Below are positions 1-51,797 of a stretch of DNA of 51,797 nucleotides, in pieces (position 1 is the stretch's first letter; each line of letters begins with the position of its first letter). The stretch lies in NCBI GenBank assembly GCA_937888435.1, contig CALAQS010000277.1, forward strand, positions 1-51,797. Reading direction: 5' to 3'. Position numbers and translations under genes: made by a program. This stretch comes from an uncultured Acidobacteriota bacterium. Its GTDB lineage: Bacteria; Acidobacteriota; Thermoanaerobaculia; UBA5066. The notes under the pieces are model-generated. The model had not been told where the DNA came from, searched no databases, and was given only the letters and a program-made list of their open reading frames with translations.

Positions 1-160
1 GGATCGCGACGACGATGGGGACGCGCGCGACGTAGTCGTTCGAGAGGTTGTTCTCTCCATACGTGAAGACGATCCAGGCCATTCGCGCGGGTGCGAGCAG
101 CGCGAGCGCGATCGCGAGGGCCTTCGCGCCTCGGGAAACGGACCGCTCGTCTCCGCTCAC
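1..160 (-). CDS. Membrane protein, N-terminal part only (runs off the window)
   Basis: An open frame on the minus strand starts at a GTG (160-158) that overlaps the stop of the delta' gene in a GTGA arrangement, and stays open to the window edge (53 codons). The visible protein has a short polar start and then a hydrophobic Ala/Leu segment (about residues 13-35, ending near MAWIVFTYG), followed by a polar stretch (ENNLSNDYVAR) and a second hydrophobic segment beginning at the edge. This fits the N-terminus of a polytopic membrane protein, perhaps a glycosyltransferase or mannosyltransferase type, but no diagnostic motif lies in the window. The overlap suggests it is the third gene of a tmk-holB operon. 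Confidence 0.5.
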   Translation of the reverse strand, partial: MSGDERSVSRGAKALAIALALLAPARMAWIVFTYGENNLSNDYVARVPIVVAI

Positions 161-1104
161 AGCCCGAGCGCGAACGCTTCCGTCGCGAGCTTCACGTTGC
201 GGCGCGAGTCCGTGAGGCTCGCGGCGAGGGCGAGAGCGCCGGACGCCGCGTCGAGGAGGTCGGCAGCCGGAGCCGTGCCAAGGCGCGCGAGGTCGGCGAA
301 GCGCTCGCGGAAGAGGATGTGGCGGCCGGCGGGATCGACGGGCGCAGCCGCGGCGTCGCGCAGGAGCTGCGCGAGGAGCTGGAGGCGGCGCACGGCCTCG
401 GGGCCGTCGTCGGCTCCGAGGAGCGTTCCTAAGGCGAGCGACCAGGACAAGGAGCGCGTGAGGAAAACCCCGGAGACGGCCTCGAGGAGCGCGTCGCGCG
501 TGGCGCGCGCACCGGCCACGTCCAGCTCGGCGGCTTCGTCCGCGTCGTGCGGCGCGAAGGCCGCGCGCGCCTCGGCTTCTTCCTCACCCATGCCGCGGCC
601 CCTCAGGGCGGCGGCCGTTTCTTCGCGCGTGGCGCCCGGGACGGGCCGGAGCGCGACGCGCGAGAGGATCGTGGACGGGAGGAGGCGCGGGCGCGTGGCG
701 GTGAGGATGAAGCGCGTCTTCGTGGGAGGCTCCTCGAGGATCTTCAGGAGCGCGCTGAAGGCCGCACTCTCCGTGCGGTCCACGTCGAGGAAGACGACGG
801 CGCGCCGCTGCGCCTCGTAGGGAAAGCGCGTCGCGTCGGCGGCGACCGCGCGCACGAGTGCGGTCGGCAGCGTCGTCTCCTTGCCGTCGGTCTCCTCGAA
901 CGGCGGGGGGTTGACGCGGCGCCGCCTCTCGGGAGCGACGACCATGAGGTCGGGATGCTCGCGCCGGAACACGCGGCGCGCGGCGGGAGATTCGGGGTCG
1001 AAGCCGGGTCCGCAGACGACCTCGGCCGCGGCCTCGATCGCCAGTGTTTCGAGTCGGCGGCTGCCCGGCCCGGAGAGGAGGACGACCGGAGCGCTTGCGC
1101 TCAT
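157..1104 (-). CDS. holB: DNA polymerase III delta' subunit (clamp loader)
   Basis: This 315-residue protein resembles the delta' subunit, part of the clamp-loader ATPase that puts the sliding clamp on primed DNA. Visible family marks are the AAA+ core with VVFLDVDRT (Walker B/sensor region), ALLKILEEPP, and TRFILTATRPRLLPSTILSRV. These match the canonical block that ends in the SRC motif, but here Cys is replaced by Val. The N-terminal P-loop is degenerate (GPGSRRLE, no GK[ST]), as expected for a non-hydrolysing delta'. Only one Cys is visible, so the four-Cys zinc module of many delta' proteins is absent. The start ATG overlaps the tmk stop by 4 nt (ATGA), the usual tmk-holB pairing. Confidence rests on context plus the EEPP and SR motifs. 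Confidence 0.85.
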   Translation of the reverse strand: MSASAPVVLLSGPGSRRLETLAIEAAAEVVCGPGFDPESPAARRVFRREHPDLMVVAPERRRRVNPPPFEETDGKETTLPTALVRAVAADATRFPYEAQRRAVVFLDVDRTESAAFSALLKILEEPPTKTRFILTATRPRLLPSTILSRVALRPVPGATREETAAALRGRGMGEEEAEARAAFAPHDADEAAELDVAGARATRDALLEAVSGVFLTRSLSWSLALGTLLGADDGPEAVRRLQLLAQLLRDAAAAPVDPAGRHILFRERFADLARLGTAPAADLLDAASGALALAASLTDSRRNVKLATEAFALGL

Positions 1105-1754
1105 CGGCGCCTCGTCGCGCGCGGGCGGCGCGGGATGAAGAGGGCCTCGAGGTCTTTTTCGAGGCGTGCGAACACGGCGTCGGGCGTTCCGCTCGCGTCA
1201 AGCACGCGAAATCGGTGCGGCTCGCTCCGGGCACGGCGGCGATACGCGGTCCTCACGCGGCGGTGGAAAGCGATCTCCTCGCGCTCGAACTTGTCGATGC
1301 CGGCGCCGCCCCGCCGCGCGACGCGTGCGAGCGCGGTTTCGACGGGGCAATCGAAAAGATACGTGCGGTCGGGAACGCGAGGGCACCAGCGGCGGTGAAG
1401 CGCGTCGACGGCCGCTTCGCCGAGTCCGCGGCCGGCGCCCTGGTACGCGCGCGATGAGTCGATATATCGGTCGCACAGGACGTCCGTGCCCTCGGCGAGG
1501 GCCGGCTCGATCAGCTCGAGGACGTGCTGCCGCCGGTCGGCGACCATGAGGAGCAGCTCGGCGCCCGGCTCGACGTTCTCGCGCGCGTGGAGGAGGGCAT
1601 GGCGGAGACGCTGGCCGAGCGCCGTTCCGCCGGGCTCTCGGGTCGTCAAGACGACTCGCCCGCGAGCCGCGAGCCACTCTGCCGCACGATTCAACTGGGT
1701 GGTCTTGCCGCAGCCTTCGATCCCCTCGAAAGTCAGAAAAAGTCCACGGGTCAC
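1101..1754 (-). CDS. tmk: Thymidylate kinase
   Basis: dTMP kinase makes dTDP for DNA synthesis. The P-loop is FEGIEGCGKTTQ near the N-terminus, followed by TTREPGGT, the CDRYIDSSRAYQG motif that binds dTMP, and a lid region with several Arg (RVARRGG). At 217 residues from the chosen start it is close to the family length. I chose the GTG at 1754-1752 (protein MTRGLFLTFEG) rather than the GTG six codons upstream, because it leaves the usual short lead before the P-loop. A -10-like GAGAAT (1768-1763) lies 8 nt before it, with no Shine-Dalgarno, so the mRNA may be leaderless. holB follows with a 4 nt overlap. Confidence 0.92.
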   Translation of the reverse strand: MTRGLFLTFEGIEGCGKTTQLNRAAEWLAARGRVVLTTREPGGTALGQRLRHALLHARENVEPGAELLLMVADRRQHVLELIEPALAEGTDVLCDRYIDSSRAYQGAGRGLGEAAVDALHRRWCPRVPDRTYLFDCPVETALARVARRGGAGIDKFEREEIAFHRRVRTAYRRRARSEPHRFRVLDASGTPDAVFARLEKDLEALFIPRRPRATRRR

Positions 1755-1831
1755 GACGCGGGATTCTCGCACGCAGGTTCGGCGCCTGCCTCGGAACGAA
1801 GTGGCACGCCGTTCGTATACTGAGGCAGCGC
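1755..1831. promoter_or_regulatory. Divergent promoter region tmk / PDZ-PP2C phosphatase
   Basis: This short divergent spacer holds a -10-like TATACT at 1816-1821 on the plus strand, 10 nt before the phosphatase ATG at 1832. On the minus strand GAGAAT at 1768-1763 lies 8 nt before the tmk GTG. No convincing -35 boxes or Shine-Dalgarno sequences are visible. The positions would give leaderless or nearly leaderless messages on both sides. Assignment is by eye. Confidence 0.35.
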
Positions 1832-4438
1832 ATGTCGGTTCTGACGCCGGACCCGAGCAGCCCGGAGGGCGCCGTCGGCGTAACCGGCCGCTCGCCGAGG
1901 CGCCTGCTCGTCTTCGTCGGGGTCCTCGCCTGCCTTCTTGCCGTCCTGTCCGTCGTGGACATGTTCATGGCGAAGGCCTACGACGGCGTCGTACCCGACC
2001 CGTACTCCGTGGGCGGCATCTTCGTCCGCGACCTCGTCCCCGGGGGCGCGGCCGAAAAGGCGGGTCTCAGGACCGGGGACACCGTGCTCGGCATCGGCCA
2101 CCACATGCTCAACAAGGCGGCCGAGGCGCCCGCCGAGCTGCGCCGCCACGGCGCGGGCGAGGCCGTGGACTACCTTGTCAGGCGCGGGGAGGACGTGTTC
2201 GAGACGAAGCTCATCCTCACGCCATTCCGTCTGGGTTCGGCGTTGTACTTCTACTTCGCGTTCCTCGGTCTCCTCTTCTTCGTCCTGGGGGCTTTCGTGA
2301 TCTCGCGGCGGGCGGACGACCCGGCCGTGCAGGTCTTCTACGTCCTGTGCATTCTCTTCATGCTCTTTTTCATCTGCCGGCTGCGTCCGTCCAGCTACTA
2401 CTGGATCGACTACGTCGTGCAGGTCGCCGGCACGCTCGCCCTGTTCCTTCTGCCGGCGGTATTTCTGCATTTTTTCCTCCTCTTCCCGAAGAAAAAGACG
2501 TTCCGGTTCGCCGACCGTGCACCCGGCGGAGCGCCCCCGGCGCCGTGGCTCTTCGCGCTCCAGCGTTTTCTCAATCGCTCGCCGCTGCTCCTGACTCTTC
2601 TGTACACCCTTCCGCCCGTCCTCTACGTTCTCCAGATGGCGGGCGCGAGAGGGGGCGGTCCGCGGCGGCTCATTTACGGCGCGCCCACGCTCAACTGGAT
2701 CCTTCTCGCGGACTACCTCATCCTCGGCCTCCTCGCGCTCGCGCACACGTGGTGGACGAGCGAAGACCGCGCGGCGCGCCGGCCGATCCTCGTCCTCCTG
2801 CTCGGCACCGTGGCCGGCATCGTGCCGTTCGTCGTCTTCGCCGTCTTTTTTCCGTCGCTCTTCCGCGAGGACCGGTATCTCGCGTGGGGCGTCGTCCCGA
2901 TGGCGCTCATTCCGCTCACGTTCGCGTATGCGATCGTCCGCTTCCGGCTCTTCGACGTCGAGGTCATCGTCCGCAAGTCGCTCGTGTACGCGATCCTGAC
3001 GGCCGTCGTCACGGGGTTCTACGCGCTCTGCGTCGTGGCGGGGAACGCGTTCGTCTCGACCGTCTCGTCGTCGACGCTGTTCTCGTCTCCCGCGTTCGCG
3101 TTCGGCTTCGGCCTCGTCGTCGTGCTTCTCTTCGATCCCCTGCGCAGGCGGATGCAGCGCGTCGTGGACCGCCTGTTCTTCCGCGACCGCGCGGACTTCC
3201 AGCAGGCGCTCCTGGACATGAGCCGCTCTGTCGTGTCGCAGCTCGAAAGGCCGAAGCTGCGGGCGCTCCTGACGTCGCGCACGGCCGATCTCCTGCGGCT
3301 CGAGAGCCTCGACCTCCTCCTGCCACGCGGCGAGGACGGGGCCTTCACGGACGGCTCGACCGGCGGTGGGGCCCTCCCCGCGCTTCCGATGGGGGCGGTG
3401 CTGCCCCGGCTCGTCCTCGAGAGGGGCGCTCCCGTGAGGCTCGCCGAGCTGGACGGCTGGATGCTCGACGCCGATTCCCGTGCGTTCGTGGCGGCGGCGA
3501 AGCGCCGGTTCGTCACGGTCGTCCTACCGCTCGCGACGCACGGCAAGCTCCTCGGGCTTCTCGCCGTCGGGCGCAAGCGCTCCGAGGAAGAGCTTTCCCG
3601 CGAGGACCTCGACCACTTGCTCACGATCGCGAATCAAGGCGCGCTCGGGCTCGAGGCCGCCGGCCTCCACGAGGAGCTCACGCGCCGGGCGGAGATGGAG
3701 CGCGATCTCGACATCGCGCGCGAGATCCAGACGAGCCTTTTTCCGCGCGAGCTGCCGCGCGTGCCGGGCGTGTCGTTCTTCGGCGTGAGCCGGCCGGCGC
3801 GCGTCGTGGGCGGCGACTTCTACGACTTCCTCGAGGTGGACGGCGACGTGCGCGGGGGCGGGCGACTCGGCCTCGTCGTGGGCGACGTGTCGGGCAAGTC
3901 GATCCCGGCTTCGCTCCTCATGGTCGCGGCCAAGGAGATCGTCTACGCCCGGGCGATGGCCGACCCCGATCCCGGCGTCGTGTTCCGCGAGGCGAATCGG
4001 CGCCTGTACGACATCAAGCGGCGGATGTTCGTGTCGCTCGCGTATTTCCTCCTCGACCAGAAGGCGCTCTCCCTCACCTATGCCTTCGGCGGCCAGCCAA
4101 CGCCCCTCCTCGTGCGCGCGGGCTCGGGCGTCGCGGTGGAAATTCCGGCACCCGCGAATCGCCTGCCTCTCGGCGCCTTCCGCGACGTTCCGTACGACAC
4201 CGTCACGTACTACCTCTCGCCCGGAGACCTTCTCCTCTTTTACACGGACGGCCTCAACGAGGCGATGTCCGCCGAAATGGCACCGTACGGGGACGAGAGG
4301 CTCAAGGCCTCGTTCGTCCGTCACGCAAAGCGCCCTCTGCCGGAGCTCGCCGACGAGCTTCTCGAGGACATCCGCCAGTTTACCCAGGACGCCGAGCAAT
4401 ACGACGACCAGACCTTCGTCCTGATGCGCATCGGGTGA
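1832..4438 (+). CDS. PDZ / multi-TM / GAF / PP2C (SpoIIE-type) membrane phosphatase
   Basis: An 868-residue membrane-anchored serine phosphatase of the SpoIIE/RsbU class. Order of parts: first TM segment (about 24-46), a PDZ-like domain facing outward (about 58-120, with DLVPGGAAEKAGLRTGD), then about eight further TM segments (to about 432), a GAF-like domain (about 460-620), a short coiled linker and a PP2C domain (about 630-868). Catalytic metal-site motifs are VGGDFYDF (near 660), GDVSGKSIPASLLM, LLLFYTDGLNEA and the terminal QYDDQT. Such enzymes dephosphorylate STAS anti-anti-sigma proteins, and one STAS protein is encoded at 10824. The PDZ domain suggests sensing of an envelope or peptide signal (inference). 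It stands upstream of a TPR gene in the same orientation. Confidence 0.85.
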   Translation: MSVLTPDPSSPEGAVGVTGRSPRRLLVFVGVLACLLAVLSVVDMFMAKAYDGVVPDPYSVGGIFVRDLVPGGAAEKAGLRTGDTVLGIGHHMLNKAAEAPAELRRHGAGEAVDYLVRRGEDVFETKLILTPFRLGSALYFYFAFLGLLFFVLGAFVISRRADDPAVQVFYVLCILFMLFFICRLRPSSYYWIDYVVQVAGTLALFLLPAVFLHFFLLFPKKKTFRFADRAPGGAPPAPWLFALQRFLNRSPLLLTLLYTLPPVLYVLQMAGARGGGPRRLIYGAPTLNWILLADYLILGLLALAHTWWTSEDRAARRPILVLLLGTVAGIVPFVVFAVFFPSLFREDRYLAWGVVPMALIPLTFAYAIVRFRLFDVEVIVRKSLVYAILTAVVTGFYALCVVAGNAFVSTVSSSTLFSSPAFAFGFGLVVVLLFDPLRRRMQRVVDRLFFRDRADFQQALLDMSRSVVSQLERPKLRALLTSRTADLLRLESLDLLLPRGEDGAFTDGSTGGGALPALPMGAVLPRLVLERGAPVRLAELDGWMLDADSRAFVAAAKRRFVTVVLPLATHGKLLGLLAVGRKRSEEELSREDLDHLLTIANQGALGLEAAGLHEELTRRAEMERDLDIAREIQTSLFPRELPRVPGVSFFGVSRPARVVGGDFYDFLEVDGDVRGGGRLGLVVGDVSGKSIPASLLMVAAKEIVYARAMADPDPGVVFREANRRLYDIKRRMFVSLAYFLLDQKALSLTYAFGGQPTPLLVRAGSGVAVEIPAPANRLPLGAFRDVPYDTVTYYLSPGDLLLFYTDGLNEAMSAEMAPYGDERLKASFVRHAKRPLPELADELLEDIRQFTQDAEQYDDQTFVLMRIG

Positions 4439-4499
4439 AAACTCCGGCGCCGCGAGCGCGTATCATCAAAGGGCCGCTCGTGCGGCCGTCGGAGGCTGC

Positions 4500-5945
4500 A
4501 TGTCGCTCGCGTCCCGTCGCTCCCTGCGCCCGCTCACCCTCGCCCTCGTGGTGACGGGTCTCGTGGCGGCCGGGACCGCCGCGGCGTTCTTCCTCAGGAG
4601 CCGCCGCGACGTCACGACGTCCTCCGAGCAGGCCCGGAAGGCCTACAACGAGGCACGCGAGAACGACCTGAAGATGTACGACCGCGAGGCGATCTCCGGG
4701 TACGCGACGGCGCTGCAGTACGACCCACATTTCGTCATGGCGACGCTGCGGCTCGCCGACAAGATCCGGGGGCGCGACCCAGACCGGGCGAACTCCCTCC
4801 TCGCGTCGGCGGCGCGCTCGAGGGAAGAGATCACCCCCCGCGAGCAGCTCATGCTGCGGATCTACGAGGAGCGCTGGGGGCGGCGCGACACCGCGACCCT
4901 CGGCGCGCTCTACGACGAGTACCTGCGTCGATTCCCGGACGATCCCGAAGGCTATCTGATGCGTTGCTACTTTCTGGCGAGCCAGAAGCGCACCGCCGAG
5001 GCCCTCGCGGAATACGAGCGGCTTCTCACCGTGAATCCGAACTACGCCATCGCCTACAACACGCTCGGCTACGCCAGCGCGGCGCGCGGCGACTTCGCGA
5101 AGGCCGAGGATTACCTCAAGCGCTACCGCTACCTCGCGCCGGACCAGGCGAACCCTCTCGACTCGCTCGGCGAGCTCTACGCGCTCATCGGACGGTACGA
5201 CGAAGCCGAGGACGTCCTCAAGAAGGCGCTCGCCATAAAGAGCGACTTCTTTCCCGCTTACGGCCACCTCGGGACCGTGGAGATCGGCCGGGGAAATCCG
5301 GCGAAGGCCGCTCAGTACTTTCTCAAGGCGTCGGACGAAGCCACCCAGCCCCTCGTACGCCTCGATTTCCGTTTCTACGCTTCAATCGCGCTCCTCGACG
5401 CGGGCGACGGTGCGGCCGCGCGCAAGGAGAGGGATCTCTTCGTAGCGGAAGCGGCCGGCCTCCCGCCCGGATCGGAGGCGGCGCAGCTCGGCGCCAAGAT
5501 CGCATTTTATCAGGCGGCGTTTCTCGCGATCAAGGGCGAGACGACGGGACTCGACGCCCTGCTGGTGTCCGCGGCTGTCCCCTACGAGAAAGAGCCGGAC
5601 GCCGAGAAGAAGGGCGTGGAGCAAGGCGTCGCATTGGTTCGCGGAGTCGCGGCGGCCCGGTCCGGCCGCTGCGAGGAGGCGGTGGCGCTCCTCCGGGGGA
5701 TCCAGCAGCCGGAAGGGGAGTTCGGCCTCGGAGGAACGGAGTACTACCCGGGAAAGGACTTTGGCCGCGTCCTGGCGGCCAGCTGCCTCCGCGACCTGGG
5801 ACGCAACGAGGAGGCGGAGAAAGAGCTCGAGCCGCTTCTGAAGAGGAACCCGCACTTCGCGCCCGCCGTCGCAGTCGTCGCGCGCCTGGCGCCCGGGAAG
5901 CCAGCCGCCGAAGCCCGGGCCGCCCGCGCTTCGGGCGCACCCTGA
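4500..5945 (+). CDS. Membrane-anchored TPR-repeat protein
   Basis: A 481-residue protein with an N-terminal TM anchor or uncleaved signal (about residues 12-30) followed by tetratricopeptide repeats. Clear repeat helices include AEALAEYERLLTVNPNYAIA, AYNTLGYASAARGDFAKAED, LGELYALIGRYDEAEDVLKK and LGTVEIGRGNPAKAAQYF. A later pair lies near the C-terminus (LRDLGRNEEAEKELEPLL). TPR arrays bind partner proteins, and no catalytic motif is visible. The ATG at 4500 has GGAGG 5 nt upstream. It is 61 nt downstream of the PP2C phosphatase and 7 nt upstream of the AAA+ regulator, so the three may form one signalling operon with the TPR part as a scaffold (inference). Confidence 0.8.
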   Translation: MSLASRRSLRPLTLALVVTGLVAAGTAAAFFLRSRRDVTTSSEQARKAYNEARENDLKMYDREAISGYATALQYDPHFVMATLRLADKIRGRDPDRANSLLASAARSREEITPREQLMLRIYEERWGRRDTATLGALYDEYLRRFPDDPEGYLMRCYFLASQKRTAEALAEYERLLTVNPNYAIAYNTLGYASAARGDFAKAEDYLKRYRYLAPDQANPLDSLGELYALIGRYDEAEDVLKKALAIKSDFFPAYGHLGTVEIGRGNPAKAAQYFLKASDEATQPLVRLDFRFYASIALLDAGDGAAARKERDLFVAEAAGLPPGSEAAQLGAKIAFYQAAFLAIKGETTGLDALLVSAAVPYEKEPDAEKKGVEQGVALVRGVAAARSGRCEEAVALLRGIQQPEGEFGLGGTEYYPGKDFGRVLAASCLRDLGRNEEAEKELEPLLKRNPHFAPAVAVVARLAPGKPAAEARAARASGAP

Positions 5946-5952
5946 GCCGTCG

Positions 5953-7442
<1,490 letters not shown>

Positions 7443-7446
<4 letters not shown>

Positions 7447-9704
7447 GGAGACTCCTTCCGGATCAGCCTCCCCAGGGCGACCCGATCCGGCGCCAGGAGC
7501 TCGGCGATGCGCTCGGGGTTGACGTCGGCGACGATGATCTGGCCGACTTCGGTCGTGACCTCGCGGAAGATGCCGTGGACCTTCATCTTCGCGGCCTGAT
7601 ACTGGTTGTCCTCGGTGGGGGAGACGTAGTGCACCGAGTCGATCCGGAAGCGGTGCACCAGGAAGAGGTGGACGAGGGTCATCAGACGCTTCTTGCGGAG
7701 CGCCACCGCGAAGGTGTTCTGGTCGCGGACCGAGAGGATGCTGCGGCCGCGCCGGTCGTGGATGGGGGCGAAGATGACGTTGGCGTGCTTCTCGTCCCCG
7801 CTGCCGTAGATGCCGAGCTCGAGGAGCTCCGAGCCGGCGCGGTGCGGCCGCAACTGGACGCGGAGCGTACCGGGGAGGCCGTAGTGCTGCGTCCACATCG
7901 CCAGCCACTCCTCGAGGAGCTTCTTCGGCACCTCGGTCTGCACGAGGTGCTGGTGCTGGGTCGAGCCCTTGCCCATCGCCATGGTGGTCGCCGTGCGCCC
8001 CGACGAGGCGGCCAGTGCGGCATCCGCCCGCGGCCCGCCGACGAGGGTCTGCGGCGTGCGGTACGGCGACTCGACCATGCGGAGCTTCCGCTGCAAGCGG
8101 GCGAGAGCGAGCATGCCGTCCTGCTTGAGGGCGGTCGCCAGCTCCTCGGCGGCGAGACCGTCGATCTGGTGGCCGCCATAGGTGACGAAGTTGAAAACGA
8201 AGCCCAGCTTGGCGAGCTCCTCGGGAAATCGACGCATCTCCTCGTCACTCATGCCGGTGGTGTCCCAGCTGAACGACGGCGAGAGGTTGTAGGCGAGCAT
8301 CTTGTCCGGAAACTCGGCGTGGATCGCCTCGGCGAACTTGCGGACGTCGGAGAGGTCGGCGGTCTTCGTCTCCATCCACAGCAGGTCGGTGAAGGGTGCC
8401 GCGGCGAGCGATTTTGCGATGGCGTACGGGACGCCGCCGCGGACCTGGTAGAAGCCCTCCGAAGTCCTGGCCAGCTCGCAGTCCCAGCCGACGTCGGCGC
8501 CGAGAGCGCGCGCCTTCTCGCGGGCGGCGTAGAACGAGGCGCGCGCGGCGAACCGCCGCCACTCGTCGGGGCTCATCTCCAGCGGCTCGCCCTCGCTGGC
8601 GCGGAAGTCGAGCACCTCGGCGACTGCCTCGCCGTACGTCTCGAGGCCGGCCTCGTCCTCCCACACCTCGAGGAAGCGGGAGGCGACCCCGTCGAAGGTG
8701 GCGTCGAGAGAGATCTCCTTCCCGTCCCGGTATGCCGCTGCGGCCTCCGCGGCCTGGCGCAGGAGGCCCTTGCGCTCGAGCCAGTCGGCGGCTGCGGTGT
8801 ACTCGCCTTCGGGGATGGCGTAGAGCAGATGGCCGTTGAGGTCGCGGACGCCCATCTCGTAAAAGCGCCGGATCAGCGCCAGGTAGCACGCCTTGTAGGC
8901 CGGCACTTCGAGGTTGGTGGCGCCGAGGAGGAACGGCTGGTCGCGCTCGTCGGCGCGGCCCTCGAGCAGGTTGGCCGCCTCGGCGTCCGTGCGGGCCACG
9001 ATGATGCCGGCGACCCCCATGACGTCGAGCTGGAAGCGGGCGGTGTTCAGCCGCTTGTTCTGCTCGTCCTGCCCGACCAGCACCTTGCCGCCCTGATGGC
9101 CGCACTTCTTGGTGCCCGGGCGCTGGTCTTCGATGTGGTAGCCCGGCACGCCGGACTCCACGAAGCGGCGGATCAGGTTGCGCACGTGCGGGTCACCGCC
9201 GTGGCCGGTATCGGCGTCGGCGATGATGAACGGCCGGAAGTCGTGGGCCGGCGCGGCGGCGCGCTGCGCCTCGGTCATGCGCGAGCGCAGGTACTGCTGG
9301 TTGCGGTCGGCGGTGAGCAGGGCACGCACCAGCGTGGCGGCTTCGTCGGGCACCTGGCTGAGCGGGTAGCTCGCGAGATCGGGTCCCGGGTCTTCGCTCG
9401 TTCCGCCTCTGGCGGAGATCGCCCAGCCACCCAGGTAAATCCCTTCGATCCCCATCCGCTTGATGGTCACGGCCTGCCCCGGCGAGTAGGGGCCGAAGGT
9501 GGTGATGCTCTTCCTCTGCGCGAAGAGCTGGCGCAGGCGGTCGTAAAACGCCGCGGCGGCCTCGCGCGCGACCGTGTAGTCGTGAGCGATGGTGCCGCGT
9601 TGCTCCACGACCTGGCGCGCGGTGTAGAGGCGGACGATCCCCGCGAAGCGGGGGCTGTCGAACCACCGCTGTGTGGCGGCGATTTCCTCTTCGAACGAGC
9701 TCAT
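7443..9704 (-). CDS. aceA: Isocitrate lyase, large (ICL2-like) form
   Basis: Cleaves isocitrate to glyoxylate and succinate, the first step of the glyoxylate bypass. The catalytic signature [12 protein letters not shown] is present, preceded by [12 protein letters not shown] and followed by the [14 protein letters not shown] metal/substrate block. At 753 residues it is much longer than the roughly 430-residue enterobacterial enzyme and matches the long actinobacterial ICL2 type in length, with an inserted central helical region and a C-terminal extension ([19 protein letters not shown]). The ATG at 9704 has an AGGGGG-type Shine-Dalgarno upstream. No malate synthase gene lies in this window; citrate synthase and malate dehydrogenase do. 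A weak -10 candidate, TAAACT (9736-9731), precedes it. Confidence 0.95.
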
Positions 9705-9869
9705 GGCGGGGCCCCCTATGACAGCCCTACAGTTTAGCGCCGACCGAACGGGCCGTCGGTTTTCTCGGCGACGGCTCTTTGTTTGATGGATGGCGCCGAC
9801 ACGGCCTCAAGAACCGAATTCCCGCTCTGAGGCGTTTTTGCACTTTGTAATGTTTTGTCCCATGAAAGG

Positions 9870-9884
9870 TAAGTAGTTTACTTA
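9870..9884. promoter_or_regulatory. Palindrome TAAGTA-gtt-TACTTA, candidate operator/enhancer site
   Basis: A perfect inverted repeat with 6-bp arms and a 3-bp centre in otherwise gene-free DNA. It sits between the divergent lyase gene (start at 9704) and the -24/-12 promoter at 10042. Position and symmetry fit a dimeric regulator, and the GAF-AAA+-Fis protein encoded at 5953 is a plausible binder (inference). Confidence 0.35.
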
Positions 9885-9970
9885 GAAGAGTAATATGTGT
9901 TTCTTCGGCGACAAGACCATTGATGTGACATAGTGGCTCATCGCTGGCTTGGACTGCTCGCTCACGCCAC

Positions 9971-9981
9971 TTTCTAAGAAA
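9971..9981. promoter_or_regulatory. Palindrome TTTCTAAGAAA, candidate operator
   Basis: A perfect 5+1+5 inverted repeat located 60 bp before the -24 element at 10042. It may be a second regulator site or chance in an AT-rich stretch. Confidence 0.25.
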
Positions 9982-10041
9982 TCTAATCTTTCCAACAGCT
10001 TACCTGTACTTCAGCCCCCTCGAAATTTGCCTGGGACGATG

Positions 10042-10057
10042 TGGCCCGGCACTTGCG
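10042..10057 (+). promoter_or_regulatory. Candidate sigma-54 (-24/-12) promoter
   Basis: The sequence TGGCCCGGCACTTGCG matches the sigma-54 consensus TGGCACG-N4-TTGCW in all but two positions. The invariant GG (10043-10044) and GC (10055-10056) are separated by exactly 10 nt. Transcription would begin near 10068, just upstream of the GGAGG (10073-10077) and ATG (10085) of the small ORF and ahead of the RsbW/STAS/PP2C genes. The match is clear by eye, but function is not shown. Confidence 0.5.
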
Positions 10058-10084
10058 ATGCAGACCCCAACCGGAGGCACCCAG

Positions 10085-10342
10085 ATGTTCAGCGAGGGCG
10101 GAATCAAGGCTGAGGCGACCCGCGTGTCGACGCGCACGTCGTCCGTGCCCGGGCGCTCCTCTTTTTTCGCCGCGTCCTCTTTTTCCGCATCTTTACCAGC
10201 GTCTCTCCCCGCATCGATCCGCACTTCACGCGTCGTCATGTCGCTCCTTCTCGCCGAAGCCGCCGCCTTCGCCCTCGCTGCCGCGTCGGGTAAGATCCCT
10301 GCGTTCCTCTTCATAGCGGTTCGCGCGCTCCTGACGTTCTAG
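10085..10342 (+). CDS. Small Ser/Ala-rich hypothetical protein (uncertain)
   Basis: An 85-codon frame with a strong GGAGG at 10073-10077, 7 nt before the ATG, directly behind the -24/-12 promoter. The protein begins MFSEGGIKAEATRVSTRTSS, is Ser/Ala-rich in the middle, and has a hydrophobic second half (MSLLLAEAAAFALAAASG, then AFLFIAVRALLTF) that could be a membrane segment. I do not recognise a family. It would be the first gene of the switch operon, 28 nt before the RsbW-like gene. An opposing 79-codon frame on the minus strand (10239-10000) also has a good Shine-Dalgarno, so coding on this strand is not certain. It may instead be a translated leader. Confidence 0.38.
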   Translation: MFSEGGIKAEATRVSTRTSSVPGRSSFFAASSFSASLPASLPASIRTSRVVMSLLLAEAAAFALAAASGKIPAFLFIAVRALLTF

Positions 10343-10370
10343 GGCTCTGAGAGGGGATTGCCGAAAAGCG

Positions 10371-10808
10371 ATGTCGTCGGTCGAGCGCCGCGAGGTGCAC
10401 ATGACCATTCCGGTTGCGCCGGAAATGGAGATCGCCGCCACGGCGCAGGTCTCGGCGCTCGGCGAGTGGATGGAGATGGGCCGCGACAAGATCGACGAGG
10501 TGAAGATGGCCGTCGTCGAAGCCTGCATCAACGCGTTCGAGCACAGCGCGACGCCCGACCGCAAGGTAGAGCTCGCCTTCCGCGTGGGTGCCGAGGAGGG
10601 CGGCCGGGGCGCCTATCTCGAGGTCGACGTCACAGACGCGGGCCATGGGTTTGATCCGACCCGGCTCAAGACCCCCGAAATCGCCGCCGCGCTGAGGTCC
10701 AGCCGGAAGCGGGGCTGGGGCATCAAGATCATCGAGAGCCTGATGGACGACGTCCGGATCGAGAGCGGCGAGCACGGCACCCGCATCGTCATGCGCAAGT
10801 ATCGATAA
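10371..10808 (+). CDS. RsbW/SpoIIAB-like serine kinase (GHKL ATPase, anti-sigma type)
   Basis: A 145-residue protein of the HATPase_c anti-sigma kinase family, which phosphorylates an STAS partner and holds a regulatory target inactive until the partner is dephosphorylated. The N box is EACINAFEHS (about 50-59), the G1 box DAGHGFDP (about 87-94) and the G2 box RGWGIKIIESLMD (about 114-126), ending in RIVMRKYR, as in the family. No sigma factor gene adjoins it, so its target is unknown. Its STAS partner follows 15 nt later and a PP2C phosphatase after that, giving a complete partner-switch set. An alternative start is the ATG at 10401. Confidence 0.85.
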   Translation: MSSVERREVHMTIPVAPEMEIAATAQVSALGEWMEMGRDKIDEVKMAVVEACINAFEHSATPDRKVELAFRVGAEEGGRGAYLEVDVTDAGHGFDPTRLKTPEIAAALRSSRKRGWGIKIIESLMDDVRIESGEHGTRIVMRKYR

Positions 10809-10823
10809 GGTATAAAGGACCGA

Positions 10824-11186
10824 ATGAGCGAGACCCTGAAAGTGGTCGTGGACCGGCCGGACGTCAACGTCGCCGTTCTCCGCACGGACGGTTACATCAA
10901 CAACACCGGAGGCGAGGAAATCGCCAAGGAGGCTTACGCTCTCCTGGGGTCGGGCGTGAATCGCCTGCTCCTCGACCTCGAGAAGACGAAGATCGTCAAT
11001 TCGATCGGCATCTCCATTCTCATCGAGATTCTGGAGAAGCTGCTCGATCAGGGGGGAAAGCTCGCTTTCTGCCGGCTGACGCCCACGATCGAGAAGACCT
11101 TCCAGATCATGGGGCTGGCCCAATATGCGCGCATCTTCTCCGCTCCCGAGCCCGCCCTCGCCTGGCTCCGGGGCGAGACCGAGTAG
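10824..11186 (+). CDS. STAS-domain anti-anti-sigma factor (SpoIIAA/RsbV-like)
   Basis: A single STAS domain of 120 residues. The phosphoacceptor motif, usually DS[ST]G, reads NSIG (residues 59-62) in IVNSIGISILIEIL. The first Ser is kept, while the Asp is Asn and the second Ser/Thr is Ile. The rest of the fold (RLLLDLEKTKIVNS, GGKLAFCRLTPTIEKTFQIM) is typical. It would be phosphorylated by the kinase encoded just upstream and dephosphorylated by the PP2C protein encoded downstream or the one at 1832. AAAGGA precedes the ATG. Its 3' end may overlap the next gene. Confidence 0.85.
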   Translation: MSETLKVVVDRPDVNVAVLRTDGYINNTGGEEIAKEAYALLGSGVNRLLLDLEKTKIVNSIGISILIEILEKLLDQGGKLAFCRLTPTIEKTFQIMGLAQYARIFSAPEPALAWLRGETE

Positions 11187-12795
11187 CGCGGCGATTCCCG
11201 GGCCTTCCGCCTCCGCGGCGGACCCGAACGCCGCGATTCTCGCGGCGCACCAGAGGCTCGCGGAGCTCGACCCGTTTTCCGACCGCGAGCGGCTCTTCGA
11301 CGGGATCCTCGCCGCTCTCCTGACGGCGGCTCACTCCGAGCGCGGCGTCCTCGTGGATCCCCTGCAGGCGTCGAGCTCCGCGCGTCCGGGCGTAGAGCCG
11401 CCGGCCGATCCGCCGATCACGATCCCGCTCACCGCGCGGGACGAGACGCTCGCGCTTCTCGTGCTCGAAAAGCCCCCCTTAGAGCCGGTCGGCTTCGCGT
11501 CGGTCACCGCACACGCGGCGCGCCTCCTCGATTCTGTGCGGATGGCCGACAAGGTGCAGAAGGCGGACTTCGAGCTGAAGTACAGGGTCTGGGAGCTGCA
11601 GAGTCTGTACGACGTCGGGCTCTCCATCGCGGGCACCCTCGATTTCGAGTTGCTCGCCGAGGACATTCTTTACAAGTCCATCTCGCTCCTCAATGCGCGC
11701 ACGGGGACGCTCATCGTGTGCGACCGCGCGGCGGACGGCCCGGTCACCGTACGCCATCTCGGCGAGCCGCTTCTCGACGGCGTGGCCGCGCGGCTGCTTC
11801 CCGCGACGGTGCTCCGCTGCAACACGCTCGCCGAGCGGGTGGGACTCCTCGTGCACGCCCCTGCCGAGAAGCTCCTCGCCGTGCCGATCCTCGCCGAGGG
11901 ACGCTGGCTCGGCGTGCTCGTCGTGGCCGACAAGGAGAATCGCGACGGCTCGATCGACGACTTCACCGAATCCGACGAGCGCGTGGCGTCGCTCTTCGCG
12001 AATCAGGCCGCGATCGCGCTCGAGAACGCGCGCCTGCACCGCGAGGCGGTCGAGAAGGAGAAGATGGAGCGGGAGATCGAGCTCGCCGCCTCCATCCAGA
12101 AGACCATTCTCCCCGAGACGCTCCCGGACGTACCGGGGCTCCTCGTGGCCGGCGGGAACCGGCCGACGAAGCAGGTCGGGGGCGATTACTTCGACGTCTA
12201 CCCGCTCGCGGACGGGCGCACGGCGCTCTGCGTCGCCGACGTCTCGGGCAAGGGCGTGCCCGCGGCGCTCCTCGTGTCCACGGTCCACGCCTGCCTCCAT
12301 CTTCTCGTGCCGGACGGCGCCTCCGACCTGCCCGCTCTCGTGGCGCGCGTGAACCGCCATCTCGTGGGCTTCTCCTCGACCCGCAAGTTCGCGACCCTGT
12401 TCATCGCCGTCTACGATCCCGCGAAAGGGACGCTCACGTACGTGAACGCGGGCCACAACCCCGGGCTCTGGGTCTCGCCGGGGGGCGTGACGCTGCTGCC
12501 GAGCGGCGGCGTGCCCGTCGGAATGATGCCGGGCGTCACGCACACGCAGGCCGTGATCCAGATCGCGCCCGGCGACACGCTTCTCCTGTACTCCGACGGA
12601 ATCACCGAAGCGCTGAACGGCGCCGACGAGGAGTTCGGCATGGAGCGTCTCACCGCGTTGGCCGTCGAGGGGCGCGCGCAGCCTCCCGCCGAGCTTTCCC
12701 GGCGCATCTTCGGCGCGGTGAGCGACTTCACGACCGGCGTCGCGCAGTACGACGACCAGACGGTGCTCATCGCGCGGGTCGTGTCGCTGGCGTGA
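11125..12795 (+). CDS. GAF / PP2C (SpoIIE-type) soluble phosphatase
   Basis: A cytosolic phosphatase of the RsbU class. After a Pro/Ser/Ala-rich N-terminus come a weak first GAF-like region (to about 140), a GAF domain (about 150-310) beginning at LQSLYDVGLSIAGTLDFELL, a coiled linker and a PP2C domain (about 330-556). Metal-site motifs are VGGDYFDV (about 350), VADVSGKGVPAALL, YVNAGHNPGLW, LLLYSDGITEAL and AQYDDQT. It probably dephosphorylates the STAS protein encoded just upstream. The only ATG in frame (11125) lies 62 nt inside the STAS gene; no GTG or TTG follows the STAS stop early enough, so the start could be this ATG or a rare ATT near 11191. Its stop overlaps the next GTG start. Confidence 0.87.
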   Translation: MRASSPLPSPPSPGSGARPSSAAIPGPSASAADPNAAILAAHQRLAELDPFSDRERLFDGILAALLTAAHSERGVLVDPLQASSSARPGVEPPADPPITIPLTARDETLALLVLEKPPLEPVGFASVTAHAARLLDSVRMADKVQKADFELKYRVWELQSLYDVGLSIAGTLDFELLAEDILYKSISLLNARTGTLIVCDRAADGPVTVRHLGEPLLDGVAARLLPATVLRCNTLAERVGLLVHAPAEKLLAVPILAEGRWLGVLVVADKENRDGSIDDFTESDERVASLFANQAAIALENARLHREAVEKEKMEREIELAASIQKTILPETLPDVPGLLVAGGNRPTKQVGGDYFDVYPLADGRTALCVADVSGKGVPAALLVSTVHACLHLLVPDGASDLPALVARVNRHLVGFSSTRKFATLFIAVYDPAKGTLTYVNAGHNPGLWVSPGGVTLLPSGGVPVGMMPGVTHTQAVIQIAPGDTLLLYSDGITEALNGADEEFGMERLTALAVEGRAQPPAELSRRIFGAVSDFTTGVAQYDDQTVLIARVVSLA

Positions 12796-14156
12796 GGCTT
12801 CGCGGAGGAACCCTCGTCGTGGTGGCGCTCGGAGTCGCGGCCTGCACGTTCTCGCGGGATATCACGATCCTGCCTCACCGGCTCGTAAGGTCTTTTCCGA
12901 TCGGGCTCGTGAGCTCCTACAACGCCGAAGAGCAGCTCCAACGCGGGTACATCCCCGAGGTCTCCGAGTTTCTCGCCGGACCGGGCGGCCAAAGCCTCGA
13001 CGCGGTCCGCCTCGACCGGCTGGCCGGCCAGGTGCTTCTCGAGCGCGGTGACTTTCACGGCGCCGCGCCGCGGCTCGAACGCGCTCTGGCGGGCACGGGC
13101 CGCGCGTCTGACCGCGCGGACCTCGCGTGGCTCCTGTCGCAGGCCGCGTACTGGGAAGGAAACTTCCCCTCCGCGGGCCGCTGGGGGCGCGTGGCGCAGC
13201 GCGAGGGCAAACGCGTGCCGGACGGCTGGCTCGTCTTCATGGAGTCGCAGGCCGCCCGCGTGCTCTACGGCGGCGCGGCAGCGGGAGAACGCCTCTCGCT
13301 CCCCGTCGGGTTCGGGCGGCCAAATCTCCTGCGCGTCGCCGTGCGCGTGAACGGGCGTCCCGCGGAGGAGATGGTCCTCGACTCGGGCGCGTCGCTGTCT
13401 CTGCTGACGGAGAGCGCGGCGGCCCGCCTCGGCGTGACGTTCGTCCCGGGCGCCACGGCCATGGCGAAGGGTCTGCACGAAGCGGACCTCCCGATGCGCC
13501 TCGGCTGGGTCGATTCCATGCGCGTCGGCGATCTCACGCTGACGGACGTCCCGGTCGGCGTCCTGCCGGACGGCACGCTCACGTTCGAGACGGCACCGTC
13601 CGGAGTCTTCCGCCTGAACGGAGTCCTCGGCGTCCATCTCATGAAGGAATTCGACTGGAGAATCGAGTTCAAAGACCGCCTCCTCCAGGCGCGACGGCTC
13701 GACCGGCGCATCCTGCGCGGCTCGAAGGACCAGAATCTCTTTTTCCGGCGGATGAAACCCATGGTGCGCGCCTCGCTCAACGGGCAGCCGTGGTCGCTCT
13801 TCCTCCTCGACACCGGGTCGGAGCCGTCGATGATCACGCGCGGCGGGCTGCGAAAGACGCACCTCTTCGAACCGGAGGCGGCGTACCCGATCACCCTCGA
13901 GGGGATCGGACAGTCGCGCGTGTCGTGGTCCAAGATCTCGAACGTGACGGTGGGTGTCTCGGCCTACATGGTCCGGTTCAAGGACATCGTCGTGAAGGAA
14001 GAGGCGGACGGGATCGAGGACGGCATCCTCGGCGCGTCGTTTCTTTCCTCGTTCGACGTGGAGATCCGGTTCGGCGCGATGACGCTCGTGCTCGAAAACC
14101 CGTTGGAGCGCCACCTGCGCCAGACGAGGGCGGCCCCGCAGGAGATCGCACGATAG
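12792..14156 (+). CDS. Two-lobed retropepsin-like aspartyl protease lipoprotein
   Basis: A 454-residue exported protein. The GTG start at 12792 overlaps the phosphatase stop (GTGA). The N-terminus (RLRGGTLVVVALGVAAC) is a lipoprotein signal with Cys at about residue 17. A helical TPR-like part (about 50-150: QVLLERGDFHGAAPRLERAL, AYWEGNFPSAGRWGRVAQ) precedes two aspartyl-protease-like lobes. The first has MVLDSGASLSLL (Asp about 197); the second has LFLLDTGSEPSMI (Asp about 340) and DGILGASFLSSFDVEI, which resembles the hydrophobic-hydrophobic-G element of the fold. Two DSG/DTG motifs in one chain could form a pepsin-like active site. Tight linkage to the switch genes suggests regulated envelope proteolysis (inference). 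Confidence 0.8.
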   Translation: MRLRGGTLVVVALGVAACTFSRDITILPHRLVRSFPIGLVSSYNAEEQLQRGYIPEVSEFLAGPGGQSLDAVRLDRLAGQVLLERGDFHGAAPRLERALAGTGRASDRADLAWLLSQAAYWEGNFPSAGRWGRVAQREGKRVPDGWLVFMESQAARVLYGGAAAGERLSLPVGFGRPNLLRVAVRVNGRPAEEMVLDSGASLSLLTESAAARLGVTFVPGATAMAKGLHEADLPMRLGWVDSMRVGDLTLTDVPVGVLPDGTLTFETAPSGVFRLNGVLGVHLMKEFDWRIEFKDRLLQARRLDRRILRGSKDQNLFFRRMKPMVRASLNGQPWSLFLLDTGSEPSMITRGGLRKTHLFEPEAAYPITLEGIGQSRVSWSKISNVTVGVSAYMVRFKDIVVKEEADGIEDGILGASFLSSFDVEIRFGAMTLVLENPLERHLRQTRAAPQEIAR

Positions 14157-14157
14157 A

Positions 14158-14925
14158 ATGAGGTGCGTGCAGGAGCGCCATCCACGGGGAGCGGCGGCGG
14201 CCGCCGCGCTCGCGGCAATGGTCGTCCTCCACGCGGGAGGCTGCCAGGGTCCGGCCGATCCCATGCAGAAGAAGCGGAACGACATGGTCGAGCGCCAGAT
14301 CGCGGCGCGCGGGATTCGGGATCCGCGCGTCCTCGAAGCGATGCGCACCGTGCCCCGCCACCTCTTCGTCCCGCTCGCGGAGGAAGCGTCCGCGTACGAC
14401 GACCGGCCGCTTCCCATCGGGAGCGGCCAGACGATCTCGCAGCCTTACGTCGTGGCCTTCATGGCCGAGCAGCTTCGCCTGACCGGGAAAGAGAAGGTCC
14501 TCGAGATCGGGACGGGCTCGGGCTACTCGACGGCGATCCTCGCGGCCCTGGCCACGAAAGTCTTCTCGATCGAGATCCGCCCCGAGCTGTCGCGCCAGGC
14601 GAAGGAGCACCTCGAGAAGCTGGGCGTGAAGAACGTCGAGCTGAAGGCGGCCGACGGCTACCGCGGCTGGCCCGAGGAAGCCCCGTTCGACGCGATTCTC
14701 GTCACCGCCGCTCCGGAGCGGATCCCGCCCCCTCTCCTCGAGCAGCTCGCCCCGGAAGGGCGGATGGTCATCCCGGTCGGCGCGTTCTACCAGGAGCTGA
14801 AAGTGATCAAGCGGCAGGGCGGCGGCTACTCGGAGAAAAGCGTCCTGCCCGTGCGGTTCGTGCCGTTCGTGGGTGAGGCCGAGGGCGCCCCGCCCCCGGC
14901 CCGCGACCCCGGAGCCTCGCGATGA
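14158..14925 (+). CDS. pcm: Protein-L-isoaspartate O-methyltransferase, lipoprotein form
   Basis: Methylates isoaspartyl residues in aged proteins with S-adenosylmethionine, starting their repair. Signature blocks are MVERQIAARGIRDPRVLEAM, GSGQTISQPYVVAFM and VLEIGTGSGYSTAILA (SAM site, about 115-130), then FDAILVTAAPERIP and LAPEGRMVIPVG. Before the enzyme lie about 35 extra residues with a hydrophobic run and a possible lipobox (HAGGC), so the protein is probably exported and lipid-anchored. Most Pcm enzymes are cytosolic, and an outside location raises the question of methyl-donor supply. The gene begins 1 nt after the aspartyl-protease stop and overlaps the next gene by 4 nt (ATGA). Confidence 0.9.
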   Translation: MRCVQERHPRGAAAAAALAAMVVLHAGGCQGPADPMQKKRNDMVERQIAARGIRDPRVLEAMRTVPRHLFVPLAEEASAYDDRPLPIGSGQTISQPYVVAFMAEQLRLTGKEKVLEIGTGSGYSTAILAALATKVFSIEIRPELSRQAKEHLEKLGVKNVELKAADGYRGWPEEAPFDAILVTAAPERIPPPLLEQLAPEGRMVIPVGAFYQELKVIKRQGGGYSEKSVLPVRFVPFVGEAEGAPPPARDPGASR

Positions 14926-15200
14926 GCGCCGGGACGGCGCTCACGAATCCCACGGTCCTTCTCGAACGCGTGCCCGTAAGGGAGCGCGGCGCGTCGCTGA
15001 CGCGCTCGGCCTGGCGCATCGCGGTGACGGCGAATGAAGGCACGGGCACGATCGTCCGCCTCGAGGCGTCGGACGGCGCGGTTCATTTCCGCGGCGACGG
15101 CCTGTTTCTCGGCTGGGGCGCGGACGAGATGGGCTCCGCCTGGGACGTGCTCGCGCGCTCCGACGCCCCGCCCGAGCCCGAGCTCATGCAGCTCGGGTGA
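14922..15200 (+). CDS. Small hypothetical protein coupled to pcm
   Basis: A 92-residue soluble-looking protein with no family I recognise. The ATG overlaps the pcm stop (ATGA), a strong sign of coupled translation. The central part alternates polar and hydrophobic residues (WRIAVTANEGTGTIVRLEAS, then GDGLFLGWG), suggesting a small beta-rich fold, and the C-terminus is acidic and Pro-rich. There is no signal peptide. It may assist pcm or the protease (inference). Confidence 0.65.
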   Translation: MSAGTALTNPTVLLERVPVRERGASLTRSAWRIAVTANEGTGTIVRLEASDGAVHFRGDGLFLGWGADEMGSAWDVLARSDAPPEPELMQLG

Positions 15201-15235
15201 GATGACAGTCAAACGTTTTTTCTCTTGGAGGACTC

Positions 15236-16018
15236 ATGCGATTTTCGACCCTCACTCTCACGGCTTTCGTACTCGCCGCCGGCTCGGCCGCGGCCTCCGA
15301 CGACCTGACGATCGTCTCGAAGCACACGCACGACGGCAAACCGGCGGGCACGTCCACGAGCTATCTCACCAGCGACCACGTGCGGATGGCCAGTGAAGAA
15401 GGACACGAGACGATTGTCGATTTGAAAACCGGTGTGATGACGATGCTGGACGGCAAGAAGAAGACCTACTACACCGTCACGAAGCAGGACATGGAACAGC
15501 TCGCGGCCAAGATGAAGGAGAGGATGAACGACCCGGAGACGAAGAAGGCCATGGAGATGATGGCCAGCATGAGCGGCTCGATGGCGACGTCGTTCGACGT
15601 GAAGAAGACGGGGGCGACGCGGAAGATCGCCGGGTACGGCTGCGAGGAATGGGCGATCACGATGGGCACGCTCTCCACGATCAAGGAGTGCGTCTCGACC
15701 GAGCTGCAGTACCCCGCCCACGCCTGGGACGCCTACAAGGACTTCGCCGAGAGCATGAAGAACATGATGAGCGCCTTCGGACCCATGGCGAAGAGCGGCG
15801 CCGAGCTGGCCGAGAAGATGAAGAACATGAAGGGATTTCCCCTCGGCTCCTCGACGGTCGTGGACGTCATGGGTCACAAGACCACCACGGAGAGCGAAGT
15901 GACGGAGGTCCGGAAGGGCTCGATTCCGGCATCCGCATGGGAGATTCCGGCCGGCTACACGAAGGTCGAGAACCCCATGCTGAAGGCATTCGAAGGCCAC
16001 GGCCACTCTCATCGTTGA
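15236..16018 (+). CDS. Exported DUF4412-type protein
   Basis: A 260-residue protein with a cleavable signal peptide (MRFSTLTLTAFVLAAGSAAA). The body is rich in Met, Lys and Thr, with repeated short patterns such as DLKTGVMTMLDGKKKTYYTV and a Met-rich helix (KKAMEMMASMSGSM). The layout of a modified-residue readout (ETIVDLKTGVMTMLD), a single Cys in GYGCEEWAI, another in IKECVS, and SEVTEVRKGSIPASAWEIPAGY near the C-terminus fits the DUF4412 family, whose function is unknown. GGAGG lies 7 nt upstream of the ATG. The C-terminus ends in a His-rich tail (GHGHSHR) that could bind metal. Confidence 0.75.
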   Translation: MRFSTLTLTAFVLAAGSAAASDDLTIVSKHTHDGKPAGTSTSYLTSDHVRMASEEGHETIVDLKTGVMTMLDGKKKTYYTVTKQDMEQLAAKMKERMNDPETKKAMEMMASMSGSMATSFDVKKTGATRKIAGYGCEEWAITMGTLSTIKECVSTELQYPAHAWDAYKDFAESMKNMMSAFGPMAKSGAELAEKMKNMKGFPLGSSTVVDVMGHKTTTESEVTEVRKGSIPASAWEIPAGYTKVENPMLKAFEGHGHSHR

Positions 16019-16077
16019 TCGGGCTCGACCCCGACGGAGGCCCGTACGGCTGATCAGAGGCGCTGACGGGGGCGGGC

Positions 16078-16878
16078 CTAAATCCCTGCCCAGCCCGGCT
16101 CCAGGCGCGTCCAGCCCTCCTCGATCGCCCACAGATCCATCGCGAGCGAGACGAGGTCGTCCACCTCGGGCAGCGGCCGCGCGTCGAGCGTGAGGTCGAG
16201 CGACTTGACGTAGCGGCGGCACGTCTCGCAGGCCTCGATGCGAACGTTCTTGTGCACGTCGCTCTGGAAGCTCGGCAGCTTCGTGGGATCTTCCTCCTGG
16301 CAGGATGGGCAGCGGATTCGGTTGAAGGCCCACTCCGTCCCGCAGAGCCCGCAGACGAGGTAGCGCGCGGCGCCGTTGGAGTCGGGCAGCTCCTTGCGGA
16401 AGGAGACGATCGGGGCGGAGCCGCAGGCGGGGCAGTGGCCTTCGTGCCGGGGCCGGTCGGCCGCGATGCCCGCGCGAGCGAGGACCTCGGCGAACGGGCG
16501 AAGGAACGCCCGCGACAGATAGTCCTCCAGCGCATCGCGTCCGCCTTCCCAGTAGACGCGGAGCCGGGTGGCGGCGGTCGTCGGGTCGTCACTCGCGCGA
16601 GTCTCCGCGGCCTCCGCCAGCTCCGGCGGCCCGTCGGCGGCGGCGAAAGAAAGCAGAGGGGGCAGCAGATCGGCGATGCGCGGCAGGTCGGCCGCCCCGC
16701 CCGAGAACGGCGCGTCGGCGTGCCGCGCCGAGATGGCCGCGGCAAGACGCCCCTGCAGGCGGAAGAGCTTCGCGGCGAAGACGAGGGGCTCGGCGACGGC
16801 AGGGGCCGACGCGGCGAGCAGCTCGGCGCGCGCAGTACGCTTTTCGAATTGATCGGAGACGTTCATCGAGGTCGCCAC
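16078..16878 (-). CDS. fdhE: Formate dehydrogenase accessory protein FdhE
   Basis: A rubredoxin-like iron protein needed for activity of respiratory formate dehydrogenases, acting in the cytoplasm before Tat export. Four CxxC-type pairs are visible in the C-terminal half: HCPACGS, VCGLCGTEW, RCPSCQ and ACETCRRYVKS. FNRIRCPSC and KSLDLT also match the family. The 266-residue length is somewhat shorter than the E. coli protein (about 309). The first codon is a GTG at 16878; an ATG four codons inside (16866) is an alternative. It is the last gene of the formate dehydrogenase operon, 63 nt after the cytochrome gene. Confidence 0.88.
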   Translation of the reverse strand: MATSMNVSDQFEKRTARAELLAASAPAVAEPLVFAAKLFRLQGRLAAAISARHADAPFSGGAADLPRIADLLPPLLSFAAADGPPELAEAAETRASDDPTTAATRLRVYWEGGRDALEDYLSRAFLRPFAEVLARAGIAADRPRHEGHCPACGSAPIVSFRKELPDSNGAARYLVCGLCGTEWAFNRIRCPSCQEEDPTKLPSFQSDVHKNVRIEACETCRRYVKSLDLTLDARPLPEVDDLVSLAMDLWAIEEGWTRLEPGWAGI

Positions 16879-16941
16879 GGCCCTTGGCTCTTTCTGCGAC
16901 AGAGTGCCGCAAAAAACGAAAAAGACAACCAGGACCCGAGG

Positions 16942-17631
16942 CTACTTCTGTCCCGTCACTTCCCGGTACCAGCGCGGGTGGTGCAGTCGTGCCCAGGCCT
17001 TCGTGACGGTCCCACGCACCATGGATCCGAAGGTGCCCGGCTCGGCGGCCGTGCCGAGGTAGATGTGCCAGATGATCGCGGCCGAGAACAGGATGAACGT
17101 GACGTCATGGAGCAGAATCGAAAGCTCGCGAACGAGCTGAGAGAAGCTGAGCGGGTACCACATGACGACGCCAGACACGAGGAGTCCGAGCGCGCCGAGC
17201 GAAACGGCGAAAAAGAAAAGCTTCTGGCCCCCGTTGTACTTCCCGACTTCCGAGTCGTCGCCCTGATACTTGAGGTATTTCCAGGCCCGCGGGCCGAGCC
17301 AGTCCTTTTCGTTCGGCTCGAGCTTCATGTCGCCCAACCAGTGGAAAAACTGGACGGTGGAGATCACCGTGAAGACGATGCCCGCCCATGGGTGAATGAA
17401 CCGGCAGACCGAGAGGCCCCCGAAGAGGTCCGCCATCCAGCGGAAAAAGGGAGTCCAGATCGGCATCCCGGTGAGCACCGAGACGAAGAAGCTGAGAGCG
17501 ACGCTCCAGTGGATGAGGCGCGACGAGAGGCGGTGCCGGACGATCTCGTTTCCGACGGCGACGTCTTCACGATCCCGGGCGACGGTTACCGCGTCGTCCA
17601 ACGCACGGTCGCGGATCGGGACAGCGCTCAT
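16942..17631 (-). CDS. fdnI: Formate dehydrogenase gamma subunit (cytochrome b556)
   Basis: Membrane diheme cytochrome that passes electrons from the iron-sulphur subunit to quinone. Of 229 residues, four TM segments are visible: LIHWSVALSFFVSVLTGMPI, HPWAGIVFTVISTVQFF, LFFFAVSLGALGLLVSGVVM and LHDVTFILFSAAIIWHIYL. Candidate heme ligands are the His residues in LIHW, FIHPW, LLHD and IWHIY. The C-terminal SMVRGTVTKAWARLHHPRWY matches the family. The N-terminal extension of about 30 residues before RHRLSSRLIHW is polar. It lies 22 nt downstream of the beta-subunit gene with a GAGGAAG Shine-Dalgarno. Confidence 0.92.
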   Translation of the reverse strand: MSAVPIRDRALDDAVTVARDREDVAVGNEIVRHRLSSRLIHWSVALSFFVSVLTGMPIWTPFFRWMADLFGGLSVCRFIHPWAGIVFTVISTVQFFHWLGDMKLEPNEKDWLGPRAWKYLKYQGDDSEVGKYNGGQKLFFFAVSLGALGLLVSGVVMWYPLSFSQLVRELSILLHDVTFILFSAAIIWHIYLGTAAEPGTFGSMVRGTVTKAWARLHHPRWYREVTGQK

Positions 17632-17653
17632 GGTGTTTTCTTCCTCTCCCCGC

Positions 17654-18538
17654 TCACACCTGCGGGAGGTTGGTCTCGGAATCCGCCGAGCCCTGCACTT
17701 GCTTGGCGCCGAAATTGAAGTAGTGGCCGACGGCGGCTACGAACGCGCCCGCGATCGCCAGCAAGCCGACGGGTCGGAGGATGTTCTTCCAGAACCTGAC
17801 TCCCAGCGGCACGTGCGGGTCGCGCGGCAGGCCATACCATTCCGGATGATCCGCGTGCGCGAGGACCGTGACGACGCTCGTCCCGCCGACGCCTTGCGGG
17901 TCGTAGAGCGCGGCGGTCGTGAAGCCACCCTTCTTGAGCTGATCCACGCGGAGACTCCCCAGCGCGACCATGTCTTCCTTGGTGCCGAAATGCAGGCAGC
18001 CGGTCGGACAGGCTTTCACGCACGCCGGCTCGAGTCCCACCGACGAACGGTCCACGCACAGCGTGCACTTCGCCATCTTTCCGGTCTTCGCGTGGAACTT
18101 CGGTACGTCGAAGGGGCAGCCCGTCTCGCAGTAGCCGCAGCCGATGCAGTTGTCCTGATTCACGTCCACGATCCCGTTGGCGTACTGCACGATGGCGCCC
18201 GGCGCGGGACAGGCTTCCAGACATCCCGGCTCGGCGCAGTGCATGCACTGGTCCTTGCGCATGAGCCACATCAGGCCGCCCTCGACTTCGCGTTCGTCGA
18301 AGCGGATGAGATTCCAGAAGCCCGCGTCGAGCGTCGGCATCGTCTGGTAGGTACCGACCTGTTGCGTCGAGAGCGGAGGCAGGTCATTCCATTCCTGGCA
18401 GGCCACCTCACAGGCTTTGCACCCGATGCATGTGGACGTGTCGATGTACTTGGCGACGGTGGGTACGCTTCGCATGCCCGAGGGACTTCCCCAGACCGAG
18501 GCGGAGGAGCGGCGGATCTCGAGGCTCTGTACGCTCAC
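17654..18538 (-). CDS. fdnH: Formate dehydrogenase beta subunit (four [4Fe-4S] clusters)
   Basis: Electron-transfer subunit of 294 residues between the catalytic subunit and the cytochrome. Four cluster motifs are present: CIGCKACEVACQEW, CMHCAEPGCLEACP, CIGCGYCETGCPF and CTLCVDR followed by PACVKACPTGCL. A single TM helix near the C-terminus (LAIAGAFVAAVGHYFNFGA) anchors it, as in the E. coli FdnH/FdoH type. The start is GTG with GGGGGAG 6 nt upstream; the gene begins 13 nt after the alpha-subunit stop. With a Tat signal on the alpha subunit, the complex should face the periplasm. Confidence 0.95.
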   Translation of the reverse strand: MSVQSLEIRRSSASVWGSPSGMRSVPTVAKYIDTSTCIGCKACEVACQEWNDLPPLSTQQVGTYQTMPTLDAGFWNLIRFDEREVEGGLMWLMRKDQCMHCAEPGCLEACPAPGAIVQYANGIVDVNQDNCIGCGYCETGCPFDVPKFHAKTGKMAKCTLCVDRSSVGLEPACVKACPTGCLHFGTKEDMVALGSLRVDQLKKGGFTTAALYDPQGVGGTSVVTVLAHADHPEWYGLPRDPHVPLGVRFWKNILRPVGLLAIAGAFVAAVGHYFNFGAKQVQGSADSETNLPQV

Positions 18539-18551
18539 GATCGTCTCCCCC

Positions 18552-21500
18552 TCACGCCTTCTCGAGCTTGACGAGGAATGTCTTGAACTCGGGCGTCCAC
18601 GTGTTCGGATCCATGGCGGAGGGCGTCAGGAAATTCGCCAGCGGTCCGGTATGCCCGGTGTCGCCGGCCGCGTAGCCCCAGTGGAGGGGGAAGCCGATCT
18701 GCCAAAACTCCTTCCCGTTGATCTTCAGAGGAAATAGCCTCTTCGTGACCATCGCGACGCCTTCGATCGAGCCTCGCGCGGAGGAGACCTTCACCTTAGA
18801 TCCGTTCGCGATGCCTTTCTGCTCGGCGAGCGCGACCGGGATCTCGACGAAGAAACCGGGCTGAAGCTGGTTGAGGATGTTGGTGTGCTTCGTCCAGTAG
18901 TGGTAGTGCTCCGTGAGCCGGTATGTCGTGCAGACGACCGGGAAGTCCTCCTTCTTGCCGTAGACATCCTTGTCGGAGCTGAACTTCTTCGTCACGGGAC
19001 TCGATGTGACTTTCGGATGGAGGAGGTTCTCGACGGGGGCCTCGACGGACTCGTAATGCTCGGGGAACGGGCCGTCGTTGAGGGTCGCTGCGAAGAGTCG
19101 CGCGACGCCTTCCGCGTTCATGATGAAAGCGCCGAACTCGCCGGGCTTGCTGTCGGGCTTTATGTCGGGAACGTCGCCCACCCATTTCTCACCGTTCCAG
19201 ACGATGCCCGGCCGCGTCGGATCCCACGCTTTCCCTTCGGCGTCCGCCGAAGCGCGGTTGTACATGATGCGGCGGTTCGCGGGCCAGGAGAAACCCCAGT
19301 TGTGGTACATCCCGAGCCCGGTCGGATCGGCGGTCGAGCGGCGCTGAGCGTTGTTTCCCGCTTCCGTGTAGACGCCAAGGTGCAGCCAGTTTCCGCAGAG
19401 CGTGGAGCCGTCGTCCTGGAGCTGCCCGAAGTTCTCGAGCTGCTGGCCCGCCGTACGGATCATCTTCGTCTTGTCCTTCGGGTCCGGAATGTCGGTGATC
19501 GCCTTCCCGTTGATCTCCTTCAGTACTTCGCCGAGATCGGGTGCCGCCGGGTTCGTGTAGTTCCACGTGACGTTCAGGACCGAATCGGCGCCTGGGCCGC
19601 CTTCCTTCTTGTACAGGTCCCGGACCGCGAGGAAGATCCGCGCGAGGATTTCCTGGTCGGTTTTCGAGTTTCCGGGGGGGTCGATCGCCTTCCACTTCCA
19701 CTGCATCCATCGAGCGGAGTTCGTGAAGGTGCCGTCCTTCTCCGCGAAGCCCGACGCCGGAAGCTGGAAGACCTCGGTCGGGATCTTGGACGAGTCGGGT
19801 CCGCCGTACTCTTTCGGGGCCTTCCAGAACGTCGCCGTCTCGATCTCGTAGTTCTCGACCACGACCATCCACTTCAGCTTCGAGAGGGCGTTGATGATCT
19901 TCGAGCTGTTCGGTCCGATTCCGACGGGGTTCATGCCGAAGGTGATGAAGCCCTCGGGGACCGCTTCCTTGCCGCCGACCCGCATCGAGGAGCCGCGGTA
20001 CATGTCGTCGTAGATGTACATCCAGGAATAGTTGCCGTCGACTTTCGGGAGCCACGCGTAGCCGAAATCGTTCTCCTTCGTCGCGTTTTTGCCGTAGACG
20101 GCCTTCAGGAGCGAAATCATGAACTTCGAATAGTTCTGCCAGTAGTTCATCGACGCCCAGGCCTGTTTGTTGAGCGTCGTGGGCGTCGCGCTCTCGAGGT
20201 AGTCCTTCAGGGTCTGTTGGGGGCCCGCCGGCGTCTTGAGATATCCGGGCAGGATCTCGAACGTCCCGGCGAGATCGGTCGCGCCCTGGATGTTGGAATG
20301 CCCGCGCAGCGCGTTGACGCCGCCACCGGGCCGCCCCACGTTCCCCAGTAGCAGCTGCAGCATCGCCGCGCAGCGGATGATCTGGACTCCCACGGAGTGC
20401 TGCGTCCAGCCCAGCGCATACGTGATCGTGCCGACCCGCTGCGCGTTGCCCGTCGACGTGACGACCTCGCACACTTTGAGGAACGTCTCCTTCGGTGTGC
20501 CGCAGATCTTCTCGACGGTTTCCGGGGTGTAGCGGTCGACGTGTTTCTTCAGGAGCTGGAAGACGCAGCGCGGGTTCTCGAGCGTCGGGTCGACTCCGTA
20601 AGCCTTCGATTTCGCATCGGCCTCGTATCCCCAGTTTGCCTTGTCGTACTCGCCCTTGCCGGCGTCAAATCCCGAGAACAGCCCGTCGTCGAAACCGTAC
20701 TTTTCACCGATCAGGTAGGAAGCATTCGTGTAGAGCTTGACGTAGTCCTCGTGAAAGCGCTTCGTTTCGATCGCGTAGCGAATGACGCCGAGCAGGAACG
20801 CGATGTCGGAGCCCGCTCGCACCGGCGCATAGAGGTCGGCCACTGCGGCCGTGCGTGTGAAGCGCGGATCGACCGCAACGAGTTTGGCGCCGCGCGTCTT
20901 CTTCGCTTCGATGAACCACTTGAATCCGCACGGATGGTTCTCGGCGGGGTTTCCCCCCATCGCGAGGATGACGTCGGCGTTCTTGATGTCGACCCACCCG
21001 TTGGTCATCGCCCCGCGCCCGAACGTGGCGGCCAAACTGGCCACCGTGGGGCCGTGTCATACCCGGGCCTGACTGTCCCGGTACGGTATCCCCAGCGCGG
21101 TGATGAACTTCCACTGCAGGTAGTTGAACTCGTTCGTATCGGTACAGCCGCCGATCATCGCCATCCCCGGGTTACGGTTCACCACCTGGCCCTTCGCGTT
21201 CTTCTCGACGAAGCACTTGTCGCGGGTCGTCTTGATGTGCTTCGCGATCTGCGCGATCGCGTCGTCCCAGGAGATGGCCTCCCACTTATCGGAACCCGCC
21301 CGGCGGACCTTGGGGCTGGTGAGGCGATTGGGATTGTTGATGTCGTCCCGGAGGGTCGCGCCTTTCGGGCAGAGCGTGCCGCGGTTGATCGGATGGTCGG
21401 GATCGCCTTCGACGTGAACGACCGAGGCCGTCGCGTTCTTGGCCTTGTCCCCCAGGGTGTGGATGATCACGCCGCAGGAGACCGCGCAGTAGGGGCACGT

Positions 21501-21632
21501 GCTTCGTGTCTCCGTCGTGCGCGATATCTTGAACTCGCGCATCTCCGCCCGCGCTTCGTGGAGATCGAAGCCGAGGGCAAGACTGCCGCCGACGGTCCCC
21601 GCCTTAAGGAAAGTACGTCGGGTCAGGCCCAT
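18552..21632 (-). CDS. fdnG: Formate dehydrogenase alpha subunit, selenocysteine-containing
   Basis: Molybdenum/tungsten bis-MGD catalytic subunit that oxidises formate to CO2. Read as one gene, it has 1026 residues (E. coli FdnG has about 1015). A UGA at 21059-21057 (codon 192) sits in SQARV-U-HGPTVASLAATFGRG, exactly where E. coli FdnG has selenocysteine, and a SECIS hairpin follows. A Tat signal (LTRRTFLKAG) opens the protein; the [4Fe-4S] site is C46, C49, C53 and C88. The ATG at 21632 has GAGGAG upstream. Conventional gene calling would split it into two fragments. It needs SelA/B/C/D, not encoded here. Confidence 0.95.
21027..21059 (-). promoter_or_regulatory. Selenocysteine UGA with bacterial SECIS hairpin
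   Basis: The UGA occupies 21059-21057. Eleven nt later a perfect 7-bp stem (GGTGGCC / GGCCGCC, one G-U pair) closes a 5-nt loop, AGTTT (21038-21034). The E. coli fdnG SECIS has the same 11-nt spacing and a similar loop (AGUCU); a G-U step in the loop is what SelB recognises. The hairpin also encodes the conserved VASLAAT peptide. This supports selenocysteine insertion rather than a nonsense mutation. Confidence 0.88.
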
Positions 21633-21727
21633 CCCGTCCTCCTCGTGTTTGTAGCTACCGAGGGATAGCAGATCGTGTTTCGACGGCCCTGTCAAGGAAT
21701 CGAGCGCCGCGTTAACGCTGTGCGCGC
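21633..21727 (-). promoter_or_regulatory. Promoter region of the formate dehydrogenase operon
   Basis: The 95-bp gap between aguB and fdnG contains a consensus -35 TTGACA (21695-21690) with a poor -10 candidate TCTGCT 17 nt on (21672-21667), about 35 nt before the ATG. A perfect 10-bp palindrome, GCGTTAACGC (21718-21709), lies just upstream of the -35 box, where an activator or repressor could bind. The Shine-Dalgarno GAGGAG is close to the start. This is a by-eye assignment. Confidence 0.4.
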
Positions 21728-22590
<863 letters not shown>

Positions 22591-22594
<4 letters not shown>

Positions 22595-23658
22595 GCCGGA
22601 ACCTGCTGCGTGATGCAGTGGAAGGCTCCGCCGCCACCGAGGAGGTCCTTGGCCGGAATGGAAAGGACGCGGCGCGTGGGGAACAGCTTCGCGACGCCGG
22701 CGCGGGCCGCCTCGTCGTTCGGGACGCCGTACGCGGGGACGACGGCCGTCGTATTCGCTATATAAAAATTTACATAGCTCGCGGGCATCGCGTGCCCCGC
22801 GTCGTCCGTGACGATCCCAGGAGACGGCACGCTCTTCACGTTCAGGCGCCGGCCGCGCGCGTCCCGGAAAGAACGGAGGGCCGCGTCGACGGCGTAAAGC
22901 GCCTTCGTGTTCTGGTCGGAGGCGCCGGAGGGGCGCATGCAGACGGCGACCCCCGGCGCGACGAAGCGCGCAAGCGTGTCCACGTGGCCGTCCGTGTGGT
23001 CGTTGCGCAGCCCGTCACCCAGCCAGAGTACGGTCGTGACGCCGAGCGCGTCCTTGAGGCCCGCCTCGATCGCCTCCTGCGGCATCGCGGGGTTGCGCTT
23101 CGGGTGCAGGAGGCACTGGCGCGTCGTCAGGCACGTGCCCTCGCCGTCCACCTCCACGGAGCCGCCCTCGAGCACCCACGGGAAGCGGAAGGCGGGAAGC
23201 CCCGCCGCCTCCGCGATGCGCGCCGACACGCCGTCGTCGTGAGGCAGCACGTACTTGCCGCCCCAGCCGTTGAACGCGAACGACACGCTTGCCCGCGCGC
23301 CGCCCTCGCCCGTGAGGAAGACCGGCGCCGTGTCGCGCAGCCAGATGTCGCCGAACGGGATACGGTGGAGGCGCGCGCCGAGCCCCACGAGGGCGGAGCT
23401 CGCGAGGGCTTCGTTCGCCGCGTCCGGCACGAGAACCTCGAGCCTCTCGCCGCGCGGCCTGCCGGTCGCCGGGTCCACGTCCGCGATGGCCGACGCGAAA
23501 GCCGTGAAGGCCGTGCGCACCTTACCCAGCGCGTCGCCCCAGAGGTCTTGATGGCTCGGCCATGCGAGCCAGACGGCCTCGTGCCGGTCCCATTCGGCGG
23601 GCTGCCGGAACCCCGCTGCAAGCGGAGTCGTCGCGGTGAGAGCCGTCTTCGTCGACAT
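22591..23658 (-). CDS. aguA: Agmatine deiminase
   Basis: Converts agmatine to N-carbamoylputrescine and ammonia. It is a member of the guanidino-group-modifying (PAD) fold, with the catalytic Cys in GGGAFHCITQQ near the C-terminus (about residue 346) and the conserved block NDHTDGHVDTLARFV carrying Asp/His residues. WDRHEAVWLAWP near the N-terminus and LEGGSVEVDGEGTCLTT are further family marks. At 355 residues it has the expected length. It is the first gene of the aguA-aguB pair. A -10-like GATTAT (23672-23667) lies 8 nt before the ATG without a Shine-Dalgarno, in a 21-bp spacer shared with the divergent M28 peptidase. Confidence 0.95.
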
Positions 23659-23679
23659 CGGGGGCGATAATCCGCCACC
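23659..23679. promoter_or_regulatory. 21-bp bidirectional promoter spacer (aguA / M28 peptidase)
   Basis: The spacer holds one AT island, GATAATC (23666-23672). Read rightward, GATAAT ends 8 nt before the peptidase ATG. Read leftward, GATTAT ends 8 nt before the aguA ATG. Neither gene has a Shine-Dalgarno here, so both messages could start at or next to the start codon. The symmetry fits a shared -10 element used in both directions (inference). Confidence 0.4.
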
Positions 23680-25356
23680 ATGTCCAAAGCTTCAAGGGTT
23701 CTTCTTCCCGGTTTTCTCGTGATCGCCGCGTTCGCGGCTCTGGCCCAGGACGCACCCGTCACGCCCGCTCAGAAGAGCGCCGGCAAGGAGATCACGCCCG
23801 AGCTGCTCCGCTCGCACATCCGGTTCCTCTCGTCGGACCTCCTCGAGGGGCGCGGCCCCGCGACGCGCGGCGACCAGCTCGCCGAGGCCTACATCCAGTC
23901 TCAATTAGAAGGCCTCGGCCTCGAGCCCGGAGCGCCGGGCGGCGGGTGGATTCAGAAGGTCCCGCTCGTCGGCATCAGGCGCACCTCGTCGGAGCCCGCG
24001 ATTTTCAAGTCAGGCCGCGGCACGCTGGGCGAGAACTTCGTCGCGGTCTCCGGCGTCCAGAAGCCCGAATCGAAGATCGACGCCGCGGAGGTCGTGTTCG
24101 TGGGCTACGGCATCGTCGCGCCCGAGTACAGATGGGACGACTACAAGGACGCGAACCTCGAGGGCAAGGTCCTCCTCGTCATGAACAACGACCCGGAGGG
24201 GAGCCCGAAAGAGCCGGACCTCTTCGCGGGCAAGACGCGGCTCTGGTACGGGCGCTGGGATTACAAGTACCTCATGGCGGCACGGAAGGGCGCCGCGGGC
24301 GCTATCGTCATCCACACCACGCCGTCGGCGGGATACGGCTGGCAGGTCATCCAGACGTCCTGGGCGGGCGAGCAGTTCGAGCTGCCCGACGACGGCGCGC
24401 CGCGCGTCGCCGCGAAAATGTGGGCGACCGAGGAGCTTGCGAAGAGGATCGTCGAGCTGGGGGGAAAGGACCTCGACTCGCTCCGCGCCTCGGCGGAAAA
24501 CCGCTCGTTCAAACCGGTTCCCCTCGGCGTGACGATGTCCGTCGCGATCACGAACACGATCGGCCGGAAGGAATCCGGCAACGTCATCGGCGTCCTCCGG
24601 GGATCCGATCCGAAGCGCGCCGGCGAGGCCGTGATCTACACCGCGCACCACGACCATCTCGGGATCCGCGTGGGCGCCAAGCCGGGTTCCGATGCGATCT
24701 ACAACGGAGCTCTCGACAACGCCTCCGGTGTGGCCGCGATCCTCTCCGTCGCGAAGGCGTTCGCGAGCCTGCCGGCGGCGCCCGCGCGCTCCACGTACTT
24801 CGCGTTCGTGGCGGGCGAGGAGCAGGGCCTTCTCGGGTCGGAATTCCTCGCGGTGCATCCACCGGTTCCGGCGGGGCGGATCGCAGCCGACATCAACATC
24901 GACGGCATCGGCTGGTATGGAAGAACGCGCGACGTCGCGCTGATCGGCCTCGGCAAGTCCTCGCTCGACGGGGACGTGAGGGCGGTCGCGAAGATGCAGG
25001 GCCGGCGCGTAGAGGGCGACCAGTTCCCGGATCGCGGCGCTTTCTACCGCTCCGACCAGTTCAGCTTCGCGAGGGTCGGCGTCCCTGCCGCATACCTGAA
25101 CAAGGGCACGGACGTGATCGGGAAGCCGGCGTCCTTCGGCCGCGAGCAGGAAGAGAACTACGAGAAGACCGATTACCACCAGCCGTCGGACGAGCTCCGG
25201 GAGACGTGGGATTTCTCCGGCGCGGTCGAGGACGTGAAGCTCGCCTTCTGGCTCGGTTGCCGCCTGGCCGACGCGCCGGAGCTGCCGCGCTGGAACAAGG
25301 GGGACGAGTTCGAGGCCGCGAGGCTGAAGGCGGTGGGGGAGGCCGGCGCGCACTAG
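23680..25356 (+). CDS. Exported M28-family zinc aminopeptidase
   Basis: A 558-residue secreted metallopeptidase. Signal peptide about 1-23 (VLLPGFLVIAAFAALAQ), a PA-like insert (about 130-250) and an M28 catalytic domain from about 290. Zinc ligands and catalytic residues are visible in YTAHHDHLG (His), YNGALDNASG (bridging Asp), AGEEQGLLGS (Glu-Glu), ADINIDGIGW (Asp) and EKTDYHQPSDE (His). FLSSDLLEGRGPATRG near the N-terminus is typical of this PA-M28 subfamily. The most likely role is degradation of peptides for nutrition in the envelope or outside the cell. It is divergent from aguA, 21 bp apart. Confidence 0.92.
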   Translation: MSKASRVLLPGFLVIAAFAALAQDAPVTPAQKSAGKEITPELLRSHIRFLSSDLLEGRGPATRGDQLAEAYIQSQLEGLGLEPGAPGGGWIQKVPLVGIRRTSSEPAIFKSGRGTLGENFVAVSGVQKPESKIDAAEVVFVGYGIVAPEYRWDDYKDANLEGKVLLVMNNDPEGSPKEPDLFAGKTRLWYGRWDYKYLMAARKGAAGAIVIHTTPSAGYGWQVIQTSWAGEQFELPDDGAPRVAAKMWATEELAKRIVELGGKDLDSLRASAENRSFKPVPLGVTMSVAITNTIGRKESGNVIGVLRGSDPKRAGEAVIYTAHHDHLGIRVGAKPGSDAIYNGALDNASGVAAILSVAKAFASLPAAPARSTYFAFVAGEEQGLLGSEFLAVHPPVPAGRIAADINIDGIGWYGRTRDVALIGLGKSSLDGDVRAVAKMQGRRVEGDQFPDRGAFYRSDQFSFARVGVPAAYLNKGTDVIGKPASFGREQEENYEKTDYHQPSDELRETWDFSGAVEDVKLAFWLGCRLADAPELPRWNKGDEFEAARLKAVGEAGAH

Positions 25357-25437
25357 GGCGCTCCTGGAAATGCCTCTACAATTCACGCCGTCCTGGAACT
25401 GGAAGTACGAGAACTGCTGAGGAAAGTGAGGAGAATG

Positions 25438-25920
25438 ATGAACACGCGCGAGTACTTCAACCAGTGCTTCAAGGCCGAAGTCCCCAAGTTCGTCCGCGTC
25501 CTGAAGGCCGTGCCTAAGGACCAGTCCGCCTATCGGCCCCATCCGCGGTCGATGTCGGCGGGCGATCTCGCCTGGCTGCTCGCGAGCGAGCTCCACGACG
25601 CGTGCGAGCTCGTCGATCACGGCCAGGTGTCCTACGTCCAGAAGCCGGCTCCCGCGCTGGCCGAATCCGTCTCGGCATACGAGAAGAACGCGGCGGCGCT
25701 CAAGAGACGCCTCGCGAAGGTGAAGGACGCCGGCTGGAAGAAGAAAGCCGCCTTTCTCGTGGACGGCAAGGTCGCGTGGAAAACCTCGCTCGGCGACATG
25801 CTGTGGGGCTTCCTCTTCGACGGCATCCACCACCGCGGCCAGCTCTCGACGTACCTCCGGCCCATGGGCGCGAAGGTGCCTTCGATCTACGGGCCTTCGG
25901 CGGACGACCCGGGGATGTGA
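25438..25920 (+). CDS. DinB-family four-helix protein
   Basis: A 160-residue DinB/YfiT-like protein, a metal-binding four-helix bundle family that includes thiol-dependent transferases; its substrate here is unknown. Possible metal ligands are His in ASELHDACELVDH and the HHRGQLSTYLR pair near the C-terminus. The terminal KVPSIYGPSADDPG is common in the family. The ATG at 25438 was chosen because GAGGAG (25428-25433) lies 4 nt upstream; an ATG one codon earlier and a GTG further up are in frame. It follows the M28 gene after an 81-nt gap with no evident terminator. Confidence 0.85.
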   Translation: MNTREYFNQCFKAEVPKFVRVLKAVPKDQSAYRPHPRSMSAGDLAWLLASELHDACELVDHGQVSYVQKPAPALAESVSAYEKNAAALKRRLAKVKDAGWKKKAAFLVDGKVAWKTSLGDMLWGFLFDGIHHRGQLSTYLRPMGAKVPSIYGPSADDPGM

Positions 25921-25956
25921 ACCGCCGGAACGGCTGGAAGTCCCGGGCAGGCCTCT

Positions 25957-25970
25957 GATAATCTCGCGGC
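25957..25970 (+). promoter_or_regulatory. -10-like GATAAT immediately before the peroxiredoxin start
   Basis: GATAAT (25957-25962) is followed by 8 nt and the ATG at 25971, with no Shine-Dalgarno. The spacing is the same as at the M28 peptidase and would place the transcription start on or next to the ATG. There is no strong -35 box. Confidence 0.35.
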
Positions 25971-26495
25971 ATGAAGAGATTGAGTCTCGCCCTCCCCCTC
26001 CTTCTCCTGGGCCGTCTCGGATGCGCCGCGGATCAGCCGGCCGTCGGCGCCAAGGCGCCCGCATTCTCCCTGCCGAGCCAGGAAGGCTCGACGGTCTCGC
26101 TCGACCAGAACAAGGGAAAGTGGGTCGTCCTCTATTTCTATCCGAAGGACTTCACGTCCGGCTGCACGGTCGAAGCCCACAACTTCCAGCGCGATCTCGC
26201 GAAGTACCAGAAGGCGAACGCGGTCATCCTCGGGGTCAGCGTCGATTCCGTCGACTCGCACAAGGGCTTCTGCGCGAAGGAGGGGCTGAACTTCAAGCTG
26301 CTCTCCGACGCCGACCATGCCGTGACGAAGGCGTACGGCTCCCTCGCGAAGTCGGGGGAGACGGAGTACGCCGCGCGGAATACGTTCCTCGTCGATCCGG
26401 CCGGCGTCGTCCGCAAGGTGTACGTGAAGGTCAACCCCTCGGCGCACAGCGAGGACGTGCTCGCGGACCTCGCAACGCTTCAGGCCTCGAAGTAG
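25971..26495 (+). CDS. bcp: Exported peroxiredoxin (BCP/AhpC type)
   Basis: A thiol peroxidase of 174 residues that reduces H2O2 and organic peroxides. The peroxidatic Cys lies in YPKDFTSGCTVEAHNF; the P-x3-T-x2-C motif is intact, although the usual TPGCT reads TSGCT. The BCP-like RNTFLVDPAGVVRKVYVKV follows. An N-terminal hydrophobic stretch (about 1-20, ending near LGRLGCAAD) suggests export to the periplasm, possibly as an atypical lipoprotein, unlike cytosolic BCP. A second Cys in KGFCAKEGLNF may be the resolving residue. Confidence 0.9.
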   Translation: MKRLSLALPLLLLGRLGCAADQPAVGAKAPAFSLPSQEGSTVSLDQNKGKWVVLYFYPKDFTSGCTVEAHNFQRDLAKYQKANAVILGVSVDSVDSHKGFCAKEGLNFKLLSDADHAVTKAYGSLAKSGETEYAARNTFLVDPAGVVRKVYVKVNPSAHSEDVLADLATLQASK

Positions 26496-26507
26496 TCCAG
26501 CCCGGGT

Positions 26508-26927
26508 TCAGCGCCCCCGTGCCCCGCCCATGATCCTCATGAGGAGCGCGACGCCGAATCCCCATGCGCCATTCAGAAGCAGCGCGCCGACGATGAGGTC
26601 GGGCTTCCAGCCGCCGCCGATGGGCAGGCCCTTGAGAGGGAAGACGACGAGAAGCGCGACGAGCGTGGGCAGGATCGCCCCGAGGAGGATCGCGCCAAGC
26701 CAGTGACGCGGTCCCGAGGCGCCGCGAATCATCAGCCACAGCGCGACTCCCCAGAGGCCGCCCCAGAAAGCGAGCGACAGCACGGATGGGATTCCGAGCG
26801 GCGGGACGGGCGCCATCACCCACGGCTTGCGCGCCGTCACGCCCGCCCCGTGGAGGATCGCGAGAGCGCCCTGGTGGAAGACGAGCGTCGAGAGAAACCC
26901 GGCGAGAAATGCTTTGGCGGTCGTCAT
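26508..26927 (-). CDS. Four-TM hypothetical membrane protein
   Basis: A 139-residue hydrophobic protein with four predicted TM segments: FLAGFLSTLVFHQGALAIL, VLSLAFWGGLWGVALWLMI, WLGAILLGAILPTLVALLVV and DLIVGALLLNGAWGFGVALL. A His in the first helix (VFHQG) is the only notable polar residue within the membrane part. I do not recognise a named family. It converges on the peroxiredoxin with a 12-nt gap and diverges from the sortilin-like gene. TACAGT, a possible -10, ends 6 nt before the ATG. Confidence 0.7.
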   Translation of the reverse strand: MTTAKAFLAGFLSTLVFHQGALAILHGAGVTARKPWVMAPVPPLGIPSVLSLAFWGGLWGVALWLMIRGASGPRHWLGAILLGAILPTLVALLVVFPLKGLPIGGGWKPDLIVGALLLNGAWGFGVALLMRIMGGARGR

Positions 26928-27016
26928 TCGTCAACTGTATCGCACGAAGGGACTAGAATTCGCCCCCGAAACCGACCTGACACTTTCGCGTGAGGGTGCG
27001 TGGAGGGCCTCGCCTG

Positions 27017-30000
27017 ATGGGAAAGATCGCGGCACTTTGTCTGGCCCTCGGCCTGGCCGCGCCGACGCGCACCCTCGCGGCGTCCGATCCGACTGGATCG
27101 GCGGGAAGCGTCGATCCCGCCCTCTTTTCAGAGCTCCGCTGGCGCTCGATCGGGCCCTTTCGCGGCGGGCGCGTGCTGGCCGTGGCCGGCGTGCCCGGTG
27201 AGATGCCGCACTTCTTTTTCGGCGGCGTCAACGGCGGCGTGTGGGAGACGAATGATGCCGGCCGGACCTGGCGGCCGATCTTCGACGCCCAGCCGATCGG
27301 TTCCATCGGTGCGCTCGCCCTGGCTCCTTCGAATCCGAAAGTGATCTATGTGGGCACCGGCGAGGCCGATATGCGCTCCGACATCGCCCAGGGTGACGGG
27401 ATTTACAAATCCACCGACGGCGGGAAGAGCTTTGCTCACATAGGGCTTCGCGACTCGCAGCAGATCGGGAGAATCCTGGTCGATCCGCGCGACGCGGATC
27501 GGGTTCTGGTCGCGGCCCTCGGCCACCCCTACGGTCCCAACACCGAGCGCGGCGTCTTTCTCTCCAACGACGGCGGCCGGATCTGGCAACGGGTGCTCTA
27601 TCGCGACGAGAACACCGGCGCCATCGATCTCGCGTTCAAGCCGGGCGATCCGCGCGTCGTGTACGCGGCTCTTTGGCAGACGCGCAGGCCGCCGTGGAAC
27701 GTCTATCCGCCGTCCCAGGGGCCGGGCAGCGGCCTTTACAGATCGACGGACGGCGGGGGCACCTGGACGGAGATCCGCGGGCGCGGCTTTCCGGCCGGCC
27801 CGGGCCGCATCGGGCTCGCCGTGGCGCCCAGCCGACCCGACCGCATCTACGCAATGGTGGACGCCGAGGGCGGGGGACTCTTCCGCTCGGACGATGACGG
27901 CGCGAGCTGGACTCTCACGAGCGACGATCCGCGGATCTGGGGACGCGGCTGGTACTTCGGCGGGATCGCGGTCGAGCCGCGCGACGCCGACGTCGTCTAC
28001 GCGTGCAACACCTCGGTCTACCGGTCACAGGACGGCGGCCGTACGTTCGCGCCGGTCAAGGGCGCTCCCGGCGGTGACGATTACCACGAGCTCTGGATCG
28101 ACCCCGAGCACCCCGAGCGCCGCATGCTCGGCGTCGACCAGGGTGCTGTCGTGTCTCTGAACGGCGGCGAGACCTGGAGCTCCTGGTACAACCAGCCGAC
28201 CGGGCAGTTCTACCGCATCGCGACGGACAGGCGCTTCCCCTATCGGGTGTACGGCTCGCAGCAGGACTCGGGCGCGGCCGCCGTTCCCAGCCGCACGACC
28301 CAGGTCGACGGGATCAACCTGACACAGCTCCACGTGGTCACGGCCGGCGATGAGAACGACTCGCTCGCTCCCGATCCGGGGAACCCGGACCTCATTTTCG
28401 GAGGCCGCGTCGAGAAGCTCGACCTCCGCACCGAGCAGACGCACACGCTCGATCCGATCCTGGCGTTTCCCGGCCGTCACCGCTCGGTCTGGACCCTGCC
28501 GCTCGTCTTCTCGCGGCGCGACCCGCGCGTCCTCTACTTCGCGCACCAGCAGCTTTTCCGCACCGCGGACGCCGGCCAGAGCTGGAGCGCGATCAGCCCG
28601 GATCTCACGCGCGAAGACGCCGGCGTCCCGCCGAACCTCGACCCCGCCACGGCCGCGTGGGACGGCGGGACGGGCAGGCGGCGGGGCGTCATCTACTCGA
28701 TCGCCCCCTCGCGCGTGGCCGATCGGGACATCTGGGTCGGCACCGACGACGGCCTCATCTGGCGCAGCCGCGACGAGGGCGGTCACTGGTCCGACATCAC
28801 GCCCCAGGCTCTCGGCGCGTGGTCGAAGGTCACGATGCTCGAGGTTTCGCACGCCGATCGAGACACCGCCTGGGCGGCCGTCGACCGGCATCGCCTCGAC
28901 GACTTCGCGCCTTATGTCTATCGAACGGTGGACGGCGGCAAGAGCTGGACACTTTCGGTCAGCGGCATTCCCCGCGGCAGCTTCGTCAACGCCGTGCGCG
29001 AGGACCCCGTTCGCCGCGGCCTTCTTTACGCAGGCACGGAGAAGGGCATGTACGTCTCGTTCGACGGCGGCGACGCCTGGCAGCCTTTCCAGCTCAATCT
29101 TCCGGTGACGTCGGTGCGCGATATCGACGTGCACGGAGACGACGTGGTGATCGCCACCCACGGCCGCGCTCTCTGGATCCTGGACGACGTCACGCCGCTC
29201 CGGCAGGTCGACGCCGCCGTCGCGCGCGAGGAGGTCTGGCTCTTCACTCCCGCGACCGCGGTGCGCGTGCGGCCGGCCGGGTTCACGGGCACGCCCATGC
29301 CCAGGGACGAACCGAGGGCGGAGAACCCGCCGCTCGGCGCGACCCTCGACTACGTGCTGAGTCGCGTGCCGGCAGGGGCAGTGACGCTCAGCATCCTCGA
29401 CGAAAAGGGCGATCTCGTGCGCCGCTACAGCAGCGCCGACAAGCTTCCGGCGCTGAGCCGCGAGGAGCGTCGCCTGGCTCCGGAGTGGCTCAGTCCTCCC
29501 GTCGTGCTTCCCGCGACGCCGGGGATGCATCGCACCGTCTGGCCGCTCCGCTACCCGGCCCCGCCGACGCTCGCCCGGGGAAACACGTTCGCGGACGGCG
29601 TCTGGGCGCCGCCGGGCCGCTACACCGTCGAGCTGAGCGTGGACGGGCAGCGCATCACGCGGCCTCTCACCGTCGAGCCCGACCCCCGCGTCACGCTTCA
29701 AGCCGAAGCCTACGGCCGGCAGTTCGAGCTGGCGCGGCGCGTGGAGCGAGCCCGTGACGCGGTCGCCGCCGCCATGAAGGAGGCCGAGGCGCTGCACAAG
29801 CAGCTCGTCGCGCGAACCGCCGGCGCGCCGGGGGCCGCCGCGCGTTCTGGAAGAGGCGCCGTCTCCTTGTCCCGCGCGATGGCGAACCTCGACGTTGAAG
29901 CGCAGGCGCTGTCCGAGAGCGAGGAGCCGAACCCGCGCGCCGTCCCCCCATCCCCGAAGAGCATCTCCAGCCTGCGTTTTCTCGAGGGCGCGCTCGCGAA

Positions 30001-30181
30001 GCTGGCTTCGGCCGTGGACGGTGCGGACGCCGATCCGACGCCGGACGCCCGAGCTGGATTTGCACAGCTCGAGTCCACGCTCACGAGGGCGCTCGCAGCG
30101 TGGGAAGCCCTGAAGGCGGGGAATCTCGCGGCGCTGAACGCCAGGCTGCGTCAGGCTGGCGAGCAGCCCATCGGTCTGTAA
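27017..30181 (+). CDS. Exported sortilin/VPS10-like BNR-repeat beta-propeller protein
   Basis: A 1054-residue secreted protein. Signal peptide MGKIAALCLALGLAAPTRTL, then a large propeller built from Asp-box (BNR) repeats: TNDAGRTW, STDGGKSF, SNDGGRIW, STDGGGTW, SDDDGASW, SQDGGRTF, TADAGQSW, TVDGGKSW and SFDGGDAW. A C-terminal part (about 760-1054) has beta-sandwich features and a helical region (RAMANLDVEAQALSES). Related proteins are often annotated as glycosyl hydrolase or photosystem-assembly-like; no catalytic residues can be named. The ATG at 27017 was preferred over an upstream GTG because GGAGGG lies 9 nt before it. Likely extracellular binding or peptidase-associated (inference). Confidence 0.85.
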   Translation: MGKIAALCLALGLAAPTRTLAASDPTGSAGSVDPALFSELRWRSIGPFRGGRVLAVAGVPGEMPHFFFGGVNGGVWETNDAGRTWRPIFDAQPIGSIGALALAPSNPKVIYVGTGEADMRSDIAQGDGIYKSTDGGKSFAHIGLRDSQQIGRILVDPRDADRVLVAALGHPYGPNTERGVFLSNDGGRIWQRVLYRDENTGAIDLAFKPGDPRVVYAALWQTRRPPWNVYPPSQGPGSGLYRSTDGGGTWTEIRGRGFPAGPGRIGLAVAPSRPDRIYAMVDAEGGGLFRSDDDGASWTLTSDDPRIWGRGWYFGGIAVEPRDADVVYACNTSVYRSQDGGRTFAPVKGAPGGDDYHELWIDPEHPERRMLGVDQGAVVSLNGGETWSSWYNQPTGQFYRIATDRRFPYRVYGSQQDSGAAAVPSRTTQVDGINLTQLHVVTAGDENDSLAPDPGNPDLIFGGRVEKLDLRTEQTHTLDPILAFPGRHRSVWTLPLVFSRRDPRVLYFAHQQLFRTADAGQSWSAISPDLTREDAGVPPNLDPATAAWDGGTGRRRGVIYSIAPSRVADRDIWVGTDDGLIWRSRDEGGHWSDITPQALGAWSKVTMLEVSHADRDTAWAAVDRHRLDDFAPYVYRTVDGGKSWTLSVSGIPRGSFVNAVREDPVRRGLLYAGTEKGMYVSFDGGDAWQPFQLNLPVTSVRDIDVHGDDVVIATHGRALWILDDVTPLRQVDAAVAREEVWLFTPATAVRVRPAGFTGTPMPRDEPRAENPPLGATLDYVLSRVPAGAVTLSILDEKGDLVRRYSSADKLPALSREERRLAPEWLSPPVVLPATPGMHRTVWPLRYPAPPTLARGNTFADGVWAPPGRYTVELSVDGQRITRPLTVEPDPRVTLQAEAYGRQFELARRVERARDAVAAAMKEAEALHKQLVARTAGAPGAAARSGRGAVSLSRAMANLDVEAQALSESEEPNPRAVPPSPKSISSLRFLEGALAKLASAVDGADADPTPDARAGFAQLESTLTRALAAWEALKAGNLAALNARLRQAGEQPIGL

Positions 30182-30215
30182 GGCGATCGTCGAAGGGGCG
30201 TCTCTCGGAACGCGC

Positions 30216-31898
30216 TCAGGCCGTGCCGGAATACAGGAACCGCTTGATCTTCTTCGTCGGCGTCTTCTGAAACTCTTCCGAGTAGACGTCGATCTTCGCG
30301 ATCGAGGCATACGAGGGAAGGATCCGGTTGAGGAGGAGGCGGTTCTTCTCCATCCGCTGGACGAGCTCGCGCTCGTCGAGCCGAAGATGGTCGACCCGTT
30401 CGAGGTCGGGGTAGACGAGCGCGAAGAGCTTCCCCTTCCGTTCGATTACCAGGGATTCCCCGACAAAGGGAAGGCTGTTCAGCTTCGCCTCGATCTCTTC
30501 GGGATAGATGTTCTGTCCCGACGGCCCGACGATCACCGTCTTCGAGCGGCCGTGGATGAAAATCGTCCCTTCGGCGTCGATGACCCCGAGATCGCCCGTG
30601 TGCAGCCAGCCGTCCGCGTCGATCGCCGCGGCGGTGGCATCGGGGTTCTTGTAGTACCCGGCCATCACGTTGACTCCCCGGACGAGAATCTCTCCCGCGA
30701 CGGCGTGCGGGTCGGCCGAGTCGATCCGGACCTCGAGCGTGTCGACCTTCCGTCCGACGCCGCCGAGTTTGTGGTCGCGCCACCCGGAATAGCTGATGAG
30801 CGGCCCGCACTCGGTCATCCCGTAACCGCACGTGAACGGAAAGCCGATCGCGAAAAAGAAACGCTCCACGTCGCCGTTCAGCGCGGCCCCGCCGATGACG
30901 ATCTCCCGGAACCGTCCCCCGAAGACCGCGAGGAGCTTTTCGCGGATCTTGCGCTGGAGGATCCGCCGGACCGGCGGGATCTTCATCAGGAGCTTCGTCG
31001 TCTCTTTCTCGAGGGCCGGCCGCAGCCTCTTCGCGTAAATCTTCTCGATGACGAGCGGCACGGACAGGATGAGCCGTGGGCGGACCTTGCCGAACGCCTC
31101 GAGAATGATCTGGGGAGAGGGCGTCTGCGCGAGAAACGTGATCGCGCAGCCGGACGTGAACGGAAACAGAAACTCGAAGGCACAGCCGAACGCGTGCGCG
31201 AGCGGGAGAAAGGAGACGATCGTGTCTCCCGGCTCGAGGGGCATGTTGTCCCGCGCGAAGACGACGTTCGCGAGCAGGCTCCGGTGCGGAAGCATCACCC
31301 CTTTGGAGAAACCGGTCGTCCCCGACGTGTAGACGATCGCCGCGAGTCGCTCGTCCTCGACGGCCGCGAGCTGAAAGCGCTCGGGCGGTTCCTGTATGCG
31401 ACGCGCTTCCCGAGCCGGCACGAGGACGTCGGCGAGGCTTCGCGCGAGGCTCTCCTTCCTGCAATGGAGAGCCCGGAAATCCGTCAGCGAGAAGACGGCC
31501 GCGACGTCGCGCAGCTTTTCCGTGTCGAGAGGGGCGAGGAGGGCGTCCGCCACGAAGAAAAGGACGGCGTCGGAGTGGTTCACGATGTGGTGGACGTCGT
31601 CGGGGCGGAAATCGGGAAGGATCGGGACGACGACCGCGCCGTACGTGACGCTGGCCAGCCAGACGACTGCCCAGCTCGCGGAATTCCGCCCGAGAAGGGC
31701 GATCTTGTCTCCGGGCCCGACACGGCAAATGCGGAAGATCTCGTGCAGCCTCGCGATCTCGTCCGCCACCTGCCCGTACGTCAGCCCTTTTCCTTCCCAG
31801 TCCGCGAGTGCGGGGCGTGTCCAGTTCCGCCGCACGCTCTCTCCGATGAGACCGACGAGGTTCTCTTGCTTCTGGATGGTGGTGCCCCCGGTTTTCAC
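30216..31898 (-). CDS. AMP-forming long-chain acyl-CoA synthetase-like ligase
   Basis: An ANL-superfamily enzyme of 560 residues that activates a carboxylic acid, probably a fatty acid, to its acyl-CoA via an acyl-AMP. The AMP-binding P-loop is IVYTSGTTGFSKGVMLPH, followed by GYGMTECGPLISYSG (A5), DGWLHTGDLGVID (A7) and HGRSKTVIVGPSGQNIYPEE (A8/hinge). The long-chain type is suggested by similarity to FadD15-like proteins. I chose a GTG at 31898 because GGAGGA lies 6 nt upstream; a TTG nine codons earlier is the alternative. The C-terminal catalytic Lys region (KIDVYSEEFQKTPTKKIKR) is intact. Confidence 0.92.
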   Translation of the reverse strand: MKTGGTTIQKQENLVGLIGESVRRNWTRPALADWEGKGLTYGQVADEIARLHEIFRICRVGPGDKIALLGRNSASWAVVWLASVTYGAVVVPILPDFRPDDVHHIVNHSDAVLFFVADALLAPLDTEKLRDVAAVFSLTDFRALHCRKESLARSLADVLVPAREARRIQEPPERFQLAAVEDERLAAIVYTSGTTGFSKGVMLPHRSLLANVVFARDNMPLEPGDTIVSFLPLAHAFGCAFEFLFPFTSGCAITFLAQTPSPQIILEAFGKVRPRLILSVPLVIEKIYAKRLRPALEKETTKLLMKIPPVRRILQRKIREKLLAVFGGRFREIVIGGAALNGDVERFFFAIGFPFTCGYGMTECGPLISYSGWRDHKLGGVGRKVDTLEVRIDSADPHAVAGEILVRGVNVMAGYYKNPDATAAAIDADGWLHTGDLGVIDAEGTIFIHGRSKTVIVGPSGQNIYPEEIEAKLNSLPFVGESLVIERKGKLFALVYPDLERVDHLRLDERELVQRMEKNRLLLNRILPSYASIAKIDVYSEEFQKTPTKKIKRFLYSGTA

Positions 31899-31951
31899 GG
31901 CAATTCCTCCGCCATTGTCAGGCAAGGTTCTATGGCTTCACCGCCGGTAAA

Positions 31952-32863
31952 TCAAGGCAGGAGGGCACCGTCGAGAAACTCCGCGGCGACCTCGGCCGGC
32001 CGGCGGTGCTTTCCCACGACCTGGGCGTTGAGCTTCTGCATGGTGGCCGTCGTGAGCTGTCCGGAAAGCTCTTCGAGCGCGGCGCGAGCCCTCGGCTCCT
32101 TCGAAAAGAGGCCCTCGTTGACGACGAAGGCCGCCTCGTAGGGTGGGAAGTACTTCCTGTCGTCTTCGAGCACCTTGAAATCGCGCCCGGCGAGATGGCC
32201 GTCCGTGGAATTCGCGGCCACGAGGTCGACCTGCCCCTGTTCGAGCGCGGCATAGAGGAGGCCGAGGTCCATTGTCCGCGGCGTCCCTTCGAGGGGCAGC
32301 GCGTACGTCTTCTGAAGGCCGGCGAAGCCGTCCGGGCGGTGCAGGAACTCGTAGCCCACGCCGAGCACCCAGCCTTTTTTCCTTTGCGCGGCCTGACTGA
32401 GTGTCGTGATTCCCGAGGTTCGCGCGTCGACGCCGCGGATGACCATCGCGAACGTGTCGTCGAACCCGAGCGGGGAAAGCCAGACGAGTTTCCAGCGCGA
32501 GCGATACTCCTTCGCGACGGTGTCGAAGACGGCCTTCGGGTCGGTCGCGGCGGGGAGCTTCAGGATCGCCGTGAGGGCGGTGCCCGTGTACTCCGGATAG
32601 AGATCGATCTCTCCCGCGACGAGCGCCTCGTGCGCGAGCAGGGTGCCGCCGATGTCGAGCGTGCGCGTGACGCGCGTCCCGAGCCGCCTTTCGAGCTGCT
32701 GCGCGGCAATCTCGCCGAGGATCTCCTGCTCGGTGAAGTTCTTCGACCCGACGACGAGCGTGCGTGAACGTGCGCAGCCCGTCAGGCACGCGGTCGCGAG
32801 GGTCGTCGCCAGCGCGACCGAGAGTCCGGCCGCTACGGTCGCGCGAAACGCCGCTCGATCCAT
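31952..32863 (-). CDS. opuCC: Osmoprotectant ABC transporter, substrate-binding lipoprotein
   Basis: A periplasmic binding protein of 303 residues for glycine betaine, choline or a similar osmoprotectant. The lipoprotein signal ends at ACLTGC (Cys about 27), followed by the OpuAC-family block VVGSKNFTEQEILGEIAAQQ. Other marks are GGTLLAHEALVAGEIDLYPEYTGT and VDLVAANSTDGHLAGRDFKVL. The ATG at 32863 lies 31 nt inside the permease gene, so the genes overlap and are surely co-transcribed. It is the last gene of the ATPase-permease-binding protein set. The ligand cannot be named from sequence. Confidence 0.9.
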   Translation of the reverse strand: MDRAAFRATVAAGLSVALATTLATACLTGCARSRTLVVGSKNFTEQEILGEIAAQQLERRLGTRVTRTLDIGGTLLAHEALVAGEIDLYPEYTGTALTAILKLPAATDPKAVFDTVAKEYRSRWKLVWLSPLGFDDTFAMVIRGVDARTSGITTLSQAAQRKKGWVLGVGYEFLHRPDGFAGLQKTYALPLEGTPRTMDLGLLYAALEQGQVDLVAANSTDGHLAGRDFKVLEDDRKYFPPYEAAFVVNEGLFSKEPRARAALEELSGQLTTATMQKLNAQVVGKHRRPAEVAAEFLDGALLP

Positions 32864-33450
32864 CCGAGACCTCCGTCGGCCGCGAGCGCGAGGAGCGCCG
32901 CAGGCACCGCGCCCGCGAGTATCTCCGAGGAATCGACCGAGGCGAGGCCGCGGAAGATGAAGACGCCCAGGCCGCCGCCGCCGACGGCCGCCGCGATCGT
33001 GGCCGTGCCGATCGTCGTGACCGCCGCGATGCGAACGCCGGCGAGGATCGTCGGGGCGGCGAGCGGCAGCTCGACCCGGAACAGCCGCTGCCGGTCGGTC
33101 ATCCCCATCGCCACGGCGGACTCCACGACGGCGGGGTCGACGCCGAGGATCCCGGTGAGCGTGTTGCGCAGGATGGGGAGGAGCGCGTAGAGGACGAGCG
33201 CGACGACCGCCGTCCTCTTGCCGATGCCTCCGATGAAGGGAAGCGGAATGAGGAAGCCGAAGAGGGCGAGGCTCGGGATCGTCTGGACCACGTTCGTGAT
33301 TCCGAGGACGGCGCCGCGCCAGGCCTCTTTTCGGGTGAGAGAGATGCCCGTCGGGATGCCGATGAGGGACGCAATTGAAAGCGCGACCGCGACGAGCACG
33401 ATGTGCTCGCCCGTCAGCTCGGCGATCTCGTGCGCGAGGGTGGCCGGCAT
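32833..33450 (-). CDS. opuCB: Osmoprotectant ABC transporter, permease
   Basis: A 205-residue inner-membrane permease of the ProW/OpuCB type. About five TM segments are visible, including LVAVALSIASLIGIPTGISL, TNVVQTIPSLALFGFLIPLP, TAVVALVLYALLPILRNTLT and TIGTATIAAAVGGGGLGVFI. The coupling loop AMGMTDRQRLFRVELPLAAP carries the EAA-like motif that touches the ATPase. The ATG shares its A with the ATPase stop (TGATG). Only one permease gene is present, so it probably works as a homodimer, whereas OpuC systems often have two (OpuCB and OpuCD). Confidence 0.92.
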   Translation of the reverse strand: MPATLAHEIAELTGEHIVLVAVALSIASLIGIPTGISLTRKEAWRGAVLGITNVVQTIPSLALFGFLIPLPFIGGIGKRTAVVALVLYALLPILRNTLTGILGVDPAVVESAVAMGMTDRQRLFRVELPLAAPTILAGVRIAAVTTIGTATIAAAVGGGGLGVFIFRGLASVDSSEILAGAVPAALLALAADGGLGWIERRFARP

Positions 33451-34193
33451 CAGGCCTCCGGAAGGTCTTCGAGCGCGGCGAGGAAGATCCGCGCTTCGCC
33501 GCTCTTTTCGGCGAGGAATTCGCGAGGCGTCGCGACGATCTCGAGCCGCCCACCGTGAAGGAGCGCGATCCGCGTCGCGAGCGCGAGGGCTTCGCGGACG
33601 TCGTGGGTGACGAAAAGCGAGGTCTTCGTCCACGTGCTCCGGAGCGCCAGAAACTCGAGCTGAAGGTCGCGGCGCGTCACGGGGTCGAGCGCGCCGAACG
33701 GCTCGTCCATGAGGAGGAGCGACGGCTCCGCGGCGAGCGCGCGCGCCACGCCGACGCGCTGTCGCTGGCCTCCCGACAGCTCTCGCGGATATCGCGACCG
33801 GAACTCCTCGGGCGGAAGGCCGACCCGCGAAAGCAGATCGTCGACACGCGCGTCGATCCGGTCACGCTCCCACCCCAAGAGCTGAGGCACGACGGCGACA
33901 TTCCGGGCGACCGTGTAATGCGGAAAGAGGCCCGCCTCCTGGATCACATAGCCGATCCGGCGCCGGAGGAGAATCGGATCCCATTCGCGCGTGGGCTTGC
34001 CCTCGACGTAGACGTCGCCGGAGATCGGCGTGAGGAGCGCGTTCACCATTTTCAGGGCGGTCGTCTTTCCCGAGCCGCTCCGGCCGAGGAGGACGAGCGT
34101 CTCGCCCGCCGCGACTTCGAGATCGAAGTGGCGGAGGACCTCTTTCCCGCGAATGCCGTATGAGACATCCCGGAAAGCGATCGCCGGCTCCAT
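33450..34193 (-). CDS. opuCA: Osmoprotectant ABC transporter, ATP-binding subunit
   Basis: The energising ATPase, 247 residues. Walker A LLGRSGSGKTTALKM, Q-loop YVIQEAGLFPHYTV, signature RELSGGQRQRVGVARAL, Walker B LLLMDEPFGALD and H-loop LFVTHDVREAL are all present. The typical OpuCA/ProV C-terminal CBS pair is missing, so ionic-strength sensing by that module is absent and regulation must lie elsewhere. First gene of the three-gene operon; the stop overlaps the permease start by 1 nt. An ATCAG-rich gap with no clear promoter precedes it, 24 nt after the bacterioferritin stop. Confidence 0.93.
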   Translation of the reverse strand: MEPAIAFRDVSYGIRGKEVLRHFDLEVAAGETLVLLGRSGSGKTTALKMVNALLTPISGDVYVEGKPTREWDPILLRRRIGYVIQEAGLFPHYTVARNVAVVPQLLGWERDRIDARVDDLLSRVGLPPEEFRSRYPRELSGGQRQRVGVARALAAEPSLLLMDEPFGALDPVTRRDLQLEFLALRSTWTKTSLFVTHDVREALALATRIALLHGGRLEIVATPREFLAEKSGEARIFLAALEDLPEA

Positions 34194-34217
34194 CTGAAGT
34201 CCGTATATCGACGCGGA

Positions 34218-34688
34218 TCAGTCTTCGATCTGCTGGGTGAGGTAGTTCGGCAGCCCGATCTCCTCGATCTGCCCGAGCTGCGCCTCCAGCCAGTCGATGT
34301 GCTCCTCTTCTTCCTTCAGGATCTTCTCGAGCAGAAGCCGCGAGCCGTTGTCTCCCTTGGCGCGGCACGCCTCCAGGCCCGCGTTCAGGCGCGCGACGGC
34401 CGTCCGCTCGACCTCGAGATCGAAGCGGTGCTGGTCGGGGACGGTCTGCCCGACCTGGATCTTGAAGTAGCGCTGCATGTTCGGGGCGCCCTCGAGGTAG
34501 AGGATGCGCTCGATGAGCTCCTGCGCGTGCTTCATCTCCTCGATCGACTCGGTGCGCGAATGCTCGGCGAGCCTCTTGTAGTGCCAGTTACGGCACATCA
34601 TCGCGTGGATGAAGTACTGGTTGACGGCGGTGAGCTCGGCCGTGAGCACCTCGTTGAGGAGGGTGATGACGTCTTCTTCTCCGCGCAT
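34218..34688 (-). CDS. bfr: Bacterioferritin
   Basis: Iron-storage ferritin of 156 residues that forms a 24-mer with heme between subunits. The ferroxidase ligands line up with E. coli Bfr: E18 (LTAELTAVNQYF), E51 and H54 (SIEEMKHA) and the EEEEHIDWLE block with Glu and His near 127-130. The heme-ligating Met52 is present in EEMKH. The terminal QIEEIGLPNYLTQQIED matches the family. It is 24 nt upstream of the ABC ATPase in the same direction, and the start ATG has GGAGGA upstream. It probably protects against iron-driven oxidation. Confidence 0.95.
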   Translation of the reverse strand: MRGEEDVITLLNEVLTAELTAVNQYFIHAMMCRNWHYKRLAEHSRTESIEEMKHAQELIERILYLEGAPNMQRYFKIQVGQTVPDQHRFDLEVERTAVARLNAGLEACRAKGDNGSRLLLEKILKEEEEHIDWLEAQLGQIEEIGLPNYLTQQIED

Positions 34689-34712
34689 TCTTCCTCCGGT
34701 TCACGAGGATTA

Positions 34713-36041
34713 TCAGTCGGGAAGGAGCTCCCGCGTGAGGTTGCGGTTCGCGCCCTTTGCCACGAGGATGTTGTCCTCGATGCGGATGCCGCCCGAAGGA
34801 ATGAGCCGGTCCACGAGCCCCCAGTCGAAGGCGTCCCGGTTCGTCCCCGAGCGGTACGGATCGAGCAGCATCGGAATGAAGTAGAGCCCCGGCTCGATCG
34901 TGAAGACCATGCGCTCCTCGATGACGCGCGTCGTCCTGAGGGCCGGGTGGCCGTCGGGCGGCGGTGCGATCGTGCCTTCGCGGTCGATCTGGCGGCCCGC
35001 GACGTCGTGCACCTGAATGCCGAGGAAGTGGCCGAGGCCGTGCGGCAGGAACGGGTGCGTGAGACCTTTTTCGAACGCCTTGGTGCCCGAGACGCGAAAA
35101 ACACCGGCCTCGGAGAGGAGCGCGCCCACGCCCCGATGGGTCTCGAGGTGCAGGTCGACGTACGAAGTTCCGGGGCGGCCCTGCACGCAGAGGCGCGCCT
35201 GCAGCGTCTTCATGCCGTCGAGGAGCAGCGCGAAGACGGGATCGGCCGCGGCCGTGACGTATGTGCGCGTGATGTCGGACGCGTAGCCGCGCACGGCCGC
35301 GCCGGCGTCGATCAGGAAGACGCGGGCATTTCCGGCCTCCCGCCCGCGCTTTCCGTGATAGTGGAGCGTGGCGGCGTGGTGGTCGAGCCCGACGATCGTC
35401 GTGTAAGGGAGCGCCTCCTCGACGTCGCCGAGCGCGGCGAGATATGAGTGGTGGATCTCGATCTCCGGGGCGCCGGCGCGGAACGCGGCCTCGGCGGCGC
35501 GGTGTGCGGGCGCGGCCTTCGCCGTCGCGGCCGAGATCGCGTCGACTTCCCAGTCGCTCTTGTACGAGCGCTCCCAGTCGAGGCGCGCGACGAGCGCCTT
35601 CGGGTTCACGCCCGCGGGCGGGACCCCGTGTGCGCCGGCCTCCTCCGCAGCGGCGCCCACGAACGCGGTGCGTTGGCCGGCCGCTCCGATTTCCTTCCAG
35701 GCCGCGTCGGGTGTCGCCACCTCCACGACGTCGAATTCACGGCGCACGAAGTCGGGCGCGGGCGCGGGCGGCGCGTACCAGAAGTCGCGCGGCTGGACGC
35801 GCACGAGGCGCGGCCGCTTGCCCGGCACGACGTCGAGCAGGTGGTGCGGGCCGTCCACGGGCGCCCAGTGCGTGAAGTGGGGTGTCGAATGGAACGGCGC
35901 GTCGTCGTCGTCGGCGAAGTACGTGAACGGGACGCCCGAGTGGATCAACAGCCGGTCGAATCCGGTCTCCTCGAGCGCGCGGGCGGTCGTCGCGGCGCGC
36001 GCGGCGACGTGGGCGGAGTAGGTCGCGAGAGAGGCCGCCAT
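34713..36041 (-). CDS. pepQ: Xaa-Pro dipeptidase (M24B)
   Basis: A proline dipeptidase with a two-metal pita-bread fold, 442 residues, nearly equal to E. coli PepQ. Metal ligands are visible: two Asp (FLIDAGA and SDITRTYV), His (LPHGLGHFLGIQVHD) and two Glu (MVFTIEPGLYF and GGIRIEDNILV). The N-terminal half carries the usual creatinase-like domain (RLLIHSGVPFTYFADDDDAP). It hydrolyses X-Pro dipeptides left by other peptidases, for example the M28 enzyme at 23680. It starts 7 nt downstream of yceI, suggesting co-transcription. Confidence 0.93.
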   Translation of the reverse strand: MAASLATYSAHVAARAATTARALEETGFDRLLIHSGVPFTYFADDDDAPFHSTPHFTHWAPVDGPHHLLDVVPGKRPRLVRVQPRDFWYAPPAPAPDFVRREFDVVEVATPDAAWKEIGAAGQRTAFVGAAAEEAGAHGVPPAGVNPKALVARLDWERSYKSDWEVDAISAATAKAAPAHRAAEAAFRAGAPEIEIHHSYLAALGDVEEALPYTTIVGLDHHAATLHYHGKRGREAGNARVFLIDAGAAVRGYASDITRTYVTAAADPVFALLLDGMKTLQARLCVQGRPGTSYVDLHLETHRGVGALLSEAGVFRVSGTKAFEKGLTHPFLPHGLGHFLGIQVHDVAGRQIDREGTIAPPPDGHPALRTTRVIEERMVFTIEPGLYFIPMLLDPYRSGTNRDAFDWGLVDRLIPSGGIRIEDNILVAKGANRNLTRELLPD

Positions 36042-36048
36042 CGCGATC

Positions 36049-36654
36049 CTAGGGGTTCTTCTTGTTCGCCTCGACGGTAATGGCGAGGTCGACGTCGTCC
36101 GAGAGCATCGCGTTCCCGTCCACGATGCTGTTCCAGCTCACGCCGAAGTCTTTCCGGTTCAGCTTTCCCGTCACGTCGAAGCCGGCCTTCTGTCCGCCGT
36201 GCCCGTCGCTCGCGAAGCCGTTCGCCGACACGGTCAGGACGACGGGCTTCGTCACGCCCCGGATCGTGAGGTCGCCCGTCACATCGTAGACGTCCTTTCC
36301 CTTCGTGGCGACCTTCGTGGACGTGAACGTGATCTGCGGGAACTTCGCGGTGTCGAAGAAATCCGGGGAGTTGAGGTGCTTGTCGCGGGTCGGGTTGCCG
36401 GTGTCGAGGCTCGCCGCGTCGATCGTGAGGTGCACGGCGCTCGCCGCGGGGTTCGCGCGGTCGATCTCGATCGTGCCGTCGAACTTCGTGAAGCGGCCGC
36501 CGACCTTCGAGACGAAGTGGCGCACCTTGAAGTCGAACTCGGTGTGAGCCTTGTCGAACGTGAAGGTCTCCTTCTCGGCCCGTGCGCCGGGCGCGAGCGC
36601 GAGGACGGTGAGCGCCACGAGGGGCGCGAGGCGGCGGAGTCGGATCATGAGCAC
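36049..36654 (-). CDS. Periplasmic YceI-like lipocalin-fold protein
   Basis: A 201-residue exported protein with a signal peptide (about 1-26, ending GARA) and a YceI beta-barrel. Conserved blocks are FDKAHTEFDFKVRHFVSKV, GRFTKFDGTIEID, HLNSPDFFDTAKFPQITFTS, VTGDLTIRGVTKPVVLTV and FGVSWNSIVDGNAMLSDDVD. The fold binds isoprenoid chains, and the E. coli protein is base-inducible; the role here is unknown. The start is GTG at 36654 with AAGGAG 5 nt upstream; an ATG two codons on is an alternative. It is divergent from the DUF6526 gene. Confidence 0.9.
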   Translation of the reverse strand: MLMIRLRRLAPLVALTVLALAPGARAEKETFTFDKAHTEFDFKVRHFVSKVGGRFTKFDGTIEIDRANPAASAVHLTIDAASLDTGNPTRDKHLNSPDFFDTAKFPQITFTSTKVATKGKDVYDVTGDLTIRGVTKPVVLTVSANGFASDGHGGQKAGFDVTGKLNRKDFGVSWNSIVDGNAMLSDDVDLAITVEANKKNP

Positions 36655-36743
36655 AAGTTCTCCTTTTTCCGGTAGATTGTAGGCTTGGTCCCGGCGCGCG
36701 CGAGTCTAGACGAGTGACTTTTCAGAGGAAAGCGGAGGAGCTC

Positions 36744-37193
36744 ATGCCCGAAAACAGTGTTCAGGTTTATGCGTCTCACCGTCGATGGGATCCCTGGTAT
36801 CACTTTTTCGCCTTCTCAGTCGTCTCGATCTCGTTCTTCGGGGCGCTCTGGCTCTTCATCAAGAGCCTCGCGGGCGGCTTTTCGATCTGGGCCGCCTGGA
36901 ACGTGGTCGCTTGGGCGGCCGCGATCGTGCTGGCGCTGAGGGTCAGGGTCTACCCCTTGAAGGTACAGGACCGAATCATCCGCCTCGAGGAACGGCTGCG
37001 GCTCGCGACGCTGCTCGACGAGCCTCTCAAGGCGCGCATCGGCGAGCTCGACGTCAGGCAGCTCGTCGGGCTGCGCTTCGCCTCGGACGCCGAGGTGCCG
37101 GGGCTCGTGAAGATCGCGCTCGACGAGAAGCTGTCGGGCGAGGAGATCAAGAAGCGCATCCAGAGCTGGCGCCCCGACACCTTTCGCGTCTAG
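36744..37193 (+). CDS. DUF6526-like two-TM membrane protein
   Basis: A 149-residue protein with two TM helices near the N-terminus (FFAFSVVSISFFGALWLFI and AAWNVVAWAAAIVLALRVRV), a cytosolic helical part and the pattern LKVQDRIIRLEERLRLATLL. The late RQLVGLRFASDAEVPGLVK and KLSGEEIKKRIQSWRPD match the DUF6526 family as I know it, which has no known function. I chose the ATG at 36744 with GGAGG a few nt before it; an upstream frame (36714) lacks such a signal. Confidence 0.78.
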   Translation: MPENSVQVYASHRRWDPWYHFFAFSVVSISFFGALWLFIKSLAGGFSIWAAWNVVAWAAAIVLALRVRVYPLKVQDRIIRLEERLRLATLLDEPLKARIGELDVRQLVGLRFASDAEVPGLVKIALDEKLSGEEIKKRIQSWRPDTFRV

Positions 37194-37202
37194 ATTTTCC
37201 CT

Positions 37203-37994
37203 CTAGTCGAATCCGGCCGCAGCCTCCGCGAAGAGCTCGTGGCGGACGGCGTCCATCTCCGCTCGCGTGCGCGACAGCAGTGCCGGAAGGTCGTCCTCCG
37301 TCATTCCGGCCGTCGGGATCGGCTCGAGAACCTTAACCTTGAGGCGGCCCGGACGGACCAGCAGCCGCCTCGCGTCGAGGACGGCGGCAAGCGGCCCGAC
37401 GACGAACGGCACGACCGGCACCTGCGCCGCGATGGCGAGGTGAAACGCGCCCTTTTTGAACGGGAGCATCTCGGGGCCCTGGTTCCGGTGCCCCTCGGGC
37501 GCCATCCAGACGCGCCAACCCTCCCCCTGGATTCGGCTTGCGGCCTCTGCGATCGAGGTTCGCGCCTTCGCGGCGTCCTCGCGGTTGATCAGGATGTTGC
37601 CCGTCGCGCGAAACAGCCAGCCGAAGATCGGGATGAGGCCGATCTGCTTCTTGCCGATGACCACCGTCGAATCGGGAAAGAAGGCGGCCCACACGACGAT
37701 ATCGAGATTCGACTGGTGGTTTCCCACGAGCACCGCCGGGCGGTGCTCGACGAGCCGCTCGGCGTGCTCCACCTCGAGCGTCCAGCCGAGGGCCGCCATC
37801 ATCAGGCCCGACCATCGGTCCAACCAACGCCGCGTGGCGCGGTCGCGCTCCCACTTCAGGACGACGAGGCGAAAGAGCGCGAGGAGGGAGAGGCCGATGA
37901 AGAGGGCGCCTCCGAAGAGTGACGCGGCGACGAAATACGCCCGGATGAAGAGCCGGCGCAGGGCACCGGCAATTCCGCCTTTCGGTTCGGGCAT
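37203..37994 (-). CDS. plsC: 1-acyl-sn-glycerol-3-phosphate acyltransferase
   Basis: Converts lysophosphatidic acid to phosphatidic acid in membrane lipid synthesis. The HX4D motif is NHQSNLDIVVWAAFF, the substrate block FGWLFRATGNILINRED, and the EG[TS]R motif reads APEGHRN. A final block VPVVPFVVGP completes the family pattern. An N-terminal TM helix (YFVAASLFGGALFIGLSLLA) anchors it. A -10-like TATATT (38005-38000) ends 5 nt before the ATG, with no Shine-Dalgarno. Divergent from the flavoprotein gene with only 18 bp between starts. Confidence 0.9.
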   Translation of the reverse strand: MPEPKGGIAGALRRLFIRAYFVAASLFGGALFIGLSLLALFRLVVLKWERDRATRRWLDRWSGLMMAALGWTLEVEHAERLVEHRPAVLVGNHQSNLDIVVWAAFFPDSTVVIGKKQIGLIPIFGWLFRATGNILINREDAAKARTSIAEAASRIQGEGWRVWMAPEGHRNQGPEMLPFKKGAFHLAIAAQVPVVPFVVGPLAAVLDARRLLVRPGRLKVKVLEPIPTAGMTEDDLPALLSRTRAEMDAVRHELFAEAAAGFD

Positions 37995-38012
37995 GCCGCA
38001 ATATAGCCCGCG
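37995..38012. promoter_or_regulatory. 18-bp bidirectional spacer (plsC / flavoprotein)
   Basis: Between two divergent starts lies a single AT island, AATATAGC (38000-38007). It gives TATATT leftward, ending 5 nt before the plsC ATG, and TATAGC rightward, ending 5 nt before the flavoprotein GTG. The -35 regions, if any, must lie inside the opposite gene. A leaderless start on both sides is likely (inference). Confidence 0.4.
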
Positions 38013-39236
38013 GTGAAGCCGGACGTCGTCGTCTTGGGAGGGGGCGCGGCGGGCCTTCTCGCGGCGCTCGCAGCCGCGCGCGGCGGCCGGCGTGTCCTCG
38101 CGCTCGAGGCCGCGAAGGACGCGGGCCGGAAGATCCTCGTGTCCGGCGGCGGCCGCTGCAACATTTTGCCGATGGAGGACGCGCCCGCGCGCTTCGTCTC
38201 TGAGTCGCCGAACCGCCTCGTGCGCCGCTTTCTCGACCGGTGGCCGCTTTCCGAGCAGCGCCTGTTCTTCGAGGAGCTTCTCGGGGGAGAGCTTCGCGAG
38301 GAGCCCGAGTCCAGGAAGCTCTTCCCGCCCTCGAATCGGGCGAAGGACGTGCGCGATGCGCTGAGGGAGGCGCTGGCGGCCGCGGGAGGGACGCTGCGCA
38401 CGGCGGCGCCCGTGCGCGACCTCGTGCGCTCAAGCGACGGCTTCGCCGTACGCCTCGACGGGGGAGAGGAGATCGCCGCGCCGCGCGTGATCCTCGCGAC
38501 CGGCGGGCGCTCCGTGCTCGCGGGCGGCGCGGACGCGGCTGGATTCGCGTGGGCCGCGGCCATGGGCCACACGGTGCGGCCGACGTACCCGGCGCTCGTG
38601 CCGCTCACGGGCGACGCGCCCGCCCATCACGCGCTCGCGGGCGTCGCGCTCGCGGCGCGCGTCACCGCGCGGAGCTCCGGCGAGCGCGCGGCGTCGACCG
38701 GCGGCTTCCTCTTCACTCACAAGGGCTGGAGCGGCCCGGCGGTACTCGACGTCTCGCACGTCGTCGAGCGCGCCGCGCTCGGGGGAGCGAGCGCCGAGGT
38801 CCGGGTTTGCTTCGGCGGATCTCCCGCCTCGCAGTGGGACGCAGCGCTCAAGGGCGCAGCCGGGGCCCGTTCTCTTTCTTCCTTTCTAAGCAGATCTTCA
38901 TTGCCCGAGCGCCTGGCAAGCCTCGTTCTCGAAACGGCACGGGTCCCCGACGTCCAGCTTTCCTATCTCTCGCGCGAAGCGCGCGTGCGGGTCGTGGAAA
39001 CGCTGACCGCGTTTCCCCTCCCCGCGACGGGGACCGAGGGCTACCGCACGGCGGAGGTGACAGGGGGCGGCATCGCGCTCGAGGACGTGGACCCGGGAAG
39101 CGGGCGCAGCCGGCTCGTGCCCGGCCTCTTTTTGGCGGGTGAGATCCTCGACGCCTTCGGCCCGATCGGCGGCTTCAACTTCCAGTGGGCGTGGGCGACC
39201 GGCCGCACCGCCGGCGAGGCCGTGGCGCGCGCCTGA
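38013..39236 (+). CDS. BaiN/HI0933-family FAD-dependent oxidoreductase
   Basis: A 407-residue flavoprotein of the family often called aminoacetone oxidase or BaiN-like. The dinucleotide-binding motif DVVVLGGGAAGLLAALAA opens the protein, followed by AGRKILVSGGGRCNI, APRVILATGGRS, LFTHKGWSGPAVLDVSHV and TAEVTGGGIALEDVD. The C-terminal LFLAGEILDAFGPIGGFNFQ is diagnostic. The physiological substrate is not known. It starts with GTG. The neighbouring divergent plsC shares the 18-bp spacer. Confidence 0.9.
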   Translation: MKPDVVVLGGGAAGLLAALAAARGGRRVLALEAAKDAGRKILVSGGGRCNILPMEDAPARFVSESPNRLVRRFLDRWPLSEQRLFFEELLGGELREEPESRKLFPPSNRAKDVRDALREALAAAGGTLRTAAPVRDLVRSSDGFAVRLDGGEEIAAPRVILATGGRSVLAGGADAAGFAWAAAMGHTVRPTYPALVPLTGDAPAHHALAGVALAARVTARSSGERAASTGGFLFTHKGWSGPAVLDVSHVVERAALGGASAEVRVCFGGSPASQWDAALKGAAGARSLSSFLSRSSLPERLASLVLETARVPDVQLSYLSREARVRVVETLTAFPLPATGTEGYRTAEVTGGGIALEDVDPGSGRSRLVPGLFLAGEILDAFGPIGGFNFQWAWATGRTAGEAVARA

Positions 39237-39238
39237 AT

Positions 39239-39913
39239 CTAGATCTTCGCGCCGTCCCACCAGCTCGAGAGATGCGCCGTCGGGAGTTCCGGGGCGCCGC
39301 GCTCGTAGTGGGAGACGTCGTTGAAAAGCGTCAGCCGGGCGTGGGAGGGGTCCTTGAAGTCGAGGACGTTGAGGCAGGCGGGGCTCTGGTCGAGGCGGTC
39401 CCGGTAGAAGCGCGGGTCGAAGCCGATGAGCACCGAGACGAGGAGGCGAATCGTGGCCTTGTGCGAGACGACGAGGAACGTGCGTCCGGCCTGCGCGGCG
39501 ACGAGCCCGATGAGCGCGGGAAGCGCGCGCGCCGTCACGGCCAGCCCGCTCTCGCCTCCTTCCGGGGCGAACGTATACGGGTCCGAGTCCCAGCGCGCGT
39601 ACTCCTCGGGCCAGAGTGCCTCGACCTCGCGGCGCGCCTTCGTCTCCCAGCGGCCGTGCGAGATTTCCCGGAGCGCCGGGACGGGAACGACCGGGAGGCC
39701 GTGCGGCTCGGCGAGGATGCCGGCGCTCTCGAGGGTGCGGCGCATCGGGCTCGCGTAGACGGTCGAGAGGGGCTCGTGCGCGAGGCGGTCGGCGAGATGG
39801 CGAAGCTGCGCGCGCCCCGAATCCGAGAGGTCCACGTCCGTCTCGCCGGCGAAGCGGTCCTCGGCCGAGAGCGTCGTGGCCCCGTGCCGGACGAGATAGA
39901 CGCGCGTCGGCAT
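39239..39913 (-). CDS. Histidine phosphatase (phosphoglycerate mutase-like)
   Basis: A 224-residue member of the branch-1 histidine phosphatase superfamily. The RHG motif is in VYLVRHGATTL, the second catalytic His in LVVSHKATIRLLVS, with the acidic residue in REISHGRWETKARREVEALW. TVYASPMRRTLESAGI and TDVDLSDSGRAQL are typical of the family. It may act on a sugar phosphate or alpha-ribazole phosphate, but the substrate is not decided. It starts 1 nt after the yciH stop and ends 2 nt from the convergent flavoprotein gene. Confidence 0.88.
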   Translation of the reverse strand: MPTRVYLVRHGATTLSAEDRFAGETDVDLSDSGRAQLRHLADRLAHEPLSTVYASPMRRTLESAGILAEPHGLPVVPVPALREISHGRWETKARREVEALWPEEYARWDSDPYTFAPEGGESGLAVTARALPALIGLVAAQAGRTFLVVSHKATIRLLVSVLIGFDPRFYRDRLDQSPACLNVLDFKDPSHARLTLFNDVSHYERGAPELPTAHLSSWWDGAKI

Positions 39914-39914
39914 G

Positions 39915-40268
39915 TCAGCCCTTCACCAGGAAGCCCTTCGAAGGCAAGAGGACACGCAGGCGCTCGCGCCACTCTCCCTGCAGCTCGATCGTCGCGTCGG
40001 CGACGGAGCCCCCGGTTCCGAGGGCCTTCTTGAGCTCTTTTGCCAAGCCTTCTAAGAAATCCGAATTCCGCGGCAACCCATCGAGAACCGTGACCGTTTT
40101 CCCACCGCGACCCTTCGACTCGAGCCGCAGCTTGACGACGACTTTCGAAGGAATCTTCTCTTCTTCCTTCGAAGAGCACTTGCATTGGTCCGACGGCCAG
40201 CCGCACGTCGCACAGACGCGCCCGACCCCGGTCGAGTACACGAGCCGCACGGGATCTGGCCGGGTCAC
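39915..40268 (-). CDS. yciH: YciH-like SUI1-domain translation factor
   Basis: A 117-residue eIF1/SUI1 homologue that may influence initiation fidelity. The SUI1 core is GRGGKTVTVLDGLPRN followed by AKELKKALGTGGSV and a C-terminal RERLRVLLPSKGF. An N-terminal zinc-like knuckle (CATCGWPSDQCKC) precedes it. The start is GTG at 40268, with -10-like GATAAT (40280-40275) ending 6 nt upstream and no Shine-Dalgarno. It is divergent from arfB, another translation factor, across 23 bp. Confidence 0.9.
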   Translation of the reverse strand: MTRPDPVRLVYSTGVGRVCATCGWPSDQCKCSSKEEEKIPSKVVVKLRLESKGRGGKTVTVLDGLPRNSDFLEGLAKELKKALGTGGSVADATIELQGEWRERLRVLLPSKGFLVKG

Positions 40269-40291
40269 GCCGGGATTATCCTCTGCCCCCC
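40269..40291. promoter_or_regulatory. 23-bp bidirectional spacer (yciH / arfB)
   Basis: It contains GGGATTATCCTC (40272-40283). Leftward this reads GATAAT, ending 6 nt before the yciH GTG. Rightward, TATCCT (40277-40282) ends 9 nt before the arfB ATG. Neither gene has a Shine-Dalgarno here. One AT island could serve both directions. Confidence 0.4.
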
Positions 40292-40723
40292 ATGGCCGAT
40301 CCGATCCCGGTCGCCCCGGGCGTCACGATTCCGGCGGCCGCGCTCGAGGCGCGGCAGGTGCGGGCATCGGGACCGGGCGGGCAGAACGTGAACAAGGTGG
40401 CGTCCCGCGTGGAGCTGCTCGTGGATGTGGCGCAGATCGAAGGCCTCGACTCCGCCGCGCGCCTTCGGCTTTACGCCCTGGCCGGAAGGCGCCGGGCGGC
40501 CGACGGGCGGCTTCGCCTCGTCGCCCAGGAGAGCCGCGACCGGCACCGGAATCTGGAGACCGCCCGCGAGCGCGCCCGGGACCTCGTCGGCCGGGCGCTC
40601 CGGGTTCCCGCTGCCCGGCGGGCCACGCGGCCTTCCCGAGGCGCCCGGGAGGCCCGGTTGCGGGAGAAGGTGCGGGAAGGCCTCCTCAAGGCGGCCCGCC
40701 GCCCGGTCGGGGCCGACGAATAG
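40292..40723 (+). CDS. arfB: ArfB-like peptidyl-tRNA hydrolase (ribosome rescue)
   Basis: A 143-residue release-factor-like hydrolase with the GGQ motif in VRASGPGGQNVNKVASRVEL. It lacks the codon-recognition domain of RF1/RF2 and ends in a basic tail (RATRPSRGAREARLREKVRE, then KAARRP), as in ArfB/ICT1, which inserts into the empty mRNA channel to free stalled ribosomes. The tail is somewhat Arg-rich and short. The neighbour yciH is also translation-related. Downstream is citrate synthase, 86 nt away, with its own strong Shine-Dalgarno. Confidence 0.9.
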   Translation: MADPIPVAPGVTIPAAALEARQVRASGPGGQNVNKVASRVELLVDVAQIEGLDSAARLRLYALAGRRRAADGRLRLVAQESRDRHRNLETARERARDLVGRALRVPAARRATRPSRGAREARLREKVREGLLKAARRPVGADE

Positions 40724-40809
40724 CACATCTGAACTACTGCAAGTCGCGGGTCCTGGCCACATGGTGGAGGCTGGCGGGCCAGGGGGCCTCGGCCGAGGAG
40801 GATTCGACT

Positions 40810-42142
<1,333 letters not shown>

Positions 42143-42156
<14 letters not shown>

Positions 42157-42559
42157 CAGGCAGGCGCGTGATCGGGGACGGCCGCCGTTCCTCGTCCACG
42201 TTCACGTAGACGACCTCGGCCTCGGTCACCTTCACGGTCTCGTCCGTCTTCCGCCAGCGCTCGGCGGTGACGACGACCTTGATGGTGATCGAGGTTCGGC
42301 CGACGCGGATGACGGTCGTGTAGAAGCTCACGATGTCGCCCACGTAGACCGGGGCATGGAAGACGACTTCGTTCATCTTCACGGTGAGAACCCGGTCGCA
42401 GTGCGGCCGCGTCGCGATCGCTCCGGCCTGGTCGATGTAGGCGAGGAGCACCCCGCCGAAGATCGTGCCGTGGCTGTTCGTGTCGCGCGGGAACATCGAC
42501 ACGCGGATCGCGGGCTGGAGGCCTGAGGAAGAAGATCGAGCGACGGTCTCGGAGTCCAT
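42143..42559 (-). CDS. Acyl-CoA thioesterase, hotdog fold (YciA-like)
   Basis: A 138-residue hotdog-fold thioesterase. The catalytic block is [23 protein letters not shown], with the Asp of the family in the loop before HG, followed by [17 protein letters not shown] and a terminal [12 protein letters not shown]. It hydrolyses acyl-CoA; chain length is unknown. The ATG at 42559 is preferred; a longer frame to 42742 has no support. A CATAAT (42571-42566) ends 6 nt before the ATG. The gene ends within the citrate synthase 3' end, 14 nt overlap. Confidence 0.88.
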
Positions 42560-42592
42560 GGCGGGATTATGGCCGGCTAATAGAATCCCCTC
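42560..42592. promoter_or_regulatory. 33-bp divergent spacer (thioesterase / hypothetical)
   Basis: Two separate -10-like hexamers are visible: CATAAT (42571-42566) leftward, ending 6 nt before the thioesterase ATG, and TAGAAT (42581-42586) rightward, ending 6 nt before the GTG at 42593. No Shine-Dalgarno on either side. Confidence 0.35.
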
Positions 42593-42967
42593 GTGCCGAA
42601 GATCTCTCCGCGCAAGGAAGTCACCGACCACCCGCTCTATCGGGCGGCCATGGCCGCGCAGCATCTTGCCTATCAGCTCATGCGCGGGGTGCCGCCCGAG
42701 CACAAGGCCGCCGCCACGCGGCTGCACGCATCGCTCGTCCATGCAACGACATACGCGGCCTACGTGGTCGACCCGGACGCCCCCGACAAGGAGGCGCAGC
42801 GGGCGGGCCTCGCCGGCACCGCCGCTCGGGCGAAAGAGCAGCTCGAGCCGCTCGCCCAGTTCGCCGCCGATGCGCGCGACGTGGAGAAGCTGAGCGAAAA
42901 GATCAGCGAGCTCTCCTCGGCAGGCGGAAAAGGGGTCATTCTTCCTTCTTCTTCGTCCCCAAGATGA
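42593..42967 (+). CDS. Helical hypothetical protein
   Basis: A 124-residue protein starting with GTG. It is Ala- and Arg-rich and likely all-helical ([42 protein letters not shown]-like pattern near the end), ending in a Ser-rich tail. I see no domain that I recognise; a four-helix-bundle fold is possible. Its last 32 nt overlap the convergent gene at 42936. A TAGAAT hexamer 6 nt before the start suggests a leaderless message. Confidence 0.6.
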
Positions 42968-43262
42968 CGAGCACGATGAGAAGGAGCAGGACGATGAGCC
43001 CGATGACGATCGTCGTCGTGCGCGACGAGCCTGCGGGTAGCTCGGGTGTCGCAGCCTCTGTTTTCGCAGCGGACGCGGGCTTTGCGGCCTCGGCCATGGC
43101 GGGAGCCGCGGTCGAAGCAGAGGTCGTCGACACGGCCGGAGCCGCGGCGGCCTCGGTGGGCTTCGGCGTGGTACCCGAACTGGCCGTCGACTGCGAGAAC
43201 GCTGCGGGCGAGACGAGGGCGAGGGCCAGGAGGAGAGCGGAGATCGCGGAGCGTCGGTTCAT
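42936..43262 (-). CDS. Signal-peptide, Ala/Thr/Ser-rich protein with C-terminal TM
   Basis: A 108-residue protein with a signal peptide ([18 protein letters not shown]), a low-complexity Ala/Ser/Thr/Pro linker (about 24-80) and a C-terminal TM helix ([20 protein letters not shown]) followed by GTKKKEE. The layout (export, flexible linker, stop-transfer, short basic tail) fits a small surface-exposed membrane protein with its tail inside. No family is recognised. It overlaps the convergent hypothetical gene by 32 nt at the 3' end. Confidence 0.6.
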
Positions 43263-43322
43263 AACCCGTGAAACTATCGGGCGGACGGGGATGCGTCAAG
43301 CGGCCTGCCGGGCCGTCCTGAC

Positions 43323-43694
43323 CTAGTGTGTCCGCTCGCCCGACCGTTCTTCCCGGAGCTGGGCCAGCTCGGCCCTGAGAGCGGAGAGATCGGTCAGGAG
43401 GCTCTCGCGGTCGGCCTCGGGGATCCCGGCGAGGGCGGGTTCGGAGGTCAGCAGGCTCGCCACCTCGGCCAGCTTCGTCTCGGCGAGGCCGAGCGCCTCC
43501 TCCACGTCGCTGCCCGGAAGGTCGAGAAAAGCCTCTCCGACGAGCGACGGAACCGAGACCGCGGCCTTCCGGAGCCGAGCGCCGGCCTCGGTGCCCTTCG
43601 CCCCGGCGGCCTCGACGGCGGCGTACACGGTGTGAGCAAAGCTCATTCCGCGCTTCCAGGTCGGGAGGTTCTTGTAGTCGCTCACCCTCGCCAT
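43323..43694 (-). CDS. Free-standing S23-type four-helix bundle protein
   Basis: A 123-residue protein opening SDYKNLPTWKRGMSFAHTVY, the start typical of the S23 or four-helix bundle family, known from intervening sequences inside 23S rRNA genes and also as free-standing genes. The rest is helical (EEALGLAETKLAEVASLL, ESLLTDLSALRAELAQLREE) and acidic at the end. No rRNA gene is nearby. The function of these proteins is unclear; nucleic-acid binding has been proposed. It is divergent from malate dehydrogenase (99 nt between the starts). Confidence 0.78.
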   Translation of the reverse strand: MARVSDYKNLPTWKRGMSFAHTVYAAVEAAGAKGTEAGARLRKAAVSVPSLVGEAFLDLPGSDVEEALGLAETKLAEVASLLTSEPALAGIPEADRESLLTDLSALRAELAQLREERSGERTH

Positions 43695-43793
43695 CCTAGT
43701 ACGTTTGCATGGTCGTCCGCGTCACAATCCCGGTGCTAGGCTCACTGTTCGGGCACGTCTGGCGACCTTGACGTGCGAGGAAGGAGCGAAGCC

Positions 43794-44720
43794 ATGCGAC
43801 GCAAAGTCACCGTGATCGGGGCTGGAAACGTGGGCGCAACCGTCGCCCAGAGACTCGTCGAAAAAGAGCTCGCGGACGTCGTCCTCGTGGACGTCATCGA
43901 GGGGGTCCCGCAGGGCAAGGGGCTGGACATGATCCAGTCGGGCGCCGTCGAGGGCTTCGACATGAGGATCGTCGGCTCGAACGGCTACGACGAGACCGAG
44001 GGGTCAGACCTCGTGATCGTCACGGCAGGCCTGGCCCGCAAGCCGGGAATGTCGCGGGACGACCTCCTCAGGAAAAACGAGGAGATCGTCGCGGGCTGCA
44101 TTTCGAAGACGACGCGCGGCTCGCGCGACCTCAAGGTCATCGTCGTCACGAATCCCCTCGACGCGATGTGCGAGGTCGTCCGCCGCATCACGAAGCTCCC
44201 GAAGCAGAATGTGATCGGGATGGCGGGCATCCTCGACAGCGCGCGCATGCGCGCGTTCATCGCGATGGAGCTCGGCGTTTCGATGACGAACATCCACGCG
44301 ACCGTCCTCGGCGGTCACGGAGACACGATGGTCCCGCTCCCGCGGTACTCCACGGTCGCGGGCGTGCCGATCACCGAGCTGTTGTCCCCCGAGCGCGTCG
44401 CGGCGATCGTCAAGCGCACCGCGGGCGGCGGCGCCGAGATCGTGAACTTCCTGAAGACGGGCTCGGCCTATTACGCCCCGTCCGCGGCCGCCGTCGAGAT
44501 GGCCGAGGCGATTTTCAACGACCGCAAGAAGATCCTGCCGTGCGCCGCGTACCTCGAGGGCGAGTACGGGATCAACGGCGTCTTCGTGGGCGTGCCGGTC
44601 GTGCTCGGCTCCGGGGGCATCGAGAGGATCATCGAGCTCAAGCTCACCCCGGAAGAGTCCGCCGCTCTCAAGAAGTCCGCTGCCTCCGTCCAGGAGCTCG
44701 TCGGATTGCTGACCGTCTGA
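43794..44720 (+). CDS. mdh: Malate dehydrogenase (NAD)
   Basis: Oxidises malate to oxaloacetate. Of the LDH-like Mdh type, 308 residues. The Rossmann motif is [16 protein letters not shown] with [14 protein letters not shown]; the active-site residues lie in [19 protein letters not shown] (Arg), VVTNPLDAM (Asn) and [13 protein letters not shown] (His-Asp relay). AAGGAG lies 7 nt before the ATG at 43794, chosen over an upstream in-frame GTG. It is 36 nt upstream of sdhC and reads in the same direction, so mdh and sdhCAB are probably one TCA-cycle operon. Confidence 0.96.
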
Positions 44721-44756
44721 TTCCGCCTTTGAACTGAGGGGAGGAGAATCGCTCGA

Positions 44757-45425
44757 ATGGCCGCGCCCGCAACTCTCCTGAATTCGTCGGTCGGCAAGAA
44801 GATCGTCATGGCGGTCACCGGGGTCGTCCTGTCGCTCTTCGTCCTCGGCCACATGGCCGGAAACCTCCAGGCCTTCCTCCCGAACGGGCCGGCGGCGCTG
44901 GACCACTACGGCGCCTTCCTGCGAGAGCTGCTGCACGGCACGGGCATCTGGTTCGTCCGGGCGGGGCTCCTCCTCGCGGTGGGCCTCCACATCTGGGCCT
45001 ACCTCGGCCTCACGCTGAAGAGCTGGGCCGCCCGCCCGACCGGCTACAGAGTGAACGACTTCGAGGAAGCGACCTTCGCCTCGCGCTCGATGCGCTGGAC
45101 GGGCCCTCTCCTCGGGATCTTCATCGTCTACCACATCTTCCACATGACGACGGGCACGCTGCACCCGCACTTCGTCGAGGGCAGGGTCTACCAGAACCTC
45201 GTCACGGGCCTCGCGCCCGTGCCCGTCGCGCTCTTCTACATCCTCGCGATGGGCTGTCTCGCCTTCCACCTGTGGCACGGAGCGTGGTCGATGCTGCAGA
45301 CCCTCGGCCTCTCGCACCCGAAGTACCTCGTGGCGCGGAAGGCCTTCGCCATCGTCTTCACCGTCCTCGTCACGGGCGGCTTCGTCCTCGTGCCGCTCGC
45401 GGTCCTCGCGGGCATGCTGAAGTAG
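44757..45425 (+). CDS. sdhC: Succinate dehydrogenase cytochrome b558 subunit
   Basis: A 222-residue membrane anchor of the b558 (type B, diheme) class, with five TM helices, for example [75 protein letters not shown] and [20 protein letters not shown]. Heme ligand candidates are His in VLGHMAG, VGLHIW, IVYHIFH and FHLWHG. There is no separate sdhD, as expected for this type. GGGGAGGAG lies 11 nt before the ATG. It forms part of an sdhCAB operon with the flavoprotein (8 nt away) and iron-sulphur genes. Confidence 0.93.
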
Positions 45426-45433
45426 GGACCGAC

Positions 45434-47347
45434 ATGGAACTGAAATCGAACATCCCCGACGGCCCCCTCGAGAAGAAGTGGGACAAGTACCGCTTCGACA
45501 TGAAGCTCGTCAACCCGGCGAACAAGCGGAAGTACTCCGTCATCGTCGTCGGCTCCGGCCTCGCCGGCGGCGCAGGCGCGGCCTCTCTCGCCGAGCTCGG
45601 TTACAACGTCTCGTGCTTCTGCTATCAAGACAGCCCGCGGCGCGCGCACTCGATCGCGGCGCAGGGCGGCATCAACGCTTCGAAGAACTACCAGAACGAC
45701 GGCGACAGCATCCAGCGTCTCTTCTACGACACGATCAAGGGCGGCGACTTCCGCGCCCGCGAAGCGAACGTCTACCGGCTCGCGCAGGTCTCCTCGAACA
45801 TCATCGACCAGTGCGTGGCTCAGGGAGTTCCGTTCGGCCGGGAGTACGGAGGGACGCTCGGGAACCGCTCGTTCGGCGGGGCGCAGGTGTCGCGCACGTT
45901 CTACTCGCGCGGCCAGACGGGGCAGCAGCTCCTCCTCGGCGCCTATCAGGCGCTCGAGCGGCAGATCAGCCTTGGCAACGTGAAGATGCACTCGCGCCAC
46001 GAGATGCTCGAGGTCGTCCTCGTCGACGGCCGCGCGCGCGGCATCGTGACCCGCGACATGATCACGGGCGCCATCGAGTCGCACGTGGCCGACGCCGTCA
46101 TTCTCGCGACCGGCGGGTACGCGAACGTCTTCTATCTCTCGACGAACGCGGCGGGGTGCAACACGACCGCGATCTGGCGCGCGTACAAGAAGGGCGCGGC
46201 CTTCGCGAATCCCTGCTACACGCAGATCCATCCGACCTGCATCCCCGTCACGGGCGACCACCAGAGCAAGCTCACGCTCATGTCCGAGTCGCTGCGCAAC
46301 GACGGGCGCATCTGGGTGCCCCTGAAGAAGGGCGACAAGCGCGCCCCGGGCGACGTCCCGGAGGCCGAGCGCGACTACTACCTCGAGCGCAAGTACCCGT
46401 CGTACGGCAACCTCGCGCCGCGCGACATCGCCTCGCGCGCCGCCAAGCAGGTGTGTGACGAGGGGCGCGGCGTGGGCGAGACCGGCCTCGGCGTGTACCT
46501 CGACTTAGCGGACTCCATCAAGCGCCTCGGCGAGGGCACGATCCGCGAACGCTACGGAAACCTTTGCGACATGTACGAGCGCATCACGGACGAGAACCCG
46601 TACAAGGTTCCGATGCGCATCTTCCCGGCCGCGCACTACGTGATGGGCGGCCTCTGGGTGGACTACAACCTCATGTCCACGATTCCGGGCCTCCACGTCG
46701 CGGGCGAGGCGAACTTCTCGGACCACGGGGCGAACCGACTCGGCGCGAGCGCCCTCATGCAGGGTCTCGCGGACGGCTACTTCGTTTTGCCGTACACGAT
46801 CGGCAACTACCTGGCGTCGACGAAGCAGGCAAAGGTCGACACCTCACACGCGGCCTTCAAGGACGCGGAAGCCGCGGTCGCGACCCGCGTGAAGAAGTTG
46901 ATCGCGGTCAAGGGCCATCGCACGGTGGACTCGTTCCACCGCGAGCTCGGCAAGATCATGTGGGAGTACTGCGGCATGGGACGCACCCGAGAGGGTCTCA
47001 AGACGGCTCTCCAGAAGATTCCCGTCCTCCGCGAAGAGTTCTGGAAGAACCTCACGGTCGTCGGTGGGAACGACGAGATCAACCAGACGCTCGAGAAGGC
47101 GGGACGCATCGCGGATTTCCTCGAGCTGGGCGAGCTCATATGCCTTGACGCGCTCGAGCGCGAGGAATCCTGCGGCGGCCACTTCCGCGAGGAGTACCAG
47201 ACGCCGGAGGGCGAGGCCCTGCGCAACGACGAGAAGTTCTGCCACGTCGCGGCCTGGGAGTACGCGGGCGAGGGCAAGACGCCGATCCGGAACGTCGAAC
47301 CGCTCGTGTTCGAGAACGTCCACCTCACCCAGAGGAGCTACAAGTGA
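45434..47347 (+). CDS. sdhA: Succinate dehydrogenase / fumarate reductase flavoprotein subunit
   Basis: The 637-residue FAD-bearing subunit that oxidises succinate. The FAD-binding start is [20 protein letters not shown], with [19 protein letters not shown] carrying the FAD-linking His region. Active-site motifs include [16 protein letters not shown] and [10 protein letters not shown], with [20 protein letters not shown] near the C-terminus. The sequence is of the type found with b558 anchors (Bacteroidetes and Deltaproteobacteria-like). The ATG at 45434 is preceded by AGGGA. It overlaps sdhB by 4 nt (GTGA). Confidence 0.96.
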
Positions 47348-48120
47348 GACTGACGCTGACCGTCTGGCGGCAGAAGGACGCGAAGTCCGAGGGGAAGTTC
47401 GTCACGTACGACGCTCCCGACATCAGCCCCGACATGTCCTTCCTCGAGATGCTCGACGTCGTGAACCAGCGCCTCATCGAGAAGGCCGAGGACCCCATCG
47501 CTTTCGACCACGACTGCCGCGAAGGCATCTGCGGGATGTGCGGAATCGTGGTGAACGGCAACCCGCACGGGCCGCGCCGCGGCACCACGAGCTGCCAGCT
47601 CCACATGCGCAGCTTCAAGGACGGCGACGCCATCACGCTCGAGCCCTGGCGCGCGACGCCGTTCCCCGTCCTCAAGGACCTCATCGTGGACCGCTCGTCC
47701 TTCGACCGGATCATCATGGCCGGAGGCTTCATCACGGTGCCGACGGGCAACGCGCCGGACGGCAACGCGATTCTGGTCCCGAAGGACTGCGCGGAGCGCT
47801 CGATGGACGCGGCCGCATGCATCGGCTGCGGCGCCTGCGCGGCGGCATGCCCGAACGGCTCGGCGATGCTCTTCGTGGCGGCCAAGATCTCGCACCTCGC
47901 GCTCCTGCCGCAGGGCCAACCCGAGCGCTACGACCGCGTGCTCTCGATGGTCGCGCAGATGGACGAGGAGGGCTTCGGCACGTGCACGAACCACGGCGAG
48001 TGCTCGCGCGCCTGCCCGAAGGAGATCCGCCAGGAGTTCATCGCGCAGCTCAACCGCGACTTTCTCTGGGGGAGCGTCTTCTCGCGTCCGAAGGTCGCAG
48101 GGGGCTCCGGCGCAGGGTGA
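47344..48120 (+). CDS. sdhB: Succinate dehydrogenase iron-sulphur subunit
   Basis: The 258-residue electron-transfer subunit. The [2Fe-2S] site is [16 protein letters not shown] with a later Cys in TTSCQLHM. The [4Fe-4S] site is [16 protein letters not shown]. The [3Fe-4S] site is [16 protein letters not shown]. The GTG start overlaps the sdhA stop. It ends the operon. The next gene (BrnT) is separated by 83 bp with an AT-rich inverted repeat. Confidence 0.96.
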
Positions 48121-48203
48121 CGATCTAAACAGAAACCCGTCCGGCGCGTCAATTTCTTATTGAAATAATAGACGGCCTGTGGCAGGCTCCCTTCGGTGGA
48201 GCG
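48121..48203. promoter_or_regulatory. sdhB-brnT spacer with AT-rich inverted repeat
   Basis: The 83-bp gap contains ATTTC-TTATT-GAAAT (48152-48166), a perfect 5-bp inverted repeat, and TTGAAA nearby. BrnTA modules are usually autoregulated by the BrnA-BrnT complex at the promoter, so this is a candidate operator (inference). A GGTGGAG precedes the BrnT ATG. Confidence 0.35.
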
Positions 48204-48470
48204 ATGGAGTTCCGCTGGAATGACTGGAACATTCAGCACGTCGCCGAACACGGCGTCGATCCTGAGGAGTCCGAAAGCGTCGTTCAGGATGCGGCGCCTC
48301 CCTGGCCGCTCTTCAGGGGTGACGGTAAGTTCCTCGTGTGGGGCCGGGGGAGGGGAGACCGGCCACTTCAGGTCGTCTTCGTCCTCGATCCCGATGACAC
48401 CGCCTACATCATTCACGCGCGGCCTCTGACGGAGAAGGAGAAACGCAGATTCCGGAGGCGGAACCGATGA
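48204..48470 (+). CDS. brnT: BrnT-like toxin of a type II toxin-antitoxin pair
   Basis: An 88-residue protein that opens MEFRWNDWNIQHVAEHGVDP, the typical BrnT start (E-[FW]-x-W-[DN]-x-x-[KN]), and ends in the Arg-rich helix TEKEKRRFRRRNR. BrnT is an RNase toxin with a RelE-like fold. The middle (DRPLQVVFVLDPDDTAYIIHARPL) matches the family. It overlaps the following gene by 4 nt (ATGA), as in most toxin-antitoxin pairs, with the toxin first. Confidence 0.8.
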   Translation: MEFRWNDWNIQHVAEHGVDPEESESVVQDAAPPWPLFRGDGKFLVWGRGRGDRPLQVVFVLDPDDTAYIIHARPLTEKEKRRFRRRNR

Positions 48471-48787
48471 AGAAGAAGCAGCACCCGGCCGTCGAGTACC
48501 CGGAGAAAACCCTGTCGGAGCTGAGGGCCGCGACGAAGGACCTCGACCGCGATATGGTCGCGGACGAGTTCCATCCGATGGGGCCAGCCGAACGTGTCCG
48601 ATGGGAAAGGGCACGCCGGAAGCCGGGCCGCCCTCGCCGCGGTGCCGGGGCGAAGGTCATCTCGGTCAGCGTGGAGCGCGGCCTCCTCGTTCGCTCTGAT
48701 GCTCTCGCACGGAACCTCGGGATCACGCGGGCGTTGCTCGTCGAGCGCGGCCTCAAGGCGGTGCTTGCGGCCGAGGGGCGGCTGTAG
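48467..48787 (+). CDS. brnA: BrnA-like antitoxin
   Basis: A 106-residue partner of the BrnT toxin. The C-terminal half (KVISVSVERGLLVRSDALAR, then NLGITRALLVERGLKAVLA) fits a ribbon-helix-helix-like DNA-binding domain. The N-terminal half (YPEKTLSELRAATKDLDRDM, then ADEFHPMGPAERVRW) would wrap the toxin. It is a more distant match than BrnT and might be another antitoxin class. Overlap with BrnT indicates translational coupling. Confidence 0.68.
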   Translation: MKKKQHPAVEYPEKTLSELRAATKDLDRDMVADEFHPMGPAERVRWERARRKPGRPRRGAGAKVISVSVERGLLVRSDALARNLGITRALLVERGLKAVLAAEGRL

Positions 48788-48806
48788 GCTCCAGCCTCAC
48801 GAACCG

Positions 48807-49781
48807 ATGAAACCGCGCCGGGCCACGGCCCTTGTCGCGCTTGTCGCCGCGTTCCATTTGCGCGCGGGGGAGCCGAAGAAGGCGACCACGCCTGCGCCAC
48901 CGCCCGCGATCCGCGTCACGCTCCTCGGCACCGGCAACCCGCGGCCGTCGATGACGCGCTTCGGGCCGTCGATCCTCGTCGAGGCCGGAACGAAACGCAT
49001 CCTCGTGGATGCCGGGCGCGGCGCGACGCAGCGCCTCTTCTCGCTCGGCGACGGCATGCTCTCCGGGATCGACCTCGTCCTTCTGACCCATCTCCACTCC
49101 GACCATGTCGTCGGGCTTCCGGACCTCTGGCTCACGGGCTGGATCTTCGGGCGCGAAAAGCCGCTTCTCGTCCGCGGCCCCGAAGGCACCGCGGCGATGA
49201 TGTCTCACCTGAAAGCGGCGTATGCGTTCGACATCGGCATCCGCCGTGACGTGGACGAGCGCTTCCCGGCGGCGGGGATCGAGGTCGACGCCGTCGACCT
49301 TCAGAGCGGCGCGAGCTTCGAGCTCGACGGCGTGAAGGTCACGGCGTTCGCGGTGGATCACGGCGTCGTGAAGCCGGCCTACGGCTACCGGATCGACTAC
49401 GCGGGGAGGTCGGTCGTCTTCTCGGGCGACACGCGCCCGTCGCGAGCGCTCGTCGAAAACGCGCGCGGCGTGGACGTCCTCGTCCACGAGGTCATCGTGC
49501 CGTCCGTCGAGATGATGCGGTCGGCGGTGGCCGACGCTACGAAGATCCGCAGCATCATCGACCACCACACGACGCCGGAGGACGCGGGAAAGATCTTCGC
49601 GGAAGTGAAGCCCCGCCTCGCCGTCTACTCCCACATCGTCCCGTCGCCCGCGGCTGAGAAGGACCTCGTCGGCCCGACCCGCAAGACCTACTCCGGTCCG
49701 CTCGCCGTCGGCTACGACCTCATGTCCATCTCGATCGGCGAGAAGATCACGGTCGAAAAGCGCGCCGTGAGCGTGGAGTGA
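48807..49781 (+). CDS. Exported metallo-beta-lactamase-fold hydrolase (RNase Z/arylsulfatase-like)
   Basis: A 324-residue MBL-fold protein with a signal peptide (about 1-20). The metal-binding HxHxDH motif is THLHSDHVVGLPDLWLTG; further ligands are Asp in VVFSGDTRPS, His in VLVHEVIV and DHHTTPEDAG, and a final His in YSHIVPS. The DAGRGATQRL and DLWLTGWIFGRE blocks resemble the RNase Z/arylsulfatase-type subgroup found in the envelope. The substrate is unknown. The stop is a UGA; reading on in the same frame would give 26 more codons with a hydrophobic segment (see finding). Confidence 0.82.
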   Translation: MKPRRATALVALVAAFHLRAGEPKKATTPAPPPAIRVTLLGTGNPRPSMTRFGPSILVEAGTKRILVDAGRGATQRLFSLGDGMLSGIDLVLLTHLHSDHVVGLPDLWLTGWIFGREKPLLVRGPEGTAAMMSHLKAAYAFDIGIRRDVDERFPAAGIEVDAVDLQSGASFELDGVKVTAFAVDHGVVKPAYGYRIDYAGRSVVFSGDTRPSRALVENARGVDVLVHEVIVPSVEMMRSAVADATKIRSIIDHHTTPEDAGKIFAEVKPRLAVYSHIVPSPAAEKDLVGPTRKTYSGPLAVGYDLMSISIGEKITVEKRAVSVE

Positions 49782-49829
49782 CGTTCCGGCGTCGAGACGG
49801 TCCTCGTCCTCCTCATCCCCTTCGCCGCG

Positions 49830-49860
49830 GCGCTGATGGCGCGGGGGGCGTGGCTGTACT
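49830..49860 (+). repeat. Direct repeat copy A (C-terminal remnant-like)
   Basis: This 31-nt stretch begins GCGCTGATGGCGCGGGG, ends TGGCTGTACT and shares nearly all its bases with copy B at 50039. The flanks upstream are also alike (CTCGTC-CTC/TTC-TCATCC). In its frame it encodes ALMARGAWLY followed by a stop, which resembles the end of a membrane-protein helix. Confidence 0.55.
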
Positions 49861-49926
49861 GAGGATCGGCGCGGACGAGCCGTCAGCGACGGGGGAGGGC
49901 GCTGGCCGCCAGGAAGGCCGGCGGAG

Positions 49927-49979
49927 AGTGGGGGCGCGGCGACGACGCCGCGGCTGCGTCGTCGCCGCCGCGCCCCACT
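49927..49979. repeat. Long GC-rich inverted repeat (hairpin)
   Basis: A roughly 22-bp imperfect stem: AGTGGGG-GCGCGGC-GACGACGC pairs with GCGTCGTC-GCC-GCCGCG-CCCCACT around a 7-nt loop (CGCGGCT). One arm carries three extra bases and there is a single-base bulge. It stands between convergent genes and has no T-tract, so it could block transcription from both sides or be a REP-like element. Confidence 0.6.
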
Positions 49980-50038
49980 TCTTCGTGAGGCTGAACGACG
50001 CAACGGTTGCTCTCGTCTTCGTCATCCGGTTCGCGCCT

Positions 50039-50068
50039 GCGCTGATGGCGCGGGGACGTGGCTGTTCT
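50039..50068 (+). repeat. Direct repeat copy B
   Basis: A 30-nt near copy of the sequence at 49830, differing by a 1-nt gap and a few substitutions (the frame of ALMARG is then shifted before WLF and a stop). The 1-nt loss suggests drift without selection, so it is a remnant rather than a gene. Confidence 0.5.
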
Positions 50069-50096
50069 AGGGTCCGAACGGTCGATCTGGGGGGGG

Positions 50097-51623
50097 CTAG
50101 TGCTTCAGTGTAGAGCCGCAACACCGCTTTACCTTGTTCCCACTCCCACAAGGGCATTGCTCGTTCCGGCTTCGCCCTTTCTTGAGCAGCCTTTCACCCC
50201 TTAGCGGATACTCATACTCACGGGCATGAGACGATCGAAGCTTTGACGGATCGTTCCAAATCCGTAGCTCGCGCTGCTCCCGTCGAGCCTCCTCTCTCAT
50301 ATCATCGTCCACCTTCGCTTCGAGAAAACCAAGATCCTCCGATTGAAGATCGTTCGGTTTTCCAAGGGGCCCTGTCGCGATTCCGACGACGCAGGAGGCG
50401 TCAGTGGTCGATTCGACTCTAGCGATCGTAATTGCCGCCCCCAACATCCGACGCCTCACGCGTCGGTAGGCTTCATCGGTCACACTCTGTGGCCTCTTGA
50501 GCGTCAAGAAGACGTAGGTTGGCTTCCCCTCGCCCCCGGGCACGACCCTGTGGAAACGATCCGAGTGATCGCCGGCTTCAAGGGCCCCTAGGAGAGCTCG
50601 TGAGAGCATTCGCCTATGGGTGCGGGGCTCGGCGGCCATGATCCGAAGAGCGCGCTCAACGTCTTCGATATCGCTTCCACCAGCCATGGACGTGCCTTCC
50701 AGCTGGTGGCTCGCAAACTTGTCGATCAGCCTGTCCCACGTGTAACTGATCTCGTCCGCCTTCTTCTGCGCCAGCCTCTCAGGATGGGATTCGAACGCGC
50801 GCCAGCCACCTTCCTCGAGGGCCCAAAGGTCGAATCGCTCAGGAACGCGGAACCCGTGTTCACCGTCCTTGTCGATGCCTCTTAGGTAGCGAGCCAGCAG
50901 GTCTTCTTCACCACAGGCGATGATCCGAACGGGCCCTTCGAAGAGAGCCTGTTTCTTAGAGAGATATCGGGTGAAATCGTCGATCGTGTCGAGCGTGTCC
51001 AGGAGAATGTCGAAGGTGGCGTCATCCACAACGTGAATGAAACCTCTTGAAGGGTCTAGATTTCCCACGGTAAACGGTCGGAACCCTGGAGCGCTCGGCA
51101 AGTGCTCAGTGCCCTTCAGCTTCGAATCAACCATTAGGGATCCAGAGCCGCCGAAGGCTTTCTCTGTTCGCCTGGCTGATCCGCGTGCAACGACAACTCT
51201 GTGAAATGTAGTGCCTTCATTGATGTCAATGGAGAAGGGCACGCGCGTCCTGCATGACGAGTCGGTGAACACGCGGTCCGGGTGCGAGCGAATCCACCGT
51301 TCCGCGCCCCAGACCTGCTCGGCAGACGCGAGCACCGCTTTCTTGAACCATCGACTCCAATCGACCGAAGTGTCACCAGTATCCGGAAACGCGCAGTCCT
51401 TATCCGAGAAGATAACTAGCTGATTTCCGAAGACAACGAGAACGTCGCAGATTTCGCGAGCGGGTGCGTCGTCTCGAAATACGTTGGGCCAACTCCAAAG
51501 GCGAAGGAAGGAGGATTCACAACGGCTCACGAGCTTGCGCTCAGAGCCGGTCAGCCCCGATCCCTTCGTAATCGGTTGGCGGCCCTTGAGCGTTTCGGCC
51601 GCGTCAGCCTTCTCTCCTGTCAC
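50097..51623 (-). CDS. SEC-C-motif protein of unknown function (508 aa)
   Basis: A 508-residue protein whose last 20 residues form a SEC-C zinc motif (EQCPCGSGNKVKRCC). The N-terminal part has a compact alpha/beta pattern with ICDVLVVFGNQLVIFSDKDC and DWSRWFKKAVLASAEQVWGA, reminiscent of a nuclease-like fold, but no catalytic motif is certain. The middle includes DRLIDKFASHQLEG and EVERALRIMAAEPRTHRRML-like helices. Codon use and base composition are clearly less GC-rich than in its neighbours, a sign of recent transfer. Proteins with such a C-terminal SEC-C tail often occur in mobile or defence-linked settings. The ATG at 51623 lacks a clear Shine-Dalgarno. Confidence 0.62.
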   Translation of the reverse strand: MTGEKADAAETLKGRQPITKGSGLTGSERKLVSRCESSFLRLWSWPNVFRDDAPAREICDVLVVFGNQLVIFSDKDCAFPDTGDTSVDWSRWFKKAVLASAEQVWGAERWIRSHPDRVFTDSSCRTRVPFSIDINEGTTFHRVVVARGSARRTEKAFGGSGSLMVDSKLKGTEHLPSAPGFRPFTVGNLDPSRGFIHVVDDATFDILLDTLDTIDDFTRYLSKKQALFEGPVRIIACGEEDLLARYLRGIDKDGEHGFRVPERFDLWALEEGGWRAFESHPERLAQKKADEISYTWDRLIDKFASHQLEGTSMAGGSDIEDVERALRIMAAEPRTHRRMLSRALLGALEAGDHSDRFHRVVPGGEGKPTYVFLTLKRPQSVTDEAYRRVRRRMLGAAITIARVESTTDASCVVGIATGPLGKPNDLQSEDLGFLEAKVDDDMREEARREQRELRIWNDPSKLRSSHAREYEYPLRGERLLKKGRSRNEQCPCGSGNKVKRCCGSTLKH

Positions 51624-51663
51624 TCAGCAATAATGCTTGAGAGAAGTTCAATGCGCACCTTCC

Positions 51664-51797
51664 CTACCTCACCGGCATCGCCGGCCTCTTCGGCCTGACC
51701 GGCGGGTTGTTCTTCAATTCCTTCATGACGATCGCGATCGCTTTCTCGAGCTGCGGGTCGTGGCCGGCGATGACGTCGGCCGGGGTCTGCTCGACCT
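51664..51797 (-). CDS. Tricorn-like S41 protease, C-terminal end only
   Basis: The last 43 codons of a gene that continues beyond the window. The sequence ends with VEQTPADVIAGHDPQLEKAI, followed by AIVMKELKNNPPVRPKRPAM and a stop at 51666-51664. This tail (DVI-G-DPQLEKAI ... KNNPP-RP-RP) is typical of the C-terminus of secreted tricorn/S41-type peptidases that carry a TolB-like propeller. Catalytic parts are outside the window. The neighbouring SEC-C gene starts 40 nt downstream. Confidence 0.6.
   Translation of the reverse strand, partial: VEQTPADVIAGHDPQLEKAIAIVMKELKNNPPVRPKRPAMPVR

Follow-up and report, generated by a model that had tools for sequence, protein, structure and literature searches.

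Seven tightly packed genes (10085-15200, ORF1 through a 92-aa ORF) in the DNA of an uncultured acidobacterium combine a regulatory switch with protease and protein-repair genes. This locus raises the question of which of these parts belong to one inherited system and what that system would control. The window is the whole stretch of DNA analyzed, 51,797 nucleotides in length. The spacings between the seven genes are 28, 15, an overlap, GTGA, 1, and ATGA, as the preliminary description of this DNA had given them. The promoter, the first gene, and the genes of the switch are as follows:

10042..10057, plus strand: sigma-54 promoter TGGCCCGGCACTTGCG, matching 10/12 consensus positions
10073..10077, plus strand: Shine-Dalgarno element GGAGG of ORF1, read from the sequence and GGAGG-like in most relatives
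10085..10342, plus strand: ORF1, an 85-aa small membrane protein with homologues in 72/77 loci
10371..10808, plus strand: RsbW/SpoIIAB-like serine kinase (HATPase_c_2, PF13581, 7.1e-22)
10824..11186, plus strand: STAS antagonist (PF01740, 1.6e-11)
11125..12795, plus strand: GAF-SpoIIE (PP2C) phosphatase (SpoIIE, PF07228, 1.3e-47)

The kinase, STAS, and phosphatase genes carry the features of a partner-switching module of the RsbU/V/W type, for which phosphorylation and partner exchange are predicted. The N, G1, and G2 boxes of the kinase appear at residues 50, 89, and 114, respectively, and the protein does not reach the NCBIfam equivalog cut-offs for RsbW and SpoIIAB. The phospho-acceptor Ser60 of the STAS protein lies in the motif VNSIG and is invariant in alignment A1; the strict motif is found in 74/80 loci. 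The phosphatase motifs GGDYFD, DVSGKG, and YDDQT are intact at 352, 372, and 542, respectively. The start at 11125 is simply the first one in frame, and comparison with relatives suggests that the true N-terminus of the phosphatase is located further down.

The -24/-12 promoter was already reported in the preliminary description as facing the operon. An equivalent site is present in 72/73 related loci, compared with 3.1% in shuffled sequences and 1.7% in other windows used as a control. The divergent families f6, f10, and f11 also have the promoter together with a small ORF, and rpoN is present in the genome. The transcript is expected to start at about 10068. The start codon of ORF1 is the ATG at 10085; an in-frame ATG at 10058 is located upstream of the expected transcript start. 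An antisense ORF at 10000-10314 was ruled out as a gene by its negative codon score.

The codon score of ORF1 is poor (4.0), and ORF1 was suspected of being spurious, which is ruled out by its homologues and by dN/dS values of 0.22-0.45 within the genus. The changes are concentrated at third positions, and a conserved C-terminus with a fixed pattern recurs in the 72 loci. Judged from these patterns, ORF1 is protein-coding and under purifying selection. Helices are predicted at residues 48-67 and 73-84, with a pLDDT of about 70-82 there, corresponding to a predicted C-terminal transmembrane helix followed by a short hydrophobic helix. No relatives of ORF1 were found in Pfam, NCBIfam, or the PDB. 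By its predicted features, the ORF1 family is one of membrane proteins of 48-90 residues, undescribed so far.

The following features are located upstream of the promoter:

9923..9941, plus strand: activator-site-like palindrome ATGTGACATAGTGGCTCAT, matched by a matrix trained solely on loci outside the family of the window
7443..9704, minus strand: isocitrate lyase gene (PF00463)
5953..7446, plus strand: GAF-AAA+-Fis sigma-54 activator (EBP) (PF00158, 2e-64; GAF; HTH_8)
4500..5945, plus strand: TPR protein (Pfam TPR), position conserved
1832..4438, plus strand: membrane-type SpoIIE phosphatase with PDZ-like, GAF, and SpoIIE regions (Pfam SpoIIE, 2.1e-43), place kept in relatives

The distance from the center of the palindrome to the -24 element downstream of it is about 110 bp. 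Across the loci, a conserved palindromic enhancer appears at two narrow positions, about -100 and -180. The enhancer matrix detects 161 sites in 67/76 loci versus 1.35 in shuffles, and in the held-out family test it detects 22 sites versus 0.3 expected, with all 14 of 14 loci represented. No enhancer sites were found by this matrix in families f6, f10, and f11. The activator is encoded upstream of the switch in 67/69 loci with enough upstream DNA and adjoins the promoter in almost every relative; in the window the two are separated only by the isocitrate lyase gene. This gene sits between the activator and the enhancer in the window and in loci L109 and L110, is absent in L111, and is an insertion outside the system. 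The activator is likely the cognate regulator of the promoter, and the palindromes, ascribed to it by linkage only, are likely its binding sites.

The GAFTGA loop is absent from the activator, and GVATGV appears instead in 71/72 readable copies. The same variant is found in DVUA0100, the activator of type III secretion in Desulfovibrio vulgaris, which is predicted to be active, this being itself a prediction (PMC4641369). The loop change was therefore not taken to mean that the activator is inactive. DVUA0100 differs in its N-terminal sensor region and in its targets. Among whole-protein NCBIfam models, NifA matches the activator best, yet the score is below the cut-off of that model. The GAF domains of the activator and the phosphatase are 36% identical (E 2e-17). 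A broad sigma-54 regulon is not claimed for this genome, since TGGC-N7-TTGC sites are not over-represented (62 versus 135 for the reversed control) and only two enhancer matches, both weak, were obtained near the 30 genomic sigma-54 sites examined.

The order of activator, RsbW, STAS, and PP2C is kept in nearly all of 80 loci. As judged by comparison of these loci, the class-wide core is composed of the activator, the enhancer, the sigma-54 promoter, the small membrane protein, the RsbW kinase, the STAS protein, and the GAF-SpoIIE phosphatase, and this regulatory cassette appears to be inherited throughout the class Thermoanaerobaculia (Acidobacteriota). The TPR protein and the membrane-type phosphatase are linked upstream in families f1-f3, the latter being outside the class-wide core. 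The kinase-STAS-phosphatase trio is also found in other lineages of the phylum, where no activator is linked to it, and no convincing promoter was found at the trio in the loci scanned. The sigma-54 wiring is therefore an addition and, as such, is uninformative about the output of the switch. The sigma-54-promoted partner-switch operon proposed earlier is thus supported by the class-wide promoter, the enhancer, and the linked activator, together with rpoN.

The genes that follow the switch in the window are as follows:

12792..14156, plus strand: lipoprotein with TPR and two-lobed aspartyl protease (PF13650 twice)
14158..14925, plus strand: lipoprotein-type protein-L-isoaspartate O-methyltransferase, PCMT (equivalog NF001453, 3e-74)
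14922..15200, plus strand: 92-aa protein (codon score 28.7)

The protease gene starts at 12792; a start at 12793 is in the wrong frame. The two motifs noted in the preliminary description are DSG at residue 197 and DTG at residue 340, and both Asp residues are invariant in 17 homologues. The predicted model (pLDDT 87.9) has a pepsin-like bilobal fold; the closest solved structure is 9iy9 (TM 0.68/0.71), and the pepsins match more weakly. The protease is found at this position in 6/62 loci with enough downstream DNA, all in one family. Elsewhere this position holds either an amidohydrolase gene or a PmbA/TldD-like gene in inverted orientation, and in G003 most of the protease gene is lost. Family f8 has no such cargo after the switch. 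In family f9 an inverted gene lies between the switch and PCMT, so no simple operon is possible there.

The PCMT scores 249 bits against NF001453 (cut-off 188), its SAM motif LEIGTGSGY is intact, and it is located near the switch in 41/62 loci. The lipoprotein-type leader reported for it earlier is a genuine export-leader pattern in all linked copies but one, and this exception has a further PCMT copy next to it in its locus. From the leader pattern, the linked PCMT is predicted to be exported and not cytosolic as is the norm for the family. The enzyme shares its family and SAM motif with Pcm of the surE-pcm locus and differs from it in being a second paralogue whose export leader is conserved; the genome of the window also has a surE-pcm-type Pcm (L260 2904-4389). 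The 92-aa protein was detected only in the genus and is 73-78% identical in two relatives. The protease and protein-repair genes are local, changeable cargo of the cassette, and in the family of the window the operon has also acquired an aspartyl protease and a PCMT, both predicted to be exported.

Gene order, promoter, and enhancer are conserved, the catalytic motifs are intact, and ORF1 is under purifying selection. These observations support, with a probability of about 0.78, a sigma-54-inducible partner switch with a dedicated activator, an enhancer, a small membrane protein, a kinase, a STAS protein, and a phosphatase. The activator would bind the palindromes lying upstream of the -24/-12 promoter, at distances of about 100 and 180 bp, and start transcription of the small membrane protein, RsbW-type kinase, STAS, and GAF-SpoIIE phosphatase genes. 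By homology, the kinase would phosphorylate Ser60 of the STAS protein, the phosphatase would reverse this reaction, and the unphosphorylated STAS protein would capture the kinase and free its other partner. The related GAF domains may, on weaker grounds, sense the same kind of signal, so that one stimulus would both make the module and set its state. In the family of the window, the protease and PCMT would be induced together with the operon.

A coincidence of promoter match, ORF1, and gene order could draw on the weak codon score of ORF1 and on the genomic counts of TGGC-N7-TTGC, but it is already refuted by the promoter site in nearly every locus, the held-out enhancer test, and the conservation of ORF1, and its probability is negligible. 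The envelope protein quality control that was originally proposed, in which the system would exist for the protease and PCMT and the switch would time their use in the envelope, is quite improbable. In the window, these genes lie close to or overlap those of the switch, both have export leaders, PCMT is often near the switch, and hydrolases recur among the variable neighbors (aspartyl protease, amidohydrolase, PmbA/TldD-like). The rarity of the protease, its decay in G003, the missing cargo of f8, and the inverted gene of f9 argue against it as the core, and to our knowledge there is no supply of SAM outside the cytoplasm. Envelope quality control may at most be a lineage-specific possibility.

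What the switch would act on is less certain. In a classical anti-sigma circuit, RsbW would bind a sigma-70-family factor encoded elsewhere and the STAS protein would release it. Candidate partners include an RpoD paralogue and the RpoD/RpoS-like factor of 295 aa encoded on contig C351. The homology of the two proteins to SpoIIAB/RsbW and SpoIIAA/RsbV and the presence of other sigma-70 factors in the genome are consistent with such a circuit. However, a search of 61 genomes yielded no SigB/F/G-type factor above the curated TIGR02980 cut-off, which makes a classical output improbable; the best additional sigma factor is RpoD/RpoS-like, the second-best differs between families, and no sigma-factor gene was found in the window, as reported previously. 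This circuit is possible but doubtful. NifL holds NifA, and RsbW might similarly restrain the NifA-like GAF protein as an anti-activator until the STAS protein releases it, giving an autoregulated switch. The frequent linkage of the activator and its resemblance to NifA (best match, below cut-off) point in this direction, but the trio occurs elsewhere without the activator and the role of the activator at the promoter already accounts for the linkage, which makes such feedback unlikely. The earlier suggestion that the switch may regulate something other than transcription stands to the extent that a non-SigB output is reasonable. For the sigma-54-inducible switch, the output is tentatively assigned to an unlinked non-SigB regulator or a membrane process, and the small protein would serve for placement or sensing at the membrane. 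A more specific proposal, likewise put forward with reserve, is that a membrane process would be reached through the new sigma-54-induced small-protein family and not through a sigma factor, that one GAF-type signal would both induce and set the module, and that some lineages would deploy PCMT outside the cytoplasm.

The closest known system is SypG/SypA/SypE of Vibrio fischeri. The sigma-54-dependent activator SypG and an upstream enhancer drive the syp locus containing the STAS protein SypA, this single-domain protein is controlled by the serine kinase/phosphatase SypE, and no sigma factor is known as the output of the STAS protein there (PMC4517449, PMC8256260). The present locus shares the sigma-54 activator, the upstream enhancer, the single-domain STAS protein, and the serine kinase/phosphatase. 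The kinase and phosphatase are separate proteins here, whereas SypE is a fused kinase/receiver/phosphatase; the first gene encodes a small membrane protein, the activator contains a GAF domain and lacks a receiver domain, and no polysaccharide genes lie beside the switch. The HATPase kinase, the STAS protein with its conserved Ser, and the SpoIIE phosphatase are shared with the Bacillus RsbU-RsbV-RsbW and SpoIIAA-SpoIIAB-SpoIIE switches, which differ by their SigB/F-type sigma factors, neither linked nor above cut-off here, and from which the sigma-54 promoter and small membrane protein set this locus apart. The partner switches BtrU-V-W of Bordetella, RbaV/W of Rhodobacter, and HmpU-V-W of Nostoc belong to Gram-negative bacteria and have outputs that are non-canonical or unknown, and the passages of the review consulted describe neither sigma-54 control nor a small membrane protein for them (PMC8256260). 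In the literature covered, a search for the gene set, for sigma-54 with RsbW, and for an exported PCMT returned nothing relevant.

The module couples sigma-54 activation and partner switching, two principles seldom reported together, and offers a testable enhancer-promoter code. It also brings out a small-protein family missed by annotation. The exported PCMT with its intact SAM site raises the question of protein repair outside the cytoplasm; if it is indeed deployed there, SAM would have to come from a source not yet recognized, or the protein would have to act independently of SAM. Metagenomes supply most of what is known of the class, and since the module is retained throughout it, its signal and output are likely to be basic to the group.

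All seven open reading frames, their gaps and the -24/-12 match of the preliminary description were found in the window. The start of ORF1 was moved from 10058, which lies upstream of the expected transcript start, to the ATG at 10085, which is preceded by GGAGG. The protease gene starts at the GTG at 12792 and the start position of the phosphatase gene is uncertain. The features discussed here are as follows.

5953-7446, GAF-AAA-Fis activator
9923-9941, enhancer palindrome of the window (matrix match)
10042-10057, promoter
10085-10342, ORF1, small membrane protein
10371-10808, RsbW kinase
10824-11186, STAS protein
11125-12795, GAF-SpoIIE phosphatase
12792-14156, aspartyl-protease lipoprotein
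14158-14925, methyltransferase (PCMT)

The STAS alignment was scanned against 84,980 species to give 80 loci, all annotated by one procedure, and gene arrays in relatives were compared around the phosphatase, protease and methyltransferase. The expected conservation of order holds for the core, which is constant, but not for the adjoining cargo, which is variable. The activator is upstream in 67 of the 69 loci with enough DNA and is followed by RsbW, STAS and GAF-SpoIIE. In 71 of 72 readable copies, the activator has GVATGV as its sigma-54 contact loop, a variant shared with D. vulgaris DVUA0100, where it was predicted to be functional (PMC4641369). In the window, an isocitrate lyase gene (7443-9704, opposite strand) splits the activator from the enhancer and promoter. 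This gene occupies the same place in two of three congeners (L109 and L110) and is absent from the third (L111); it is a genus-level insertion that parts the regulator from its own operon.

Promoters were identified as TGG[CT]-N8-TGC with a score of at least 9/12 and no more than 480 bp from rsbW. A site was found in 72/73 loci; the rate was 3.1% in shuffled regions and 1.7% in other windows from the same loci. The divergent families f6, f10 and f11 also have such a site. Inspection of the upstream regions revealed the palindrome TGnGRCAnnnTGYCnCA. The corresponding matrix detects 161 copies in 67/76 loci (1.35 in shuffles), at two narrow positions, near -100 and from -180 to -205; the count is partly circular since these loci also served as the training set. 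A non-circular matrix, trained on 62 loci with the family of the window left out, finds sites in 14/14 loci of that family (22 sites, 0.3 expected). From the linkage, we infer that the linked activator binds this palindrome. A second palindrome, approximately CTAAGTAATTTGCTTAG, at about 9868-9890 upstream of the enhancer site, is common to the genus (window, L109-L111) and was not seen by eye outside it.

In every promoter-bearing locus, the DNA closely 3' of the promoter was screened for a short frame that encodes a hydrophobic segment. Such a frame is present in 72/77 loci, mostly with a Shine-Dalgarno sequence. The C-terminal stretch aligns without gaps: a hydrophobic helix leads through a short turn, whose last residues are often I-P or I-H-P, into a hydrophobic tail with endings such as RALLTF and LQLYLTF. 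Within the genus, dN/dS for this part is 0.22-0.45 and third positions hold most of the changes. Helices are predicted at residues 48-67 and 73-84 with moderate confidence. No relatives were found in Pfam, NCBIfam or the PDB.

The proposed purpose of the system, envelope quality control, fits at most the cargo of the family of the window. The protease, a TPR-repeat lipoprotein that has two aspartyl lobes with both catalytic Asp residues invariant, adjoins the switch in only 6/62 loci; its predicted model resembles an endopeptidase of Bacteroides fragilis (9iy9). In family f8 (L041 8535-12161, L042, L043, L045 and L047), the aspartyl-protease lipoprotein adjoins another sigma-54 activator, of 1200-1300 residues with a large uncharacterised N-terminus. 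In the relative genome G003 (L033/L110), the protease gene lacks its middle (approximately residues 150-427) and the methyltransferase gene is intact; the gap may be a real loss or an assembly artefact. In 41/62 loci the methyltransferase lies close to the switch, and all linked copies but one carry an export leader by sequence pattern, of lipoprotein type in f1-f3 and mostly Sec elsewhere. The other close copy in the genome is ordinary and non-exported, in a surE-pcm pair (L260 2904-4389). The exported copy retains the SAM motif, which makes a function beyond the cytoplasm puzzling.

In the switch itself, the kinase retains its boxes, the STAS protein its Ser60 and the phosphatase its motifs. 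The activator and the phosphatase have related GAF domains (36%, E 2e-17), which suggests that they may sense related signals. As had been claimed, the window contains no gene for a sigma factor; within this genome (3.70 Mb, 366 contigs), contig C315 carries the sigma-54 gene, and sigma-70-family matches are likewise on other contigs. No sigma factor scored above the SigB/F/G cut-off in any of 61 genomes. The switch may act as a classical anti-sigma system on an RpoD/RpoS-like factor, feed back on the activator, or have a membrane output via the small protein. Families elsewhere in the phylum carry the kinase-STAS-phosphatase trio without a linked activator, and sigma-54 control was therefore probably added later, in this class, to an older switch; such an addition gives no clue to the output. 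Beyond the class, L242-L244 (f19, f30) have a further SpoIIE-domain membrane phosphatase alongside the trio, which recalls the membrane SpoIIE protein 5' of the activator (1832-4438). A DUF4412 protein lies downstream of the switch in the genus of the window (15236-16018) and upstream in distant lineages of the phylum (L242 5927-6643, L243 2838-3617).

Among described circuits, SypG/SypA/SypE of V. fischeri comes closest: there, too, a sigma-54 activator with an enhancer controls a locus that includes a STAS protein with no known target (PMC4517449, PMC8256260); the two differ in gene content and architecture. No description of the present gene set was found in the literature covered, which mostly excludes subscription papers. 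The cassette is real, regulatory and class-wide, and it includes a small-protein family without earlier description.
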